DNA of 54,548 nt from Prochlorococcus sp. AG-679-M10 (GTDB lineage Bacteria; Cyanobacteriota; Cyanobacteriia; PCC-6307; Cyanobiaceae). Under the pieces are notes generated by a model. The model ran no database searches. It saw only the letters and a program-made list of their open reading frames with translations, and was not told the DNA's origin. Below, one piece after another: positions 1 to 54,548 of this stretch (its first letter is position 1; each line of letters starts with the position of its first letter). The stretch covers positions 1 to 54,548 of the forward strand of contig QCUQ01000006.1 of NCBI GenBank assembly GCA_003210655.1, read 5' to 3'. A program made the translations under genes and the position numbers.

Positions 1-506
1 CTTGTAGGATGAGTAGTTGGACAAGACAAGAAGATAGATCTCTACCTTTAAGAGGTAAAATAAGCGGCGCTTACATAACAAGTTCATTAGCCAAAACAGA
101 GGCTAGTTTATCAGGATTTGACGAAGCATTGCTGTTAAATTCTAGTGGTAAAGTAAGTGAAGCTAGTGGAATGAACTTATTTATAGTAAGAAATGGTGAA
201 CTGATTACCCCAGGAGTTGATCAAGACATCCTAGAAGGAATTACTAGAGCTAGTGTTATTGAATTAGCGAAATCGTTTGGTATAAATGTTATTGAAAGAC
301 CTGTTGATAAAACAGAATTACTTATTGCTGATGAAGTATTTCTAACTGGTACAGCAGCTAAAATTACACCTGTAAAGCAAATAGAATCAACAAATATTAA
401 TAATGATCGTCCCATAATGAATAAATTGAAAAATAAGCTTATCGAAATAACGGAAGGCCGTTCACAAGACTATGATGATTGGATAACACGTATTGATATT
501 AGTTAA
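1..506 (+). CDS. ilvE: Branched-chain amino acid aminotransferase, C-terminal part (5' truncated)
   Basis: PLP-dependent transaminase of class IV that makes or breaks down leucine, isoleucine and valine. The reading frame is open from the window edge (codons in phase with position 3), so only the last ~168 residues are seen. Visible family motifs are SEASGMNLF (cofactor-pocket glutamate strand), LEGITR, and EVFLTGTAAKITPV near the C-terminus. The PLP-binding lysine lies upstream of the window and cannot be checked. metH follows on the same strand after 21 bases, so the two may be co-transcribed. Confidence 0.9.
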   Translation, partial: CRMSSWTRQEDRSLPLRGKISGAYITSSLAKTEASLSGFDEALLLNSSGKVSEASGMNLFIVRNGELITPGVDQDILEGITRASVIELAKSFGINVIERPVDKTELLIADEVFLTGTAAKITPVKQIESTNINNDRPIMNKLKNKLIEITEGRSQDYDDWITRIDIS

Positions 507-527
507 TTTTAATTTTCCTTTTAAATT

Positions 528-3500
528 ATGGTTTCATTTAGAAATTATTTAAATAGAGATGACAAACCAATTATTATTTTCGATGGCGGGACGGGTACTT
601 CTTTTCAAAATTTAAATTTATCATCACATGATTTTGGTGGAGATGAATTAGAGGGTTGTAATGAAAACTTAGTCTTATCCTCTCCTAATACTGTTGAACA
701 AGTACATAATTCATTTCTTGAAGCAGGTTGTCATGTAATTGAAACCAATACATTTGGTGCTTCATCTATTGTTTTAGACGAATATAGTATTTCTAGTAAA
801 GCTTATGAAATCAATAAAAAAGCAGCTCAGATAGCTAAAAAATGTGCAAATTTATTTTCATCTATTACTCCTAGATTTGTCGCTGGATCAATTGGGCCAA
901 CTACAAAATTACCAACATTAGGTCATATTGATTTTGATAAGCTTAAAGATTCATATGAAGAACAAATAAATGGTCTAATTGACGGAGGTATTGACCTTCT
1001 ATTGATTGAAACATGCCAAGATGTTTTACAAATAAAATCAGCATTATCTGCTTCTCAAGAAGTTATTAAAAACAGGAATATTGAATTACCAATAATGATA
1101 TCCATAACTATGGAAACAACAGGAACGATGCTTGTCGGGTCAGATATAGCCTCTGCATTAACAATATTAGAGCCATACAATATTGATATTCTGGGACTGA
1201 ATTGTGCAACTGGCCCAGTTCAAATGAAAGAACATATTAAGTATTTAGCTGAAAATTCACCTTTTGCAATTAGTTGTATACCTAATGCAGGATTACCTGA
1301 AAATATAGGAGGTGTTGCTCACTACAAATTAACTCCATTGGAGTTAAAAATGCAGTTAATGAACTTTATTTATGATTTTAACGTACAACTTATTGGCGGA
1401 TGTTGTGGTACCACTCCTGAACATATCAAGCATTTATCCTCAATCATTGAGGAAATAGTTGATAAAAAAATAAATAAAAAACTTGCTACTGAAAAATCAA
1501 ATTTTGTTCCTTCAGCAGCTTCTATATATAACGCAGTTCCATATAAACAAGATAACTCAATATTAATAGTTGGAGAGCGTTTAAATGCTAGTGGATCAAA
1601 AAAAGTAAGGGAATTACTAAATGAAGATGATTGGGACGGCTTGGTATCAATTGCTAAGCAACAGCAAAAAGAAAATGCTCACATACTAGATGTCAATGTT
1701 GATTATGTAGGAAGAGATGGTGTTAAAGATATGAAAGAAATTACCTCAAGATTAGTTACAAATATAAACCTTCCATTAATGATAGATTCAACAGAAGCAG
1801 ATAAAATGGAAAGTGGATTAAAGACTGTAGGAGGAAAATGCATTATAAATTCAACCAACTACGAAGATGGAGATGACAGATTTAATCAGGTCTTAAAACT
1901 TGCATTAGATTATGGTGCTGGAATAGTAATTGGAACTATTGATGAAGATGGAATGGCAAGAACATCGCAGAAAAAATATGACATTGCAAAAAGAGCATTA
2001 ATTAAAACTAGATCAAGTGGCCTCGCTGATTATGAGATATTTTTTGATCCTCTAGCATTGCCAATATCTACTGGAATTGAAGAAGATAGATTAAATGCTA
2101 AAGCAACTATTGAAGCTATATCAAAAATAAGAAAAAGCTTTCCAGATATTCATATTATTTTAGGGATATCTAATATTAGTTTCGGGCTTTCACCATTATC
2201 AAGAATAAATCTAAATTCAATATTTCTCGATGAATGTATAAAGGCAGGATTAGATTCAGCGATTATTGCACCAAATAAAATATTGCCTCTTTCAAAAATA
2301 TCTGCGGAAACAAAAAAATTATGTTTAGATTTAATTTATGACAGAAGGATTTTCGAAAATGAAATATGTATATATGATCCATTAGTTGAATTAACAAAAG
2401 CATTCCAAGATATAACAATCAGTGACTTTAAAAAAGCATCTACTTCAAACAAAAACCTCACCTTAGAAGAAAAACTTAAAAACCATATCGTAGATGGGGA
2501 AAAAATAGGTTTAGAAGAACAATTAAATAATGCGCTTAAAAAATACAAACCACTTGAAATAATTAATACTTATTTATTAGATGGAATGAAAGTAGTCGGT
2601 GAACTATTTGGATCAGGCCAAATGCAATTACCTTTTGTATTGCAATCAGCAGAAACAATGAAATTTGCTGTTTCAGTGCTTGAACCACATATGGAAACAG
2701 TAGATGAAAAAATATCTAACGGAAAATTATTAATAGCAACTGTTAAAGGAGATGTTCATGATATAGGTAAAAATTTAGTTGATATAATTCTCTCAAATAA
2801 TGGTTTTGATGTAATCAACCTTGGAATTAAGCAAGATGTTTCAGCGATTATTGATGCACAAAAAAAACATAAAGCTGACTGTATTGCTATGAGTGGTTTG
2901 CTTGTTAAATCTACAGCATTTATGAAGGATAATTTAGAAGCATTTAACAATGCTGAAATTAATGTTCCAGTTATTCTTGGAGGTGCAGCATTAACTCCAA
3001 AATTTGTGAATGAAGATTGTAGTCAGATATATAAAGGTAAAATTTTGTATGGGAAAGATGCTTTTACAGATTTACAATTTATGAATGAATATATGAATAG
3101 TAAAAAGAAGGGTAATTGGTCTAATGAAAATGGTTTTACTAATACTGATGATATTCAAATTAAATTAGCTTCCCCAAGGTCTTCCGCTAAAGATAAAAAA
3201 TTAAATAAAAATTTTGAAACAACCAAAAGTATACAATTAATTGAGAATTTTAATAGATCTAATTTTGTAGAGGAAGAGGAACCTATAAAGGCTCCATTTT
3301 TGGGAACTAGAGTTCTTCAAGATAGTGAAATAGACTTTGACAAACTAATTTTTTATTTGGATAAAAAAGCATTATTTAGTGGTCAATGGCAAATTAAAAA
3401 AAACAAAGGTCAATCAGTAGAAGAATACAATAATTATTTAGATTCATATGCAAATCCATTACTTGAAAAATGGATCAATATTATTTTTGATAAAGGCTTA

Positions 3501-4085
3501 ATTTCACCAAAAGCAGTCTATGGCTACTTCCCTTGCGGGAGGAGTGATAATAGTATTTATGTCTTTGATTATGTATCAAATAAAAGAATTTCTGAATTTA
3601 ATTTTCCTAGACAAAAATCAGGAAATAATCTTTGTATTGCTGATTTTTACTGTGATCTTAAAAATAATGAACCAGTAGATATATTTCCAATGCAAGCAGT
3701 AACAATGGGTGAAATAGCTAGCGAATATTCCCAAGAATTATTTAAAGCTGATAAATATAGTGATTATTTAATATTTCATGGTTTAACCGTTCAATTGGCA
3801 GAGGCTCTTGCAGAATATGTTCATTCAATAGTAAGAATTGAATGCGGATTTAAATCATATGAGCCAAACAATAACCGTGAAATATTAGCTCAAAAATATA
3901 GAGGAGCTAGATACTCATTTGGTTATCCAGCTTGTCCTAAAGTTTCTGATTCAAATATACAGTTATCATTACTGGATTCAAAAAGGATTAATTTAACAAT
4001 GGATGAATCAGAGCAATTACATCCTGAACAAAGTACTACTGCTATAATTTCACTTCATTCAAAAGCAAAATATTTTAGTGCCTAA
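528..4085 (+). CDS. metH: Cobalamin-dependent methionine synthase
   Basis: Transfers a methyl group from methyltetrahydrofolate through a corrinoid to homocysteine, giving methionine. The 1185-residue protein has the full modular order: an N-terminal homocysteine/zinc module with Cys226, Cys292 and Cys293 (LNCATGP, GGCCGTT), a pterin-binding module, a cap, the cobalamin module with DVHDIG at about 742-747 (His744 is the expected cobalt ligand), and a C-terminal activation domain with [10 protein letters not shown] near the end. Length is near the usual ~1200. The 21-bp gap after ilvE leaves no room for a B12 riboswitch. Prochlorococcus generally uses pseudocobalamin; cobU lies ~11 kb away in this window. 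Confidence 0.97.
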
Positions 4086-4097
4086 ATAAATTTTAGA

Positions 4098-4319
4098 TTA
4101 TAGATTATTTTCAAGATAGTCTATAATTTCTCCTTGAAGTTCTTCCATAATTTCAGAATCACTTATATCGATGCCATCACCTGCAGCGTCTTGAATTAAT
4201 TCTAAATAATATGATGCCCCATCACTCACCAAGAATTCAGTTGCTGATGTTTCATCACATTCTTTAAAAGCTTCAATTAGGGATTTAAATGCTATGTTTT
4301 CAGTGAAGTCCCAATCCAT
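4098..4319 (-). CDS. Small acidic conserved hypothetical protein
   Basis: Encodes 73 residues, strongly acidic, beginning MDWDFTENIAFKSLIEAF and rich in Asp/Glu throughout, with no membrane segment or signal peptide. It is convergent with metH, with only 12 bases between the stop codons. Its opposite strand has no competing ORF, and the composition looks like a real soluble alpha-helical protein. I do not recognise a family and assign no function. The ATG at 4319 is the only plausible start. Confidence 0.7.
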   Translation of the reverse strand: MDWDFTENIAFKSLIEAFKECDETSATEFLVSDGASYYLELIQDAAGDGIDISDSEIMEELQGEIIDYLENNL

Positions 4320-4427
4320 ATTGAAAAAAACCTTATTAAAATTATTACCTCTTTACCCCCCATATTCGTCAACCCTTTTTTAAGAAATGTATGAGTATTT
4401 ATTATTATTTAAATAAATTATCTAAAA

Positions 4428-4820
4428 ATGAATAAAGAAAGTCAAAAAAATAATGAACATTTAAATGTTTTAGGACAAAAGCTCGAGGTATGCAGCTGCA
4501 AACCTCTTACAGGTTGGTTTCGAGATGGATATTGCAAATACGATTTAAATGATGGAGGAAATCATACAATTTGCTGCATAATGGATGATAATTTCCTTAA
4601 ATATAGTAAGTCTCAAGGTAATGATTTAATAACACCTATGCCATTGTATTCATTCCCAGGCTTGAAGGATGGAGATCATTGGTGTATTTGTTTAGATAGG
4701 TGGAGACAAGCATTGCTTGATGGCTTAGCACCTTTGGTTATTTTAGAAGCAACAAATATAAAAGTTTTAGAATCTGTATCGTTAGAAAAATTAAAAGAAT
4801 ATCAATTTAATAAAAAGTAA
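4428..4820 (+). CDS. DUF2237 family protein
   Basis: A 130-residue soluble protein matching the DUF2237 (COG3651) pattern: an NVLG opening followed by CSCKPLTGWFRDGYC, a central HTICC, and DGDHWCICLDRWRQAL near residues 82-96. Conserved cysteines at about 22, 24, 36, 49, 50, 86 and 88 suggest a structural or metal role, but the family's function is unknown. It is followed at 57 bases by an Ap4A phosphorylase gene on the same strand. The first ~10 residues are poorly conserved-looking, and the ATG at 4428 is the only nearby start. Confidence 0.85.
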   Translation: MNKESQKNNEHLNVLGQKLEVCSCKPLTGWFRDGYCKYDLNDGGNHTICCIMDDNFLKYSKSQGNDLITPMPLYSFPGLKDGDHWCICLDRWRQALLDGLAPLVILEATNIKVLESVSLEKLKEYQFNKK

Positions 4821-4877
4821 TTCCAAATTAATTATCTTTTTTAAAATGATTATGAGAATTTATTTCTACTTTTATAA

Positions 4878-5708
4878 ATGAGAAGCGAAAAATATTGGGT
4901 TAAAGCATTAGATCAAACTCATTTATCTATTACCAATAATGGCTTATTTCCTTTAAAAACGACTGTTGTAACTAGGGAATATTACAATAAAAATGATTTT
5001 ATAATTAGAGAACTTGATACTTCAAGATTTAAGAAAAAAAATAGTTATGGTCCAAATCAGAATCCATTTAACCCGTGGGATAAGCTACTTGAAGTTGATA
5101 AAATTGGAACAAATCATCAACTAATACTAAATAAATATCCTGTACAAAAAGGTCATATTTTACTAATAACAAATTCTTGGAGACCTCAAGATGGATGGTT
5201 AGATATTAATGATTGGATAGCTATACAAATGGTAAATGAAGATACAAGTGGCCTATGGTTTTTTAATAGTTCTCCTATAGCAGGAGCAAGTCAACCGCAT
5301 AGGCATTTTCAGCTTTTAAGAAGAAATCATCGTGAAATTATTTGTCCAAGGGAGAAGTGGTTTTTAGATTTAGAAAATAATAATGATCAAGATAGCAAGC
5401 TTAAGAAAAATGCTGTTGTCTCAAAATTTAACTTTTTAGATAATTCAATAAATATTTATAATTTATACTTAGAACTTTCAAAAAAAATTGGTTTAGGAAA
5501 TCCAATTGATGATGAAAAACCAAGATTTCCTTACAACATTTTAATTACAAATAATTGGATAGCCATAATTAAAAGAAAGTATGATCACGTCCATGGTTTT
5601 AGTGTTAATGGGTTAGGTTTTGCAGGATATTTACTAGTCACAGAAAAATCTAATATTAATTATTTAAAGAAATATGGACCAGAGAAACTTCTTGAAAATT
5701 TTGTTTGA
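4878..5708 (+). CDS. ATP adenylyltransferase / Ap4A phosphorylase (APA2-like)
   Basis: A 276-residue enzyme expected to phosphorolyse diadenosine tetraphosphate to ATP and ADP. The HIT-like active site is QPHRHFQLL with His141 and His143. Other family motifs are NPFNPW (62-67), NKYPVQKGHILL (about 85-96) and GASQP just before the active site. The length suits the cyanobacterial/fungal APA2 class rather than small HIT hydrolases. It is a soluble stress-nucleotide enzyme with no evident operon partner beyond the upstream DUF2237 gene. Confidence 0.88.
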   Translation: MRSEKYWVKALDQTHLSITNNGLFPLKTTVVTREYYNKNDFIIRELDTSRFKKKNSYGPNQNPFNPWDKLLEVDKIGTNHQLILNKYPVQKGHILLITNSWRPQDGWLDINDWIAIQMVNEDTSGLWFFNSSPIAGASQPHRHFQLLRRNHREIICPREKWFLDLENNNDQDSKLKKNAVVSKFNFLDNSINIYNLYLELSKKIGLGNPIDDEKPRFPYNILITNNWIAIIKRKYDHVHGFSVNGLGFAGYLLVTEKSNINYLKKYGPEKLLENFV

Positions 5709-5711
5709 AAA

Positions 5712-5888
5712 TTAACTACTAACTTCAACTTTATCTCTGGAAATCTGATTTTCCAGAACTTCTATTGAAGCAGTTACTGATGCAATTTTTCTTTCAAGAG
5801 AATCCTTGATGTAATTAAGCATTTCTAATTTCTTTTTTTGATAAAAAGATTTTTTCTCTTCTGAGGATTTAAAATTACAGTAAAACAT
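5712..5888 (-). CDS. Small coiled-coil-like hypothetical protein
   Basis: A 58-residue ORF on the minus strand, starting MFYCNFKSSEEKK and ending with VLENQISRDKVEVSS. It is Lys/Glu rich with heptad-like hydrophobics (LEMLNYIKDSLERKIASV), suggesting one long helix. It is convergent with the Ap4A phosphorylase gene, 3 bases apart. The open frame fills the gap exactly and has a coding-like composition, but I recognise no family. A perfect 8-bp hairpin lies inside its 3' end. Confidence 0.5.
   Translation of the reverse strand: MFYCNFKSSEEKKSFYQKKKLEMLNYIKDSLERKIASVTASIEVLENQISRDKVEVSS
5736..5757. terminator. Inverted repeat in a convergent gene end
   Basis: Arms TCTGGAAA (5736-5743) and TTTCCAGA (5750-5757) pair perfectly over 8 bp around a 6-base loop. 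The hairpin lies 28 bases after the stop of the Ap4A phosphorylase gene and within the 3' end of the opposing small gene. There is no U-tract on either strand, so termination is only a guess. Confidence 0.3.
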
Positions 5889-6032
5889 TTTTATTTTTAT
5901 TATAAAAATTTAATTTGTTGAGACGTGACTTATAAAAAGCTAGATTTTGATTTAAAGACAATATATTTATTTAGACTTTCATAATATGAATACAATTAAT
6001 ATTTTTGTTCTATTATAAAAAAAAATGATTAA

Positions 6033-7046
6033 TTGATTAATTCTGAGAATTCAAATACAAAAAGAATTTCAATTGATTTGCCAGAAGAGCTAGTTTCTAG
6101 GTTTGATCAATTACGAAAAGAATGGGGTTTTAGAGCAAGAGGACCTGTAATAGAAAAGTTGCTTACAGAAATTCTTCAAGAAGAAGAATTATTACCACAA
6201 AGTCAACAACAGACAATTGATTACAGCGAAAAGGGGAATATTAATGAATACTCTAACTTTGATGAAAATAGTGCTTTAGTCCTTATTAAATCTGATAAGG
6301 ATGAGAGTACTAGTACAGAATCCGAAGAAAAACTTCTTTTAAATAATAAAGAAGTTATTGAAAAACCAAACTTAAACATCAACCTACCTAATTTTGTTGG
6401 AAAAAAAGTTAAAAATCTGAGAAGAAGTATAAATATTGAAAAGACAAAACAAAAAATTAATGATATTCAAATTAATACTATTAAGGAAAATGATTTAATT
6501 AAATGTCGGATTGAAATTATAAGCCATTGGAAAAACCTATATGGATCAATTCCAAATGAACAAGTAATAGAAGCATCTATTGATTGGTTTTGTACAGATA
6601 TTTGGCCAAATATTGATGGAACTGAACAGTTGCCATTCACTTGGAGTGCCGCAAATAAATTAATGTCGGATTTATGCCCTTTTTGGATAAAACAAACTCC
6701 CTCTTTAGAGTTAGTTATTTTAATGATAGGTGTATTAGAAGATCCATTTGCAACATCTGATTTAATAAGTAGGGCCCCAACATTAGTAAGAAGATTTATA
6801 AGTAGGTTTAAAAGAAAAAATAAAGGAAATTCATTTGAAGCACTTGATTCAACAATGACTGTTCATGGAGCTCTAAAATTATTAAAGTTATCTACTGCCG
6901 CAGGGTCAGCACATACATTAAATAAAATACGAGAAGCATATAAAATTAAAGCTTTAGAAACCCATCCAGATTCTGGTGGATCTACTGATGAGATGAGGAA
7001 ATTAAATGATGCATATCAATTGCTTAAAAATATGTATAGAAGATAG
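6033..7046 (+). CDS. Ribbon-helix-helix / J-domain-like fusion protein
   Basis: A 337-residue protein with two recognisable ends. Residues ~10-48 look like a CopG/MetJ ribbon-helix-helix DNA-binding unit (RISIDLPEELVSRFDQL followed by a helix ending IEKLLTEIL). Residues ~275-335 look like a DnaJ J-domain with the HPD tripeptide at 311-313 and RKLNDAYQLLK after it. The middle (50-270) has a low-complexity linker and then an unassigned globular part with conserved-looking tryptophans. The start is TTG at 6033; the nearby ATG at 6025 reads only three codons. The known J-domain role is stimulation of Hsp70; coupling to DNA binding is unusual. Function unknown. Confidence 0.75.
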   Translation: MINSENSNTKRISIDLPEELVSRFDQLRKEWGFRARGPVIEKLLTEILQEEELLPQSQQQTIDYSEKGNINEYSNFDENSALVLIKSDKDESTSTESEEKLLLNNKEVIEKPNLNINLPNFVGKKVKNLRRSINIEKTKQKINDIQINTIKENDLIKCRIEIISHWKNLYGSIPNEQVIEASIDWFCTDIWPNIDGTEQLPFTWSAANKLMSDLCPFWIKQTPSLELVILMIGVLEDPFATSDLISRAPTLVRRFISRFKRKNKGNSFEALDSTMTVHGALKLLKLSTAAGSAHTLNKIREAYKIKALETHPDSGGSTDEMRKLNDAYQLLKNMYRR

Positions 7047-7080
7047 TTTTAATAATCTTATATTAGACTTGACCTAAGTC

Positions 7081-7102
7081 TTATTAAAAGTCTTATATAA
7101 GA
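7081..7102 (-). repeat. Palindrome-containing repeat, copy 1 (inverted)
   Basis: Read on the minus strand this is TCTTATATAAGA followed by CTTTTAATAA. The first 12 bases form a perfect palindrome (7091-7102). It matches copy 2 except for two extra T bases between the palindrome tail CTT and AATAA. Confidence 0.7.
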
Positions 7103-7226
7103 TTTATAAGATATAAATTTAAATTTAAAAATTCTCTTACAATTTATTCTTGCTTATCAGAGTAGTTAAAAGTGAATAATGCATATCAAAATGATGCATA
7201 TTTTTAAAATTATGATGTATTAAATT

Positions 7227-7246
7227 TCTTATATAAGACTTAATAA
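7227..7246 (+). repeat. Palindrome-containing repeat, copy 2
   Basis: TCTTATATAAGA (7227-7238, perfect palindrome, identical to copy 1) followed by CTTAATAA. It is in the same orientation as the copy at 7777 on the far side of the small secreted-protein gene, giving a direct-repeat pair about 550 bp apart. Confidence 0.7.
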
Positions 7247-7347
7247 GATAAAGTTCGCAACCCCTCCCTATGTAGAAGAGTTAAATAAATTTCTAAAAAA
7301 TTTTATTACTAGTCTCATAATAGACTTAAAAGTAGTCTACTAATGAA

Positions 7348-7359
7348 TCTTAAATAAGA
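7348..7359. repeat. Palindrome repeat, degenerate copy 3
   Basis: TCTTAAATAAGA differs from the palindrome at 7091 and 7227 by one central base. It lies between AGTAGTCTACT (7331-7341) and the promoter at 7398. Confidence 0.5.
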
Positions 7360-7397
7360 AAATCAATATATAGTCTAATTTTATTATTTACTGTCCT

Positions 7398-7426
7398 TTG
7401 ATTGTCCATTATTAAATTGTTATACT
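7398..7426 (+). promoter_or_regulatory. Candidate sigma70-type promoter reading rightwards
   Basis: TTGATT (7398-7403), a 17-base spacer and TATACT (7421-7426) form a near-ideal promoter. Its transcript would start near 7433 and run into the 3' end of the opposing small gene, so it cannot serve any plus-strand protein gene here. Confidence 0.4.
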
Positions 7427-7432
7427 ATAAAC

Positions 7433-7501
7433 ATTAATATAACTGGGGTTTCAATTAAGAAGTGCTGCCTTAAAGACAGTACTACTGAATTTGTAGTTTT
7501 T
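7433..7501 (+). ncRNA. Candidate short non-coding RNA
   Basis: Downstream of the promoter at 7398-7426 there is an ~28-base unpaired leader, then a stem-loop with arms AGTGCTG (7461-7467) and CAGTACT (7477-7483, one G-U pair), then ACTAC/GTAGT (7481-7485 and 7493-7497) running into TTTTT (7497-7501). The arms of the two hairpins overlap slightly, so they may be alternatives. The RNA would be ~65 nt and antisense to the last codons of the opposing gene. No known Yfr motif is recognised, and the minus-strand terminator reading is an alternative. Confidence 0.3.
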
Positions 7502-7730
7502 GAAGGGCTGTTTCTTTCTCAATGCTTGGAACATCTCTCAAGCCATTCGCATCAAACCAAGGGGCACTTGCCCAATCGAACCCATCTCCAAAAGTATTAT
7601 CTGGTGCTGTGATGTACCAATGGCATGATGAATCCGGTACATCTACAGCACATTTAGACCAATCATCAGACCATTGAGGAACTTGTACCCAAAGAACAGA
7701 AGATATTAAAAATGAGAGAATATTAATCAT
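7482..7730 (-). CDS. Small secreted hypothetical protein
   Basis: An 82-residue protein with a hydrophobic N-terminus (MINILSFLISSVLWVQVP) that reads as a short signal peptide or anchor. The mature part is rich in Trp, Asp and Ser (QWSDDWSKC, PDSSCHWYITAPDN, DWASAPWFDANG) with two cysteines that could form one disulphide. This suggests a small extracytoplasmic protein; I recognise no family. It stands alone between repeat copies at 7227 and 7777, with the latter in its promoter region 47 bases upstream of the start. Confidence 0.7.
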   Translation of the reverse strand: MINILSFLISSVLWVQVPQWSDDWSKCAVDVPDSSCHWYITAPDNTFGDGFDWASAPWFDANGLRDVPSIEKETALQKLQIQ

Positions 7731-7776
7731 GAGTATTATTATATATGATGGTTTAGATTTATACGAATACTAATTA

Positions 7777-7796
7777 TCTCATATAGGACTTAATAA
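7777..7796 (+). repeat. Palindrome-containing repeat, copy 4
   Basis: TCTCATATAGGA followed by CTTAATAA matches copy 2 at 18 of 20 positions and in the same orientation. It lies between the start of the small secreted-protein gene and the end of pheT, where an operator for the small gene would be expected. A further AATAAGTCC follows at about 7807-7815. Confidence 0.6.
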
Positions 7797-7835
7797 AAGA
7801 CTATTAATAAGTCCAGGTTAAGACTAGTGATACAA

Positions 7836-10304
7836 CTAATCTCTTAATTTAGTAGAGAATTTTTTTTCAATATTTTCAACAATACTATCGTGAAGAAATG
7901 CTATGTCAGAATCTAATAATGTTTTTTCAGAATCTCTATAAGATAATCTAAATGTATAGCTTATTAATTCTTTACCAAAACTATCCTCATCATCATAAAC
8001 ATCAATTAAATTACAATCTTCCAATAATTTTTTACCTGATTTTTTTATTTGTGAAATTATTTCACTTACTAAGTATTTTTTATTGAATATAAAATTAATA
8101 TCACGTTCCATTTTGGGAACTGTTGGGAATTGTTTATAAACTGTTATCCATTTATTTTTTCTAGTACATGCTTTTAAGATAGTGTTTATTTTTAAACTAA
8201 ATAAATACATTTTTTTTAATGCTATTTTATTAGAAATTAAATTTGGATGGATTTCACCAAAATATCCGACTTCATTACCTTCAGTAAATAATCTAGTGGA
8301 TCTGCCTGGATGAAGAAAATCAATCGAATCTGTTGATCTATCTTCTATTTTTAAATTTAATATTGATAATGCTTCCTTTAATTTTCCTCTTGCCTCGTAA
8401 TAGGTCAAATTATTATCTTTATTTGAGCCTAGCCATTGTTCAAATTTATTATTTCCATAAATAGCTCCATTTAAGATTTCCTCTTGGGAGAAATCAGGTT
8501 TTTTATTAAAAATATTTCCAACTTCAAATATCCAACAATAGTCATGTCCTGACTTAATATTTTGATTACATATTTTAATATGTTCTTGCCAAATATTATC
8601 TCTCAAACAACTTGTTTCCAAAAGTAATGGATTTGAAATCTTGATTAAATTATTTTTACTTTCTGGCACAAGAGAATAAGACAAAACTTCGTTAAACCCA
8701 TTTGCTATTAATCCTGTTTTTAACTTCCTTAATGCTATTTGAGATGAAGAAAGCTTTCCAGGTTTTATGGGATTTGGTAAATTCAAATCAAACATGTCAT
8801 AACCAATTAATCTTGCAATTTCCTCAATTAAATCAATTTCTCGTAATAAATCTTGGGACCTGTTGGGAACAATTTCTACATCCCATCCGTATTCCTTTAT
8901 TTTTAAGGTACATCCTATTAGCTTTAATTTCTCTGATATTTCATTATCTGATAAATACCTTTTTTCTAATTTACTATTAGTATCGTAATTCTCATTTCTA
9001 ATTACAATTGGACCAAGTATTTTATTAACTCTTTCTCTTCTCAACGGTATTAGTACTTTTGCAGAATCCAATTCTTTGGAAGTATTAATTATTGGATTCA
9101 GAACATTAAAGTATTCTTCTAAAATGTTAATAGCGCGAGTGACTGAATCTAATGTATTTTTATGAGAAATTCCTTTTTCATATCTGCTACTAGATTCAGT
9201 TCTAATTCCAATTTCTTTTGATGATTTTCTTATAGTGACAGGATTAAAAACTGCTCCTTCAAGATATATTGAAGAAGTATCCTCATTTACAGCTGTTTCC
9301 AAACCACCAATGACTCCCGCTATAGCGACTGGTTTGTCGTCACAAGCGATGATAGTTATATTTTCATTTAATTTATAATTCTCACCATTTAAACACAAAA
9401 GATTTTCATTATTATTTGCCTTTCTAATGGAGAAATCTTTATATGTAACCTGTCGGCCAATTAAATTAGATAATTTGTCTTTATCAAATGCATGTAATGG
9501 TTGTCCTTGTTCTAAAAGAATGTAGTTAGTTATGTCTACCAAAAGATTGATAGATTTAATTCCTGATTTATCTAAACGATCTTTGAGCCATCCCGGAGAT
9601 AATTGCTTCCCATTGACAGACTCAATATTGCTAATTGAATAAAGACAATTTTTTGTGATTGCCTCAGGGCAGAGATTAAATTTTTTATAAACATTTGTTT
9701 TATACTTAGTTTTTAAATCTGGAAAGTTTAGCTTAGTTTCCAAAAGAGCAGATATTTCTCTTGCGATGCCAACTACAGACATTCCATCAGGTCTATTTGC
9801 AGTAATTGCTAAATCGTAGATGTAGTCGTTGAGATTAAGTATTTCAGCTCCTGATGTCCCTAATTTATGATTTAAAGCTATATCATCATCAATAATGGCG
9901 ATTCCTTCACTAGTATCTTCTATTCCTAATTCTTCTAGCGAACAAATCATTCCTTCACTAGAAACACCTCTTATTTCACTCTTTTTAATAATTAAATTTA
10001 TCGCACTTAAATGTGTACCAATAGTAGCTACATAAACATATATATTTTGCTTTACATTTTTTGCTCCGCAAACTATTTGTAAAGGATTAGACCTTCCAAT
10101 GTCAACAATACATATAGATAACTTATCTGAATTCTCATGCTTAACTACCGACAAAACCTTTCCAAGAACTATACCTTTTACATTTTCTGAACAATCAACA
10201 AGTGACTCAACTTCGAAACCACCTATTGATAGTTTTTCGGATAAATCGTCTGCTGTAGTATTTATTTCTACAAGGGATTTCAACCAATTCTGTGAGACCT
10301 TCAT
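7836..10304 (-). CDS. pheT: Phenylalanyl-tRNA synthetase beta subunit
   Basis: The large subunit of the (alpha-beta)2 enzyme that charges tRNA-Phe; it carries editing and tRNA binding. The 822 residues begin MKVSQNWLKSLVEI, followed by an OB-fold tRNA-binding domain (about 40-150), the B3/B4 editing region with VAIAGVIGGLETAV, B5, the inactive synthetase-like core, and a C-terminal ferredoxin-like anticodon-binding domain (last ~90 residues, beginning near FPTVPKMERDINF). Length is typical for bacteria. pheS is not in the window. It is divergent from rpmG across ~100 bases. Confidence 0.96.
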   Translation of the reverse strand: MKVSQNWLKSLVEINTTADDLSEKLSIGGFEVESLVDCSENVKGIVLGKVLSVVKHENSDKLSICIVDIGRSNPLQIVCGAKNVKQNIYVYVATIGTHLSAINLIIKKSEIRGVSSEGMICSLEELGIEDTSEGIAIIDDDIALNHKLGTSGAEILNLNDYIYDLAITANRPDGMSVVGIAREISALLETKLNFPDLKTKYKTNVYKKFNLCPEAITKNCLYSISNIESVNGKQLSPGWLKDRLDKSGIKSINLLVDITNYILLEQGQPLHAFDKDKLSNLIGRQVTYKDFSIRKANNNENLLCLNGENYKLNENITIIACDDKPVAIAGVIGGLETAVNEDTSSIYLEGAVFNPVTIRKSSKEIGIRTESSSRYEKGISHKNTLDSVTRAINILEEYFNVLNPIINTSKELDSAKVLIPLRRERVNKILGPIVIRNENYDTNSKLEKRYLSDNEISEKLKLIGCTLKIKEYGWDVEIVPNRSQDLLREIDLIEEIARLIGYDMFDLNLPNPIKPGKLSSSQIALRKLKTGLIANGFNEVLSYSLVPESKNNLIKISNPLLLETSCLRDNIWQEHIKICNQNIKSGHDYCWIFEVGNIFNKKPDFSQEEILNGAIYGNNKFEQWLGSNKDNNLTYYEARGKLKEALSILNLKIEDRSTDSIDFLHPGRSTRLFTEGNEVGYFGEIHPNLISNKIALKKMYLFSLKINTILKACTRKNKWITVYKQFPTVPKMERDINFIFNKKYLVSEIISQIKKSGKKLLEDCNLIDVYDDEDSFGKELISYTFRLSYRDSEKTLLDSDIAFLHDSIVENIEKKFSTKLRD

Positions 10305-10369
10305 TTATTATTTTTGTCTAATGATACTAAAAGAAAAGCAAATATATGCAAAATAGTTTCTTGAAGTTG

Positions 10370-10375
10370 TACAAT
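10370..10375 (+). promoter_or_regulatory. Candidate -10 element for rpmG
   Basis: TACAAT sits inside TTGTACAAT (10367-10375), 30 bases before the rpmG ATG. The same nine bases occur at exactly the same distance before metG. No good -35 box is visible, and a loose inverted copy (TATACAA) follows at about 10383. Confidence 0.35.
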
Positions 10376-10405
10376 AGAAAATTATACAACAACGTATTAA
10401 TCAAA

Positions 10406-10600
10406 ATGGCGAAAAAAGGTTCAAGAGTTGTCGTAACCTTAGAATGTACTGAAGCTAGAACAAGTTCAGAACCAAGGAGATCTAATGGTGTTTCCAGATA
10501 TACAACTGAAAAAAACAAAAGGAATACTACTGAAAGATTAGAACTTAAAAAATTCAATCCACATCTAAACAAAATGACAATTCACAAAGAAATTAAATAA
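10406..10600 (+). CDS. rpmG: 50S ribosomal protein L33
   Basis: A 64-residue basic ribosomal protein starting [18 protein letters not shown] with the L33 core ([20 protein letters not shown]). I chose the ATG at 10406 rather than the longer in-frame extension from 10346, because the family starts at MAKKG and the extension carries the promoter-like TTGTACAAT. This form has only one cysteine, so it is not the zinc-ribbon C+ type. It is paired with rpsR 8 bases downstream, the usual cyanobacterial arrangement. Confidence 0.97.
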
Positions 10601-10608
10601 GAAAAACA

Positions 10609-10830
10609 ATGCCAAATTCCATTTTTAAAAAACAATTATCTCCAATTAAACCTGGTGACCCAATCGATTATAAAGACGTTGAGCTTCTTAAAAAATTCAT
10701 AACTGAAAGAGGAAAAATATTACCAAGAAGAATGACTGGATTGACCTCCAAACAACAAAGAGATTTAACATTGGCAGTAAAAAGAGCAAGGATTGTTGCT
10801 TTATTGCCATTTGTTAACCCTGAAGGATAA
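10609..10830 (+). CDS. rpsR: 30S ribosomal protein S18
   Basis: A 73-residue S18 with the diagnostic segment [20 protein letters not shown] and the [21 protein letters not shown] block near the C-terminus. It is located 8 bases after rpmG, so the two are almost certainly one transcript, and an RNase II gene follows on the same strand 39 bases later. Confidence 0.97.
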
Positions 10831-10869
10831 TTTTATAAATAATAGTAATTTGAATAATATTTAAAATAT

Positions 10870-12054
10870 TTGAGAGATTTAACTAATTTAAAAACATTTA
10901 TAATTGATTCCAAGGATCCAAAAGAAGTTGATGATGCTTTTTCCTTGGAATTAATTGAAGGAAACAAAAAAAAATTATGGATACATATTAGCAATCCATG
11001 CAAATTATTTTTAATAGATTCAAAAATTGATATTGAGGCAAGAAGTAAAAATAGCAGCCTCTACTTAATTAATCAATATATTCCTATGCTACCAGCTGAA
11101 ATTATAGAAAAAGCGAATTTAAATCAAAATAAAATTTCAGATACAATAAGTGCCTCAATTATCTTTAATGATGATGGTTCAATAAATAAATATGAAATAG
11201 TAGAGGCAAAAATAAAACCAAAATATCAATTATTATATGAAGATGCTGAAGAAATTATTGAATTAGAACCTAAAGAAGAATTTGAGATAATTGAAATTAA
11301 GAATTTATTACTCAAAAGTATTAATTATAGAAAAAAACAAGGAGCTATTATTTTTGATACTCCAGGCTATAAAATTTATATTAAAAACGGAAATGTAGAA
11401 ATTAATAATATACAAAAATGTATTTCGCATTCAATCGTATCTGAATCCATGATACTAATGGGTTATGTTACTAGTTTATATTTATTTGAAAATAATATAG
11501 CTACTCCCTACAGAACACATAAAATTAATTGTGATGCAAACGAGATATTAGAAAGATACAAAGACAGTGATATAAAATATTCAATATTAAAGCAATATAT
11601 GGGTAAAAGTTATATTACTACTAAGGCTAATAAACACGAATCTTTAGGTCTCCTTAAGTATACTCAATGTACTTCACCACTAAGAAGATATTTAGATTTA
11701 GTTGTTCAAAGACAAGTTTTTAATAATATAAATAATTTAGAGAGATTAAGTCAGAATAAGATTAATGAATTAATAGATATCACAAAAATTAAACAATTAG
11801 AAAATAATAATATTTATAAAAATGATAAATTAAAATATTTAAATATATTCTTTAAGAATGAAATTAAAACATCCCATAAAATGATATTTATAAAATGGAT
11901 AAATAATAAAAAAAGTATTGCTTTAGTATATTTTCCAGAATATTCATTGGAACTATTAATTGTACTTTTTATTTCCGTAGAAACATATACTAATAAAATA
12001 TATAAAGTTAAACATAATATAAGTAATAATAATTTATTAGAGTTTATTCACTAG
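10870..12054 (+). CDS. Minimal RNase II/R-type exoribonuclease (RNB domain)
   Basis: A 394-residue RNB-family 3'-5' exoribonuclease. The catalytic acidic cluster is intact as IIDSKDPKEVDDA (Asp13, Glu19, Asp21, Asp22; Glu in the third position also occurs in organellar relatives). The second signature TSPLRRYLDLVVQRQ starts at residue 268. The RNB domain begins almost at residue 1, so the usual cold-shock RNA-binding domains are missing, and the C-terminal ~80 residues are at best a poor S1 relative. The start is TTG at 10870; a stop at 10855 rules out an N-terminal extension in this frame. It follows rpmG-rpsR and precedes metG. Confidence 0.85.
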   Translation: MRDLTNLKTFIIDSKDPKEVDDAFSLELIEGNKKKLWIHISNPCKLFLIDSKIDIEARSKNSSLYLINQYIPMLPAEIIEKANLNQNKISDTISASIIFNDDGSINKYEIVEAKIKPKYQLLYEDAEEIIELEPKEEFEIIEIKNLLLKSINYRKKQGAIIFDTPGYKIYIKNGNVEINNIQKCISHSIVSESMILMGYVTSLYLFENNIATPYRTHKINCDANEILERYKDSDIKYSILKQYMGKSYITTKANKHESLGLLKYTQCTSPLRRYLDLVVQRQVFNNINNLERLSQNKINELIDITKIKQLENNNIYKNDKLKYLNIFFKNEIKTSHKMIFIKWINNKKSIALVYFPEYSLELLIVLFISVETYTNKIYKVKHNISNNNLLEFIH

Positions 12055-12078
12055 ATAAAAAATTTTGCTGACCTATTG

Positions 12079-12084
12079 TACAAT
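12079..12084 (+). promoter_or_regulatory. Candidate -10 element for metG
   Basis: TACAAT within TTGTACAAT (12076-12084), 30 bases before the metG ATG. It is identical in sequence and spacing to the element before rpmG. No clear -35 box is seen. Confidence 0.3.
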
Positions 12085-12114
12085 TTATAATTGTTATTAT
12101 AAGTAAAAAATATT

Positions 12115-13650
12115 ATGAGTTTTGTAATTACTACCCCGTTATATTATGTAAACGATAAACCACATTTGGGTAGTATATACACTACGTTGATTTGTGATTC
12201 AATTGCAAGGTATAAGAGGCTCTCAGGAGCAGATGTTATATTTATTACCGGAGTTGATGAACATGGTCTAAAGATTCAAAGAACAGCAAAAAATAAAGGT
12301 GTTGAACCTCAATTTCATTGCGATGAAATTTCAGATATCTTTAAGCAAAATTGGAAGGATTGGGACATAACACACAATAAATTTGTAAGAACAAGTTCTC
12401 AAAAACATGAATATATAGTTAAAGAATTTTACAACAGAGTTAAAAAATCAGATGATATTTACATGGGAGTCCAAAAGGGTTGGTATTGCGTTGGTTGTGA
12501 AGAATTTAAAGATAATCCAGATAATTCACCAACACATAAATGTCCTATTCATCAAAAAACCTTGGAATGGAAAAATGAGGAAAATCTTTTTTTTAAGTTG
12601 TCAAAATATCAATCACAAATAGAGGAACTTATTAAAGAGCCTACATTTATCCAGCCAATAGAAAGAAGAAATGAAATTATCAATTTCGTATCTAAAGGTT
12701 TAAAAGATTTCTCAATATCAAGAACAAATGTATCTTGGGGTATATCAGTCCCTGATATTGATAACCATACTTTTTATGTGTGGTTTGATGCTTTGCTTGG
12801 TTATGTCAGTGCGATAAGCCTTGATATGAAGGAATCCTCATTAGATGAATCAATTGATAATGGTTGGCCTGCTGATATTCATTTAATAGGTAAAGATATT
12901 CTCAGGTTTCATGCAGTCTATTGGCCTGCAATGCTAATTTCTGCCGGTATGAAAGTCCCTAAAAAGGTTTTTGGACATGGTTTTCTTACTAGGGAAGGTC
13001 AAAAAATGGGTAAAAGCTTAGGAAATGTATTAGATCCTGAAATTTTATTATCAAAATATGGTAAAGAAGCTGTAAGGTGGTATTTACTTAAAGATATTAC
13101 ATTGGGAAGTGATGGTGATTTTCAAAATAAAAGATTTGTAGATATTATTAACAACGACTTGGCAAATACAATTGGTAATTTATTAAATAGAACCTCTTCG
13201 ATGTCTAGAAAATGGTTTGATAATAAAGTTCCAAGTAATAAGATGTTAAGTAATGATAATACACTGGAATTGTATGCAAAAAAGTCAGTTGATAAATATA
13301 TAAAACATTTTAATTCCTACGAATTAGATTTAGCAGCTAATGTAATACTTAGTCTTGCAATTAATACAAATTTATATCTTAATGAAAAACAACCCTGGAC
13401 GTTAATTAAAGACGAAAAAAATATACTGTTAGTAAGCAATATAATTTATAATGTTTTAGAAAGTACTAGGATAGTTGGCTTATTATTATTACCTATATTG
13501 CCTGAATTATCTTCAAAAATTAATCAACAATTCGGTTTAATATATAACGAAAAAGAATCTTGGAGAAAGCAATTAGATTGGGGTAAATTAGTACATGAAT
13601 CAATTTTACCACCACCAAATCCAATTATAGAAAAGCTTGAATATGAATAA
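12115..13650 (+). CDS. metG: Methionyl-tRNA synthetase
   Basis: A class I synthetase of 511 residues that charges both initiator and elongator tRNA-Met. Motifs seen are TTPLYYVNDKPHLGS (HIGH region), a zinc-binding insertion with CVGCEEF and CPIH, and the KMSKS loop as GQKMGKSLGNVLDP. The C-terminal part is the anticodon-binding helical domain (LNRTS ... NEKQPWTLIK). It lacks the extra C-terminal tRNA-binding OB domain of the longer E. coli type, as is common in cyanobacteria. Its last 8 bases overlap the next gene. Confidence 0.96.
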   Translation: MSFVITTPLYYVNDKPHLGSIYTTLICDSIARYKRLSGADVIFITGVDEHGLKIQRTAKNKGVEPQFHCDEISDIFKQNWKDWDITHNKFVRTSSQKHEYIVKEFYNRVKKSDDIYMGVQKGWYCVGCEEFKDNPDNSPTHKCPIHQKTLEWKNEENLFFKLSKYQSQIEELIKEPTFIQPIERRNEIINFVSKGLKDFSISRTNVSWGISVPDIDNHTFYVWFDALLGYVSAISLDMKESSLDESIDNGWPADIHLIGKDILRFHAVYWPAMLISAGMKVPKKVFGHGFLTREGQKMGKSLGNVLDPEILLSKYGKEAVRWYLLKDITLGSDGDFQNKRFVDIINNDLANTIGNLLNRTSSMSRKWFDNKVPSNKMLSNDNTLELYAKKSVDKYIKHFNSYELDLAANVILSLAINTNLYLNEKQPWTLIKDEKNILLVSNIIYNVLESTRIVGLLLLPILPELSSKINQQFGLIYNEKESWRKQLDWGKLVHESILPPPNPIIEKLEYE

Positions 13651-14269
13651 ATTGTATAAACTTTTTTTGTTAATACCATTAATAATTATTTCATGTAAAA
13701 ATAAAGAAATAAACGAAAAATATATAATTCAAAGTATAAATACTTTAAACATGAATGTTTTCTCTAAGGAGGGAGCAAAATTGTTTTCAATTAATAGTCC
13801 ACACTCCAACTACGATAAAGAGAACAATACATTTAAACTTAAAGAAACTACTATAAATTTATTTAAAGGTAATAAGCTTGAATATATAATAAATTCAGAC
13901 AAAGCAAAATTATCTAATAACAATAATTTAATAGAATTAAATGGTAATGTATTAGTTAAAGCAATTATTCAACAATATGAAAAATTAACTGCAGATAGTT
14001 TTACCTGGAATATTAAAAATTCTGAGTATACATTAGTGGGAAATGTTAAATTAGAAAATAGTTCAATTATATTAAGCTCAAATAAAGCAATTTTAAATAA
14101 AAGTAATAATATAATTGAATTTTTTAATCCAGTAAAATATCAAATTAACAACAGTACTAAAAATAGCGGATATCAAATCAACTCTAAAAATGCTTACTAT
14201 AATATTGATACTAAATCTCTAAAGTTTATATCAAATGAAGAAAGAGTTCGTTCTACAATATATTTTTAA
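13643..14269 (+). CDS. LptC-like lipoprotein (LPS export periplasmic bridge)
   Basis: A 208-residue protein with a lipoprotein signal: [17 protein letters not shown] followed by Cys18. The body is repetitive beta-rich sequence (INLFKGNKLEYIINSDKAKL, LIELNGNVLVKA, YTLVGNVKLENSSIILSSNKA) typical of the LptC/OstA jellyroll that links the inner-membrane LPS exporter to the periplasm. I chose ATG 13643 over the TTG at 13637 because it gives a clean signal peptide. It overlaps metG by 8 bases, and its stop overlaps the convergent CCB gene by 4 bases. Family assignment rests on pattern, not a search. Confidence 0.7.
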   Translation: MNKLYKLFLLIPLIIISCKNKEINEKYIIQSINTLNMNVFSKEGAKLFSINSPHSNYDKENNTFKLKETTINLFKGNKLEYIINSDKAKLSNNNNLIELNGNVLVKAIIQQYEKLTADSFTWNIKNSEYTLVGNVKLENSSIILSSNKAILNKSNNIIEFFNPVKYQINNSTKNSGYQINSKNAYYNIDTKSLKFISNEERVRSTIYF

Positions 14270-14928
14270 AAGTTATTTTTTAAAAATATATTATTTACCT
14301 TTTTAGACCAGTTATCAATCCATCTTTCATCTGACTTTGTAAAACATTTATAACTCCAACCTCCAATTAAAATAAATGATTTACTATTTATTGGAATTAT
14401 TAGAATGGAAGGAACATTTGGGCAAAAGTTGAAAAATTCATCTCTTCCTGGATAAAATTTTGTATTTGCTAATGAAATTAATTTCATATCTCTTAAAGAT
14501 CTCAAACAAGTTTCTCCAGGCTTAAAATCATTATTCGTTGTAATACCTCTTTTTACGATATTTTTACCATCATTATGAATCAGTACTGTAGCCGCAGCTG
14601 TTGAAGTTAATATTGCCTCTGACCCCCATGCCAATTCATCTAATATATCTTTAGGAATCTCGGGCTCAAATATAAATTTATTTTCTCCTTTTAATTCAAC
14701 TTTATTACCTATGTTTGGATTAAATTGTTTAAATAAAAAACCAGTAAGTACAATAATTACAGATGAGATGGCTGATAATACTTGTGCTCTTTCGAATGCT
14801 GGAGAAATTGAATCTATTGAAAAAAAGTTCCCTAATTGAATGAAAAAAAGTATAGAACCAATAATGATTAAGGATTTACCATTAAAATTCATATAAACAT
14901 CATATAGTAAATCTAAACTTACTTTCAT
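14266..14928 (-). CDS. CCB2/CCB4-like cytochrome b6f haem-attachment factor
   Basis: A 220-residue membrane protein with two N-terminal transmembrane helices (about 19-35 and 50-66), then a soluble domain (RGSEAILTSTAAATVLI-like strand, PGRDEFFNFCPNVPSILIIPI, FILIGGWSYKCFTKSDERWI). This matches the cyanobacterial/plastid 'cofactor assembly of complex C subunit B' family (CCB2/CCB4), which helps attach haem c_i to cytochrome b6. The gene stands alone on the minus strand and shares a 4-base stop overlap with the LptC-like gene. I am moderately sure of the family. Confidence 0.65.
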   Translation of the reverse strand: MKVSLDLLYDVYMNFNGKSLIIIGSILFFIQLGNFFSIDSISPAFERAQVLSAISSVIIVLTGFLFKQFNPNIGNKVELKGENKFIFEPEIPKDILDELAWGSEAILTSTAAATVLIHNDGKNIVKRGITTNNDFKPGETCLRSLRDMKLISLANTKFYPGRDEFFNFCPNVPSILIIPINSKSFILIGGWSYKCFTKSDERWIDNWSKKVNNIFLKNNF

Positions 14929-15001
14929 TAATTATATTTGTTTTTTATATCAATGAAAATCAGGCTTATAGTTTATTATTATATAATCGATCTAAAACAA
15001 A

Positions 15002-15316
15002 ATGAAAAACACTATTTATAAATCTTTTTTCTCACTTGTAATGATAGGTTTTATTTTCATTGCACTTCCAATAAATACTTATGCAAAAAGTTTTAATAAC
15101 ATTAGTGATATCTTTTTAGTTGGTCAACAAAAAACAATTATTAATTATGAAAAAAGTCAGCCTTCATCTATTGATAACCCAGTAGTAGATCCCAATTTCA
15201 ATGCAATGAGGGCAGAGGATGCAGAGAGTTCCTCAACATCAACATATATTGTTATTGGCTTATTGGTAGCGGCAACAATAATTCCCCTTGCAACATGGTG
15301 GTATTTCTCCAAATAA
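15002..15316 (+). CDS. Small exported, membrane-anchored hypothetical protein
   Basis: A 104-residue protein with an N-terminal signal peptide (hydrophobic residues ~9-24, likely cleaved after a TYA motif near residue 28), a short polar luminal or periplasmic stretch, and a C-terminal transmembrane helix starting YIVIGLLVAATIIPLATWW and ending in a short YFSK tail. This type I topology exposes ~50 residues outside the cytoplasm or in the thylakoid lumen. It is 9 bases upstream of cobU on the same strand. I recognise no family. Confidence 0.7.
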   Translation: MKNTIYKSFFSLVMIGFIFIALPINTYAKSFNNISDIFLVGQQKTIINYEKSQPSSIDNPVVDPNFNAMRAEDAESSSTSTYIVIGLLVAATIIPLATWWYFSK

Positions 15317-15325
15317 CATTTATTT

Positions 15326-15874
15326 ATGGAAATAGAGAATAGTAATTCATCAAATATCATTTTTATAACAGGTGGGACAAAAAGTGGAAAGAGCGAATTT
15401 GCAGAATATTTAGGAAGAAAAATAAAAAAAATTACATACATAGCATTATCAGATACAAGGCCGAATGATATTAATTGGCAAAAAAAAATTATTCAGCATC
15501 GTAAACGAAGGCCAAAAGAATGGGAATTAGTTGAGACCAATAATCTAATAAATACATTACAAAGTGAGAACGGACCAATATTGATTGATTCGATTGGCGG
15601 TTTTATCATGGAAAGCATCAATAAAAATGATGAGGAATGGGATAATAAAATTTATTTGCTTTTAAAACTTTTAATAATGAGAGTAAAAACAACATTAATT
15701 GTTGGTGAGCAAGTAGGTTGGAGTTTGGTTTCAGAATATGAAATTGGCAATAAATATATAGAGAGGCTTGGAGATCTTCAAAAAAGAATTACAAAGATCT
15801 CACAAGAAAATTGGCTCACATTAAATGGAAGAGCAATAAAACTAGATAATATAAGTATTGAAATACCTACTTAA
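15326..15874 (+). CDS. cobU: Adenosylcobinamide kinase / guanylyltransferase
   Basis: A bifunctional enzyme of corrinoid nucleotide-loop assembly: it phosphorylates adenosylcobinamide and transfers GMP to it. The 182-residue protein carries a P-loop ITGGTKSGKSEFAE (GGTKSGKS at ~16-23), the HRKRRPKEWELVE segment that includes the GMP-accepting histidine region, a DSIGG strand and VGEQVGWSLV. This fits a Prochlorococcus that builds its own (pseudo)cobalamin for metH. It is the second gene of a likely three-gene plus-strand unit with the small membrane protein and trmL (3 bases away). Confidence 0.9.
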   Translation: MEIENSNSSNIIFITGGTKSGKSEFAEYLGRKIKKITYIALSDTRPNDINWQKKIIQHRKRRPKEWELVETNNLINTLQSENGPILIDSIGGFIMESINKNDEEWDNKIYLLLKLLIMRVKTTLIVGEQVGWSLVSEYEIGNKYIERLGDLQKRITKISQENWLTLNGRAIKLDNISIEIPT

Positions 15875-15877
15875 AAA

Positions 15878-16360
15878 TTGGAAGTTTCACTTTTTGAACC
15901 AAGGATTCCCCAAAACACAGGAAGTATAGCCAGGACTTGTGCTGCTTTTGATATCACATTAAATTTAATTGAGCCTTTAGGTTTTAAATTAGAAGATAAA
16001 TATTTAAAAAGAGCCGGTCTTGATTATTGGCCATTAGTAAAATTAAAAAATTATCATAACTATGATAAATTCAAGGATTCAAAAAAAAATAAAAGAATTA
16101 TTGCCTTTAGCAAAAAAAATGGGATTTATTTGAAAAACTTTAAATTTAAAGTAGACGACATATTATTATTCGGTAGAGAAGATACTGGATTACCTAATAA
16201 CATTATTAGTGCTAGTGATTCATTAATATCAATATTTATGCCTAACGTAGCGTTATCAAATTATGATACAAAAGGTGTTAGGAGTCTAAATTTATCAGTT
16301 GCTTGTGGAATAGCTATATATGAGGCATATAAACAAATAAATTTTAAAAATGATAATTAA
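15878..16360 (+). CDS. trmL: tRNA (cytidine/uridine-34 2'-O)-methyltransferase, TrmL/YibK type
   Basis: A SPOUT-class methyltransferase of 160 residues that modifies the wobble base of tRNA-Leu isoacceptors in known members. Diagnostic motifs are SLFEPRIPQNTGSIARTC near the N-terminus, LLFGREDTGLP, and RSLNLSVACGIAIYEAY, which forms the knot. The start is TTG at 15878, immediately after the cobU stop, and gives the expected family N-terminus; the in-frame stop at 15872 excludes anything earlier. Confidence 0.93.
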   Translation: MEVSLFEPRIPQNTGSIARTCAAFDITLNLIEPLGFKLEDKYLKRAGLDYWPLVKLKNYHNYDKFKDSKKNKRIIAFSKKNGIYLKNFKFKVDDILLFGREDTGLPNNIISASDSLISIFMPNVALSNYDTKGVRSLNLSVACGIAIYEAYKQINFKNDN

Positions 16361-16388
16361 GACAAGTCATGATTTAATATAAAAAGAG

Positions 16389-16462
<74 letters not shown>

Positions 16463-16483
16463 TTTTTTATGAAGTGTGACACT

Positions 16484-16879
16484 CTACTTAATATTTCTTT
16501 TATTTCTTTTCATAATATTTTTAAAAAACTTAAATTCAATAAAGTCATTAATCATTTGAACTTCATCCGTTAACGAATCATCCTCTGTATTAATATCAGC
16601 ATCATCATAAGCCATTTTGGAGTTGTATGTTTTATTGGATGTCAAAAAAGCTTGATTACTTTTAGCAGTAAAATCAAATGATAATCTTTCTATAGAGCTA
16701 TTTAATACCCCTCTATACCTAAGTGCTTCCTCAACTAAAATACCTGTTACTTTGGATTGACTTAATTTATTATGATTACAAATTTTATCTATTAAATTTT
16801 GCACCTCAGATCTAGGTAAAAACCCAATTCTTCTTCTTTGTGTGGGCATAGAATAATTTATTGTAACACTTGCATACAT
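16484..16879 (-). CDS. Small ribbon-helix-helix-type regulator
   Basis: Up to 131 residues; the segment RRRIGFLPRSEVQNLIDKI followed by LSQSKVTGILVEEALRYRG fits a strand-helix-helix DNA-binding fold of the RHH/CopG type. The rest is polar with an acidic patch and a basic C-terminus. Start is ATG 16879 or, better matched to the conserved part, ATG 16849 (MPTQRRR). An inverted repeat straddles the upstream start codon and a related palindrome AGTGTGACACT (16473-16483) abuts its stop codon. It lies tail to tail with the tRNA and divergent from a 56-residue ORF. Confidence 0.65.
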   Translation of the reverse strand: MYASVTINYSMPTQRRRIGFLPRSEVQNLIDKICNHNKLSQSKVTGILVEEALRYRGVLNSSIERLSFDFTAKSNQAFLTSNKTYNSKMAYDDADINTEDDSLTDEVQMINDFIEFKFFKNIMKRNKRNIK

Positions 16880-16914
16880 TTAGTGTTGCACTATATTAAA
16901 CTTAAGTCAACTTA
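16862..16914. promoter_or_regulatory. Candidate RHH operator and divergent control region
   Basis: Two inverted repeats sit between the RHH gene and the divergent small ORF. The first has arms TGTAACACT (16862-16870) and AGTGTTGCA (16882-16890), 8 of 9 pairs with an 11-base spacer. The second is TAAGT-CA-ACTTA (16903-16914). A minus-strand TATAGT (-10-like) at 16890-16895 overlaps the first arm. The layout suits autorepression by the RHH protein, which is inference. Confidence 0.4.
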
Positions 16915-16920
16915 GATTAA

Positions 16921-17091
16921 ATGCAAATATTAATAATTCCACTTGGTTTTGTTCTATGGTATTTTGCTTATGAAGCAAAACCAATTAATAATGATGAAGC
17001 AACAAGTTTATGGCAAGAAGAAAACTATCTTAAAAGGACAAAGTTATTAAATATTTTGCAAGAGAGTTTTAAAAAAAAATATATACATTAA
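16921..17091 (+). CDS. Small hypothetical membrane protein (56 aa)
   Basis: ATG at 16921 opens a 56-residue frame starting MQILIIPLGFVLWYFAYEA, a single hydrophobic N-terminal helix, then a polar and basic tail (DEATSLWQEENYLKRTKLL). It is divergent from the RHH gene with 41 bases between start codons, so both probably share control sequence. The coding-like composition and N-terminal helix support a real gene; no family is recognised. Confidence 0.5.
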   Translation: MQILIIPLGFVLWYFAYEAKPINNDEATSLWQEENYLKRTKLLNILQESFKKKYIH

Positions 17092-17311
17092 AAATGAAAT
17101 TATTATTTTCAGGTAATAGAACCTGGAATATTAATCTGTAAATCACTATCTTTGATATTTTATTTTAACAATTTGAGCATAAAGATATTTTATGGACTAC
17201 AAATTAAATGGTTAATATTTAAAACAGAATGATTATTCATATTAAGTAAACTATCATCAATTAAAATAAAAAAAATTAAATAATATAGTTATAATTTAAC
17301 TAAATATTGTT

Positions 17312-17476
17312 ATGAACTTAATGAAGAGAGGAATAACTGTAGGAGATCTACTGATATTTTTAATTATTGTAATTTCATCAGTTCTTATTATTAATAAAGT
17401 CCAAGACAGTGAAAAGCAAGCTTATTTTCATATATTTCCGAATGATATCTTGACTAATAAAAACCATAATTATTAA
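17312..17476 (+). CDS. Small hypothetical membrane protein (54 aa)
   Basis: A 54-residue frame with MNLMKRGITVGDLL then a strongly hydrophobic IFLIIVISSVLIINKV helix and a short polar tail. A positively charged N-terminus before the helix suggests N-in topology. Its TAA is nested with the stop of the convergent 52-residue ORF (shared TTAA at 17473-17476). It is preceded by ~220 bases with nothing recognisable. No family assigned. Confidence 0.5.
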   Translation: MNLMKRGITVGDLLIFLIIVISSVLIINKVQDSEKQAYFHIFPNDILTNKNHNY

Positions 17477-17631
17477 GAGAAAGGAAAATCAATTTCTTTA
17501 CCATTACAAAATCGTTCAAGCATTATTTCTACGCTAGCTTTGCTTACATCGCACAATTCTACTCTGTTTAAAGTCTCTGAAAAATCATTCTGTGATAATT
17601 TTGTTTTTATATTTTTAGGGTTCATCTCCAT
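17473..17631 (-). CDS. Small soluble hypothetical protein (52 aa)
   Basis: A minus-strand frame of 52 residues beginning MEMNPKNIKTKLSQNDFSET and ending KEIDFPFS, amphipathic and soluble. Two ATGs (17631 and 17625) are possible starts. It ends inside the last codon of the convergent 54-residue ORF. The composition is coding-like, but no family is recognised. Confidence 0.5.
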   Translation of the reverse strand: MEMNPKNIKTKLSQNDFSETLNRVELCDVSKASVEIMLERFCNGKEIDFPFS

Positions 17632-17702
17632 ATTTTTTCCTCAAAACAATAATATTTATTTTGACCATAGATTATAATATTTTTACTATTCTTTATATTA
17701 TT

Positions 17703-17870
17703 TTAATATTTAGATTTGAAAGTCTCCCATTCCATATTTTCTTCTAATTCATTAATACTACAAGATATTGATGCTAGATTTACTAATTGAAGAATTTGAT
17801 TTTTATTTAATCTATTAGAAACAATAAGTCTGTTAATCATCTCAAGAACAGATGCATCATTAATATTCAA
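17703..17870 (-). CDS. Small soluble hypothetical protein (55 aa)
   Basis: A minus-strand frame of 55 residues, beginning at TTG 17870 with an AGAAGG ribosome-binding site 9 bases upstream, which decides the start. The sequence (NINDASVLEMINRLIVSNRL ... CSINELEENMEWETF) looks like a two- or three-helix soluble domain. It lies 71 bases upstream of the 52-residue ORF on the same strand, so the two may be co-transcribed. No family is recognised. Confidence 0.5.
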   Translation of the reverse strand: MNINDASVLEMINRLIVSNRLNKNQILQLVNLASISCSINELEENMEWETFKSKY

Positions 17871-18102
17871 ATTTAAGTACCTTCTTTAAAAATTAAAGTT
17901 TAAAAAATAATCTTAGCGATATATTAACTGATATAAAGTTTGTAAATTAAACTTTAAATGAAATAATTAATTAAATAATAAAAAATTAAATATTGTTATA
18001 AAGATAATAATATTTAATGTCCATTTGCTAAAAAATCATTTATTAGAAAATAGGCTTAAACTCACTTTGAATATATTTCGTTTATTGTAAATAAAAAACA
18101 TA

Positions 18103-18273
18103 ATGAATAATAAATCAAACTCTGAATTCATAAGTAGAGAAGAAGTTAACGAAATGATTGAGGATGCCTTAAGAAGGCATAACAGAAGATCAACTATAAT
18201 ATCAAGTGTTTTAGGTTGGATATTAATAGGAGGATATTCATTCGGATTATTTCAAGCTGTTCATAACGTATAA
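18103..18273 (+). CDS. Small hypothetical tail-anchored protein (56 aa)
   Basis: A 56-residue frame with a polar, charged N-terminal half (FISREEVNEMIEDALRRHNR) and a single C-terminal hydrophobic helix (STIISSVLGWILIGGYSFGL), a tail-anchored layout. About 230 bases of AT-rich sequence without features precede it. It is in a run of similar tiny genes; function unknown. Confidence 0.55.
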   Translation: MNNKSNSEFISREEVNEMIEDALRRHNRRSTIISSVLGWILIGGYSFGLFQAVHNV

Positions 18274-18323
18274 TAGATTCTATAATTTAATACGCTTTTA
18301 ATAGTAAATTAATTAGAGGTTAT

Positions 18324-18551
18324 ATGGATCTAATGAGAGAATACATAAACACTAATCTAAATGTAATTAAGTCACATTTAAGGAAACGAACAAAAAAACT
18401 TTCTAAATTAAATCGTCATTCAATAAGTGAGGAGTTTAAAGAATGGAATGACCCATTATTTGATAAAGAATTAATTTGGACATTACCTGACTTAACAAGA
18501 AAAGAAAGATATAGTAATTTTTGTAGATCAATTAAAAAAAAAATCAGATAA
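18324..18551 (+). CDS. Small basic hypothetical protein (75 aa)
   Basis: A 75-residue very basic soluble protein (SHLRKRTKKLSKLNRHS, DLTRKERYSNFCRSIKKKIR) with an acidic middle around EEFKEWNDPLFDKELIWTLP. The charge would suit nucleic-acid or ribosome binding, but no fold is recognised. ATG at 18324 follows AGAGGT, a fair ribosome-binding site. It is 50 bases after the tail-anchored 56-residue ORF. Confidence 0.6.
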   Translation: MDLMREYINTNLNVIKSHLRKRTKKLSKLNRHSISEEFKEWNDPLFDKELIWTLPDLTRKERYSNFCRSIKKKIR

Positions 18552-18556
18552 ATATG

Positions 18557-18715
18557 TCAGTCTCCTAAGTGAATATTATTTATTTTTAAATAAAAGTATC
18601 CGGCAAAACCGACAATATTCAATATTAATACAAACAACCAGGCATTGATTGGTTGATCAGAATCTAATTTTTTAATTTTAAGTTTTGCCTTAAGTCTTTC
18701 TATGTAATTTGCCAT
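18557..18715 (-). CDS. Small hypothetical membrane protein (52 aa)
   Basis: A minus-strand frame of 52 residues: basic N-terminus (MANYIERLKAKLKIKKLD), then a hydrophobic helix AWLFVLILNIVGFAGYFYL and a short tail. It converges on the 75-residue ORF with 5 bases between stops. Like its neighbours it is a single-helix mini-protein of unknown role. Confidence 0.5.
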   Translation of the reverse strand: MANYIERLKAKLKIKKLDSDQPINAWLFVLILNIVGFAGYFYLKINNIHLGD

Positions 18716-18803
18716 ACTTGTAAAAAATGTCTAGAAAAGTTTTGTTAAATATCTAAATTAGCAATTTTGATTAATTGTCGATTAGTAAAGAGATTAAAAT
18801 TTA

Positions 18804-18893
18804 TTATTCATAACTCTTCTTATCACTATCTCTATTAATTGGGTACTTAATCAATTCTCTTTTAAGATTTTTAATTAATTTAGAATAATTCAT
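18804..18893 (-). CDS. Possible micro-ORF (29 aa)
   Basis: ATG at 18893 with AAGGAA upstream opens a 29-residue basic peptide (MNYSKLIKNLKRELIKYPIN ... KSYE). It is short enough to be chance. The rest of 18716-19037 holds only the peroxiredoxin promoter. Confidence 0.3.
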   Translation of the reverse strand: MNYSKLIKNLKRELIKYPINRDSDKKSYE

Positions 18894-18953
18894 TATTGTA
18901 AATTTCCTTGTTAAAGAATGATGCCATTTCATAAATTCATATTAAAGAATTAC

Positions 18954-18983
18954 TTGCTATATTATAAACGTTAAATTTATAAT
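18954..18983 (+). promoter_or_regulatory. Candidate promoter of the peroxiredoxin gene
   Basis: TTGCTA (18954-18959), 18-base spacer, TATAAT (18978-18983), ~54 bases before the ATG. An AAAAAAGGA stretch at about 19018 acts as ribosome-binding site. Confidence 0.45.
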
Positions 18984-19037
18984 GTATTTAAGGTACACTA
19001 AGGCCTTAATTTTATTCAAAAAAGGATTACAAATTCC

Positions 19038-19622
19038 ATGAGTTTAAGAGTTGGTCAAGAAGCACCAGATTTTACTGCAACTGCAGTTTATGATCAAGAA
19101 TTTAAAGACATTACGCTTTCAAGTTATAAAGGGAAATGGGTTGTCTTGTTTTTCTATCCATTAGACTTTACTTTTGTTTGTCCAACAGAAATTACCGCTT
19201 TCAGTGATGAATTTAAAAAGTTTTCAGACTTAAATACTGAAGTTTTAGGTGTATCTGTAGATAGTAAACATTGCCACTTGGCATGGTTACAAACACCTAG
19301 AAACGAAGGTGGTATCGGTGATATTAACTATCCTTTAGTATCAGATTTGAAAAGAGAAATTTGCCAAGCCTATAATGTACTTAATGATGATGGTGAAGCT
19401 GATAGAGGTTTATTTCTCATAAATCCAGAAGGAATTGTCATGCACACAACTGTTAATAAAGCACCTGTAGGGAGAAATGTTGATGAAACACTAAGAATAC
19501 TACAGGGTTATCAGTATGTAGCAGCTAATCCTGATGAGGTATGTCCTGCGAACTGGACACCAGGAGAGAAAACGATGCTAGAAGATCCAAAAGGTAGTAA
19601 GGAGTATTTCTCCGCTCTTTAA
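19038..19622 (+). CDS. 2-Cys peroxiredoxin (AhpC/TSA)
   Basis: A thiol peroxidase of 194 residues that reduces H2O2 and organic peroxides using thioredoxin-type donors. The peroxidatic Cys48 is in DFTFVCPTE and the resolving Cys169 in EVCPANW, the typical 2-Cys class. It also has GGIG at 91-94 and a C-terminal YF at 190-191, the features associated with over-oxidation-sensitive enzymes in eukaryotes and some cyanobacteria. Prochlorococcus generally lacks catalase, so this is likely a main peroxide sink. It is monocistronic with its own promoter. Confidence 0.96.
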
Positions 19623-19655
19623 TTCTAGAAAAATAATATACGTAATACTTTCTAT

Positions 19656-20405
19656 CTATTTAAGAAGTATTGAATAATATATGACAATTAATAAGTAAAA
19701 CATTAAAATATTTAAAATAGGTTTAATTTCATTTTTATACGGTACTGGAACTTTCCAGTCACTTAGATTCGAGTTACATGAAATATATGACCATAAATAA
19801 AAGAATTGTTCTATAGCTAAAAGGAAGGCTAAATTTATTAAATTAATATTTCCAGATTTATAAATATAAGATGGAGCTATATCGATTAAAAGAGAATTAT
19901 TAATTTGTGAATACCAAATAATAGTGGAAAATATTAGAAAATTTGTTAGGATTATTTTTTTTATAAAATTTTTGGTTTTTTCAAATATTAAAAAAGTAGA
20001 AATAATCGCTACAAATAAGATTTGTTTACCAATATCAAATTGAACCAGATATTCATTATTACTTATAAATAAATTTAAAAATATTTTTAAATTTATAAGA
20101 ATATAAATTAATATAAGAAATGAAAGTGTAGTTGAAAAAATAAAGGTTACTAAGAATAATAATTTACCGTAAATATCATTATTACTAGTTTTATTATGAT
20201 AACTAAATTTATAATATGTAAAGTTATTTAAAGAATTTATAACTACAAAAATCGGTACAATTAAACCGCTTAAATAATATAAAAGTTTATAAATAGTAAA
20301 ATTATTAATATCAAACAAATATAAATTTAACCATTGTTTTTGTACAAATGGAAAAAGTATTGCTAATAAAAAAAATATGGATAGCCGTACTAGGCTAAAT
20401 TTCAT
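19656..20405 (-). CDS. Polytopic membrane protein of unknown function
   Basis: A 249-residue very hydrophobic protein with about six or seven membrane helices (for example KLLYYLSGLIVPIFVVINSL, LLFLVTFIFSTTLSFLILIY, IILTNFLIFSTIIWY). There are no charged catalytic motifs and no recognised family. I chose ATG 20405; an in-frame TTG at 20411 would add two residues. It lies 38 bases downstream of the FtsH homologue on the same strand, so it is probably co-transcribed and may work with it in the thylakoid or plasma membrane. Confidence 0.75.
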   Translation of the reverse strand: MKFSLVRLSIFFLLAILFPFVQKQWLNLYLFDINNFTIYKLLYYLSGLIVPIFVVINSLNNFTYYKFSYHNKTSNNDIYGKLLFLVTFIFSTTLSFLILIYILINLKIFLNLFISNNEYLVQFDIGKQILFVAIISTFLIFEKTKNFIKKIILTNFLIFSTIIWYSQINNSLLIDIAPSYIYKSGNINLINLAFLLAIEQFFYLWSYISCNSNLSDWKVPVPYKNEIKPILNILMFYLLIVIYYSILLK

Positions 20406-20443
20406 TATCAAGGAAAATTAATATTTAAATTAAATTTATTAAA

Positions 20444-22198
20444 TCACACTTTTAATAAATCAAAAGTTATTTTTTTAAAAATATTATTCTCGATAGTTTC
20501 TTTAATTATTAAAAGTTCAACTAACTTTTCTAATAAAATGCGATTATTACGAATGATATTTATGGCATTATTTAAAGAAATTTTAGAAATATTGATAATT
20601 TCATTATCTATTCTGGAACAAGTATTATCAGCTATTATTGAATTATTTTTGACAAAAACATCTCCAATTGATAATTCACTACTATTTTCAAGAGAAAGGG
20701 GACCTATTATAGAAAATCCATATTTAGTTACCATCTCTCTAACAATTCTTGTTGCATATGATATGTCATTAATAGAACATTGAGTAATTTCATTTTTACC
20801 GTAAACGATTGTTTCAGCAGCCCTACCTGCCAATGCTATTTCAATTTTAGATAACAACAATTTTTTAGAAATTAAACCACTTGATACGATATCTTCATCT
20901 GGATTAATTTTGGTGTATCCTCCCATGTATCCAGATCTCGGAAGAATTGTTATTTTATCTACTGAATCAATACCATTTTTAACTGCTGAAACAATTGCAC
21001 GACCAACTTCGTTATATGCAATAATTTTTTTCATATTTGGAGAAGATATGATAGAAGTGCGAAGCCCTAGAGTAACTTTATCTAAAGCATTTTCTATATG
21101 AACATCACTAATTAGTTTTGATTTTTCTCTAGCACAATGTATAGCACTTTCATTCATTAGATTTGCTAAGTCGGCCCCAGAAAAACCTACTGTTCTTGTT
21201 GCCCAATATTTCAAATTCACATTTTTTGAAAGAGGTTTCGATAAAGAATGAACTGAAAGTATTTTTTTTCTTCCATCTAAATCAGGTAACATTACTTCAA
21301 TTTTTCTGTCAAATCTTCCAGGTCTTAGAAGAGCTGAATCTAAAATATCTGGCCTGTTTGTAGCGGCAATAACAATTATTCCAGAATTATCTCCAAATCC
21401 ATCTAATTCTGTAAGTAGCTGATTAAGAGTTTGTTCTCTTTCATCATTTCCTCCTCCAATCCCAGAACCTCTTTGTCTTCCAATTGAGTCAATTTCATCA
21501 ATAAATATTATGCAAGGAGACTTTTCTTTTGCTTTTTCAAATAAGTCTCTTACTCTACTTGCACCAACACCAACAAATAGTTCAACAAATTCTGATGCGG
21601 CAATAGAGAGAAAAGGAACACCTGACTCACCTGCAATTGCTTTAGCTAATAATGTTTTACCAGTTCCTGGAGGACCGATTAATAGAACCCCCTTAGGAAG
21701 CTTCGCTCCAAGATCTGTAAATTTTTTTGGTTCATTAAGAAATTTAATAACTTCTTTTAATTCTTCCGCCGCTTCTGGAACTCCAGCTACATCATCAAAT
21801 CGAGTATCTACATCATCAATGGTGACAAATTTTGATTTATTTTTACCAAACCCTAAAGCTCTTGAAGCAAGTTTTGAAGTGCTTTTTAATATTAAAACTA
21901 TGGCAATTATAAAAATCAAAAAAAGACCAACTGATGCAAAAGAATTAGCTGCTGAAGATTCCTTACGACTGTTATTAATAGTTAGGTCTACATTATTTTC
22001 AGATGCTTTTTCTAGAATAAGTTGGTCATTAAAAAGGATAGGCACTTTTTCCTTGTTTCCATTCTTGTAGAGAACATCTATTTCTCTCTTTCTAGGATAG
22101 AAATATATAGATTGTATATTTCCCGAATCTAATTCTAATAAGAGATCAGAATAGCTTTTATTAGAATCTGAATATGAGAAATTTGATTTAAAAAACAC
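20444..22198 (-). CDS. FtsH-family AAA protein, protease-dead (FtsHi-like)
   Basis: A 584-residue FtsH homologue. The AAA module is intact: Walker A GPPGTGKT (175-182), Walker B IIFIDEID (230-237), pore-type [14 protein letters not shown], and second region of homology [20 protein letters not shown]. The zinc protease site is not: where FtsH has HEAGH this protein reads NEVGR (396-400), so both histidine ligands are gone while the glutamate remains; Asp478 (third-ligand position) is kept. Only one transmembrane helix (about 88-104) is present. The start is GTG 22198 with AGAAGA upstream. Expected role is ATP-driven unfolding or scaffolding rather than proteolysis. Confidence 0.9.
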
Positions 22199-22333
22199 TA
22201 ATCTTCTATAAAATATGATAATTAAAGCTTAAAAGCTCAGATAAGGAATTGCATAATCTAAAACAAATATACTTAAATATTTGAGAGATAACCACTGAAA
22301 GGTTATATTAATAAATGGATATAAGAAATTAGT

Positions 22334-22510
22334 ATGGCTGTTCCTAAGAAGAAAAAATCAAAGAGTAAGAGAAATCATCGACATGCAGTTTGGAAAGGTA
22401 AAGCTGCATTAGCTGCTCAAAAAGCGATGTCACTAGGTAAATCTGTTTTAACTGGTAAAGCACAAGGGTTTGTATATCCGATTGACGAAGAAGAGGAAAG
22501 TGAAGAATAA
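22334..22510 (+). CDS. rpmF: 50S ribosomal protein L32
   Basis: A 58-residue ribosomal protein beginning [20 protein letters not shown], the cyanobacterial/plastid L32 signature without zinc cysteines, and ending in an acidic tail (DEEEESEE). It is divergent from the FtsH homologue across 135 bases. A small inverted repeat ATAACC-N7-GGTTAT (22288-22306) lies in its leader. Confidence 0.95.
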
Positions 22511-22515
22511 CTTGG

Positions 22516-22842
22516 TTAGGAACCTAGTTTAAAGGCTTCAAGTATTACAGCATATGTTGCTCCAATTCTAACTTTATCAACTATTGACCACAAGTTGAAA
22601 AAACTTGAACCTGAAGATGGTCTTATTCTAATAAAAATCTCCATAATTAGTATTATTATAGGAACCATTATTAATTCATTTCGACCTTCAGATATAAATT
22701 TAGTAACAAAATTTGCAAATAAAAAATAACCTGTCAAAACGGAAATGATATTAATAGATTTTGATTTCCAAGAGGAGCTTAAAAAACCAACAAAAATATT
22801 ATTAAATTGATCATTAATTTTTGAAAACTTTGTTTTCTGCAT
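22516..22842 (-). CDS. ycf20: Ycf20-like protein (DUF565)
   Basis: A 108-residue membrane protein with the Ycf20 pattern: MQKTKFSKI opening, NIISVLTGYFLFANFV helix, ELIMVPIIILIMEIFIRI helix, and the characteristic C-terminal YAVILEAFKLGS. Ycf20 is conserved in cyanobacteria and plastids; Arabidopsis relatives affect non-photochemical quenching, but the biochemical role is unknown. It converges on rpmF with 5 bases between stops and follows cbbY on the same strand with 1 base between. Confidence 0.88.
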   Translation of the reverse strand: MQKTKFSKINDQFNNIFVGFLSSSWKSKSINIISVLTGYFLFANFVTKFISEGRNELIMVPIIILIMEIFIRIRPSSGSSFFNLWSIVDKVRIGATYAVILEAFKLGS

Positions 22843-22843
22843 T

Positions 22844-23593
22844 TTAAAATATCTTTAAATATTTTTCCAAGTAAGCATAATCAACATAATTACTATCTAG
22901 CTTAGGTCCTTTAATAACATTAGCTTTGCAACTTTCATCGCCCAGGTTATCTACAAAACAGTCTATATTTATATGCTTATCAATTACCGCCGGTATATTT
23001 GAAGGAACATAAATAGTAGGTAGTTTAGCTGCTAAAGATGATCTAAGCCCAGGAATAGAATCTTCAAAAACTATAGATTTATTAAATTTTATACCGCTTA
23101 ATTTCATAGCTTTTAAGTAAGGCAAAGGGTTTGGTTTATGAAATTGAACATCATCACTTGAAATGATAAATTCGAATGGATTAAATTCCATAAATAGTTG
23201 ATTAGTTATTAATTTGGCTTGTTTCTTAGAGCTAGAAGTTACTATAAATTGTCTTACTTTTTTTTTCAGTAATTCCTTAGTTAACCTATAAACGCCTGGT
23301 TTAAGAGATATGACATTATTGTTTTTAACATAATTAACATAATGATATTGTTTTCGTTCATGAATTTTTTTTACTTCTTGATCATTCATAGAATCTTTTA
23401 CTAATTTTGAATAATAAGAAATTCTATTTCTACCTCCATTTATTTTTAATAGATCTAAATATGTAGATCTATCCCATTTCCAATTAAGATTAAAATCATT
23501 AAATGCATAATTGAATGATGGTAAATGAGCTTCTAATTCAGTATTAGCAATTGTTCCATCTAAGTCCCAATAAACACCCTCAAGGTTCGTCAT
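22844..23593 (-). CDS. cbbY: CbbY-like HAD-superfamily phosphatase
   Basis: A 249-residue HAD hydrolase: the nucleophile motif is YWDLDGTIANTE (Asp10, Asp12), motif II IVTSSSKK, and the acidic motif IVFEDSIPGLRSS. The NLNWKWDRSTYLDLLKINGG stretch is typical of CbbY, which dephosphorylates xylulose-1,5-bisphosphate, an inhibitory Rubisco by-product. That role is from known family members. The gene precedes ycf20 and may share its transcript. Confidence 0.8.
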   Translation of the reverse strand: MTNLEGVYWDLDGTIANTELEAHLPSFNYAFNDFNLNWKWDRSTYLDLLKINGGRNRISYYSKLVKDSMNDQEVKKIHERKQYHYVNYVKNNNVISLKPGVYRLTKELLKKKVRQFIVTSSSKKQAKLITNQLFMEFNPFEFIISSDDVQFHKPNPLPYLKAMKLSGIKFNKSIVFEDSIPGLRSSLAAKLPTIYVPSNIPAVIDKHINIDCFVDNLGDESCKANVIKGPKLDSNYVDYAYLEKYLKIF

Positions 23594-23612
23594 TAAGAGT
23601 TAGAGATAATTT

Positions 23613-23690
23613 TTACTTGCGAAAAAACACAAGGGCTATTATGGCTGGTCCAGCTAATGCAACAACGGCTAAAGGTATGAGAGTTGCCAT
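23613..23690 (-). CDS. Psb30 (Ycf12)-like photosystem II micro-protein
   Basis: A 25-residue single-helix peptide beginning MATLIPLAVVALAGP and ending in ALVFFRK. The AGPxxIALxxxRK pattern matches the end of Psb30/Ycf12, a small photosystem II core subunit. It is upstream of cbbY on the same strand (19 bases). The frame is short, so the assignment rests on this local pattern; another tiny thylakoid subunit is possible. Confidence 0.55.
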   Translation of the reverse strand: MATLIPLAVVALAGPAIIALVFFRK

Positions 23691-23771
23691 GTAATTAATT
23701 ATATGATGTGATACTATTTTTACAAATAAACCTTTCAACTGTACCAATACGTTACAAGATTGAATTAAATT

Positions 23772-24125
23772 ATGAAGTCATGGAGTTGTATCGAAAATTG
23801 TGGGGCTTGTTGTCGATTAGATTTAGCTGAAAGAGATAATTTATCAGGCGTACTTAGTAGTAATGATATTGCATTAATAAATTCCATGAAAAGTAAAGAC
23901 GGATGGTGCAAATATCTTGATAAGTCAAACAGAAAATGCATGATTTATGAATCAAGACCTCATTTCTGCCGTGTAAGTGAATTTTCTTCATCATTCAAAG
24001 GATATTTAAAAAATGGTGATAAATTCCTAATTGATTGTTGTAAACAACATATATCTTCTACTTATGGAAAAAAAAGTGAACAAATGAAAGCTTTTAAATC
24101 AGCTGTTTCAAAAAATGAATATTAA
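23772..24125 (+). CDS. YkgJ-family cysteine-cluster protein
   Basis: A 117-residue protein with the zinc/iron-chelating YkgJ-type cluster: ENCGACCRLDL near the N-terminus (residues ~9-18), DGWCKYLD, RKCMIYESRPHFCRV and DCCKQH. The cysteine spacing predicts metal binding; the family's function is unknown. Its last 11 bases overlap the first of two GDT1 transporter genes, so the three genes form one tight plus-strand unit, which may point to a metal-related role. Confidence 0.82.
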   Translation: MKSWSCIENCGACCRLDLAERDNLSGVLSSNDIALINSMKSKDGWCKYLDKSNRKCMIYESRPHFCRVSEFSSSFKGYLKNGDKFLIDCCKQHISSTYGKKSEQMKAFKSAVSKNEY

Positions 24126-24441
24126 TTTAAAAAAAGAAGACAAAAATGTTGAAAATAATTTTTCATCTATTTTCATAACAACTTTTACTACTATTTTTAT
24201 CGCTGAATTAGGAGATAAAACTCAAATAGCGACTTTAATGTTATCTGCAGAATCAGGGGAACCAATTATTGTGTTTATAGGAAGTTCAGTAGCATTAATA
24301 AGTTCTAGCCTAGTAGGTGTATTAATTGGTAAATGGTTATCAAATAAAATATCTCCAAACAAATTTGAGCTTTTTACTGGTTTATTAATGATTATCATAA
24401 GTATATTTTTAACTTATGACATTTTAAAACCTTTAATATAA
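24115..24441 (+). CDS. Half-size GDT1/TMEM165 cation transporter, first paralogue
   Basis: A 108-residue membrane protein of UPF0016 with one copy of the signature ELGDKTQIATL (Glu31 to Leu41) and about three membrane helices. Full-length members carry two such motifs in six helices and move Mn2+ (and Ca2+) against H+; half-size proteins are expected to pair. It overlaps the YkgJ-type gene by 11 bases and abuts the second half-size gene. Confidence 0.88.
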   Translation: MNINLKKEDKNVENNFSSIFITTFTTIFIAELGDKTQIATLMLSAESGEPIIVFIGSSVALISSSLVGVLIGKWLSNKISPNKFELFTGLLMIIISIFLTYDILKPLI

Positions 24442-24741
24442 ATGATTTTAAGTTTACTACTATCGACATTCATAACAATATTTATTGCAGAATTAGGTGA
24501 CAAAACGCAGTTAGCCACTTTAACAATGAGTGGGACATCCAATAAACCATTAGCGGTGTTCTTAGGTTCCTCAGCCGCTCTTGTCTTAGCAAGTTTAGTA
24601 GGAGCTTTAGCAGGTGGATCAATATCGAATTTTGTACCTGAAATTATTTTAAAATCTATAGCATCAGTAACCTTTTTTATACTTGGTATTAGACTTTTCC
24701 TTAGTTCATTTACTTCAAATGAAATTGATAGTAATGAATGA
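24442..24741 (+). CDS. Half-size GDT1/TMEM165 cation transporter, second paralogue
   Basis: A 99-residue partner with signature ELGDKTQLATL (Glu17 onward), then SAALVLASLVGALAGG and a C-terminal helix. Its ATG directly follows the stop of the first half, without a gap, so the two are translationally linked and probably assemble as a heterodimer in the plasma or thylakoid membrane, where cyanobacterial relatives handle manganese. The second half is more hydrophobic at its start and lacks the ~15-residue polar N-terminus of the first. Confidence 0.9.
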   Translation: MILSLLLSTFITIFIAELGDKTQLATLTMSGTSNKPLAVFLGSSAALVLASLVGALAGGSISNFVPEIILKSIASVTFFILGIRLFLSSFTSNEIDSNE

Positions 24742-24823
24742 AATATTAAATCGTTTTTTGATTAGAAAGAAAGATATAATATAAACATGTTTTTATATAT
24801 TAATTAAAAATAAAAAAGTTATT

Positions 24824-27043
24824 ATGTTTTCAACCTCTTCAATAATTGAAAATTTAAACCAGGAAGAAGGATTGGAATATAAAAAATTATGCAGAATATT
24901 AAAATTATCAAAAAAAACAGACAAAGCTAAATTAGATATAGCCTTGCGAGCATTAGAAGAACTTGAACTAATAAAAAAAAATAGAGATAATGAATATTTT
25001 AACGTCAAAGAGAGTAAACATTTAGTTGCTAAAATTAGATGCAGCAGTAAAGGTTATTGCTTTGCAGTTAGAGAAAATAACAATGAAGATATTTACATAA
25101 AAGAAAATTTACTTAACTATGCCTGGAATGGAGATAAAGTTTTAGTAAGAATAATCAAAGAAGGGGTAAGAAGAAGGTCACCAGAAGGTGTTGTAGATTG
25201 CATACTTGAAAGAACAAATCAAATACTTTTGGCAAAAGTCGAAATAATTAAGGACGAAGTATATGGAATACCTATTGATGACAGAATTCTAGCTAAAATA
25301 AAGCTACCCAAAAAAGATGAAAAATATAAATATATTTCTGATAACAAAAATATAGTAAAAATTGAAATTGACTTATTCCCAATTGCACAAAATGAAGGTA
25401 TTGGACATGTTATAAAGGAATTAAAATTAAATAAAAACGAAAAACTAGATACAGATTTCGTATTATCTAAAAGTAATATTAATAAAATTGATAACTTTCA
25501 AAATCCAAAGCTTACTGTTGGCAATCAACAACAAAGGCTAGATCTATCAAAGAAAAATTCATATATGTTTAAAACTTGGAAAACTGAAAATTCGCCAATA
25601 CTACCAATATTTCAAATAGACAAAAATAAAAATAACACCTATAAACTATGGGTTCATACCAATACAATTGCAGAAAAATTAGATCTAAGTAATAAGAAAT
25701 TCTTACAAATGTTTTTTGATAGATTTGAGTCATTTCCTTTACTAGACAAATGGCAAAACTACCTTAGTGATGAGATATATAATGCTACAAAATTTAATAA
25801 AAACGATATAAATGATGCTATTAGCTTATGTATAGAAATTAATAGTGAAAATGAAATAATTAATTGGTCGTTCCACCTAACAAAGGTGAAATGTTCTCTT
25901 TTAGTTGAAAATCAACATATAGAGGCTCTTCTAAAAAGAAAAAGTAATGCTCGAATTACATCAAGAATACTAAAACCAATTAAACAATATATAGAAGATT
26001 TAGAGAAAATAATAGAAATCTCAAATGAATTTAGAAAGAAACAACTATTGAATGGAAAAATTGAATTACCTAAGTCAAAAAATAATATTGAGTCTTTAAA
26101 AGAATTATTAGTTCACAACCCAGGTGAATTCTCTAAGGAATATTTTGAACCATTAAATAACAATGACATACAGACATATCTTTCTCCATTGTTGTACGAG
26201 GCAAATTCAATATGGTTCAAACATTCAAGTAATTATGGACTAAATAATGCATCCTATATTTCTCAAAAATTAGATTATATAAATGTAACTGAAATTATAA
26301 AAAATTCAGAATTAATTGATAGTAATATCGAACTTAATGAAAATGGGACTCTATCATTTAGAAAACTAGTAGAGTTATGCAGTGATGATAATAAAAAAAG
26401 GATCTTGCATAAAATATTATCTAATGTTGTAAGGGATAATGAAGTAACATTAATTTCTAAAGACAATTCGATAAATGATTCTGAAAAAATTATTTCGCCT
26501 TGGACATTGCCATCATTTGATTTTGCTAATTTAATTAATCAATATAATGTTTTTAATATGATAGTTAATGGAAAAAGAAATAAAAATAGTTCTGGAAGTT
26601 TTATAAATATTATGGAAAAAGAATCCTGGGAAAAAGTTAACTGGAGCCTATTTAATTCATCAAATTTGAAAATAATGGATTTAATATTCAATAGTTTAAT
26701 AATCGATAAAATTAATGAGTATAAGAACAAAGTTAAACAGTTTAAATCAAATCTGATAAGTATTAAACAAGTACGAAAAGCCGAGAAGTTTATCGGAAAT
26801 AAGTATAGTGGATTAATAATGTCAGTACAAAGTTATGGCTTTTTTGTAGAGATTCAAGAATTATATGTTGAAGGTTTGGTTCATGTAAGTACACTTAACA
26901 ATGATTGGTATGAATATAGATCTAGGCAAAACCTATTAATTGGAAGAAAGTCAAAAAAGTCTTACAAGATAGGTGACGTAATAGATATCAAAATTATTAA
27001 AGTTGATATTCTAAAATATCAAATAGATCTTGAATTAGTTTAA
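24824..27043 (+). CDS. RNase R/Zam-like protein with inactive RNB domain
   Basis: A 739-residue protein with the layout of RNase R: N-terminal winged-helix-like segment (about 1-65), cold-shock-like RNA-binding region (about 66-200), RNB region (about 260-600) and a C-terminal S1 domain (about 660-738, SGLIMSVQSYGFFVEIQELY). The RNB region can be placed by YKLWVHTNT (273-281), but the acidic catalytic cluster that should precede it reads IFQIDKNKNN with no DxDDA. The second signature TSPxRRYxDLxxxR has become TLPSFDFANLINQ (561-573), losing both arginines. Exonuclease activity is therefore unlikely. It probably corresponds to cyanobacterial Zam (acetazolamide-resistance) proteins. Confidence 0.75.
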   Translation: MFSTSSIIENLNQEEGLEYKKLCRILKLSKKTDKAKLDIALRALEELELIKKNRDNEYFNVKESKHLVAKIRCSSKGYCFAVRENNNEDIYIKENLLNYAWNGDKVLVRIIKEGVRRRSPEGVVDCILERTNQILLAKVEIIKDEVYGIPIDDRILAKIKLPKKDEKYKYISDNKNIVKIEIDLFPIAQNEGIGHVIKELKLNKNEKLDTDFVLSKSNINKIDNFQNPKLTVGNQQQRLDLSKKNSYMFKTWKTENSPILPIFQIDKNKNNTYKLWVHTNTIAEKLDLSNKKFLQMFFDRFESFPLLDKWQNYLSDEIYNATKFNKNDINDAISLCIEINSENEIINWSFHLTKVKCSLLVENQHIEALLKRKSNARITSRILKPIKQYIEDLEKIIEISNEFRKKQLLNGKIELPKSKNNIESLKELLVHNPGEFSKEYFEPLNNNDIQTYLSPLLYEANSIWFKHSSNYGLNNASYISQKLDYINVTEIIKNSELIDSNIELNENGTLSFRKLVELCSDDNKKRILHKILSNVVRDNEVTLISKDNSINDSEKIISPWTLPSFDFANLINQYNVFNMIVNGKRNKNSSGSFINIMEKESWEKVNWSLFNSSNLKIMDLIFNSLIIDKINEYKNKVKQFKSNLISIKQVRKAEKFIGNKYSGLIMSVQSYGFFVEIQELYVEGLVHVSTLNNDWYEYRSRQNLLIGRKSKKSYKIGDVIDIKIIKVDILKYQIDLELV

Positions 27044-27101
27044 AGATCAGAATCTTATCATTTCTCAAATTTTTATTCAATTATCAAGAATAATATACAA
27101 A

Positions 27102-27560
27102 ATGAATAATAAAAAAAAGAATTTAATATTAATTATTTTTTTAATTGTAAGTATACAAGTTTTATTATTAATAAATAATAGACAAAAAACATCTTTTAGA
27201 TATTTCATTTGGAATATTCAAGATGTAACTATAGGAAAATTAATATTATTTTCCTATATTTCCGGTTTATTTATGAGTTCGCTAATAAATAAAACACTAA
27301 GCAATAACATTAGTAATAAAACTATATTTGAAAGTTATGATAAAACAACTATTGATAATGATTATTCAGGAAAAAGAGAAGATAATGATGAACAACAGGA
27401 CATAACTCCTGAGAGAGATTTAAGAGAGCCTCAACCAACGATTTCTGTTAATTTCCGTGTTGTTAAAAATAATGGCAAAAATGAATTCAGAGATAGAAAC
27501 CCGAAAATAAATAATTCACAAGATGTTGATGATTGGAATAATAGTGACTTTGAATGGTAA
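27102..27560 (+). CDS. Two-helix membrane protein of unknown function
   Basis: A 152-residue protein with two N-terminal membrane helices (NLILIIFLIVSIQVLLLI about 7-24; LILFSYISGLFMSSLI about 47-62), spaced as in LapA-type proteins, followed by a ~85-residue disordered, acidic cytoplasmic tail that ends in DDWNNSDFEW. The RDLREPQPTISVNFRVVK segment looks conserved-type. It precedes the DUF2996 gene by 77 bases. No function can be assigned. Confidence 0.7.
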   Translation: MNNKKKNLILIIFLIVSIQVLLLINNRQKTSFRYFIWNIQDVTIGKLILFSYISGLFMSSLINKTLSNNISNKTIFESYDKTTIDNDYSGKREDNDEQQDITPERDLREPQPTISVNFRVVKNNGKNEFRDRNPKINNSQDVDDWNNSDFEW

Positions 27561-27637
27561 AAATATGGTTAATTTTAAATATTAATAAAAACAGGTAAAA
27601 TTATATTTATAATGATATTCATGTTTAATTTGTAGTT

Positions 27638-28240
27638 ATGGAAGAAAATGCAGATTCTATAAAAGAAAGCAATAGTAAGGAAGATGAAACGTCAAAAAAA
27701 GAACTAATTGATGATGATACCTCAAATGAACTATCATCATTAAATAATAAAAATCAACAACTATCTAATAAGGAAGAAATTGGTGATAAAGCCTCAGACA
27801 ACATAACTAAAGATACTAATATACAAAAAGTTGGAGACGAAAATTCAAAAACCTTAAAAATAAAACCAAAAAAGGAACTTCCTATCGAAAAAAAACCTTT
27901 TACTGAATTTATTAATAATCATTTATTACCTTCCATAATTCAGGAGTTTAACGTAAGAGGATTTGAAGTAGCAGATATTAATTTAAAAAACACATCAAGA
28001 CCAATTGCTGGCGATAAATGTTGGGTTATTTTTTGCGAAATAAAAGACATTTGTAACTTTTGGTTATCATTTGAAAAAGAAGATATAAGCTCCTTAAAAA
28101 GTATTTCATTATGCAAATCTGATCAAAAGCCAAGTGTAATAGAATCATTTTTAATAGATGAAAAAAGAATAACTCTCAAATTAATTATTTCTAGAATTCT
28201 TCAAAGATTGAATGGCCAAAAGTTAATTGGCATAAATTAA
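27638..28240 (+). CDS. DUF2996 family protein
   Basis: A 200-residue soluble protein in two parts: a charged low-complexity N-terminus (~1-85, rich in Lys, Glu, Asp, Ser, Asn) and a C-terminal DUF2996 domain beginning KPFTEFINNHLLPSI and ending ILQRLNGQKLIGIN, with PSVIESFLIDEKRITL between. DUF2996 is restricted to cyanobacteria and plants and has no known activity. It lies 82 bases before acsF on the same strand. Confidence 0.85.
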   Translation: MEENADSIKESNSKEDETSKKELIDDDTSNELSSLNNKNQQLSNKEEIGDKASDNITKDTNIQKVGDENSKTLKIKPKKELPIEKKPFTEFINNHLLPSIIQEFNVRGFEVADINLKNTSRPIAGDKCWVIFCEIKDICNFWLSFEKEDISSLKSISLCKSDQKPSVIESFLIDEKRITLKLIISRILQRLNGQKLIGIN

Positions 28241-28322
28241 AAAATCAAAGAATAACACCTAGTTAACTTTTTAAACAAAAATACAATAAATAGTAAATAA
28301 TAGTAATAACGAATTAGAGAAA

Positions 28323-29495
28323 ATGGCACAACAAACTATTGAATCAAATAATAAAAAATCTATTAATAGAGGTAAAGATATCGCTAAGGATACGATATTA
28401 ACTCCAAATTTTTATACGACTGATTTTGAAGCTATGGAAAAAATGGATTTATCCATTAACGAAGATGAATTAGAGGCAATATGTGAAGAATTTAGAAAAG
28501 ACTATAATAGGCATCACTTTGTACGAAATAAGGAGTTTGAGGGGGCGGCAGATAAATTAGATGATGAAACAAGAGAGCTTTTTGTAGATTTTCTTGAAGG
28601 AAGTTGTACTTCAGAATTTTCAGGGTTCCTCTTATATAAAGAATTGAGTAAAAGAATAAAAGATAAAAATCCACTTCTTGCAGAATGTTTTGCTCATATG
28701 GCTAGGGATGAAGCAAGGCATGCAGGATTTTTGAATAAGTCAATGAATGACTTCGGATTACAGTTAGATTTAGGATTTCTAACAGCCAACAAAAATTATA
28801 CATATTTTGCTCCAAGAGCAATTTTTTATGCTACCTACATATCTGAAAAGATTGGATATTGGAGATATATAGCAATTTACAAGCACCTTGAAAAAAATCC
28901 AAGTGGCAAGATTTTTCCACTATTCAATTTCTTTGAAAATTGGTGTCAAGATGAAAATAGACATGGTGATTTCTTTGATGCATTAATGAGAGCACAACCT
29001 CGAACTGTTAAAAGTCTGAGCCAGAAATTTGAGATCTTTGGTTACACCTTAAAACATCCAATTTTTGATTATTATCATAGATTTAGATATTTCTTAAATA
29101 ATCATCCTGTAGTTTCTAAATTATGGTCTAGATTTTTTCTACTAGCTGTTTTTGCAACTATGTACATAAGAGATCTTGGCACCAAAAGAGATTTTTATGG
29201 CGCACTAGGTTTAAATGCAAGAGAATACGATCAATTTGTTATTAACAAAACAAATGAAACCTCTGCTAAAGTATTTCCTGTTGTTTTAAATGTATATGAT
29301 GAATCTTTTTACAAAAGATTAGACAAAATAGTTGAGAATGGTACACGCTTATCAGAGATAGATAAAAAGAATAATTTAAATGTAATTAAAGTATTATCTA
29401 AATTACCCATCTTTATTTCAAACGGTTATCAACTGATAAGACTATACTTATTAAAACCTCTTGAAAGTGAAGATTTTCAACCATCAATTAGATAA
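28323..29495 (+). CDS. acsF: Mg-protoporphyrin IX monomethyl ester oxidative cyclase (aerobic)
   Basis: A di-iron enzyme that forms the fifth ring of chlorophyll using O2. The 390 residues carry the ferritin-like iron ligands Glu98 (TSEFSG), Glu130/His133 (RDEARH), Glu175 (ISEKIG), Glu205 and Glu211/His214 (DENRH). The opening [10 protein letters not shown] is typical. Length is slightly above the usual ~350-380. This is the only cyclase form seen in the window. It is membrane associated and works downstream of Mg-chelatase, whose H subunit gene is also in this window. Confidence 0.97.
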
Positions 29496-29532
29496 TCTGA
29501 GCTTCACCAAGAAATAAATCCATAAGATTCAA

Positions 29533-30957
29533 ATGGTATCTGCGAGTATTAAATCTACCGAAATTAGATTTGGTGAATGTAATAAAAAACTTTTAGAAGA
29601 AGTAATTTTCTTTGGCATATCTCTTGGTGCTGATTTTGTAGAATTATTTATTGAAAATTCAGATAATGCAAGTGTTCTCGCAGAAGAAGATTTCATTACA
29701 AGTGTAAGTCCATCCTTTGGGAAAGGTGCTGGAATAAGAATATTTAAAGATAAGAGAGATGGTTTTGTGAGCACTAATGACTTATCAAAACATGGATTAA
29801 TGAGATCTATTTCTCAAGCGATTGAAATGTTAGATATCTCCAAAAAAAATAATAATTCAAATTTTAATGGACTTAATGATTTAAAAAATTATAGTAAATC
29901 CAAGATTGATTGGCTTAATGAAGTACCTACAATAAATGAAGTAAGCGAAAAATTATTGCTTAGCACTAAGTCATTAAAAATAGATAAGAAAGTAGTTGTT
30001 AGAAAAGGTAGTTACGCAAGAAATTGGCAGGAAGTAATAATAGCTTCAAGTGATGGAACTTACGCAACTGATATTCGACTGCATCAAACGGTAGGTCTTA
30101 ACATAATTGCTAATGACGCTCAATATAGATCGAACGGGAGTAGAAGATTTGGCTCTCATGGAATTCCTAATGAGTTTAGATTATGGGATCATGAAAAAGC
30201 TGCAAATGAAGTTTATGAAACTTCTATGAATATGTTGTATGCAGACTATGTTCAAGCTGGACAAATGCCAGTTGTGTTGGCTAATAAATTTGGTGGCGTT
30301 ATATTTCATGAAGCTTGTGGACACTTACTTGAAACAACTCAAATTGAGCGTGGTACAACGCCATTTAGTGACAAATTAAATGAAAAAATAGCTCATGAAT
30401 CTGTAACGGCAATAGATGAGGGACTTTCTGAAGGATCTTTCGGATCATTATCTATTGATGATGAGGGAATGGAACCAGAGAAATCAATACTTATTAAAGA
30501 TGGAATATTAAAAAAATTTCTTTCTGATAGAGCTGGTGAATTAAGAACTGGTCACAAAAGAACCGGTAGTGGTAGACGACAAAATTATTCATTCGCTGCT
30601 GCATCAAGAATGAGAAACACTTATATAGCTAAAGGTGAATTCACTAAAGAAGAATTAATAAATAGTATTAGTGATGGGCTTTACTGTAAGTCTATGGGAG
30701 GTGGAAGTGTAGGAGCGACAGGCCAATTTAATTTTGCTGTTGAGGAAGGTTATTTAATAAAGAATGGTAAATTAACTAAACCAGTAAAAGGAGCAACATT
30801 GATAGGTGACGCGAAAGAAGTTATGCCAAAAATATCTATGTGTGGAAATGATTTGGAGTTGGCTCCTGGTTTTTGTGGCTCAGTCAGCGGTAGCGTCAAT
30901 GTAACAGTTGGTCAGCCACACATTAAAGTTGATTCCATAACAGTAGGGGGTAGATAA
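29533..30957 (+). CDS. tldD: TldD metalloprotease subunit
   Basis: The catalytic half of the TldD/TldE protease, which degrades unfolded or modified peptides in known systems. The 474 residues contain the active-site HEACGH (His259, Glu260, His263) and a distal zinc-ligand region in SGSVNVTVGQPHIK at the C-terminus; LSDRAGELRTGHKRTGSGRR is a conserved basic loop. tldE starts 2 bases downstream, so the pair is co-translated. Confidence 0.95.
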   Translation: MVSASIKSTEIRFGECNKKLLEEVIFFGISLGADFVELFIENSDNASVLAEEDFITSVSPSFGKGAGIRIFKDKRDGFVSTNDLSKHGLMRSISQAIEMLDISKKNNNSNFNGLNDLKNYSKSKIDWLNEVPTINEVSEKLLLSTKSLKIDKKVVVRKGSYARNWQEVIIASSDGTYATDIRLHQTVGLNIIANDAQYRSNGSRRFGSHGIPNEFRLWDHEKAANEVYETSMNMLYADYVQAGQMPVVLANKFGGVIFHEACGHLLETTQIERGTTPFSDKLNEKIAHESVTAIDEGLSEGSFGSLSIDDEGMEPEKSILIKDGILKKFLSDRAGELRTGHKRTGSGRRQNYSFAAASRMRNTYIAKGEFTKEELINSISDGLYCKSMGGGSVGATGQFNFAVEEGYLIKNGKLTKPVKGATLIGDAKEVMPKISMCGNDLELAPGFCGSVSGSVNVTVGQPHIKVDSITVGGR

Positions 30958-30959
30958 AA

Positions 30960-32312
30960 ATGAATGCTACCGAAATAACAACTCAAATAACGACTGCTGC
31001 AAGTATATTAAATATTGATAAATGGGATTACGGAGCTAGTTTTTCTAATGATTATTCTGTTCAAGTTGATAGAGGAGCAGCGAAACAGCTAAAAGCATCT
31101 CAAAAACAAGTCATAACTTTAAGAGTATGGAATAAAGAAAATTTAGTTGGTATAACTACAACAAGTGATCTAAGTGAATCAGGTATTAAAAAAGCTTTAA
31201 AACAAGCAAATATAGCTTCAGAATTTGGTAATAAAAATGAATTTACCGATTTTTCTCCCTTATCCAAAGATCCTATACAAGTGAAAGAAGTTGATAAAAA
31301 AAATCCATTAGGAATCAAAAAGCTACTAAAAATTCTTAGAGAAGCTGAATCGAGGTTAATCGAAAGTCATGAGGCTATTAAATCTATTCCTTACAACGGG
31401 TTGTCAGAAAGTTTTTATGAAAGAATTTATGCTAATAGTGATGGAGCATTTCGAAATTATAGTAATAGTCAAGCTGCCATATACTTATATGCCAGAGCAG
31501 AGGAAAAAGATAAAAAACCTCGTAGTTCAGGTTCAGTTAAACTGGGATACGGTGTTGAAGACATTGATATAGAATCATGTATTAAAGAAGCTGCAAAGAA
31601 AACAATTGCGCACTTAGATTACACATCAATAAAAACAGGTAAATATTTAGTTTGTCTATCACCTGAAGCATTTCTAACGTTGATTAGTGCCTTTAGTTCA
31701 ATCTTCAATGCTAGAAGTATTATAGACGGTGTTAGTCTCTCAGATAAAAACTCTATTGGTGACTTGATTTCTATCCCAGCATTGAATATATACGATGATG
31801 GGCTTAATGATAAAAATATATCTTCTGCACCATTTGATGGTGAAGGGACTCCAACAAAAAAACTAAGCTTAATTAATAAAGGTAAATTAGAAAACTTTCT
31901 ACATTCCGAATCAACTGCAAAAATTTTTAATACGATACCCACAGGTCATGCGGGACTTGGTTCAAAAGTGTCAGTGTCTCCAGACTGGTTAGTAATTGAG
32001 AAATCAAATGAATGTTCGGACTTAAATATGACCTTGGAGCACAAAAACTATCAAGGAAATTTTGTATATATTGAAGAATTAAACGCGATTCATGCAGGAG
32101 TTAGAGCTAGTCAAGGGTCTTTTTCTCTTCCTTTTGAGGGATGGCTTTATAATAATGGGGAAAAACGTTCGATTGAATCAGCAACAGTAGCAGGAGATAT
32201 AAAATATCTACTAAAAAATATAATAAATATCGAAAATGAAGAAGAATTAACTACCAGTGGGATTTCTCCACATATTTGGATTAATGAATTATCTATTACT
32301 GGTGACGAGTGA
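30960..32312 (+). CDS. tldE: TldE/PmbA subunit
   Basis: The non-catalytic partner of TldD: 450 residues of the same fold (VQVDRGAAKQLKASQKQ, FDGEGTPTKKLSLINKGKLE, GHAGLGSKVSVSPDWLVIE) without the HExxxH motif. Together they form a heterodimeric protease that in E. coli matures microcin B17. It is tightly coupled to tldD upstream and overlaps the fmt start by 4 bases (GTGA). Confidence 0.93.
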   Translation: MNATEITTQITTAASILNIDKWDYGASFSNDYSVQVDRGAAKQLKASQKQVITLRVWNKENLVGITTTSDLSESGIKKALKQANIASEFGNKNEFTDFSPLSKDPIQVKEVDKKNPLGIKKLLKILREAESRLIESHEAIKSIPYNGLSESFYERIYANSDGAFRNYSNSQAAIYLYARAEEKDKKPRSSGSVKLGYGVEDIDIESCIKEAAKKTIAHLDYTSIKTGKYLVCLSPEAFLTLISAFSSIFNARSIIDGVSLSDKNSIGDLISIPALNIYDDGLNDKNISSAPFDGEGTPTKKLSLINKGKLENFLHSESTAKIFNTIPTGHAGLGSKVSVSPDWLVIEKSNECSDLNMTLEHKNYQGNFVYIEELNAIHAGVRASQGSFSLPFEGWLYNNGEKRSIESATVAGDIKYLLKNIINIENEEELTTSGISPHIWINELSITGDE

Positions 32313-33295
32313 GGATTATATTTTGGGGTACGCCTGAATATTCAGTTAAAAGTCTTGATGTATTAAATAAATCAGATCATGATATTGTCGCTGTAATTAC
32401 CCAACCAGATAAAAAAAGATCTAGAGGTAATAGGTTAATTTCATCACCGGTGAAGGAATATGCAACTAAGGAAAATATTACAGTTTTTACACCAGAAACA
32501 ATAAAGGATAATATTGAATTTATAACTGAACTTAAAGACTTATCTTGTGATCTTTTTATTGTAATTGCATATGGAAAGATATTACCCAAAGCAATATTAG
32601 ATATTCCTAAATACAAATCATGGAATGCACATGCATCACTACTTCCAAGATGGAGGGGTGCTGCGCCAATTCAATGGTCAATATTAGAGGGTGATAAGCT
32701 TACTGGTGTAGGAATTATGAACATGGAAGAAGGATTAGATACCGGGGACGTATTGGTTGAGAAACAAATTAAAATTGAGAATAAGGATAATCTTAAAACA
32801 TTATCTAAAAAATTAAGTGATTTATCATCAGAGTTAATTTTGAGAGCGATATCAGACATAGAACAACATAAAAATAGAGATATTAATCTTTTACTTAAAA
32901 AACAAACAGATTTTCAAAGAGAATTAAAATATGCAAGAATGATTAACAAATTAGATTACATAATAAATTGGGAAAATTCTTCAACTGATATTTATAGAAA
33001 AATAAATGCTTTATACCCAAGAGCAAATACAACTTATAAAAGGAAAAACCTCAAAATAATAAAAATAAAGATCCAAACAATGGATGAAATACACAATAAA
33101 AATTATAAAATTTTAAGTAATGTAACAGAGCCTGGATTAATTATTGGAATTATAGAAAATGCAGGAATTATCATAACAACAAAAACTGATCCTATTATTT
33201 TATTAGAAGCTAAATTAGAAGGGAAAAACGTATCTAGTAAAAATCAATTGATACAACAATTAAATCCTGTAATTGGAGAAAAATTTTCTGACTAA
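32309..33295 (+). CDS. fmt: Methionyl-tRNA formyltransferase
   Basis: Formylates Met-tRNA-fMet for initiation, using 10-formyltetrahydrofolate. The 328-residue protein shows the catalytic triad region NAHASLLPRWRGAAP (Asn106, His108) with Asp144 in EGLDTGD, and a C-terminal tRNA-binding domain. The start is GTG 32309, overlapping the tldE stop. Its own TAA is nested with the terC stop on the opposite strand. Confidence 0.96.
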   Translation: MRIIFWGTPEYSVKSLDVLNKSDHDIVAVITQPDKKRSRGNRLISSPVKEYATKENITVFTPETIKDNIEFITELKDLSCDLFIVIAYGKILPKAILDIPKYKSWNAHASLLPRWRGAAPIQWSILEGDKLTGVGIMNMEEGLDTGDVLVEKQIKIENKDNLKTLSKKLSDLSSELILRAISDIEQHKNRDINLLLKKQTDFQRELKYARMINKLDYIINWENSSTDIYRKINALYPRANTTYKRKNLKIIKIKIQTMDEIHNKNYKILSNVTEPGLIIGIIENAGIIITTKTDPIILLEAKLEGKNVSSKNQLIQQLNPVIGEKFSD

Positions 33296-34002
33296 GTTAT
33301 TTGATCCCTTTTGGACAAACCCCAAATGAATGAAATTAATATCAAAATATAAAAATAATAATCTGGAAGAGTAGTCTCAGTAAATAATGTATTTAGAAGA
33401 AGCTTTATCCCAACAATGAGTATCGCAATGTAACCAGCAGTTTCTAATCTTAAAAATTTCTCTAAAAGAGCAAGAAATATTCCTGAAGTAAATCGCAATG
33501 CTAATACACCTATAATTGCTCCAAATATAATCAGAATATATTGATCACTTATGGCAACAGCTGTTGTAATGCTGTCAATTGAAAATGCAAAATCAGTCAA
33601 AGAAAGCAAAGCAACAATCTTTAAAAATTTAAAATTATTATTGCTTTTATCATTGTCTGAATCTTGAGTATCTGATTCGCTGCTATAAAAAACATTTGAA
33701 ATAAATAAATAAATAAGATATAAACCTGCAAAAATACGGATAATGATGAATTTTAAAAGGATATTAGATAAAAGAATAAGAAATATTCTGAATAATAAAG
33801 AAATAGTTATGCCTATATTTAAAGCTTTAGATCTTAATAAAGGACTATCAAGAGATTTAGTAAGCGATGCCAAAGCAATCGCGTTATCTGCCGATAGCAA
33901 TAATTCTAAAATAATCAAGATAGGTAAAAGTGTAAGAATTTCTGACCAACTATCAACTTGATCAAGCGTTGGTATAAAGGAATTTATTGAAGCAGAATCC
34001 AT
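33292..34002 (-). CDS. TerC-family integral membrane protein
   Basis: A 236-residue membrane protein with about seven helices and the TerC signatures ELLLSADNAIALASL (residues ~33-47) and LTDFAFSIDSITTAVAI. Relatives include Alx (manganese export) and the Arabidopsis thylakoid TerC needed for membrane-protein insertion; which role applies here is unknown. The plastid homologue makes a thylakoid function plausible. Its stop codon overlaps that of fmt (CTAA, 33292-33295). Confidence 0.88.
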   Translation of the reverse strand: MDSASINSFIPTLDQVDSWSEILTLLPILIILELLLSADNAIALASLTKSLDSPLLRSKALNIGITISLLFRIFLILLSNILLKFIIIRIFAGLYLIYLFISNVFYSSESDTQDSDNDKSNNNFKFLKIVALLSLTDFAFSIDSITTAVAISDQYILIIFGAIIGVLALRFTSGIFLALLEKFLRLETAGYIAILIVGIKLLLNTLFTETTLPDYYFYILILISFIWGLSKRDQIT

Positions 34003-34076
34003 TAATTATTATTCACAATCTTTGTAAAATATAATATAATATAACCTTAAGTAGTAATCAAGTTAATTAAATATAA

Positions 34077-37000
34077 ATGAGTCTAAATTCATTAATTAGT
34101 TATATTTCAAATTCACAAATAATAATAGAGTTAGTAAAAAGAATTAAACATAATAATGAACTAAATATCATTGGCACCAGTAGATATGCGAAATCAATTA
34201 TTATAAATAGTATTGCTAAGAAAGAAAATAAAGATATCTTACTTATAAGTCCTAACGAAGAAATTGCCTACAAATGGTATGGATATTTCGATAGTATAGA
34301 TAATAGAAATGTATTATATTATCCTCCAAGTGAAAATTTACCATATGCTTCAATTAACAAGTCAAGGGAGACTGAATATTCACAGTTATCAGTTATCTCT
34401 AAAATTATTAAAAAAGATAGAAAAGATTTAAACATAATAATAACAACTGAACGATCCCTACAACCTCATTTAATTACAAATAATCAATTTAAGGAAAATA
34501 TATTTACAATAATTAAGGGAAATGAATTAGACATAAAAGAGTTAACAAAAAAGTTAGTTTTACTTGGCTATAGTAAAGAAAATCTAACTTCTCAAGAAGG
34601 GTCATGGAGTAGAAGAGGAGAAATTATTGATATTTATCCAGTTAATAATGAACTGCCTATAAGGATAGAATTCTTTGATAATATTATTGAAAAAATACGA
34701 GAATATGATCCCGTAACACAAAGAACATTAGATAGTATTGATAAAGTTGAAATTGTACAAGTCGGATTTAATTTATTAATAAGAAAAAGCTTAGAAAATT
34801 TATCAGAACAAGGGACATTTAATTCAGAAGAAATAACAACTAAGAATAATCTTGATAGATACTTGGGGATAATTGAAGAACATCCATCAAACCTATTAGA
34901 TTACATCACTAAAGAAACATTAATTGTCATCGACGAAAAAGAGGAATGTAATAAATTTTCTAATAATTGGTGCCTTGAATCAGATAATAATTTTGAACTA
35001 CATAAAGATGAAATCGCCAATAGCCTAAAATCTAATAATATAAATATAAAAGTTAAATCTAATCTTCATGAAAAATTTGAATCAATTATAAAAACTTTTA
35101 GTAATTATAATGTAATAAATTTATATGAATTCGAGTCAAAAAGAAATTTAGATAATAGATTTCTTTTGTCAGATAAACGCATAAATACCTCTTCTAAAAA
35201 TATTGGCAAACTCTCAAAAGAAATAAATAAATTTATATTAAATAAAGATAAAGTCTGGATATTATCTGCACAGCCACTACGAACAAGAAGTTTATTTTTT
35301 GAGCATGAATGTAATATAACTTACTTAGATAAACCCAACGATCTTGAAAGCGCTTATAAGTTAATTGAAAGTTCGACACCAGTAATTATTAAAAATAAAA
35401 ATAATTATGAAATAGAAGGATTTTATTTACCGATATGGAAAGTAATTCTAATAACAGACAAAGAATTATTTTCTCAGCAAGCTTTATTTAATAATGTATT
35501 TATAAGAAGAAGAAAAAGGAGTGTAAATTCAAATATAAATGTAAATAAAATAAATCCAGGAGATTATATAGTTCATAAAAACCATGGTATTGGACAATTT
35601 TTAAAAATAGAAAAAATAAACATTACCGGTGAATCAAGAGACTACTTAGTCATTCGTTATCTTGATGGAAAAATAAGTGTTGCAGCTGATCAACTTGGGA
35701 GTATAAACAGATATAGATCTAGTGGAAAAATAAAGCCTAGAATAAATAAATTAGGAGGTACAGAATGGTTAAAAATAAAAGATAAAAATAGAAAAATAAT
35801 AAAAAAAGTTGCCTTAGACATTTTAAAACTTTATGCAAAAAGGGAAAAACTTAAAGGTCATATATTTCCTGAAGATGGCCCTTGGCAAAAAGAGTTAGAA
35901 GAATCATTCCCTTATCAAGCTACTCCAGATCAAATAACAGCTGTTAAAGAAGTAAAAATTGATATGGAAAGCGATAAGCCAATGGATAGATTAGTTTGTG
36001 GAGACGTCGGGTTCGGTAAAACAGAAGTAGCAGTAAGAGCAATTTTTAAAGCAATTACATCTGGTAAGCAGGTAATCTTACTTGCTCCAACAACAATCTT
36101 AGCTCAACAACACTGGAGAACTTTTTATAATAGATTTTCTCCTTACCCAATAAAAGTTTCTCTACTGAACAGATTTAAAACAAATACAGAGAAAAAAGAT
36201 ATTTATAATGGTTTAAAAAATAATAAAATAGACCTAGTTGTAGCTACTCATCAAATTTTAGGAAAAGAGATCGAAATTAAAAACTTAGGATTACTTGTTA
36301 TTGACGAAGAACAAAGATTTGGAGTTAGGCAAAAAGAAAAAATTAAAAATATAAAAACAAATATTGACGTTTTAACTCTCTCAGCTACACCAATACCAAG
36401 AACTCTATATATGAGTTTGTCTGGCCTTAGACAAATGAGTTTATTAAATACTCCTCCTCCCTCTAGAAGATCGATTAAAACGTATTTATCTGAAATTGAT
36501 ATGGATGTAATCAGAACTGCGATAAGTCAAGAACTTGATAGAGGTGGTCAAATTTTCTATGTTCTTCCAAGAATATCTGACATTGATCAAGCGGTTAATA
36601 AATTAAAAAATATGTTTAAAAATTTAAAGTACATTGTGGCTCATGGACAAATGAATGAAATAGATCTTGAAAATGCAATGATTGCCTTTAATAATGGCGA
36701 GGTTGATCTAATGATTTGCACTACAATTATTGAAAGCGGATTAGATATACCTAGAGTAAATACAATCTTAATAGAAGATTCACATAAATTTGGACTGTCA
36801 CAACTTTATCAATTACGTGGAAGAGTCGGTAGAAGTGGAGTACAAGCTCATGCATGGCTATTTTATCCAAATATAAATAAAATCAATGAAGCCTCTAAGC
36901 AAAGGCTAAAGGCCATCAAAGATTTCTCTGAACTAGGAAGTGGATATCAACTAGCCATGAAAGATATGGAAATAAGAGGTGTTGGGAGCTTATTAGGCGA

Positions 37001-37592
37001 GGAACAAAGTGGAAAAATTAATGCCATAGGATATGACTTATATATTGAAATGCTTCATGAAGCAATTTCAGAAATAAATGGCCAAGAAATACCTGAAGTA
37101 AATGATACGCAAGTTGATTTGCCGGTTAATGCTTTTATACCTGCAACATGGATATTAAACCGAGAAGAGAAACTAGATGCTTATAAATATGCTACCGAAT
37201 GTACTAACCATAAAGAGCTTACAGAGCTAGCAACTGACTGGTCAAATAGGTATGGGGTTTTACCCAAACCTGTTGAATCCTTAATACTATTAATGAAGTT
37301 AAAATTGTTAGCAAAAAAGTGTGGCTTTAATAAAATTAAACTTAAAAAACCAAATGTAATAATAGAAACTAGGCTAAAAAACTCTACATTTAAACTTATA
37401 AAAAAAGGTTTACCATCAAATATTCAATCAAAATTTAATTATGAAGAAGATGATCAGTTCTCAAAAATAACTATTAGAGGATTAGGTGTCACAGATATTC
37501 AAAATCAAATTGATCAGTTAATCTATTGGTTAGGACTTTTCGTAAAAGAAATAAATAACTTTGATAAAGAAACTTCCGTTACAAAGATCTAA
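34077..37592 (+). CDS. mfd: Transcription-repair coupling factor
   Basis: Removes RNA polymerase stalled at DNA lesions and recruits nucleotide excision repair. The 1171 residues have a UvrB-like N-terminal module, a RNA-polymerase-interaction domain starting NPGDYIVHKNHGIGQF (about 498-513), a RecG-like helicase core with Walker A GDVGFGKT (642-649), DEEQ box and QLRGRVGRSG motif VI, and a C-terminal D7 domain. Length is normal. It is divergent from terC across 74 bases. Confidence 0.97.
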   Translation: MSLNSLISYISNSQIIIELVKRIKHNNELNIIGTSRYAKSIIINSIAKKENKDILLISPNEEIAYKWYGYFDSIDNRNVLYYPPSENLPYASINKSRETEYSQLSVISKIIKKDRKDLNIIITTERSLQPHLITNNQFKENIFTIIKGNELDIKELTKKLVLLGYSKENLTSQEGSWSRRGEIIDIYPVNNELPIRIEFFDNIIEKIREYDPVTQRTLDSIDKVEIVQVGFNLLIRKSLENLSEQGTFNSEEITTKNNLDRYLGIIEEHPSNLLDYITKETLIVIDEKEECNKFSNNWCLESDNNFELHKDEIANSLKSNNINIKVKSNLHEKFESIIKTFSNYNVINLYEFESKRNLDNRFLLSDKRINTSSKNIGKLSKEINKFILNKDKVWILSAQPLRTRSLFFEHECNITYLDKPNDLESAYKLIESSTPVIIKNKNNYEIEGFYLPIWKVILITDKELFSQQALFNNVFIRRRKRSVNSNINVNKINPGDYIVHKNHGIGQFLKIEKINITGESRDYLVIRYLDGKISVAADQLGSINRYRSSGKIKPRINKLGGTEWLKIKDKNRKIIKKVALDILKLYAKREKLKGHIFPEDGPWQKELEESFPYQATPDQITAVKEVKIDMESDKPMDRLVCGDVGFGKTEVAVRAIFKAITSGKQVILLAPTTILAQQHWRTFYNRFSPYPIKVSLLNRFKTNTEKKDIYNGLKNNKIDLVVATHQILGKEIEIKNLGLLVIDEEQRFGVRQKEKIKNIKTNIDVLTLSATPIPRTLYMSLSGLRQMSLLNTPPPSRRSIKTYLSEIDMDVIRTAISQELDRGGQIFYVLPRISDIDQAVNKLKNMFKNLKYIVAHGQMNEIDLENAMIAFNNGEVDLMICTTIIESGLDIPRVNTILIEDSHKFGLSQLYQLRGRVGRSGVQAHAWLFYPNINKINEASKQRLKAIKDFSELGSGYQLAMKDMEIRGVGSLLGEEQSGKINAIGYDLYIEMLHEAISEINGQEIPEVNDTQVDLPVNAFIPATWILNREEKLDAYKYATECTNHKELTELATDWSNRYGVLPKPVESLILLMKLKLLAKKCGFNKIKLKKPNVIIETRLKNSTFKLIKKGLPSNIQSKFNYEEDDQFSKITIRGLGVTDIQNQIDQLIYWLGLFVKEINNFDKETSVTKI

Positions 37593-37665
37593 AACATTAA
37601 ATAAATATTTAATAACCGCGGATAAGTTCAATTTCGGTTAGGTTAGTAAAAATTTTTTTTGTTAA

Positions 37666-37827
37666 ATGGGTGAATACATTGACGTCGGATTACAAACTTC
37701 GATTTTACCTTTTACTCTATTAATTTCATCTGTAGCAGTTGGTATATATGCTTTACTAGGATTTGAAACTGAGAATGATGACGATGATTCAGATTCTGGA
37801 AGTGGTGGTTTGATGAACCCTATTTAA
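37666..37827 (+). CDS. Small hypothetical membrane protein (53 aa)
   Basis: A 53-residue frame: a short polar start, one hydrophobic helix (SILPFTLLISSVAVGIYALL), and a very acidic, Gly/Ser-rich tail (ENDDDDSDSGSGG). The helix-plus-acidic-tail plan resembles small photosynthetic membrane proteins, but no known Psb/Psa/Pet motif is present. It ends 8 bases inside the convergent 122-residue ORF. Confidence 0.6.
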   Translation: MGEYIDVGLQTSILPFTLLISSVAVGIYALLGFETENDDDDSDSGSGGLMNPI

Positions 37828-38188
37828 AGTTTAATCGGCTAGTTTTTCTTTTTACTACTTTTAATATTCTTGAAAATGACCCTATAAATAAGATTAAGGC
37901 AAATATTAATGAAAATACAATAAATATAGATAAACATATTTCATAAATATATGAGATTGAGTCCAAAACGTTAGCAAACAATTTACTAAAATTAATTAAT
38001 AAGTTTTTAAAAATTGAGATTTTATTAGGGATTAAATAAACTAGATAAAATATTAAGGCACTAAAAAAAATCATAATAAAAGATTCATTTATCAATTTAC
38101 TTTTAGACTTTCTTCTCAAAGATAAATTTTTTTTAAAAATATATTTATCAGAATTCTTATTCAAATTTGGTATTTTTAAATCAGCCAT
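37820..38188 (-). CDS. Two-helix membrane protein of unknown function
   Basis: A 122-residue protein with a basic N-terminus (KKNLSLRRKSKSKL), two hydrophobic segments (IMIFFSALIFYLVYLI about 38-53; ICLSIFIVFSLIFALILFI about 84-102) and a basic C-terminus (KVVKRKTSRLNFK). It is last in a minus-strand run that begins with dapB. No family recognised. Confidence 0.65.
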   Translation of the reverse strand: MADLKIPNLNKNSDKYIFKKNLSLRRKSKSKLINESFIMIFFSALIFYLVYLIPNKISIFKNLLINFSKLFANVLDSISYIYEICLSIFIVFSLIFALILFIGSFSRILKVVKRKTSRLNFK

Positions 38189-38255
38189 TTATAAAAAATC
38201 AAACTAATAAATCAAACTAATTAATAAAAAAAATTCTCAAATAAGAATTATTTTT

Positions 38256-38876
38256 TTATAGTAACTTGTTTGAGGATTTAATGCTAATAAGTTTGTTTTT
38301 AGTATTTATTAAAGAACTATTATCATTTCCATCATAAACATAAATTAAAGCAGTAGAAACGAGAAAAATAGAGCATAATGAAAATAATGGAGGCAATAGA
38401 AAATTAAAGATATTTTTTTTATCCAATAAACTTAAATAGTTTTTATTTTTAAAGCTTGTAAATTCTTTTTTATAAATATTTTTAACTTTATTTGAAGAAC
38501 ATAATTGGTCAAAACAATTAATAGTATCTGCTAAAACTGAATTTCCAATTCTTATATTTAAAGGCTTAACCTCAGGTTTGGAACTCTTCAAAAGAAGTAT
38601 ATGTGTATAAAAATTCTCAGAGGTAATATCAATTAAATTGGATTCATATCTTGGATTTTCATTATTTAAAAGGGAATTTGAGTAAGAATAAAAAGCCTTC
38701 ATAATTGACTTTAAATGTTCCAAATTTCCTTCTACAACAGGCTTATCAATAATCATAAGCTTCCATTGCGAAATTATTGATATAAAGTCTTTATTTTCGT
38801 TATTCGAATAATCAGGCAATCCAATAATTTCAAGGCTTACTGAAGATTGATTAAATAAAAATTTATTTTGCAACAT
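38256..38876 (-). CDS. DUF4335 family protein
   Basis: A 206-residue protein with a globular N-terminal part (VSLEIIGLPDYSNN, ISQWKLMIIDKPVVEGNLEHL) and one membrane helix near residues 158-180 (LLPPLFSLCSIFLVSTALIY). The pattern and its place immediately downstream of a DUF3038 gene match the cyanobacterial DUF4335 family. Function is unknown; the conserved gene pair suggests a shared task at the membrane. Confidence 0.75.
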   Translation of the reverse strand: MLQNKFLFNQSSVSLEIIGLPDYSNNENKDFISIISQWKLMIIDKPVVEGNLEHLKSIMKAFYSYSNSLLNNENPRYESNLIDITSENFYTHILLLKSSKPEVKPLNIRIGNSVLADTINCFDQLCSSNKVKNIYKKEFTSFKNKNYLSLLDKKNIFNFLLPPLFSLCSIFLVSTALIYVYDGNDNSSLINTKNKLISIKSSNKLL

Positions 38877-38877
38877 A

Positions 38878-39408
38878 TCAATAATTAAGTAAATTTGTTC
38901 TTAATTTTAGAAAACCATCGTCTGAGACGCACAAAGCTAAAGTAAGTATAATTTTATTAAAAACCTCATCATTACAATTAGGATCAAGAAGCCTTTTGAC
39001 CTTCATACTATTAGTATTAAACCTTTCATTAATTAATTCAATATATCTTTTCTTAAATTCATTCCAAGCATTAGGATTTCTAATAAGATCATCTCTGGAT
39101 TGAAGTATTTGTCTTATGTAAGGATATAAAAATTTTGCCATTTCAGCAGCAAGTTTAATAAGTGCTTCAAATTCCTCTAATTTAATATTAATATTATTAA
39201 AAGAATTCCTCATTGGGTTATTATTCCTTAGTTTCCAAATAGTAACTTTATTAGGTATGACTTCCTTTAAATTGAGTTTTACTGATAAAGAATGTAGAGA
39301 TTCAGCTCCATTTAAATCAATAGTTTCTAGAGCTAATAAAAGTAAATCAAGTCTTTGTATAGATTCTCTAGATATCTGTTTTCCTTTGGATAAGATAGTA
39401 ATGGTCAA
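38878..39408 (-). CDS. DUF3038 family protein
   Basis: A 176-residue soluble, mostly helical protein: IQRLDLLLLALETIDLNGAE near the start, VTIWKLRNNNPMRN in the middle and RNPNAWNEFKKRYIELINER toward the end. It matches cyanobacterial DUF3038. The start is TTG 39408. It ends 1 base before the DUF4335 gene, so the two are translationally coupled. No activity is known. Confidence 0.8.
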   Translation of the reverse strand: MTITILSKGKQISRESIQRLDLLLLALETIDLNGAESLHSLSVKLNLKEVIPNKVTIWKLRNNNPMRNSFNNINIKLEEFEALIKLAAEMAKFLYPYIRQILQSRDDLIRNPNAWNEFKKRYIELINERFNTNSMKVKRLLDPNCNDEVFNKIILTLALCVSDDGFLKLRTNLLNY

Positions 39409-39445
39409 CTTAGAATGCTATTTACAGATCATAACAGAATATTTA

Positions 39446-39640
39446 TTATTTACTTTGAAATAAAAATGTATAAAACTCATCCAGTTCTTCAATTGTTAAT
39501 ATTCCATAATTCCAAAGAAGAATAGGAAGAGGCGTATTATTTTTAATAGACAACTTTAATCCTAGCTCGATCGAAGACTCGTTTAATCCAATTTTATCCA
39601 TAAGAAAAAAAATTATTTTTCTATTTGAATAATTATCCAT
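39446..39640 (-). CDS. DUF2949 family protein
   Basis: A 64-residue soluble helical protein with the DUF2949 core: IIFFLMDKIGLNESSIELGL followed by PLPILLWNYGILTIEELDEF. The family is small and cyanobacterial with unknown function. It lies between a UbiH-like monooxygenase (5 bases upstream) and DUF3038 (37 bases downstream) on the same strand. Confidence 0.82.
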   Translation of the reverse strand: MDNYSNRKIIFFLMDKIGLNESSIELGLKLSIKNNTPLPILLWNYGILTIEELDEFYTFLFQSK

Positions 39641-39645
39641 AAAAG

Positions 39646-40800
39646 TTATTTAATTGATGAATAGATTAAAGACTTAGTCATATGATTTAATATGATTCTC
39701 CTCATGAAAATAAACTTATTTAAAAGTAAAAAAGAGAATTTTCTAAAAGGTAATAAGAAAAATTTATTATTTGCAAAAAATTTAATTAAAGAATCTGTAA
39801 CAACAATAGTTGAAATAATATCTAAAAATCTTATAAAATAATATTTAAATTTAAATATGTTTAAAGCTCTATTACTTACAGGAACATTTTTGTTAAATAT
39901 ATCGTATATGACATTAACATCTCTCCAACAAGTGTTTAACCCTTGTCCTCCAACAGGATGGAAGGTATGAAATGAATCTCCAACAAATACAACCTTTTTG
40001 AAATTAAAAATAGGAAAACGAAAAGATAAAGAAACAGGGAAAATATTAATATCGCTATTGATCTGATCTAACTTGAAATTATCAGGTAGTATTGTTGACA
40101 AGTTATCTAACAAAAAGCTTTTACTTGAATTTAATCTATCCATTGATTTAGAAGTAGTAGCAGTCCAAATTATTTGATATTTATTTTTATCTAGTGGTAA
40201 TAAAGCTAATGGACCTTCCTTCCTAAATATTTCATATGCGCGCCTAGGAACATTACCTCTAACTAAAACCTCAAATGTTAAACAGGACTGATTATATGAT
40301 TTTCTAATGTCTATAAAATTTTGATTTTTTTTGTGGTTTGAATTTGCTCCGGTTGATACAAATTCATAATCAAATTTAAAATTATCGAAAGATAGATCTA
40401 AAGAAGATTTAAAAAATATATTATCCATATTATCGACCTCATCGAAAAATACATTCATAAGATCAGAATGTTTAACTACCCAACCAATTGATTCTAAAGA
40501 ACAAATATCTTTATCTAAGTCAGAAGTAGTTAAAATTGTAAAATCTGAAGTTACACTGTCTGAAATTGATAGAGAATCAAATTTATAAAGATAAGATTTT
40601 AATTTACTCCAAAGATTAAATTTTGAAAGTATCTTTCTTGTTGAATGAGTAATAGCGTATGTTTTGTCTTTATTTATTAGTTTCTCTCTTGTTAGTAAAT
40701 CTGTTATGTAAATATTGAAATTTAATTTCGCTAAAGATATAGCCAAAAGTAATCCAGAGGGACCAGAACCAACAATTTTAAAATTTAAATAATTATTCAT
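39646..40800 (-). CDS. UbiH/COQ6-type FAD-dependent monooxygenase
   Basis: A 384-residue flavoprotein with an N-terminal FAD-binding GSGPSG (11-16) and the second FAD/GD motif GDSFHTFHPVGGQGLN (274-289), the family hallmark of aromatic-ring hydroxylases acting on quinone precursors. Relatives hydroxylate prenylated phenols in ubiquinone synthesis; in a cyanobacterium the substrate is not known. The C-terminal ~90 residues contain amphipathic helices for membrane contact. It is embedded in the dapB-to-DUF4335 run. Confidence 0.82.
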   Translation of the reverse strand: MNNYLNFKIVGSGPSGLLLAISLAKLNFNIYITDLLTREKLINKDKTYAITHSTRKILSKFNLWSKLKSYLYKFDSLSISDSVTSDFTILTTSDLDKDICSLESIGWVVKHSDLMNVFFDEVDNMDNIFFKSSLDLSFDNFKFDYEFVSTGANSNHKKNQNFIDIRKSYNQSCLTFEVLVRGNVPRRAYEIFRKEGPLALLPLDKNKYQIIWTATTSKSMDRLNSSKSFLLDNLSTILPDNFKLDQINSDINIFPVSLSFRFPIFNFKKVVFVGDSFHTFHPVGGQGLNTCWRDVNVIYDIFNKNVPVSNRALNIFKFKYYFIRFLDIISTIVVTDSLIKFFANNKFFLLPFRKFSFLLLNKFIFMRRIILNHMTKSLIYSSIK

Positions 40801-40821
40801 TAATTAATATATAACTACAAT

Positions 40822-41466
40822 TTACTTCAGATAAATATAGCAAATTTCTTCAAATGCTGGTCGAAGCAAATAAGGGTACTCTCCTATCCAAATATTTTCG
40901 TCAGGTAACCATGCATCAGTCAAGGAAATCTCTCTTTCAAAGTTTCTATAATTAGACGAAATAATGCATCTAATATTGGAACCAACTCTAATTCGACTAT
41001 GTTTGTTTTCCATGGGAAAACTAATTTTATCTAAATAACCATCCTCATCCTCCAATTCAATAACTAACCAAGTTCTTTTTTTTTCAATCAACTCTAAACG
41101 ACCTTGCCTGTTTGATTGCTCACGTGAACTTTCAATTTTTTCAGTTTTATAGATATCAGATACATAACCATCAAAGAGAGAAAAGAACTTAGATTTTTTA
41201 TATTTAATATTTTTTCTGCTTGATTCAAGAATTGGTCCCCATAATATGTATAGAAAAAAAATCACACATAACAATAACCAAAGATTTTCAGTCTGAGTTG
41301 ATGATTGACTAATAAAAAGCAAGAGATTTAAAACTCCTCCAATAGAGGAAATAATAAGTTTCTGCAAAATTTTTCTGGGATCTCCAAGTGTATATTTAAA
41401 CTGACCACCTGTCCCCACAGAAGGGATAAGTTTAGATATTTGATTTTGTTTTATTGGTATAAGCAT
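40822..41466 (-). CDS. Conserved-type two-helix membrane protein
   Basis: A 214-residue protein: a polar N-terminus, two closely spaced membrane helices (LIISSIGGVLNLLLFIS about 37-53; NLWLLLCVIFFLYILWGPIL about 61-80), then a soluble beta-rich domain (RTWLVIELEDEDGYLDKISF, RIRVGSNIRCIISS, SLTDAWLPDENIWIGEYPYL). I recognise no named family with confidence. Its stop directly abuts the dapB stop-to-start region on the same strand: dapB ends at 41467, one base before this gene's ATG, so they are likely co-translated. Confidence 0.72.
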   Translation of the reverse strand: MLIPIKQNQISKLIPSVGTGGQFKYTLGDPRKILQKLIISSIGGVLNLLLFISQSSTQTENLWLLLCVIFFLYILWGPILESSRKNIKYKKSKFFSLFDGYVSDIYKTEKIESSREQSNRQGRLELIEKKRTWLVIELEDEDGYLDKISFPMENKHSRIRVGSNIRCIISSNYRNFEREISLTDAWLPDENIWIGEYPYLLRPAFEEICYIYLK

Positions 41467-42315
41467 TTAGAATATTAATTTTTCAAGTCCGTAAATTAAC
41501 GAATCAAATTTACCTATTTTTCTTATTGCCTGCAAAACGCCAGGCATATAAGCTTTTCTATCAATTGTGTCATGTTTAATTGTGTAAGTTTCTCCAGGAG
41601 AACCCATAATAACTACCTGATGAGCCAAAAGCCCAGGTAATCTTATTGAATGAATATTTAGGCCTGAATCTCTAACACCTCCTCTTACACCTTTTAATGA
41701 TTCAGATTCCTTAACTAAACTTTGATTATATTCTTTGGGATATTCTTCAATCATTTCAGCAGTTTTAATACAAGTTCCACTAGGAGAATCTGCTTTTTGA
41801 TTGTGATGCATTTCTATTAATTCAATATTATCGTAAAACTTTGCTGCTACAGAAGCAGCTTGTTGAAGAAGAACCATTCCTACAGAAAAATTTGGAATTA
41901 TTGCACAACCGATGTTTGCTTTTTGAGCAAAAATAGCCAAATCATTTATTTGGGAGGGAGTAAGGCCCGTAGTACCTACAACTGGCGATATCCCATAAGC
42001 AATTGCAGATCTAGTATTTTCATAAACAGAATCAGGATGAGTAAAGTCAACTAATACTGGCTTAATTTTCTCATTTCGATAATCTTGACTTATTGAACAT
42101 AAGGATCCCTCAAGATCATTTGACACAAGAACATCACTTTTTTTAAGATTTAACAATTGTGAAATGTTTTCACCATTATTTTTTTGATTTGTATCAATTG
42201 CTGCAACAAGTTCACAATCAGAAGAATTTAGGACGGAATTAACAACCTCACTTCCCATTCTGCCTAATGCACCAGAAACAAGTACAGGTTTAGTTTTTTT
42301 AGAATTTTTGATCAT
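41467..42315 (-). CDS. dapB: 4-hydroxy-tetrahydrodipicolinate reductase
   Basis: NAD(P)H-dependent reductase of the lysine/diaminopimelate pathway. The 282-residue protein has the Rossmann motif GALGRMG (15-21), [15 protein letters not shown], and the catalytic [12 protein letters not shown] (170-181; His170, His171, Lys174). Length is a little above the ~270 of E. coli because of a polar N-terminus. It is first in the minus-strand run that continues through the UbiH-like and DUF genes, and is divergent from chlH. Confidence 0.96.
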
Positions 42316-42417
42316 TTTTAATTAAAAAATTTTTTTAAAGGTTGTTACACGCTATTTATATTGCACACAATAACGGCAATTCACCCGTAGGCTGGTAAAA
42401 ATACTTAAAGAGAATCA

Positions 42418-45400
42418 ATGTTTACGCAGGTCCGCTCAGCAAACCGCAGAGTTTCTCCTGTTGAGGATAACAAACATAAAACTGTAATAAAAGCAGTTTA
42501 TGTTGTCCTTGAGCCACAATATCAAAACTCCTTAACAGAAGCTGCAAAATCAATAAATCAAACCAATGGCCCTATAGGGATAGATCTTAGTGGATATCTT
42601 ATAGAAGAACTTAGAAACGATAAAAATTTCGAAGATTTTAAAGTTGATATAGCTAATGCTGATATTTTTGTTGCCTCCCTAATATTTATAGAAGATTTAG
42701 CACAAAAAGTTGTAAATGCAGTTACACCATATAAAGAGAATCTTAAAGCCTCTATAATTTTCCCCTCAATGCCTGAGGTGATGAGATTAAACAAATTGGG
42801 TTCATTTACCATGGCTCAACTTGGACAATCTAAAAGTATTATTGGAGATCTTATTAAAAAGAAAAAAGAATCTGATGGTGCTAGTTTCCAAGATTCAATG
42901 TTGAAGTTACTAAATACCTTACCTTCAATACTCAAATATTTACCTGTAGAAAAAGCACAAGATGCAAGAACATTTATATTAAGTTTTCAATATTGGCTTG
43001 GCGGAACTACAGAAAATCTGAAGAACTTCTTATTAATGATCTCAGAAAAATATGTAGTATCAGAAAATATAAAAGATCAGTTAGAAGAATTTAAAATACA
43101 AGATCCTGAAACTTTTCCAGATTTAGGTATTTGGCATCCATTAGCGCCAAATATGTTTGAAAGTTTAAATGAATATCAAAATTGGGAAAAAAATAGAAAA
43201 GATATAAAACCAAAAGATGATAAAACTCCAACAATTGGATTAGTTCTACAAAGAAGTCACATAGTTACAGGTGATGATGCTCATTATGTAGCCGTAATAC
43301 AAGAATTAGAATATCGAGGAGCTCGTGTTTTACCTATTTTCTGTGGTGGATTAGATTTTTCTAAACCAGTAGATGAATTTTATTATGATTCAATTGATAA
43401 GGAAAGAGCAATAGTTGATGGGGTTGTATCTTTAACAGGATTTGCATTGGTAGGTGGTCCTGCAAGACAAGATCATCCAAAAGCTATTGATGCACTTAAA
43501 AAGCTAAATAGACCATATATGGTTGCATTACCATTAGTATTTCAAACAACTCAAGAATGGGAGGAAAGTGATTTAGGATTACACCCTGTTCAAGTTGCAC
43601 TCCAAATTGCGATACCAGAATTAGACGGAGCTATTGAACCAATTATTCTTTCAGGTCGTGATGATGCTACTGGTAAAGCTCATACTCTCCAAGACAGAGT
43701 AGATGTTATTGCTGAAAGAGCAATAAAGTGGTCCACTCTTAGGGTAAAAAAAAGGGAGGAGAAGAAGTTAGCGATAACTGTATTTAGTTTTCCACCTGAC
43801 AAAGGAAATGTTGGAACAGCAGCTTATTTGAATGTATTTGGTTCTATTTATAGAGTTCTTTTAGAAATGAAAGCTAAAGGGTATCAAATTGATGATCTCC
43901 CTAAAAACTCCAAAGAATTAATGGAGAAAGTCATTAATAATCCAGAGGCTATGGATGGTTCTCCTGAATTAAATATTGCTCATAAGATGACTGTAAAAGA
44001 ATATGAGGAATTTACACCTTATTCAAAGAGATTAGAAGAAAACTGGGGTAAACCTCCTGGAAACTTGAACAGCGATGGACAAAATTTACTTGTTTACGGA
44101 AAACATTTTGGAAATGTATTTATAGGGGTACAACCAACATTTGGATATGAAGGAGATCCAATGAGATTACTTTACTCAAGAAGTGCAAGTCCTCACCATG
44201 GATTCGCCGCTTATTACACATACGTAGAAAAAATATGGGGAGCTGATGCCGTTCTACATTTTGGAACACACGGTTCACTTGAATTTATGCCTGGAAAACA
44301 AATGGGTATGAGTGAAACTTGCTACCCAGATTCTTTAATAGGATCTCTGCCAAATTTATATTATTACGCAGCAAACAATCCATCAGAAGCAACAATTGCA
44401 AAAAGAAGAGGTTATGCATCAACAATAAGTTACCTAACTCCTCCAGCTGAAAATGCTGGTCTTTATAAGGGACTTAAAGAATTGAGTGAGCTTGTAGGTT
44501 CTTATCAACAACTCAGAGAAAGTAGTAGAGGTATTCAAATTATTAATGCAATAGTAGAGACTTCAAAGCAATGTAATCTCGATAAAGATGTAGAACTCCC
44601 TGTTGGTGAGGTTGAGGAACTAACTATTGAAGATAGAGATCTGTTCGTAGGGAATATATATAAGCAATTAATGGAGATAGAAAGTAGATTATTACCATGT
44701 GGACTCCATACAATTGGAGAGGCTCCTACTGCTGAGGAAGCCGTTGCCACCTTAGTAAATATAGCTTCGTTAGAAAGAGAACAAGAAGGTCTTAGATCCT
44801 TACCTGGTTTATTAGCAGAATCAATAAATTTAAAAATTGATGAAGTTTACGACGGTAATAATAAGGGAGAACTTAAGTTTGTTGAATTAAATGAAAAAAT
44901 TATAAAAACTGCCAGAGATAGCATATTTGCAATGGTTAATAGTCTAAAAATTGTTAACGGAAGGGTCTTTTTGGAGAAATCACTATTTTCAAAACTATTA
45001 GATTTCTTGAAGATATTTGGTTTAAATTTACCTACCCCTTGGCTGAGAGTATGTAGATTAAATGGATTTAATGAAGTAAATCAAAAAGAATTAAATAAAT
45101 TATTTGACTATTTATTATTCTGCCTTGAACAGGTATGTGCAGACAAAGAAATGGATAGCCTCATAAAAGCCTTGGATGGAAATTATGTGTTACCTGGGCC
45201 TGGAGGAGATCCTATTAGGAACCCAAGCGTTTTACCAAGTGGTAAAAATATTCATGCACTTGATCCACAATCAATTCCTACTACTGCAGCAGTAGCTGCA
45301 GCTAAATCTGTAGTAGACAAATTAATTGAAAGACAAAAAGAAGAGCAAGGAACTTGGCCTGAAACAATAGCTTGTGTTTTATGGGGTACAGATAATATCA

Positions 45401-46428
45401 AAACTTATGGTGAATCTCTTGCACAAATTTTATGGTTTGTAGGAGTCAAACCAAAACCTGATTCTGTTGGTCGAATAAATAAATTAGAACTTATCCCGTT
45501 AGAGGAACTTGGTAGACCAAGAATTGATGTGGTTGTAAATTGTTCTGGAGTTTTTAGGGATTTATTTATAAACCAAATGGCACTAATTGACCAAGCAGTA
45601 AAATTAGCTGCAGAAGCAGAAGAACCATTAGATTGCAACTTTGTAAGAAAACATTCCTTAGAACAAGCCGAAAAAGAGGGTACTTCAATAAGGGACGCTT
45701 CAGCAAGAGTTTTTTCAAATGCTAGTGGAAGCTATAGTTCAAATGTCAATTTAGCTGTTGAAAATTCCACCTGGGAGGAAGAAAATGAATTGCAAGAAAT
45801 GTACTTATCAAGAAAAACTTATGCATTTAATGCTGACAATCCAGGAGAAATGAATCAAAAAAGGGATGTATTCGAGTCTGTCATGAAAACGGCTGATGTA
45901 ACATTCCAAAACCTTGACTCTTCTGAAATCTCTCTAACTGATGTAAGCCATTATTTTGATTCTGATCCTACTAAATTAATAAAAACTTTGAGGGACGATG
46001 GAAAAGAACCAAGTAGTTATATTGCAGATACAACGACCTCTAATGCTCAAGTAAGGACACTAGGAGAGACTATTAGACTTGATTCCAGAACTAAGCTTTT
46101 GAATCCAAAATGGTATGAAGGAATGCTTAAGTCAGGATATGAAGGGGTTAGAGAACTTTCCAATAGACTTAACTACACACTTGGATGGAGTGCAACAAGT
46201 GGCCAAGTAGATAACTTTGTTTATGAAGAAACTAATGAAACATTCATTAATGACGAAGAGATGAGGAAAAGATTAATGGATTTAAATCCTAATAGTTTCA
46301 GAAGAATAGTCGGTACTTTATTAGAAGTTAATGGCAGAGGTTACTGGGAAACATCTGATGAAAACATAGAGCAATTAAAAGAACTTTATCAAGAAGTAGA
46401 GGATAAAATTGAGGGAGTTAAAGAGTAA
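42418..46428 (+). CDS. chlH: Magnesium chelatase subunit H
   Basis: The porphyrin-binding catalytic subunit of Mg-chelatase, the first committed step to chlorophyll. The 1336 residues begin [14 protein letters not shown] and contain family stretches such as [39 protein letters not shown] and the C-terminal [21 protein letters not shown]. Length is as expected. An AAAGAGA ribosome-binding site precedes the ATG. The 102-base divergent gap with dapB has an ATTGC-N12-GCAAT inverted repeat at about 42360-42381 of unknown relevance. chlD/chlI are not in the window. Confidence 0.98.
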
Positions 46429-46440
46429 ATATTTAAATTA

Positions 46441-47280
46441 TTATCTAAAGATCTTATCTGAAACTTTTAAAACTTGATAATTTGTTTTTACATTATGAAC
46501 TCTTACTAAGTGAATATTTTGTTGAGAACAAAGACAACTTATAGCCAGCGTTCCAATATCTCTTTCTTTAGGATTAGATTCATTTAAAATTTCTCCAATA
46601 AATCTTTTTCTTGAAGCTCCAACTAACATAGGAAATCCGAATTTTTTAAAGAAATCTATGTTTTTTAGAATTTCAATATTCTGATAAGTATCTTTTGAAA
46701 ATCCAATACCTGGATCCCAAATTATTTTATCCTTACTAACATTTTTGTTAATAGCTTTATTTGTCAAGCCTTCAAGAGAATGACTAATATCAACTAAAAA
46801 ATTTTCATAATTTGTCAACCTATTCATGTTTACGCTATTTCCACGACTATGAGTAATTACGAAAGGACATTTAAATTCTGAGACAACATCTAAAATCTCT
46901 TCATCCCTTCTCCCTCCAGTTACATCATTAATCCAGTTAGCACCATTAGAGAGTGCTTCATGAGCAACCTCAGAATTAAAGGTATCAATAGAAATAAGAA
47001 TATTGGGATATTCATTTCTAATTTTTTTTAAATATGGTATCAATCTTTTCGATTCATTTTTAGCTCCGATTTCTATTGCTCCCGGTCTAGTACTTTGAGC
47101 ACCAAGATCAATAACATCAGCTCCATTTGTGATGAAGTAGCTAACCTTATTTAAAACTTTTTCAATCGAGCATAAGTCACCTCCATCACTAAATGAATCA
47201 GGAGTTAAATTAATAATCCCCATTATTGAGGTTTTTTGCCCCCAATTATCAGGCCAAGGATAATTATTCGTAATTAGCAA
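46441..47280 (-). CDS. folP: Dihydropteroate synthase
   Basis: Joins p-aminobenzoate to the pterin pyrophosphate in folate synthesis. The 279-residue TIM-barrel protein has [15 protein letters not shown] (20-34), [18 protein letters not shown] and [12 protein letters not shown]. The start is TTG 47280, giving a normal N-terminal lead. The first 17 bases overlap the 3' end of tpiA upstream, so the two are coupled. It converges on chlH with 12 bases between stops. Confidence 0.95.
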
Positions 47281-47989
47281 TTCTTGAAAAACTTATTGGG
47301 TCTAAAGAAGAACCACCAACTAATACCCCGTCAATATCACTCATGGACATAATCTCATCAATATTACTAGGTTTTACAGAACCTCCATATTGAATAATTA
47401 CATCATTAAAACCAATTAACTTCCTTATCAAAGCACATATCTTATTGGCATCACTTGCTTCACAAGTTTTACCTGTGCCAATAGCCCATATAGGTTCATA
47501 AGCAATTATGAGATTAGATGGATCAGTATTCTCCAATCCCTGTTCAACTTGCCTTGTGATGACCCTATCAGCTTCACCTCTTTCTCTCTGCTCAAGGGTT
47601 TCACCTACACAGACGATTGGTGTTAATCCACTTAATTGAGCAAAGACGGCTCTTTTATTAATTTGTTCATCACTTTCACTAAAATATTTTCTAGGTTCAC
47701 TATGTCCAACAATTGCATATTTCACTCCATGCTCAATAAGCATTTGTGAGGAAATTTCTGCAGTGAAAGCACCTTGTTCCTCCCAATGGATATTTTGACT
47801 TGCAATATCTAAATAATCAAAATTAGAATAATTTGAAAAAGTAGAAATAGCAGTAAATGGAGGAGCAAGTATTATTTTCCTATCATTAGGAATATCCTTA
47901 ATTAGAGGAAGGAAGTCCTCCAAATAACTTTTTGCTTCAGCACATGTCATGTGCATCTTCCAATTTCCAGCGATTACAGAAGTTCTCAA
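47264..47989 (-). CDS. tpiA: Triosephosphate isomerase
   Basis: Interconverts dihydroxyacetone phosphate and glyceraldehyde-3-phosphate in the Calvin cycle and glycolysis. The 241-residue barrel keeps Asn9/Lys11 (GNWKMH), His96 ([10 protein letters not shown]) and Glu165 ([11 protein letters not shown]). The start is TTG 47989. It overlaps folP by 17 bases and is ~55 bases downstream of the S4-domain gene on the same strand. Confidence 0.97.
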
Positions 47990-48044
47990 AAAAATATATT
48001 GTTCAAGAAAAATATCCTAATATAACTTGAGGTTAATAGGCTAA

Positions 48045-48221
48045 TTATTCAAAAATTAATTCATTTTTTAGAAACATAACTTTATCTCCTTTCACTAATT
48101 TTCTTCCTCTTCTTTTTTCTACCATACCGTTAACTTTTACGTTACCAGATTTTATAAAGGTCTTTGCTTCACCTCCAGAGGATACGAAGTTATGCCATTT
48201 TAAGAATTGATCTAATTTCAT
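48045..48221 (-). CDS. Small S4-domain RNA-binding protein
   Basis: A 58-residue S4-type RNA-binding peptide: MKLDQFLKWHNFVSSGGEAK, then FIKSGNVKVNGMVEKRRGRKL, the typical alpha-L motif with basic residues. I chose ATG 48221 because an in-frame extension to 48296 is hydrophobic, not S4-like, and overlaps the divergent ABC gene. Relatives (YaaA/RlbA type) bind RNA, but the target here is unknown. Confidence 0.88.
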   Translation of the reverse strand: MKLDQFLKWHNFVSSGGEAKTFIKSGNVKVNGMVEKRRGRKLVKGDKVMFLKNELIFE

Positions 48222-48277
48222 AGTTTTATAAATCCACGGGTATTGATAAAGTAAAGGAAATACATACATATAATATC

Positions 48278-49984
48278 TTGCGATTAATACCACCAATCAA
48301 ACCTTACAAAACTCGATTTATCAAAGGTTTTATATGCACTTTGGTATATGTAGGTTGTTGGCCAATACTAGCTTTTTTAGCAGGAAAACTAATACCTGCA
48401 ATTGGTTCAGGAAACCTAACAGAAGTCTTCAGAATAATTATTTTATCTTTAGTAGTTTTTTTAATTCAAAAAACAGCTCAATTTGGACAAGACGTCTTAG
48501 TGTCAAAACCTGCATTAGAAATAAGTGAGCTAATGCGAGCAAATTTATTTAGCAAAATTCATAAGATTAAGATTAATTATGTGGAAAAACTATCTACTGG
48601 AGACATCACATATAGGCTAACTGAAGATGCTGATAGAGTCAGTGAGATAATTTATAAAACATTTCAAGATACATTACCTTGTCTTTTACAGTTAATAGCA
48701 GTTGTGATTTATATGTTTTATACCGACTGGTCCTTAACAATATCAACTTTTATATTAGCTCCAATAATAATTATATTTGTGAATAGTTTTGGTAAAAAAG
48801 TATTAACAGCTTCTGAGAAAAGTCAAGAATCAACAAGTGCTATAGCAAGTATTTTAGGAGAATCTATAAATGGAATATCTACGATAAGATCCTTTGCTGC
48901 AGAAAATTGGATTAAAGATAGATTTAAAAGTCGACTTGATGTAAACAAAAAAGCAAAATATAAAACGCTGAAAATAATTGCGTTACAACATCCAATTGTT
49001 GGCTTTATTCAGGCATCTGGAATATTAGCAATTTTAGGATTAGGAGCATTAAGAATAAATTTAGGATTATTAAATACAGAGGGATTTAGTAGTTTTTTTG
49101 CTGCTGTATTAATGCTTATAGATCCTATTAGTCATTTGAGTTCAAATTATAATGAATTTAAACAAGGCGAGGCATCAATAAAAAGATTACAAAAAATAAA
49201 TTCAGAACCGATTGAAGAAGAAATAAAAAATTCAGTTAATATTCAAAATATTGAAGGAAAATTAGAATTCAGAAATATAAATTTTGAGTATAAAAAAGAA
49301 TTAAAAGTTTTAAAAGATATAAATTTAAAAATATTTAAAGGAGATATAATTGCATTTGTTGGAGCATCAGGTGCAGGTAAAAGCACGATGATGGCATTAA
49401 TACTTAAATTTATTAATCCAACTAGTGGTCAAATTTATATAGACGGCAAAGATATCTCATTAATTAAAAATAAATCGATAAGATCAAATATCGCAATAGT
49501 TCAACAACAACCTTTTTTATTCTCTGGACGAATAATTGATATAATAAAAATGGGGAGAAACTTTAGTGAAGAGGATGTAATAAAGTCAGCCAAGATAGCA
49601 AATGCTCATGAATTTATTCTTAAACTAACAGGTAAATATGAGACAAAAATAACTGAGAGAGGAGCTAACCTTTCAGGAGGTCAGATACAAAGATTAGCTA
49701 TAGCTCGCGCGATATTAGGAAACCCATCTATACTTCTTTTAGACGAGGCTACTAGTGCATTAGATTCAGACTCAGAAGCAGAAGTTCAAAAAGGGCTGAA
49801 TCAAGCAATGAATAATAGAACCGTTATTGTTGTTGCCCATAGATTATCCACTACTCAAGGAGCAGATAAAATTGTTGTTTTTGATAAAGGTAAAATTATA
49901 GATAGCGGGACACATATAGATTTGTTCAATAAAAATGGTATTTATAAAGAATTATGTGAAAAACAGTTAATAAAAATTTCTTGA
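48278..49984 (+). CDS. ABC exporter half-transporter (membrane + ATPase)
   Basis: A 568-residue fused half-transporter: a six-helix exporter membrane domain (about 1-310) and a C-terminal ATPase with Walker A GASGAGKS (362-369), signature LSGGQ (465-469), Walker B ILLLDEATSALD and the switch histidine in VVAHRLS. This is the lipid/drug/peptide exporter type (MsbA/BmrA class) and would act as a dimer. The substrate cannot be told from sequence. The start is TTG 48278 after a GTAAAGGAAA region. Confidence 0.9.
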   Translation: MRLIPPIKPYKTRFIKGFICTLVYVGCWPILAFLAGKLIPAIGSGNLTEVFRIIILSLVVFLIQKTAQFGQDVLVSKPALEISELMRANLFSKIHKIKINYVEKLSTGDITYRLTEDADRVSEIIYKTFQDTLPCLLQLIAVVIYMFYTDWSLTISTFILAPIIIIFVNSFGKKVLTASEKSQESTSAIASILGESINGISTIRSFAAENWIKDRFKSRLDVNKKAKYKTLKIIALQHPIVGFIQASGILAILGLGALRINLGLLNTEGFSSFFAAVLMLIDPISHLSSNYNEFKQGEASIKRLQKINSEPIEEEIKNSVNIQNIEGKLEFRNINFEYKKELKVLKDINLKIFKGDIIAFVGASGAGKSTMMALILKFINPTSGQIYIDGKDISLIKNKSIRSNIAIVQQQPFLFSGRIIDIIKMGRNFSEEDVIKSAKIANAHEFILKLTGKYETKITERGANLSGGQIQRLAIARAILGNPSILLLDEATSALDSDSEAEVQKGLNQAMNNRTVIVVAHRLSTTQGADKIVVFDKGKIIDSGTHIDLFNKNGIYKELCEKQLIKIS

Positions 49985-50014
49985 TTATATTTAATTAAAA
50001 TTAATATAAAAATA

Positions 50015-50233
50015 ATGTCTGAAAACAACAATAAAAATGAAACGCCAGTACTAACTTTTGAGGGAAAAAAATATAATGTTAATGATTTATCTAGCGAAAC
50101 AAAAGAAATAATTAAAGGATTACAAAGAGCTGAAGCTCAATTAAAAATGTATGACGACACATTTAAATTATTATCTATTGGAAAGAACTCTCTTACAAAC
50201 CAATTAAGAGAAAAACTTAAAAATTATGAATAG
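50015..50233 (+). CDS. DUF6447-like small protein
   Basis: A 72-residue soluble helical protein with the pattern LTFEGKKYNVNDLSSETKEII followed by LQRAEAQLKMYDDTFKLLSI, resembling DUF6447, found in cyanobacteria and cyanophages. It is 30 bases downstream of the ABC exporter on the same strand and ends 3 bases from the carB stop on the other. Function unknown. Confidence 0.75.
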   Translation: MSENNNKNETPVLTFEGKKYNVNDLSSETKEIIKGLQRAEAQLKMYDDTFKLLSIGKNSLTNQLREKLKNYE

Positions 50234-50236
50234 ATT

Positions 50237-53200
50237 TTAGTAATTATGAATTTCCTGAAGAGATATTGTATTAATTTTATTAAGCCGTAATGATTTAATT
50301 GCTTGCAGAGCTGCTTTTGCTCCAGGAATAGTAGTAAAAGTTGGTATATTGTACTCTAGTGATGCTCTTCTGAGATAAGCATCATCATGAAGAGCCTGTG
50401 AGCCAATTGGTGTATTGATAACTAATTGGATAAGCCCAGAACGAATTGAATCTTCAATATTAGGTCTACCTTCATGAACTTTTAAAACTTCATCAACTTC
50501 AATTCCTAAATTAAATAGATATTTGGCAGTACCTTTAGTTGCAACTAATTTAAAACCTAAAACAATTAGTTCTCTCGCTATATTCTCTAATTTCTCTTTA
50601 TCTAAATCATTAGTTGATAAAAAAGCAACGCCCTCAGTAGGGACCCCATTTCCGGCAGCTAATTCAGATTTTGCATACGCAAGTCCAAAATCATCTGCCA
50701 ATCCCATTACCTCTCCTGTAGAACGCATCTCTGGGCCAAGTAAAGTATCAGAACCAGGGAACCTTTTAAAAGGTAAAACAGCTTCCTTAACCGCTTGATA
50801 TTTAGGTATAAACTCATCAGTAAAATTAATATCTTTTAGAGAAGATCCCTGCATTAATTGAGTTGCCAATTTGGCAACAGGTTTACCAATAGCTTTGGAG
50901 ACAAATGGTATAGTTCTGGATGCTCTTGGATTAGCTTCAAGAATAAATAATTGATTTTCTTCATTACAATGATTTCTAATTGCAAATTGCAAATTAATTA
51001 AGCCAACAACATTTAATCTGTTTGCTATTAATTTTGTCCATTTTTTAACTGTATCTAATGTTTGTTGGGATAAAGAAATTGAAGGAAGGCAACATGCTGA
51101 ATCACCAGAATGGATACCAGCAGGTTCTACATGCTCCATAAGACCTGCTATAACAACCGAACCAGTTTGGTCACATAACGCATCAACATCAATTTCTATT
51201 GCATTACTTAAATATTGATCCAAAAGAATCGGATGATCAGGAGAAACTTTAACGGCCTCTTTTATATATCGAGACAAATCCTTTATATCTTTAACTATTT
51301 CCATAGCCCTTCCACCTAAGACATAAGAGGGCCTTACTACTAAAGGAAAGCCGATATTATTTGCAACTAACATTGCCTCTTCTTCATTGCGAGCTATTCC
51401 ATTTAATGGTTGTCTTATATTTAATTCTTCTAGTATCTTGGTAAATTCCTCTCTATCTTCAGCAATGTCAATAGAATGAGGAGATGTTCCAAGAATTTTT
51501 GATTTACATTTGATACCTTCTTTAGACTCCAACCAATTAGATAAAGGCAAAGATAACTTAAGGGGAGTTTGTCCTCCAAATTGTACAATCAAACCATATG
51601 GATTTTCAGCCTCAATTATATTGAGAACATCCTCCAAAGTAACAGGCTCAAAATATAAAATATCGCTTGTATCGTAATCAGTTGAGACAGTTTCAGGGTT
51701 ACTATTAACCATTATCGTTTGATAACCATTACTTGAAGCTTGATAGGAAGCATGGCAGCAACAGTAATCAAATTCAATACCTTGACCAATTCTATTAGGC
51801 CCACCTCCCAGTATCATAATTTTTTTTAAATGCTTATCATTATCAACAAAAATTTCATTATCATATTGCTCTAAATTATTATCTGAAAAAGCTTCTTCAT
51901 AGGTAGAATAATGATAAGGTGTTTCAGATGAAAACTCAGCAGAACAAGTATCTACAGTTTTGTAAAGTGGTAAAATGTTTAATTTTTTACGATGATTTCT
52001 TACTTCAAAAAATTCAGATTTTGTTAATTTTGCAATCTGTTGATCTGAAAATCCCAATTGCTTTGCACGCAACATTAAATCTCTATCTATTCGAGTAATT
52101 TTATTACCCTTTAAAAATTGATTCTGAAAATTAAAAATATTTCGTAGCTTCTCAATAAACCACAAATCTATATTCGTTATTTCGTTAATATAAGAATTAG
52201 TCTTACCAGATTCCATTGCTTTTTTAACTATTAATATTCTTTCAGCAGTTGGGTGTCTTAAATTATTTTGTAATTCATTATCGTTATCAAAATCACCAAT
52301 AGAATCACATTCCCAACCGAAAATACCTATTTCTAAAGATCTCAAAGCTTTTTGAAAGGATTCTTCAAAGGATCGACCAATTGCCATTGATTCTCCAACA
52401 GATTTCATTGATGTATTTAAAATATTTGAAGAACCTTTAAACTTTTCAAACGCAAATCTTGGGACCTTAGTTACAACATAATCAATTGAGGGTTCAAAAC
52501 ATGCAGGAGTTTTTTTTGTAATATCATTAATAATTTCATCAAGCGTGAATCCAACTGATAACAAAGCAGCAATTTTAGCTATGGGAAAGCCTGTCGCTTT
52601 ACTCGCTAATGCTGAAGATCGACTAACCCTTGGGTTCATCTCGATAACTATTACATCACCATTTTTTTGATTAACCGCAAATTGTATATTACTTCCTCCT
52701 GTTTCAACACCTACTTCTCTTATTATTTTTAATGATAAATCTCTAAGTCTTTGATATTCTTTGTCTGTTAATGTTTGAGCAGGGGCAACTGTAATAGAGT
52801 CACCAGTATGAACACCCATTGGGTCTAAATTTTCAATACTGCAAACTATAACAACATTATCAGCGGTATCCCTCATCACTTCTAATTCAAATTCCTTCCA
52901 ACCTATTAAAGATTTTTCAATTAAAATTTGATTACTGGGACTCTCATCTAAACCAGATTTGCAAAGATCATTAAATTCTTCGAGATTGTATGCTATTCCC
53001 CCTCCAACTCCACCTAAAGTAAAAGCTGGTCTTATGATTAATGGGTATGAATTTATTTGATTAGCTACTTCTCTTGCTTCAGATATATCAGAAGCGATTC
53101 CAGAAGGGCAAACATTTACATTTATACTTTCCATTGATTCTTTAAATAATTTTCTATCTTCAGCTTTGTTGATAGCTTTTAAATCAGCTCCTATTAATTC

Positions 53201-53539
53201 AACATTATTATTTATCAAGAAATCAGATTCAGAAAGTTTAACCGCCAGATTCAAGGCAGTCTGACCACCCATTGTTGGAAGAATCGCATCAGGTTTTTCC
53301 TTTAAAATAATTTGGGAAACTATTTCTGGAGTCAGAGGTTCAATATAGGTTTTGTTCGCGATTTCAGGATCAGTCATTATTGAAGCTGGATTAGAATTAA
53401 TTAAAATAATTTCATATCCAGCTTTTCTTAAAGCTTTACAAGCTTGAGTACCAGAATAATCAAATTCACATGCTTGTCCTATAACAATTGGACCTGAACC
53501 AAGAATAAGGATACTTTTAAGATCACCTCTTTGAGGCAT
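50237..53539 (-). CDS. carB: Carbamoyl-phosphate synthase large subunit
   Basis: Makes carbamoyl phosphate for arginine and pyrimidines. The 1100 residues show the internal duplication: an N-terminal ATP-grasp half ([17 protein letters not shown] at ~12, [29 protein letters not shown]) and a second half ([17 protein letters not shown] at ~575, [20 protein letters not shown]), then a C-terminal MGS-like regulatory domain (NTPIGS). Length is slightly above the usual ~1075. carA is not in the window. The gene is divergent from the DUF3318 gene across ~108 bases. Confidence 0.98.
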
Positions 53540-53647
53540 AATTAGAAAACTTCATTTATTTAATGCTACTTATAAATCATCAGTTGTTAATCAAGTTACT
53601 TGAAAAGCAACATTTGTTTCTATAGTATTGATAATAAAATATAATTT

Positions 53648-54286
53648 ATGAGCGAACTTCAGCGATTAAAAAGTTTGTTGCCTCCGGAGAATGAAAGTTG
53701 GGTATTTATTGAAGCTGCCGCTGCAATAGATCCTCCATTGATTACATTGGAGGAAATTGGTCGTGACGAAGTTGAAATCCAAATAGATCTGGAAGAATGG
53801 GATAATTATGCAATTGACCATAGAAACTTATTGTTTTGGCATGAAGTAGGAAAGATTCAAAACGATGCTATTCCGCGAGATGGATGGGAAATGGCTGCTT
53901 TAGCGATAGGCCTTGGTGGAGCGATAGGTGAACTATGGGTACAAGACGGATTACTTTTAATACTTGCTCTTGGATTATCAAGTTTTGCAGGATATAGACT
54001 TTACATAAAAAATAATTCTGAAAAAAGATTACAAGATGCTATTTTTGCAGATGAAAGAGCCATTGACCTTGCATGTAGATTTGGATATAGCATTCCAAAT
54101 GCTTATAAAAGTCTTGGTGGGGCTTTAAAAGAGTTAATAGAAAAAACTAGAAAAAAGAAAAAAAGGATAATATTTGAAGATAGATTAGAGGCATTAAGAA
54201 AGAGTGCTGATAAAGCTAGATCAGAATTATCTCAACAAGAGGGTTCAGAAAAGTCAGTTTCTAGTGAAAACGTTTATGGACAATAA
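53648..54286 (+). CDS. DUF3318 family membrane protein
   Basis: A 212-residue protein matching cyanobacterial DUF3318: MSELQRLKSLLPPENESWVF at the start, DHRNLLFWHEVGKIQNDAIP, a pair of membrane helices (about 84-118, including GLLLILALGLSSFAGYRLYI), and a long basic coiled-coil tail (EKTRKKKKRIIFEDRLEAL). Function is unknown. A TATAAT lies only 6 bases before the ATG, so the leader is probably driven from the upstream TATAGT near 53620. Its 3' end overlaps rsfS by 11 bases. Confidence 0.85.
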   Translation: MSELQRLKSLLPPENESWVFIEAAAAIDPPLITLEEIGRDEVEIQIDLEEWDNYAIDHRNLLFWHEVGKIQNDAIPRDGWEMAALAIGLGGAIGELWVQDGLLLILALGLSSFAGYRLYIKNNSEKRLQDAIFADERAIDLACRFGYSIPNAYKSLGGALKELIEKTRKKKKRIIFEDRLEALRKSADKARSELSQQEGSEKSVSSENVYGQ

Positions 54287-54548
54287 ATTCTTAGTTTTAA
54301 TGGCTGCTAAAGCCTGTGATGAAAAAAAGGCTCGAGAGATAAAATTGATTAAAATTGACGAAGTTTCATACATTAGTGAATGGATACTAATTGCTGAAGG
54401 ATTATCAGATGTTCAAGTAAGATCAATTACTAATTCTGTAGAGTTGGAACTTAGAGAAAAAGCAAATATTGAACCAATTAGAAAAGAAGGAGTTAGCGAA
54501 GCAAAATGGGCACTACTTGATTATGGTGATTTAATAGTAAATATTTTT
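54276..54548 (+). CDS. rsfS: Ribosome silencing factor RsfS, N-terminal part (3' truncated)
   Basis: The first 91 residues of the L14-binding factor that stops 50S/30S joining under starvation (Iojap/RsfS family). Diagnostic features are FLVLMAAKACDEKKAREIKLI, the SEWILIAEGLSDVQVRSI strand-helix unit, and EGVSEAKWALLDYGDLIVNIF, where the window ends. The ATG at 54276 overlaps the DUF3318 gene by 11 bases, implying translational coupling. Confidence 0.93.
   Translation, partial: MDNKFLVLMAAKACDEKKAREIKLIKIDEVSYISEWILIAEGLSDVQVRSITNSVELELREKANIEPIRKEGVSEAKWALLDYGDLIVNIF

Follow-up and report, generated by a model that had tools for sequence, protein, structure and literature searches.

The palindromes repeated between pheT and the gene for RHH-J, a protein resembling ribbon-helix-helix (RHH) domains at its N-terminus and DnaJ at its C-terminus, form part of a locus at the replication-terminus position of Cyanobiaceae chromosomes. 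There RHH-J, carried on 51-bp repeat modules, probably builds a terminus complex around a dif-like core used by a tyrosine recombinase without FtsK. One such locus lies in the window (the whole stretch of DNA analysed, 54,548 nucleotides of contig QCUQ01000006.1 from Prochlorococcus sp. AG-679-M10). Its features are given below, with modules scored by the number of half-site letters matched (maximum 25).

6033..7046, plus strand: RHH-J gene, encoding an RHH-like N-terminus (about residues 10-50), a conserved middle and a DnaJ-like C-terminus with HPD
7054..7104, no strand assigned: module 1, 23/25, beginning 7 bp after the RHH-J stop and containing the palindromes at 7056 and 7091
7225..7240, no strand assigned: single palindrome unit, a partial module with the exact copy at 7227
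7311..7361, no strand assigned: module 2, 22/25, containing the one-mismatch palindrome at 7348
7393..7408, plus strand: accessory repeats GTCC-N7-GTCCA, the second GTCCA starting 55 bp before the inverted repeat
7459..7485, plus strand: 27-bp core, with inner arms GTGCTG and CAGTAC around 9 bp; the proposed recombination core
7482..7730, minus strand: 82-residue secreted-protein gene, inside the locus in this genus
7775..7825, no strand assigned: module 3, 21/25, containing the two-mismatch palindrome at 7777
7836..10304, minus strand: pheT, a convergent neighbour given for context only

Re-scanning the window reproduced the TCTTATATAAGA palindrome as the sequence-only reading had placed it: the copies at 7091 and 7227 are exact, that at 7348 has one mismatch and that at 7777 has two. 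The CTTAATAA tail described for three of the copies follows those at 7227 and 7777 exactly and that at 7091 only loosely. Further one-mismatch copies, which that reading had not noticed, lie at 7056, in the same gap and 35 bp before 7091, and at 42597. Matches with up to two mismatches number 12 in the window against a shuffle mean of 14.1. As this is no excess, mismatched copies are meaningless alone, and the case for the palindrome therefore stands on exact copies, spacing and conservation. Exact copies cluster at the gap. The G000 assembly (1.0 Mb, 62% complete) holds only two exact copies, both in this gap, with one match for the reversed-pattern control. Among 18 near-complete genomes of the genus, 24 of 31 exact palindromes sit no more than 1 kb from the 82-residue gene. 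These are spread over 16 genomes, while two genomes have no exact copy; seven copies are found in other places, and nine matches were obtained with the reversed pattern as control. Across 30 gaps from the genus, the window's included, palindromes with up to two mismatches form 58 pairs at a spacing of 35 bp, the next commonest spacing occurring seven times, and a conserved half-site sits midway between those paired exactly 35 bp apart. Chance was rejected as the origin of the palindromes on the strength of exact-copy clustering, the 35-bp spacing, conservation and shuffle tests.

The palindromes are fragments of a 51-bp module comprising five AGTCT/AGACT half-sites at offsets 0, 11, 23, 35 and 46, and three full modules occupy the gap, at 7054, 7311 and 7775. 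The offsets were read by eye from loci of the genus and a few others (L127 and L133 among them) and then scored; because they derive partly from those few loci outside the genus, the latter are not independent. The module directly after the RHH-J stop was compared with 200 shuffles at each of 40 loci outside the genus: at 35 of them no shuffle scored as high as the real sequence, and at the remaining five 1-5 of 200 did. Seven altered half-site spacings average 13.1-15.1 over these 40 loci, against 18.9 for the true spacing. The position of a module beside the RHH-J stop recurs across loci, and every one of the 30 gaps from the genus, including that of the window, has at least three modules scoring at least 19/25. 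Outside the gap, no module scoring at least 20/25 was found in the window, in 400 kb of each of genomes G015 and G109, or in about 392 kb more of G015; the top score away from the locus in the stretches scanned is 18. Such confinement within the window and the two 400-kb stretches is at odds with the dispersed repeat family suggested earlier.

The 82-residue gene is a passenger in the locus. It is matched in 136 of 151 genomes of the genus (51 of 51 at a completeness of at least 90%), and in the 25 genomes outside the genus in which it was placed it has a different position, 0.03-0.45 of the circle away from dnaN. Its prevalence in the genus, together with the persistence of modules beside RHH-J where the gene is elsewhere, tells against the remnant of a small mobile cassette that the palindromes had been thought possibly to represent. 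Nor are the repeats duplications flanking the gene, because the modules stay at RHH-J when the gene does not. Many genomes of the genus have a second copy of the gene; in those compared, which have both copies on one contig, it is about 90-145 kb away. Three such paralogue loci contain no exact palindrome, and two of them have a one-mismatch palindrome.

Operators had also been proposed, and that reading survives in part: half-sites about one helical turn apart beside the gene for an RHH-like protein have the look of protein-binding sites. Ordinary operators, whether for RHH-J, for the 82-residue gene or for a small RNA within the gap, nonetheless seem improbable. RHH proteins are often autoregulators, and the 82-residue gene starts 44 bp from module 3, which is upstream of it, but the modules lie downstream of RHH-J (median best score in loci outside the genus 20 in the 1 kb downstream, only 13 upstream) and persist where the 82-residue gene is elsewhere. 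The palindromes would instead be half-site pairs within 51-bp binding modules for RHH-J, which is encoded directly upstream. Arc half-sites are likewise 11 bp apart, and met boxes have an AGAC core; the array resembles MetJ and Arc operators in its AGAC core and in half-sites about one turn apart, and differs in being a composite 51-bp module downstream of a gene rather than a promoter operator. It also recalls the ParR/parC plasmid centromeres, in which an RHH-like protein is found beside an array of regularly spaced sites, whereas the RHH-J array is at a chromosomal terminus.

RHH-J itself is recognised weakly by existing protein models. Pfam RHH_1 matches its first 60 amino acids at 0.0043, under the gathering score, and the NikR models are also weak; an AlphaFold model of low confidence (pLDDT 41.8) places helices at 18-31 and 37-49. 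Pfam DnaJ (PF00226) matches at 7.9e-6 and, with 26.3 bits against a gathering score of 27.8, falls just under it. Residues H311, P312 and D313 are invariant in 24 aligned sequences (alignment A1), and the C-terminus is, from its sequence, a predicted J domain with the HPD motif. RHH-J is matched in 183 of 198 Cyanobiaceae genomes with at least 90% completeness and at most 5% contamination (185 of 200 in all), and no match was found in the other 15 of the 198, which include all seven genomes of genus g5. One genome, G042, is tallied among the 183 despite a broken copy, in which two fragments lie in different frames (L261, 1638-1887) beside three modules and a core that are intact; natural loss or an assembly error are both possible. 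Among the matches listed from a class-wide search of 195 genomes, full-length RHH-J occurs in this family only, and the matches listed outside Cyanobiaceae cover the DnaJ end.

Between the modules lies a second conserved element. In its general layout GTCCA-N6-GTCCA precedes a CTG-N9-CAG repeat whose matching arms extend further, and in most rows of the alignment the second GTCCA starts 55 bp before this repeat. The CTG-N9-CAG core is present in 30 of 30 loci of the genus, and a pattern rule found the whole element in 38 of the 40 outside (missing in L116 and L131). These 38 and 11 of the 30 loci from the genus gave 49 core rows; alignment A2 omits L007. A loose DNA pattern was abandoned because its hit rate in GC-rich genomes was close to that of the reversed control, and model R1, built without structure from 48 rows, took its place. 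R1 matches all 47 single-contig genomes, from 16 genera, most of the scanned loci having contributed to the model. In each of the 45 genomes for which both positions are available, no more than 1.9 kb separates the best match from the RHH-J start; in the other two, G041 and G050, the best match lies beside the palindromes. For G185 and G234 the match covers the inverted-repeat end alone, and that for G161 is weak (0.0018). Matches away from the main locus were seen only in G181 (G181:C1:759807-759869, 8.7e-6) and, weakly, in G228, in a scan that took at most 96 candidates per genome under strict filters and so may miss weak second sites. Modules bracket the core in 30 of 30 loci of the genus (scores of at least 19) and in 28 of 38 outside it (at least 18), the remaining 10 of the 38 lacking modules on both sides of the core.

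The arms of the core covary, with 46 cells changed on both sides and a covariation score of 0.299, neither of which was reached in 500 shuffles; the pairs with two-sided change (5) and the pair types (11) do not outnumber those of shuffles. Such covariation would be expected of a structured RNA or terminator hairpin, and it also fits a symmetric DNA site. We read the inverted repeat as probably the latter, because unpaired cells (41) far exceed G-U pairs (5) and because, in the 11 rows from the genus, variation falls on the left arm and hardly touches the right. Rfam adds nothing significant, one search returning two matches far under their gathering scores and another returning none. The hairpin is accordingly a very improbable account of the core.

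The locus shares with dif a position at the replication terminus. In 42 of 43 genomes the distance between dnaN and RHH-J is 0.45-0.50 of the circle, the exception being G192 at 0.33; the 43 are those of the 47 single-contig genomes with an RHH-J position, a dnaN position and a contig span, and as their gene order is partly common they are not independent. Homologues of two neighbouring genes of the window nevertheless occur near RHH-J at only some of the 40 outside loci, each covering about 5 kb, Ap4A phosphorylase at 14 and pheT at nine, so the terminus position is not due to one conserved gene block. G-C skew gives no clean switch, and an A-T skew switch is present but noisy. With 400 kb examined in each genome, the A-T skew minimum falls at 849.2 kb in G015, which we take to be MED4, and at 842.0 kb in G109, and the palindromes, at 829.3 kb and 861.5 kb respectively, are about 20 kb from the minimum in each. 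A published reanalysis, in its passages on MED4, takes ter as 826,000-832,000, reports vesicle DNA enriched there and places the highest vesicle-DNA peak 'directly at the dif site' (PMC10913375), the dif sites being described there as taken from earlier literature. The G015 core, at 829,201-829,283, is inside that 826-832 kb peak. Relative to dnaN, the locus is inverted in G015 and G022 compared with G109, G210 and G223, and these opposite orientations are consistent with inversions around the terminus.

Integrase-family matches are found in 47 of 47 genomes. One recurrent, weak-scoring match was followed in 20 of them, one locus from each, and proved to be a divergent tyrosine recombinase with PYDLRH-like and MGHSV...TYHHW motifs in 20 of 20 loci. 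The alignment also has GLRNHE- and TKTGEHQ-like blocks, and we take these motif blocks to be catalytic in role. In the 20 genomes sampled its gene is found 0.27-0.45 of the circle away from dnaN rather than at the terminus. FtsK_SpoIIIE matched above the cutoff in none of the 47 genomes, with two matches below it, while 10 of 14 controls matched, eight of them over the cutoff. Passages of a 2011 survey report dif predicted in none of five cyanobacteria and describe XerCD there as divergent (PMC3025954), and text in PMC5101192 gives xerC as rare in cyanobacteria.

Copies of the core are also present in viruses. Exact versions of the core from host lineages matched seven metagenomic viral contigs (three, none and four per version), the high-light pattern matching no viral contig. 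The host-trained R1 matches all seven, as expected for contigs found by core patterns, and independently matches the isolate P-SCSP1k (37,241-37,326, 1.2e-5), which shares its right arm, CAGTACTAC, with the high-light lineage of its host. By blastn the core stretch occurs in 17 records, all P-SCSP1 and outside annotated genes. The corresponding passage of the literature describes the P-SCSP1 group as 17 isolates with more than 95% identity (PMC9860041), so these records represent one population. P-SCSP1k has no annotated integrase. P-SCSP2 has one, and R1 detects no core in it, nor in KBS-S-2A, P-HS2, MED4-117 or S-H1; the passages on P-SCSP2 in PMC9860041 mention the integrase and no attachment site. 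A stricter repeat script found no copy in six cyanophage records, among them P-SCSP1k with its imperfect arms, and blastn with host or viral core copies gave only weak, unrelated matches. A protein scan covered four of the seven contigs (L262-L268): ten proteins from L263, L266, L267 and L268 gave matches to phage families of RNA polymerase, terminase, primase/helicase, head-tail adaptor or endonuclease, except for one of the ten, which matched no family. For the L267 terminase and for the RNA polymerases from L263 and L268, the top-ranked records are cyanophages, at 40-47% identity. Searching the seven contigs by tblastn with RHH-J and three host recombinases gave no match. GTCCA repeats are at -69, -58 and -47 in P-SCSP1k and at -66 and -55 in the hosts L123 and L136. 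In L265, L266 and L268 the GTCCA pair is on the opposite side of the core from that in hosts, so that the core is flipped relative to the accessory repeats.

Phage carriage could indicate that the core is the remnant attachment site of an old integrated element. Its presence at the same locus in every one of the 47 genomes is, however, too uniform for sporadic insertion, and this origin is hardly credible. More tenable, if still unlikely, is a terminus organiser or fork trap that operates without recombination in the manner of MatP/matS, Tus/Ter or RTP/Ter, with RHH-J and its modules tethering sister termini or arresting forks and the inverted repeat serving as the site of another protein. The terminus position, the RHH-like domain and the clustered palindromic sites would all suit it, and an RHH-like protein with palindromic sites at the terminus is what the locus has in common with MatP/matS. 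The core copies in cyanophages, one with the right arm of its host lineage, would go unexplained. The sites themselves also differ: matS sites are spread over hundreds of kb, whereas within the 400 kb of G015 and of G109 modules scoring at least 20 are clustered in one gap beside the gene, and RHH-J has in addition a DnaJ-like domain.

Resolution by recombination at a dif-like core is the reading we prefer. The locus resembles the dif/XerC-XerD/FtsK system in its terminus position, one main locus per genome, a short inverted repeat, a tyrosine recombinase in the genome and phage-borne copies, the last paralleled by phages that use host Xer. It departs from that system in its 27-bp core of 9+9+9 (dif has 28 bp, 11+6+11), in the single divergent recombinase followed here with FtsK over the cutoff in no genome, and in its GTCCA repeats (-66/-55 in the hosts checked), RHH-J and bracketing modules. 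Because no FtsK match passes the cutoff, and because neither the 28-bp layout nor, in the stretches scanned, a spread of sites is seen, the locus is not filed under dif/Xer or MatP/matS, although it appears to work like the former and in part like the latter.

The modules and RHH-J are thus proposed to mark the replication terminus of Cyanobiaceae chromosomes. Dimers of RHH-J would bind half-sites 11-12 bp apart, coat the modules on both sides of the GTCCA repeats and 27-bp inverted-repeat core, and bridge them into a complex to which the J domain may recruit DnaK. The core would act as a dif-like site for the divergent tyrosine recombinase, which would there resolve dimers of the chromosome or over-replication of the terminus with no need for FtsK, and some cyanophages presumably carry a copy of the core to exploit the same host machinery. 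Among the titles and abstract openings listed from the open-access literature on the Prochlorococcus, Synechococcus or cyanobacterial terminus, dif, Xer, FtsK, MatP and vesicles, and on P-SCSP1, none describes the array or RHH-J. More tentatively, Cyanobiaceae might possess an unrecognised, FtsK-independent form of terminus resolution that combines a dif-like core with GTCCA arms, a divergent recombinase and a chaperone-remodelled RHH-DnaJ complex on the bracketing modules, and that some cyanophages without an annotated integrase might use, through the core of their host lineage, to integrate or to resolve multimers with host enzymes.

For cyanobacteria that are ecologically dominant, the locus provides a concrete candidate dif-like site together with a candidate recombinase and a new protein of the terminus, and its core supplies a sequence for the reported MED4 vesicle-DNA peak. 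The phage copies suggest that phages target the terminus locus. If the proposal is correct, termini would be resolved independently of FtsK in the Cyanobiaceae, a family that includes the most abundant marine phototrophs.
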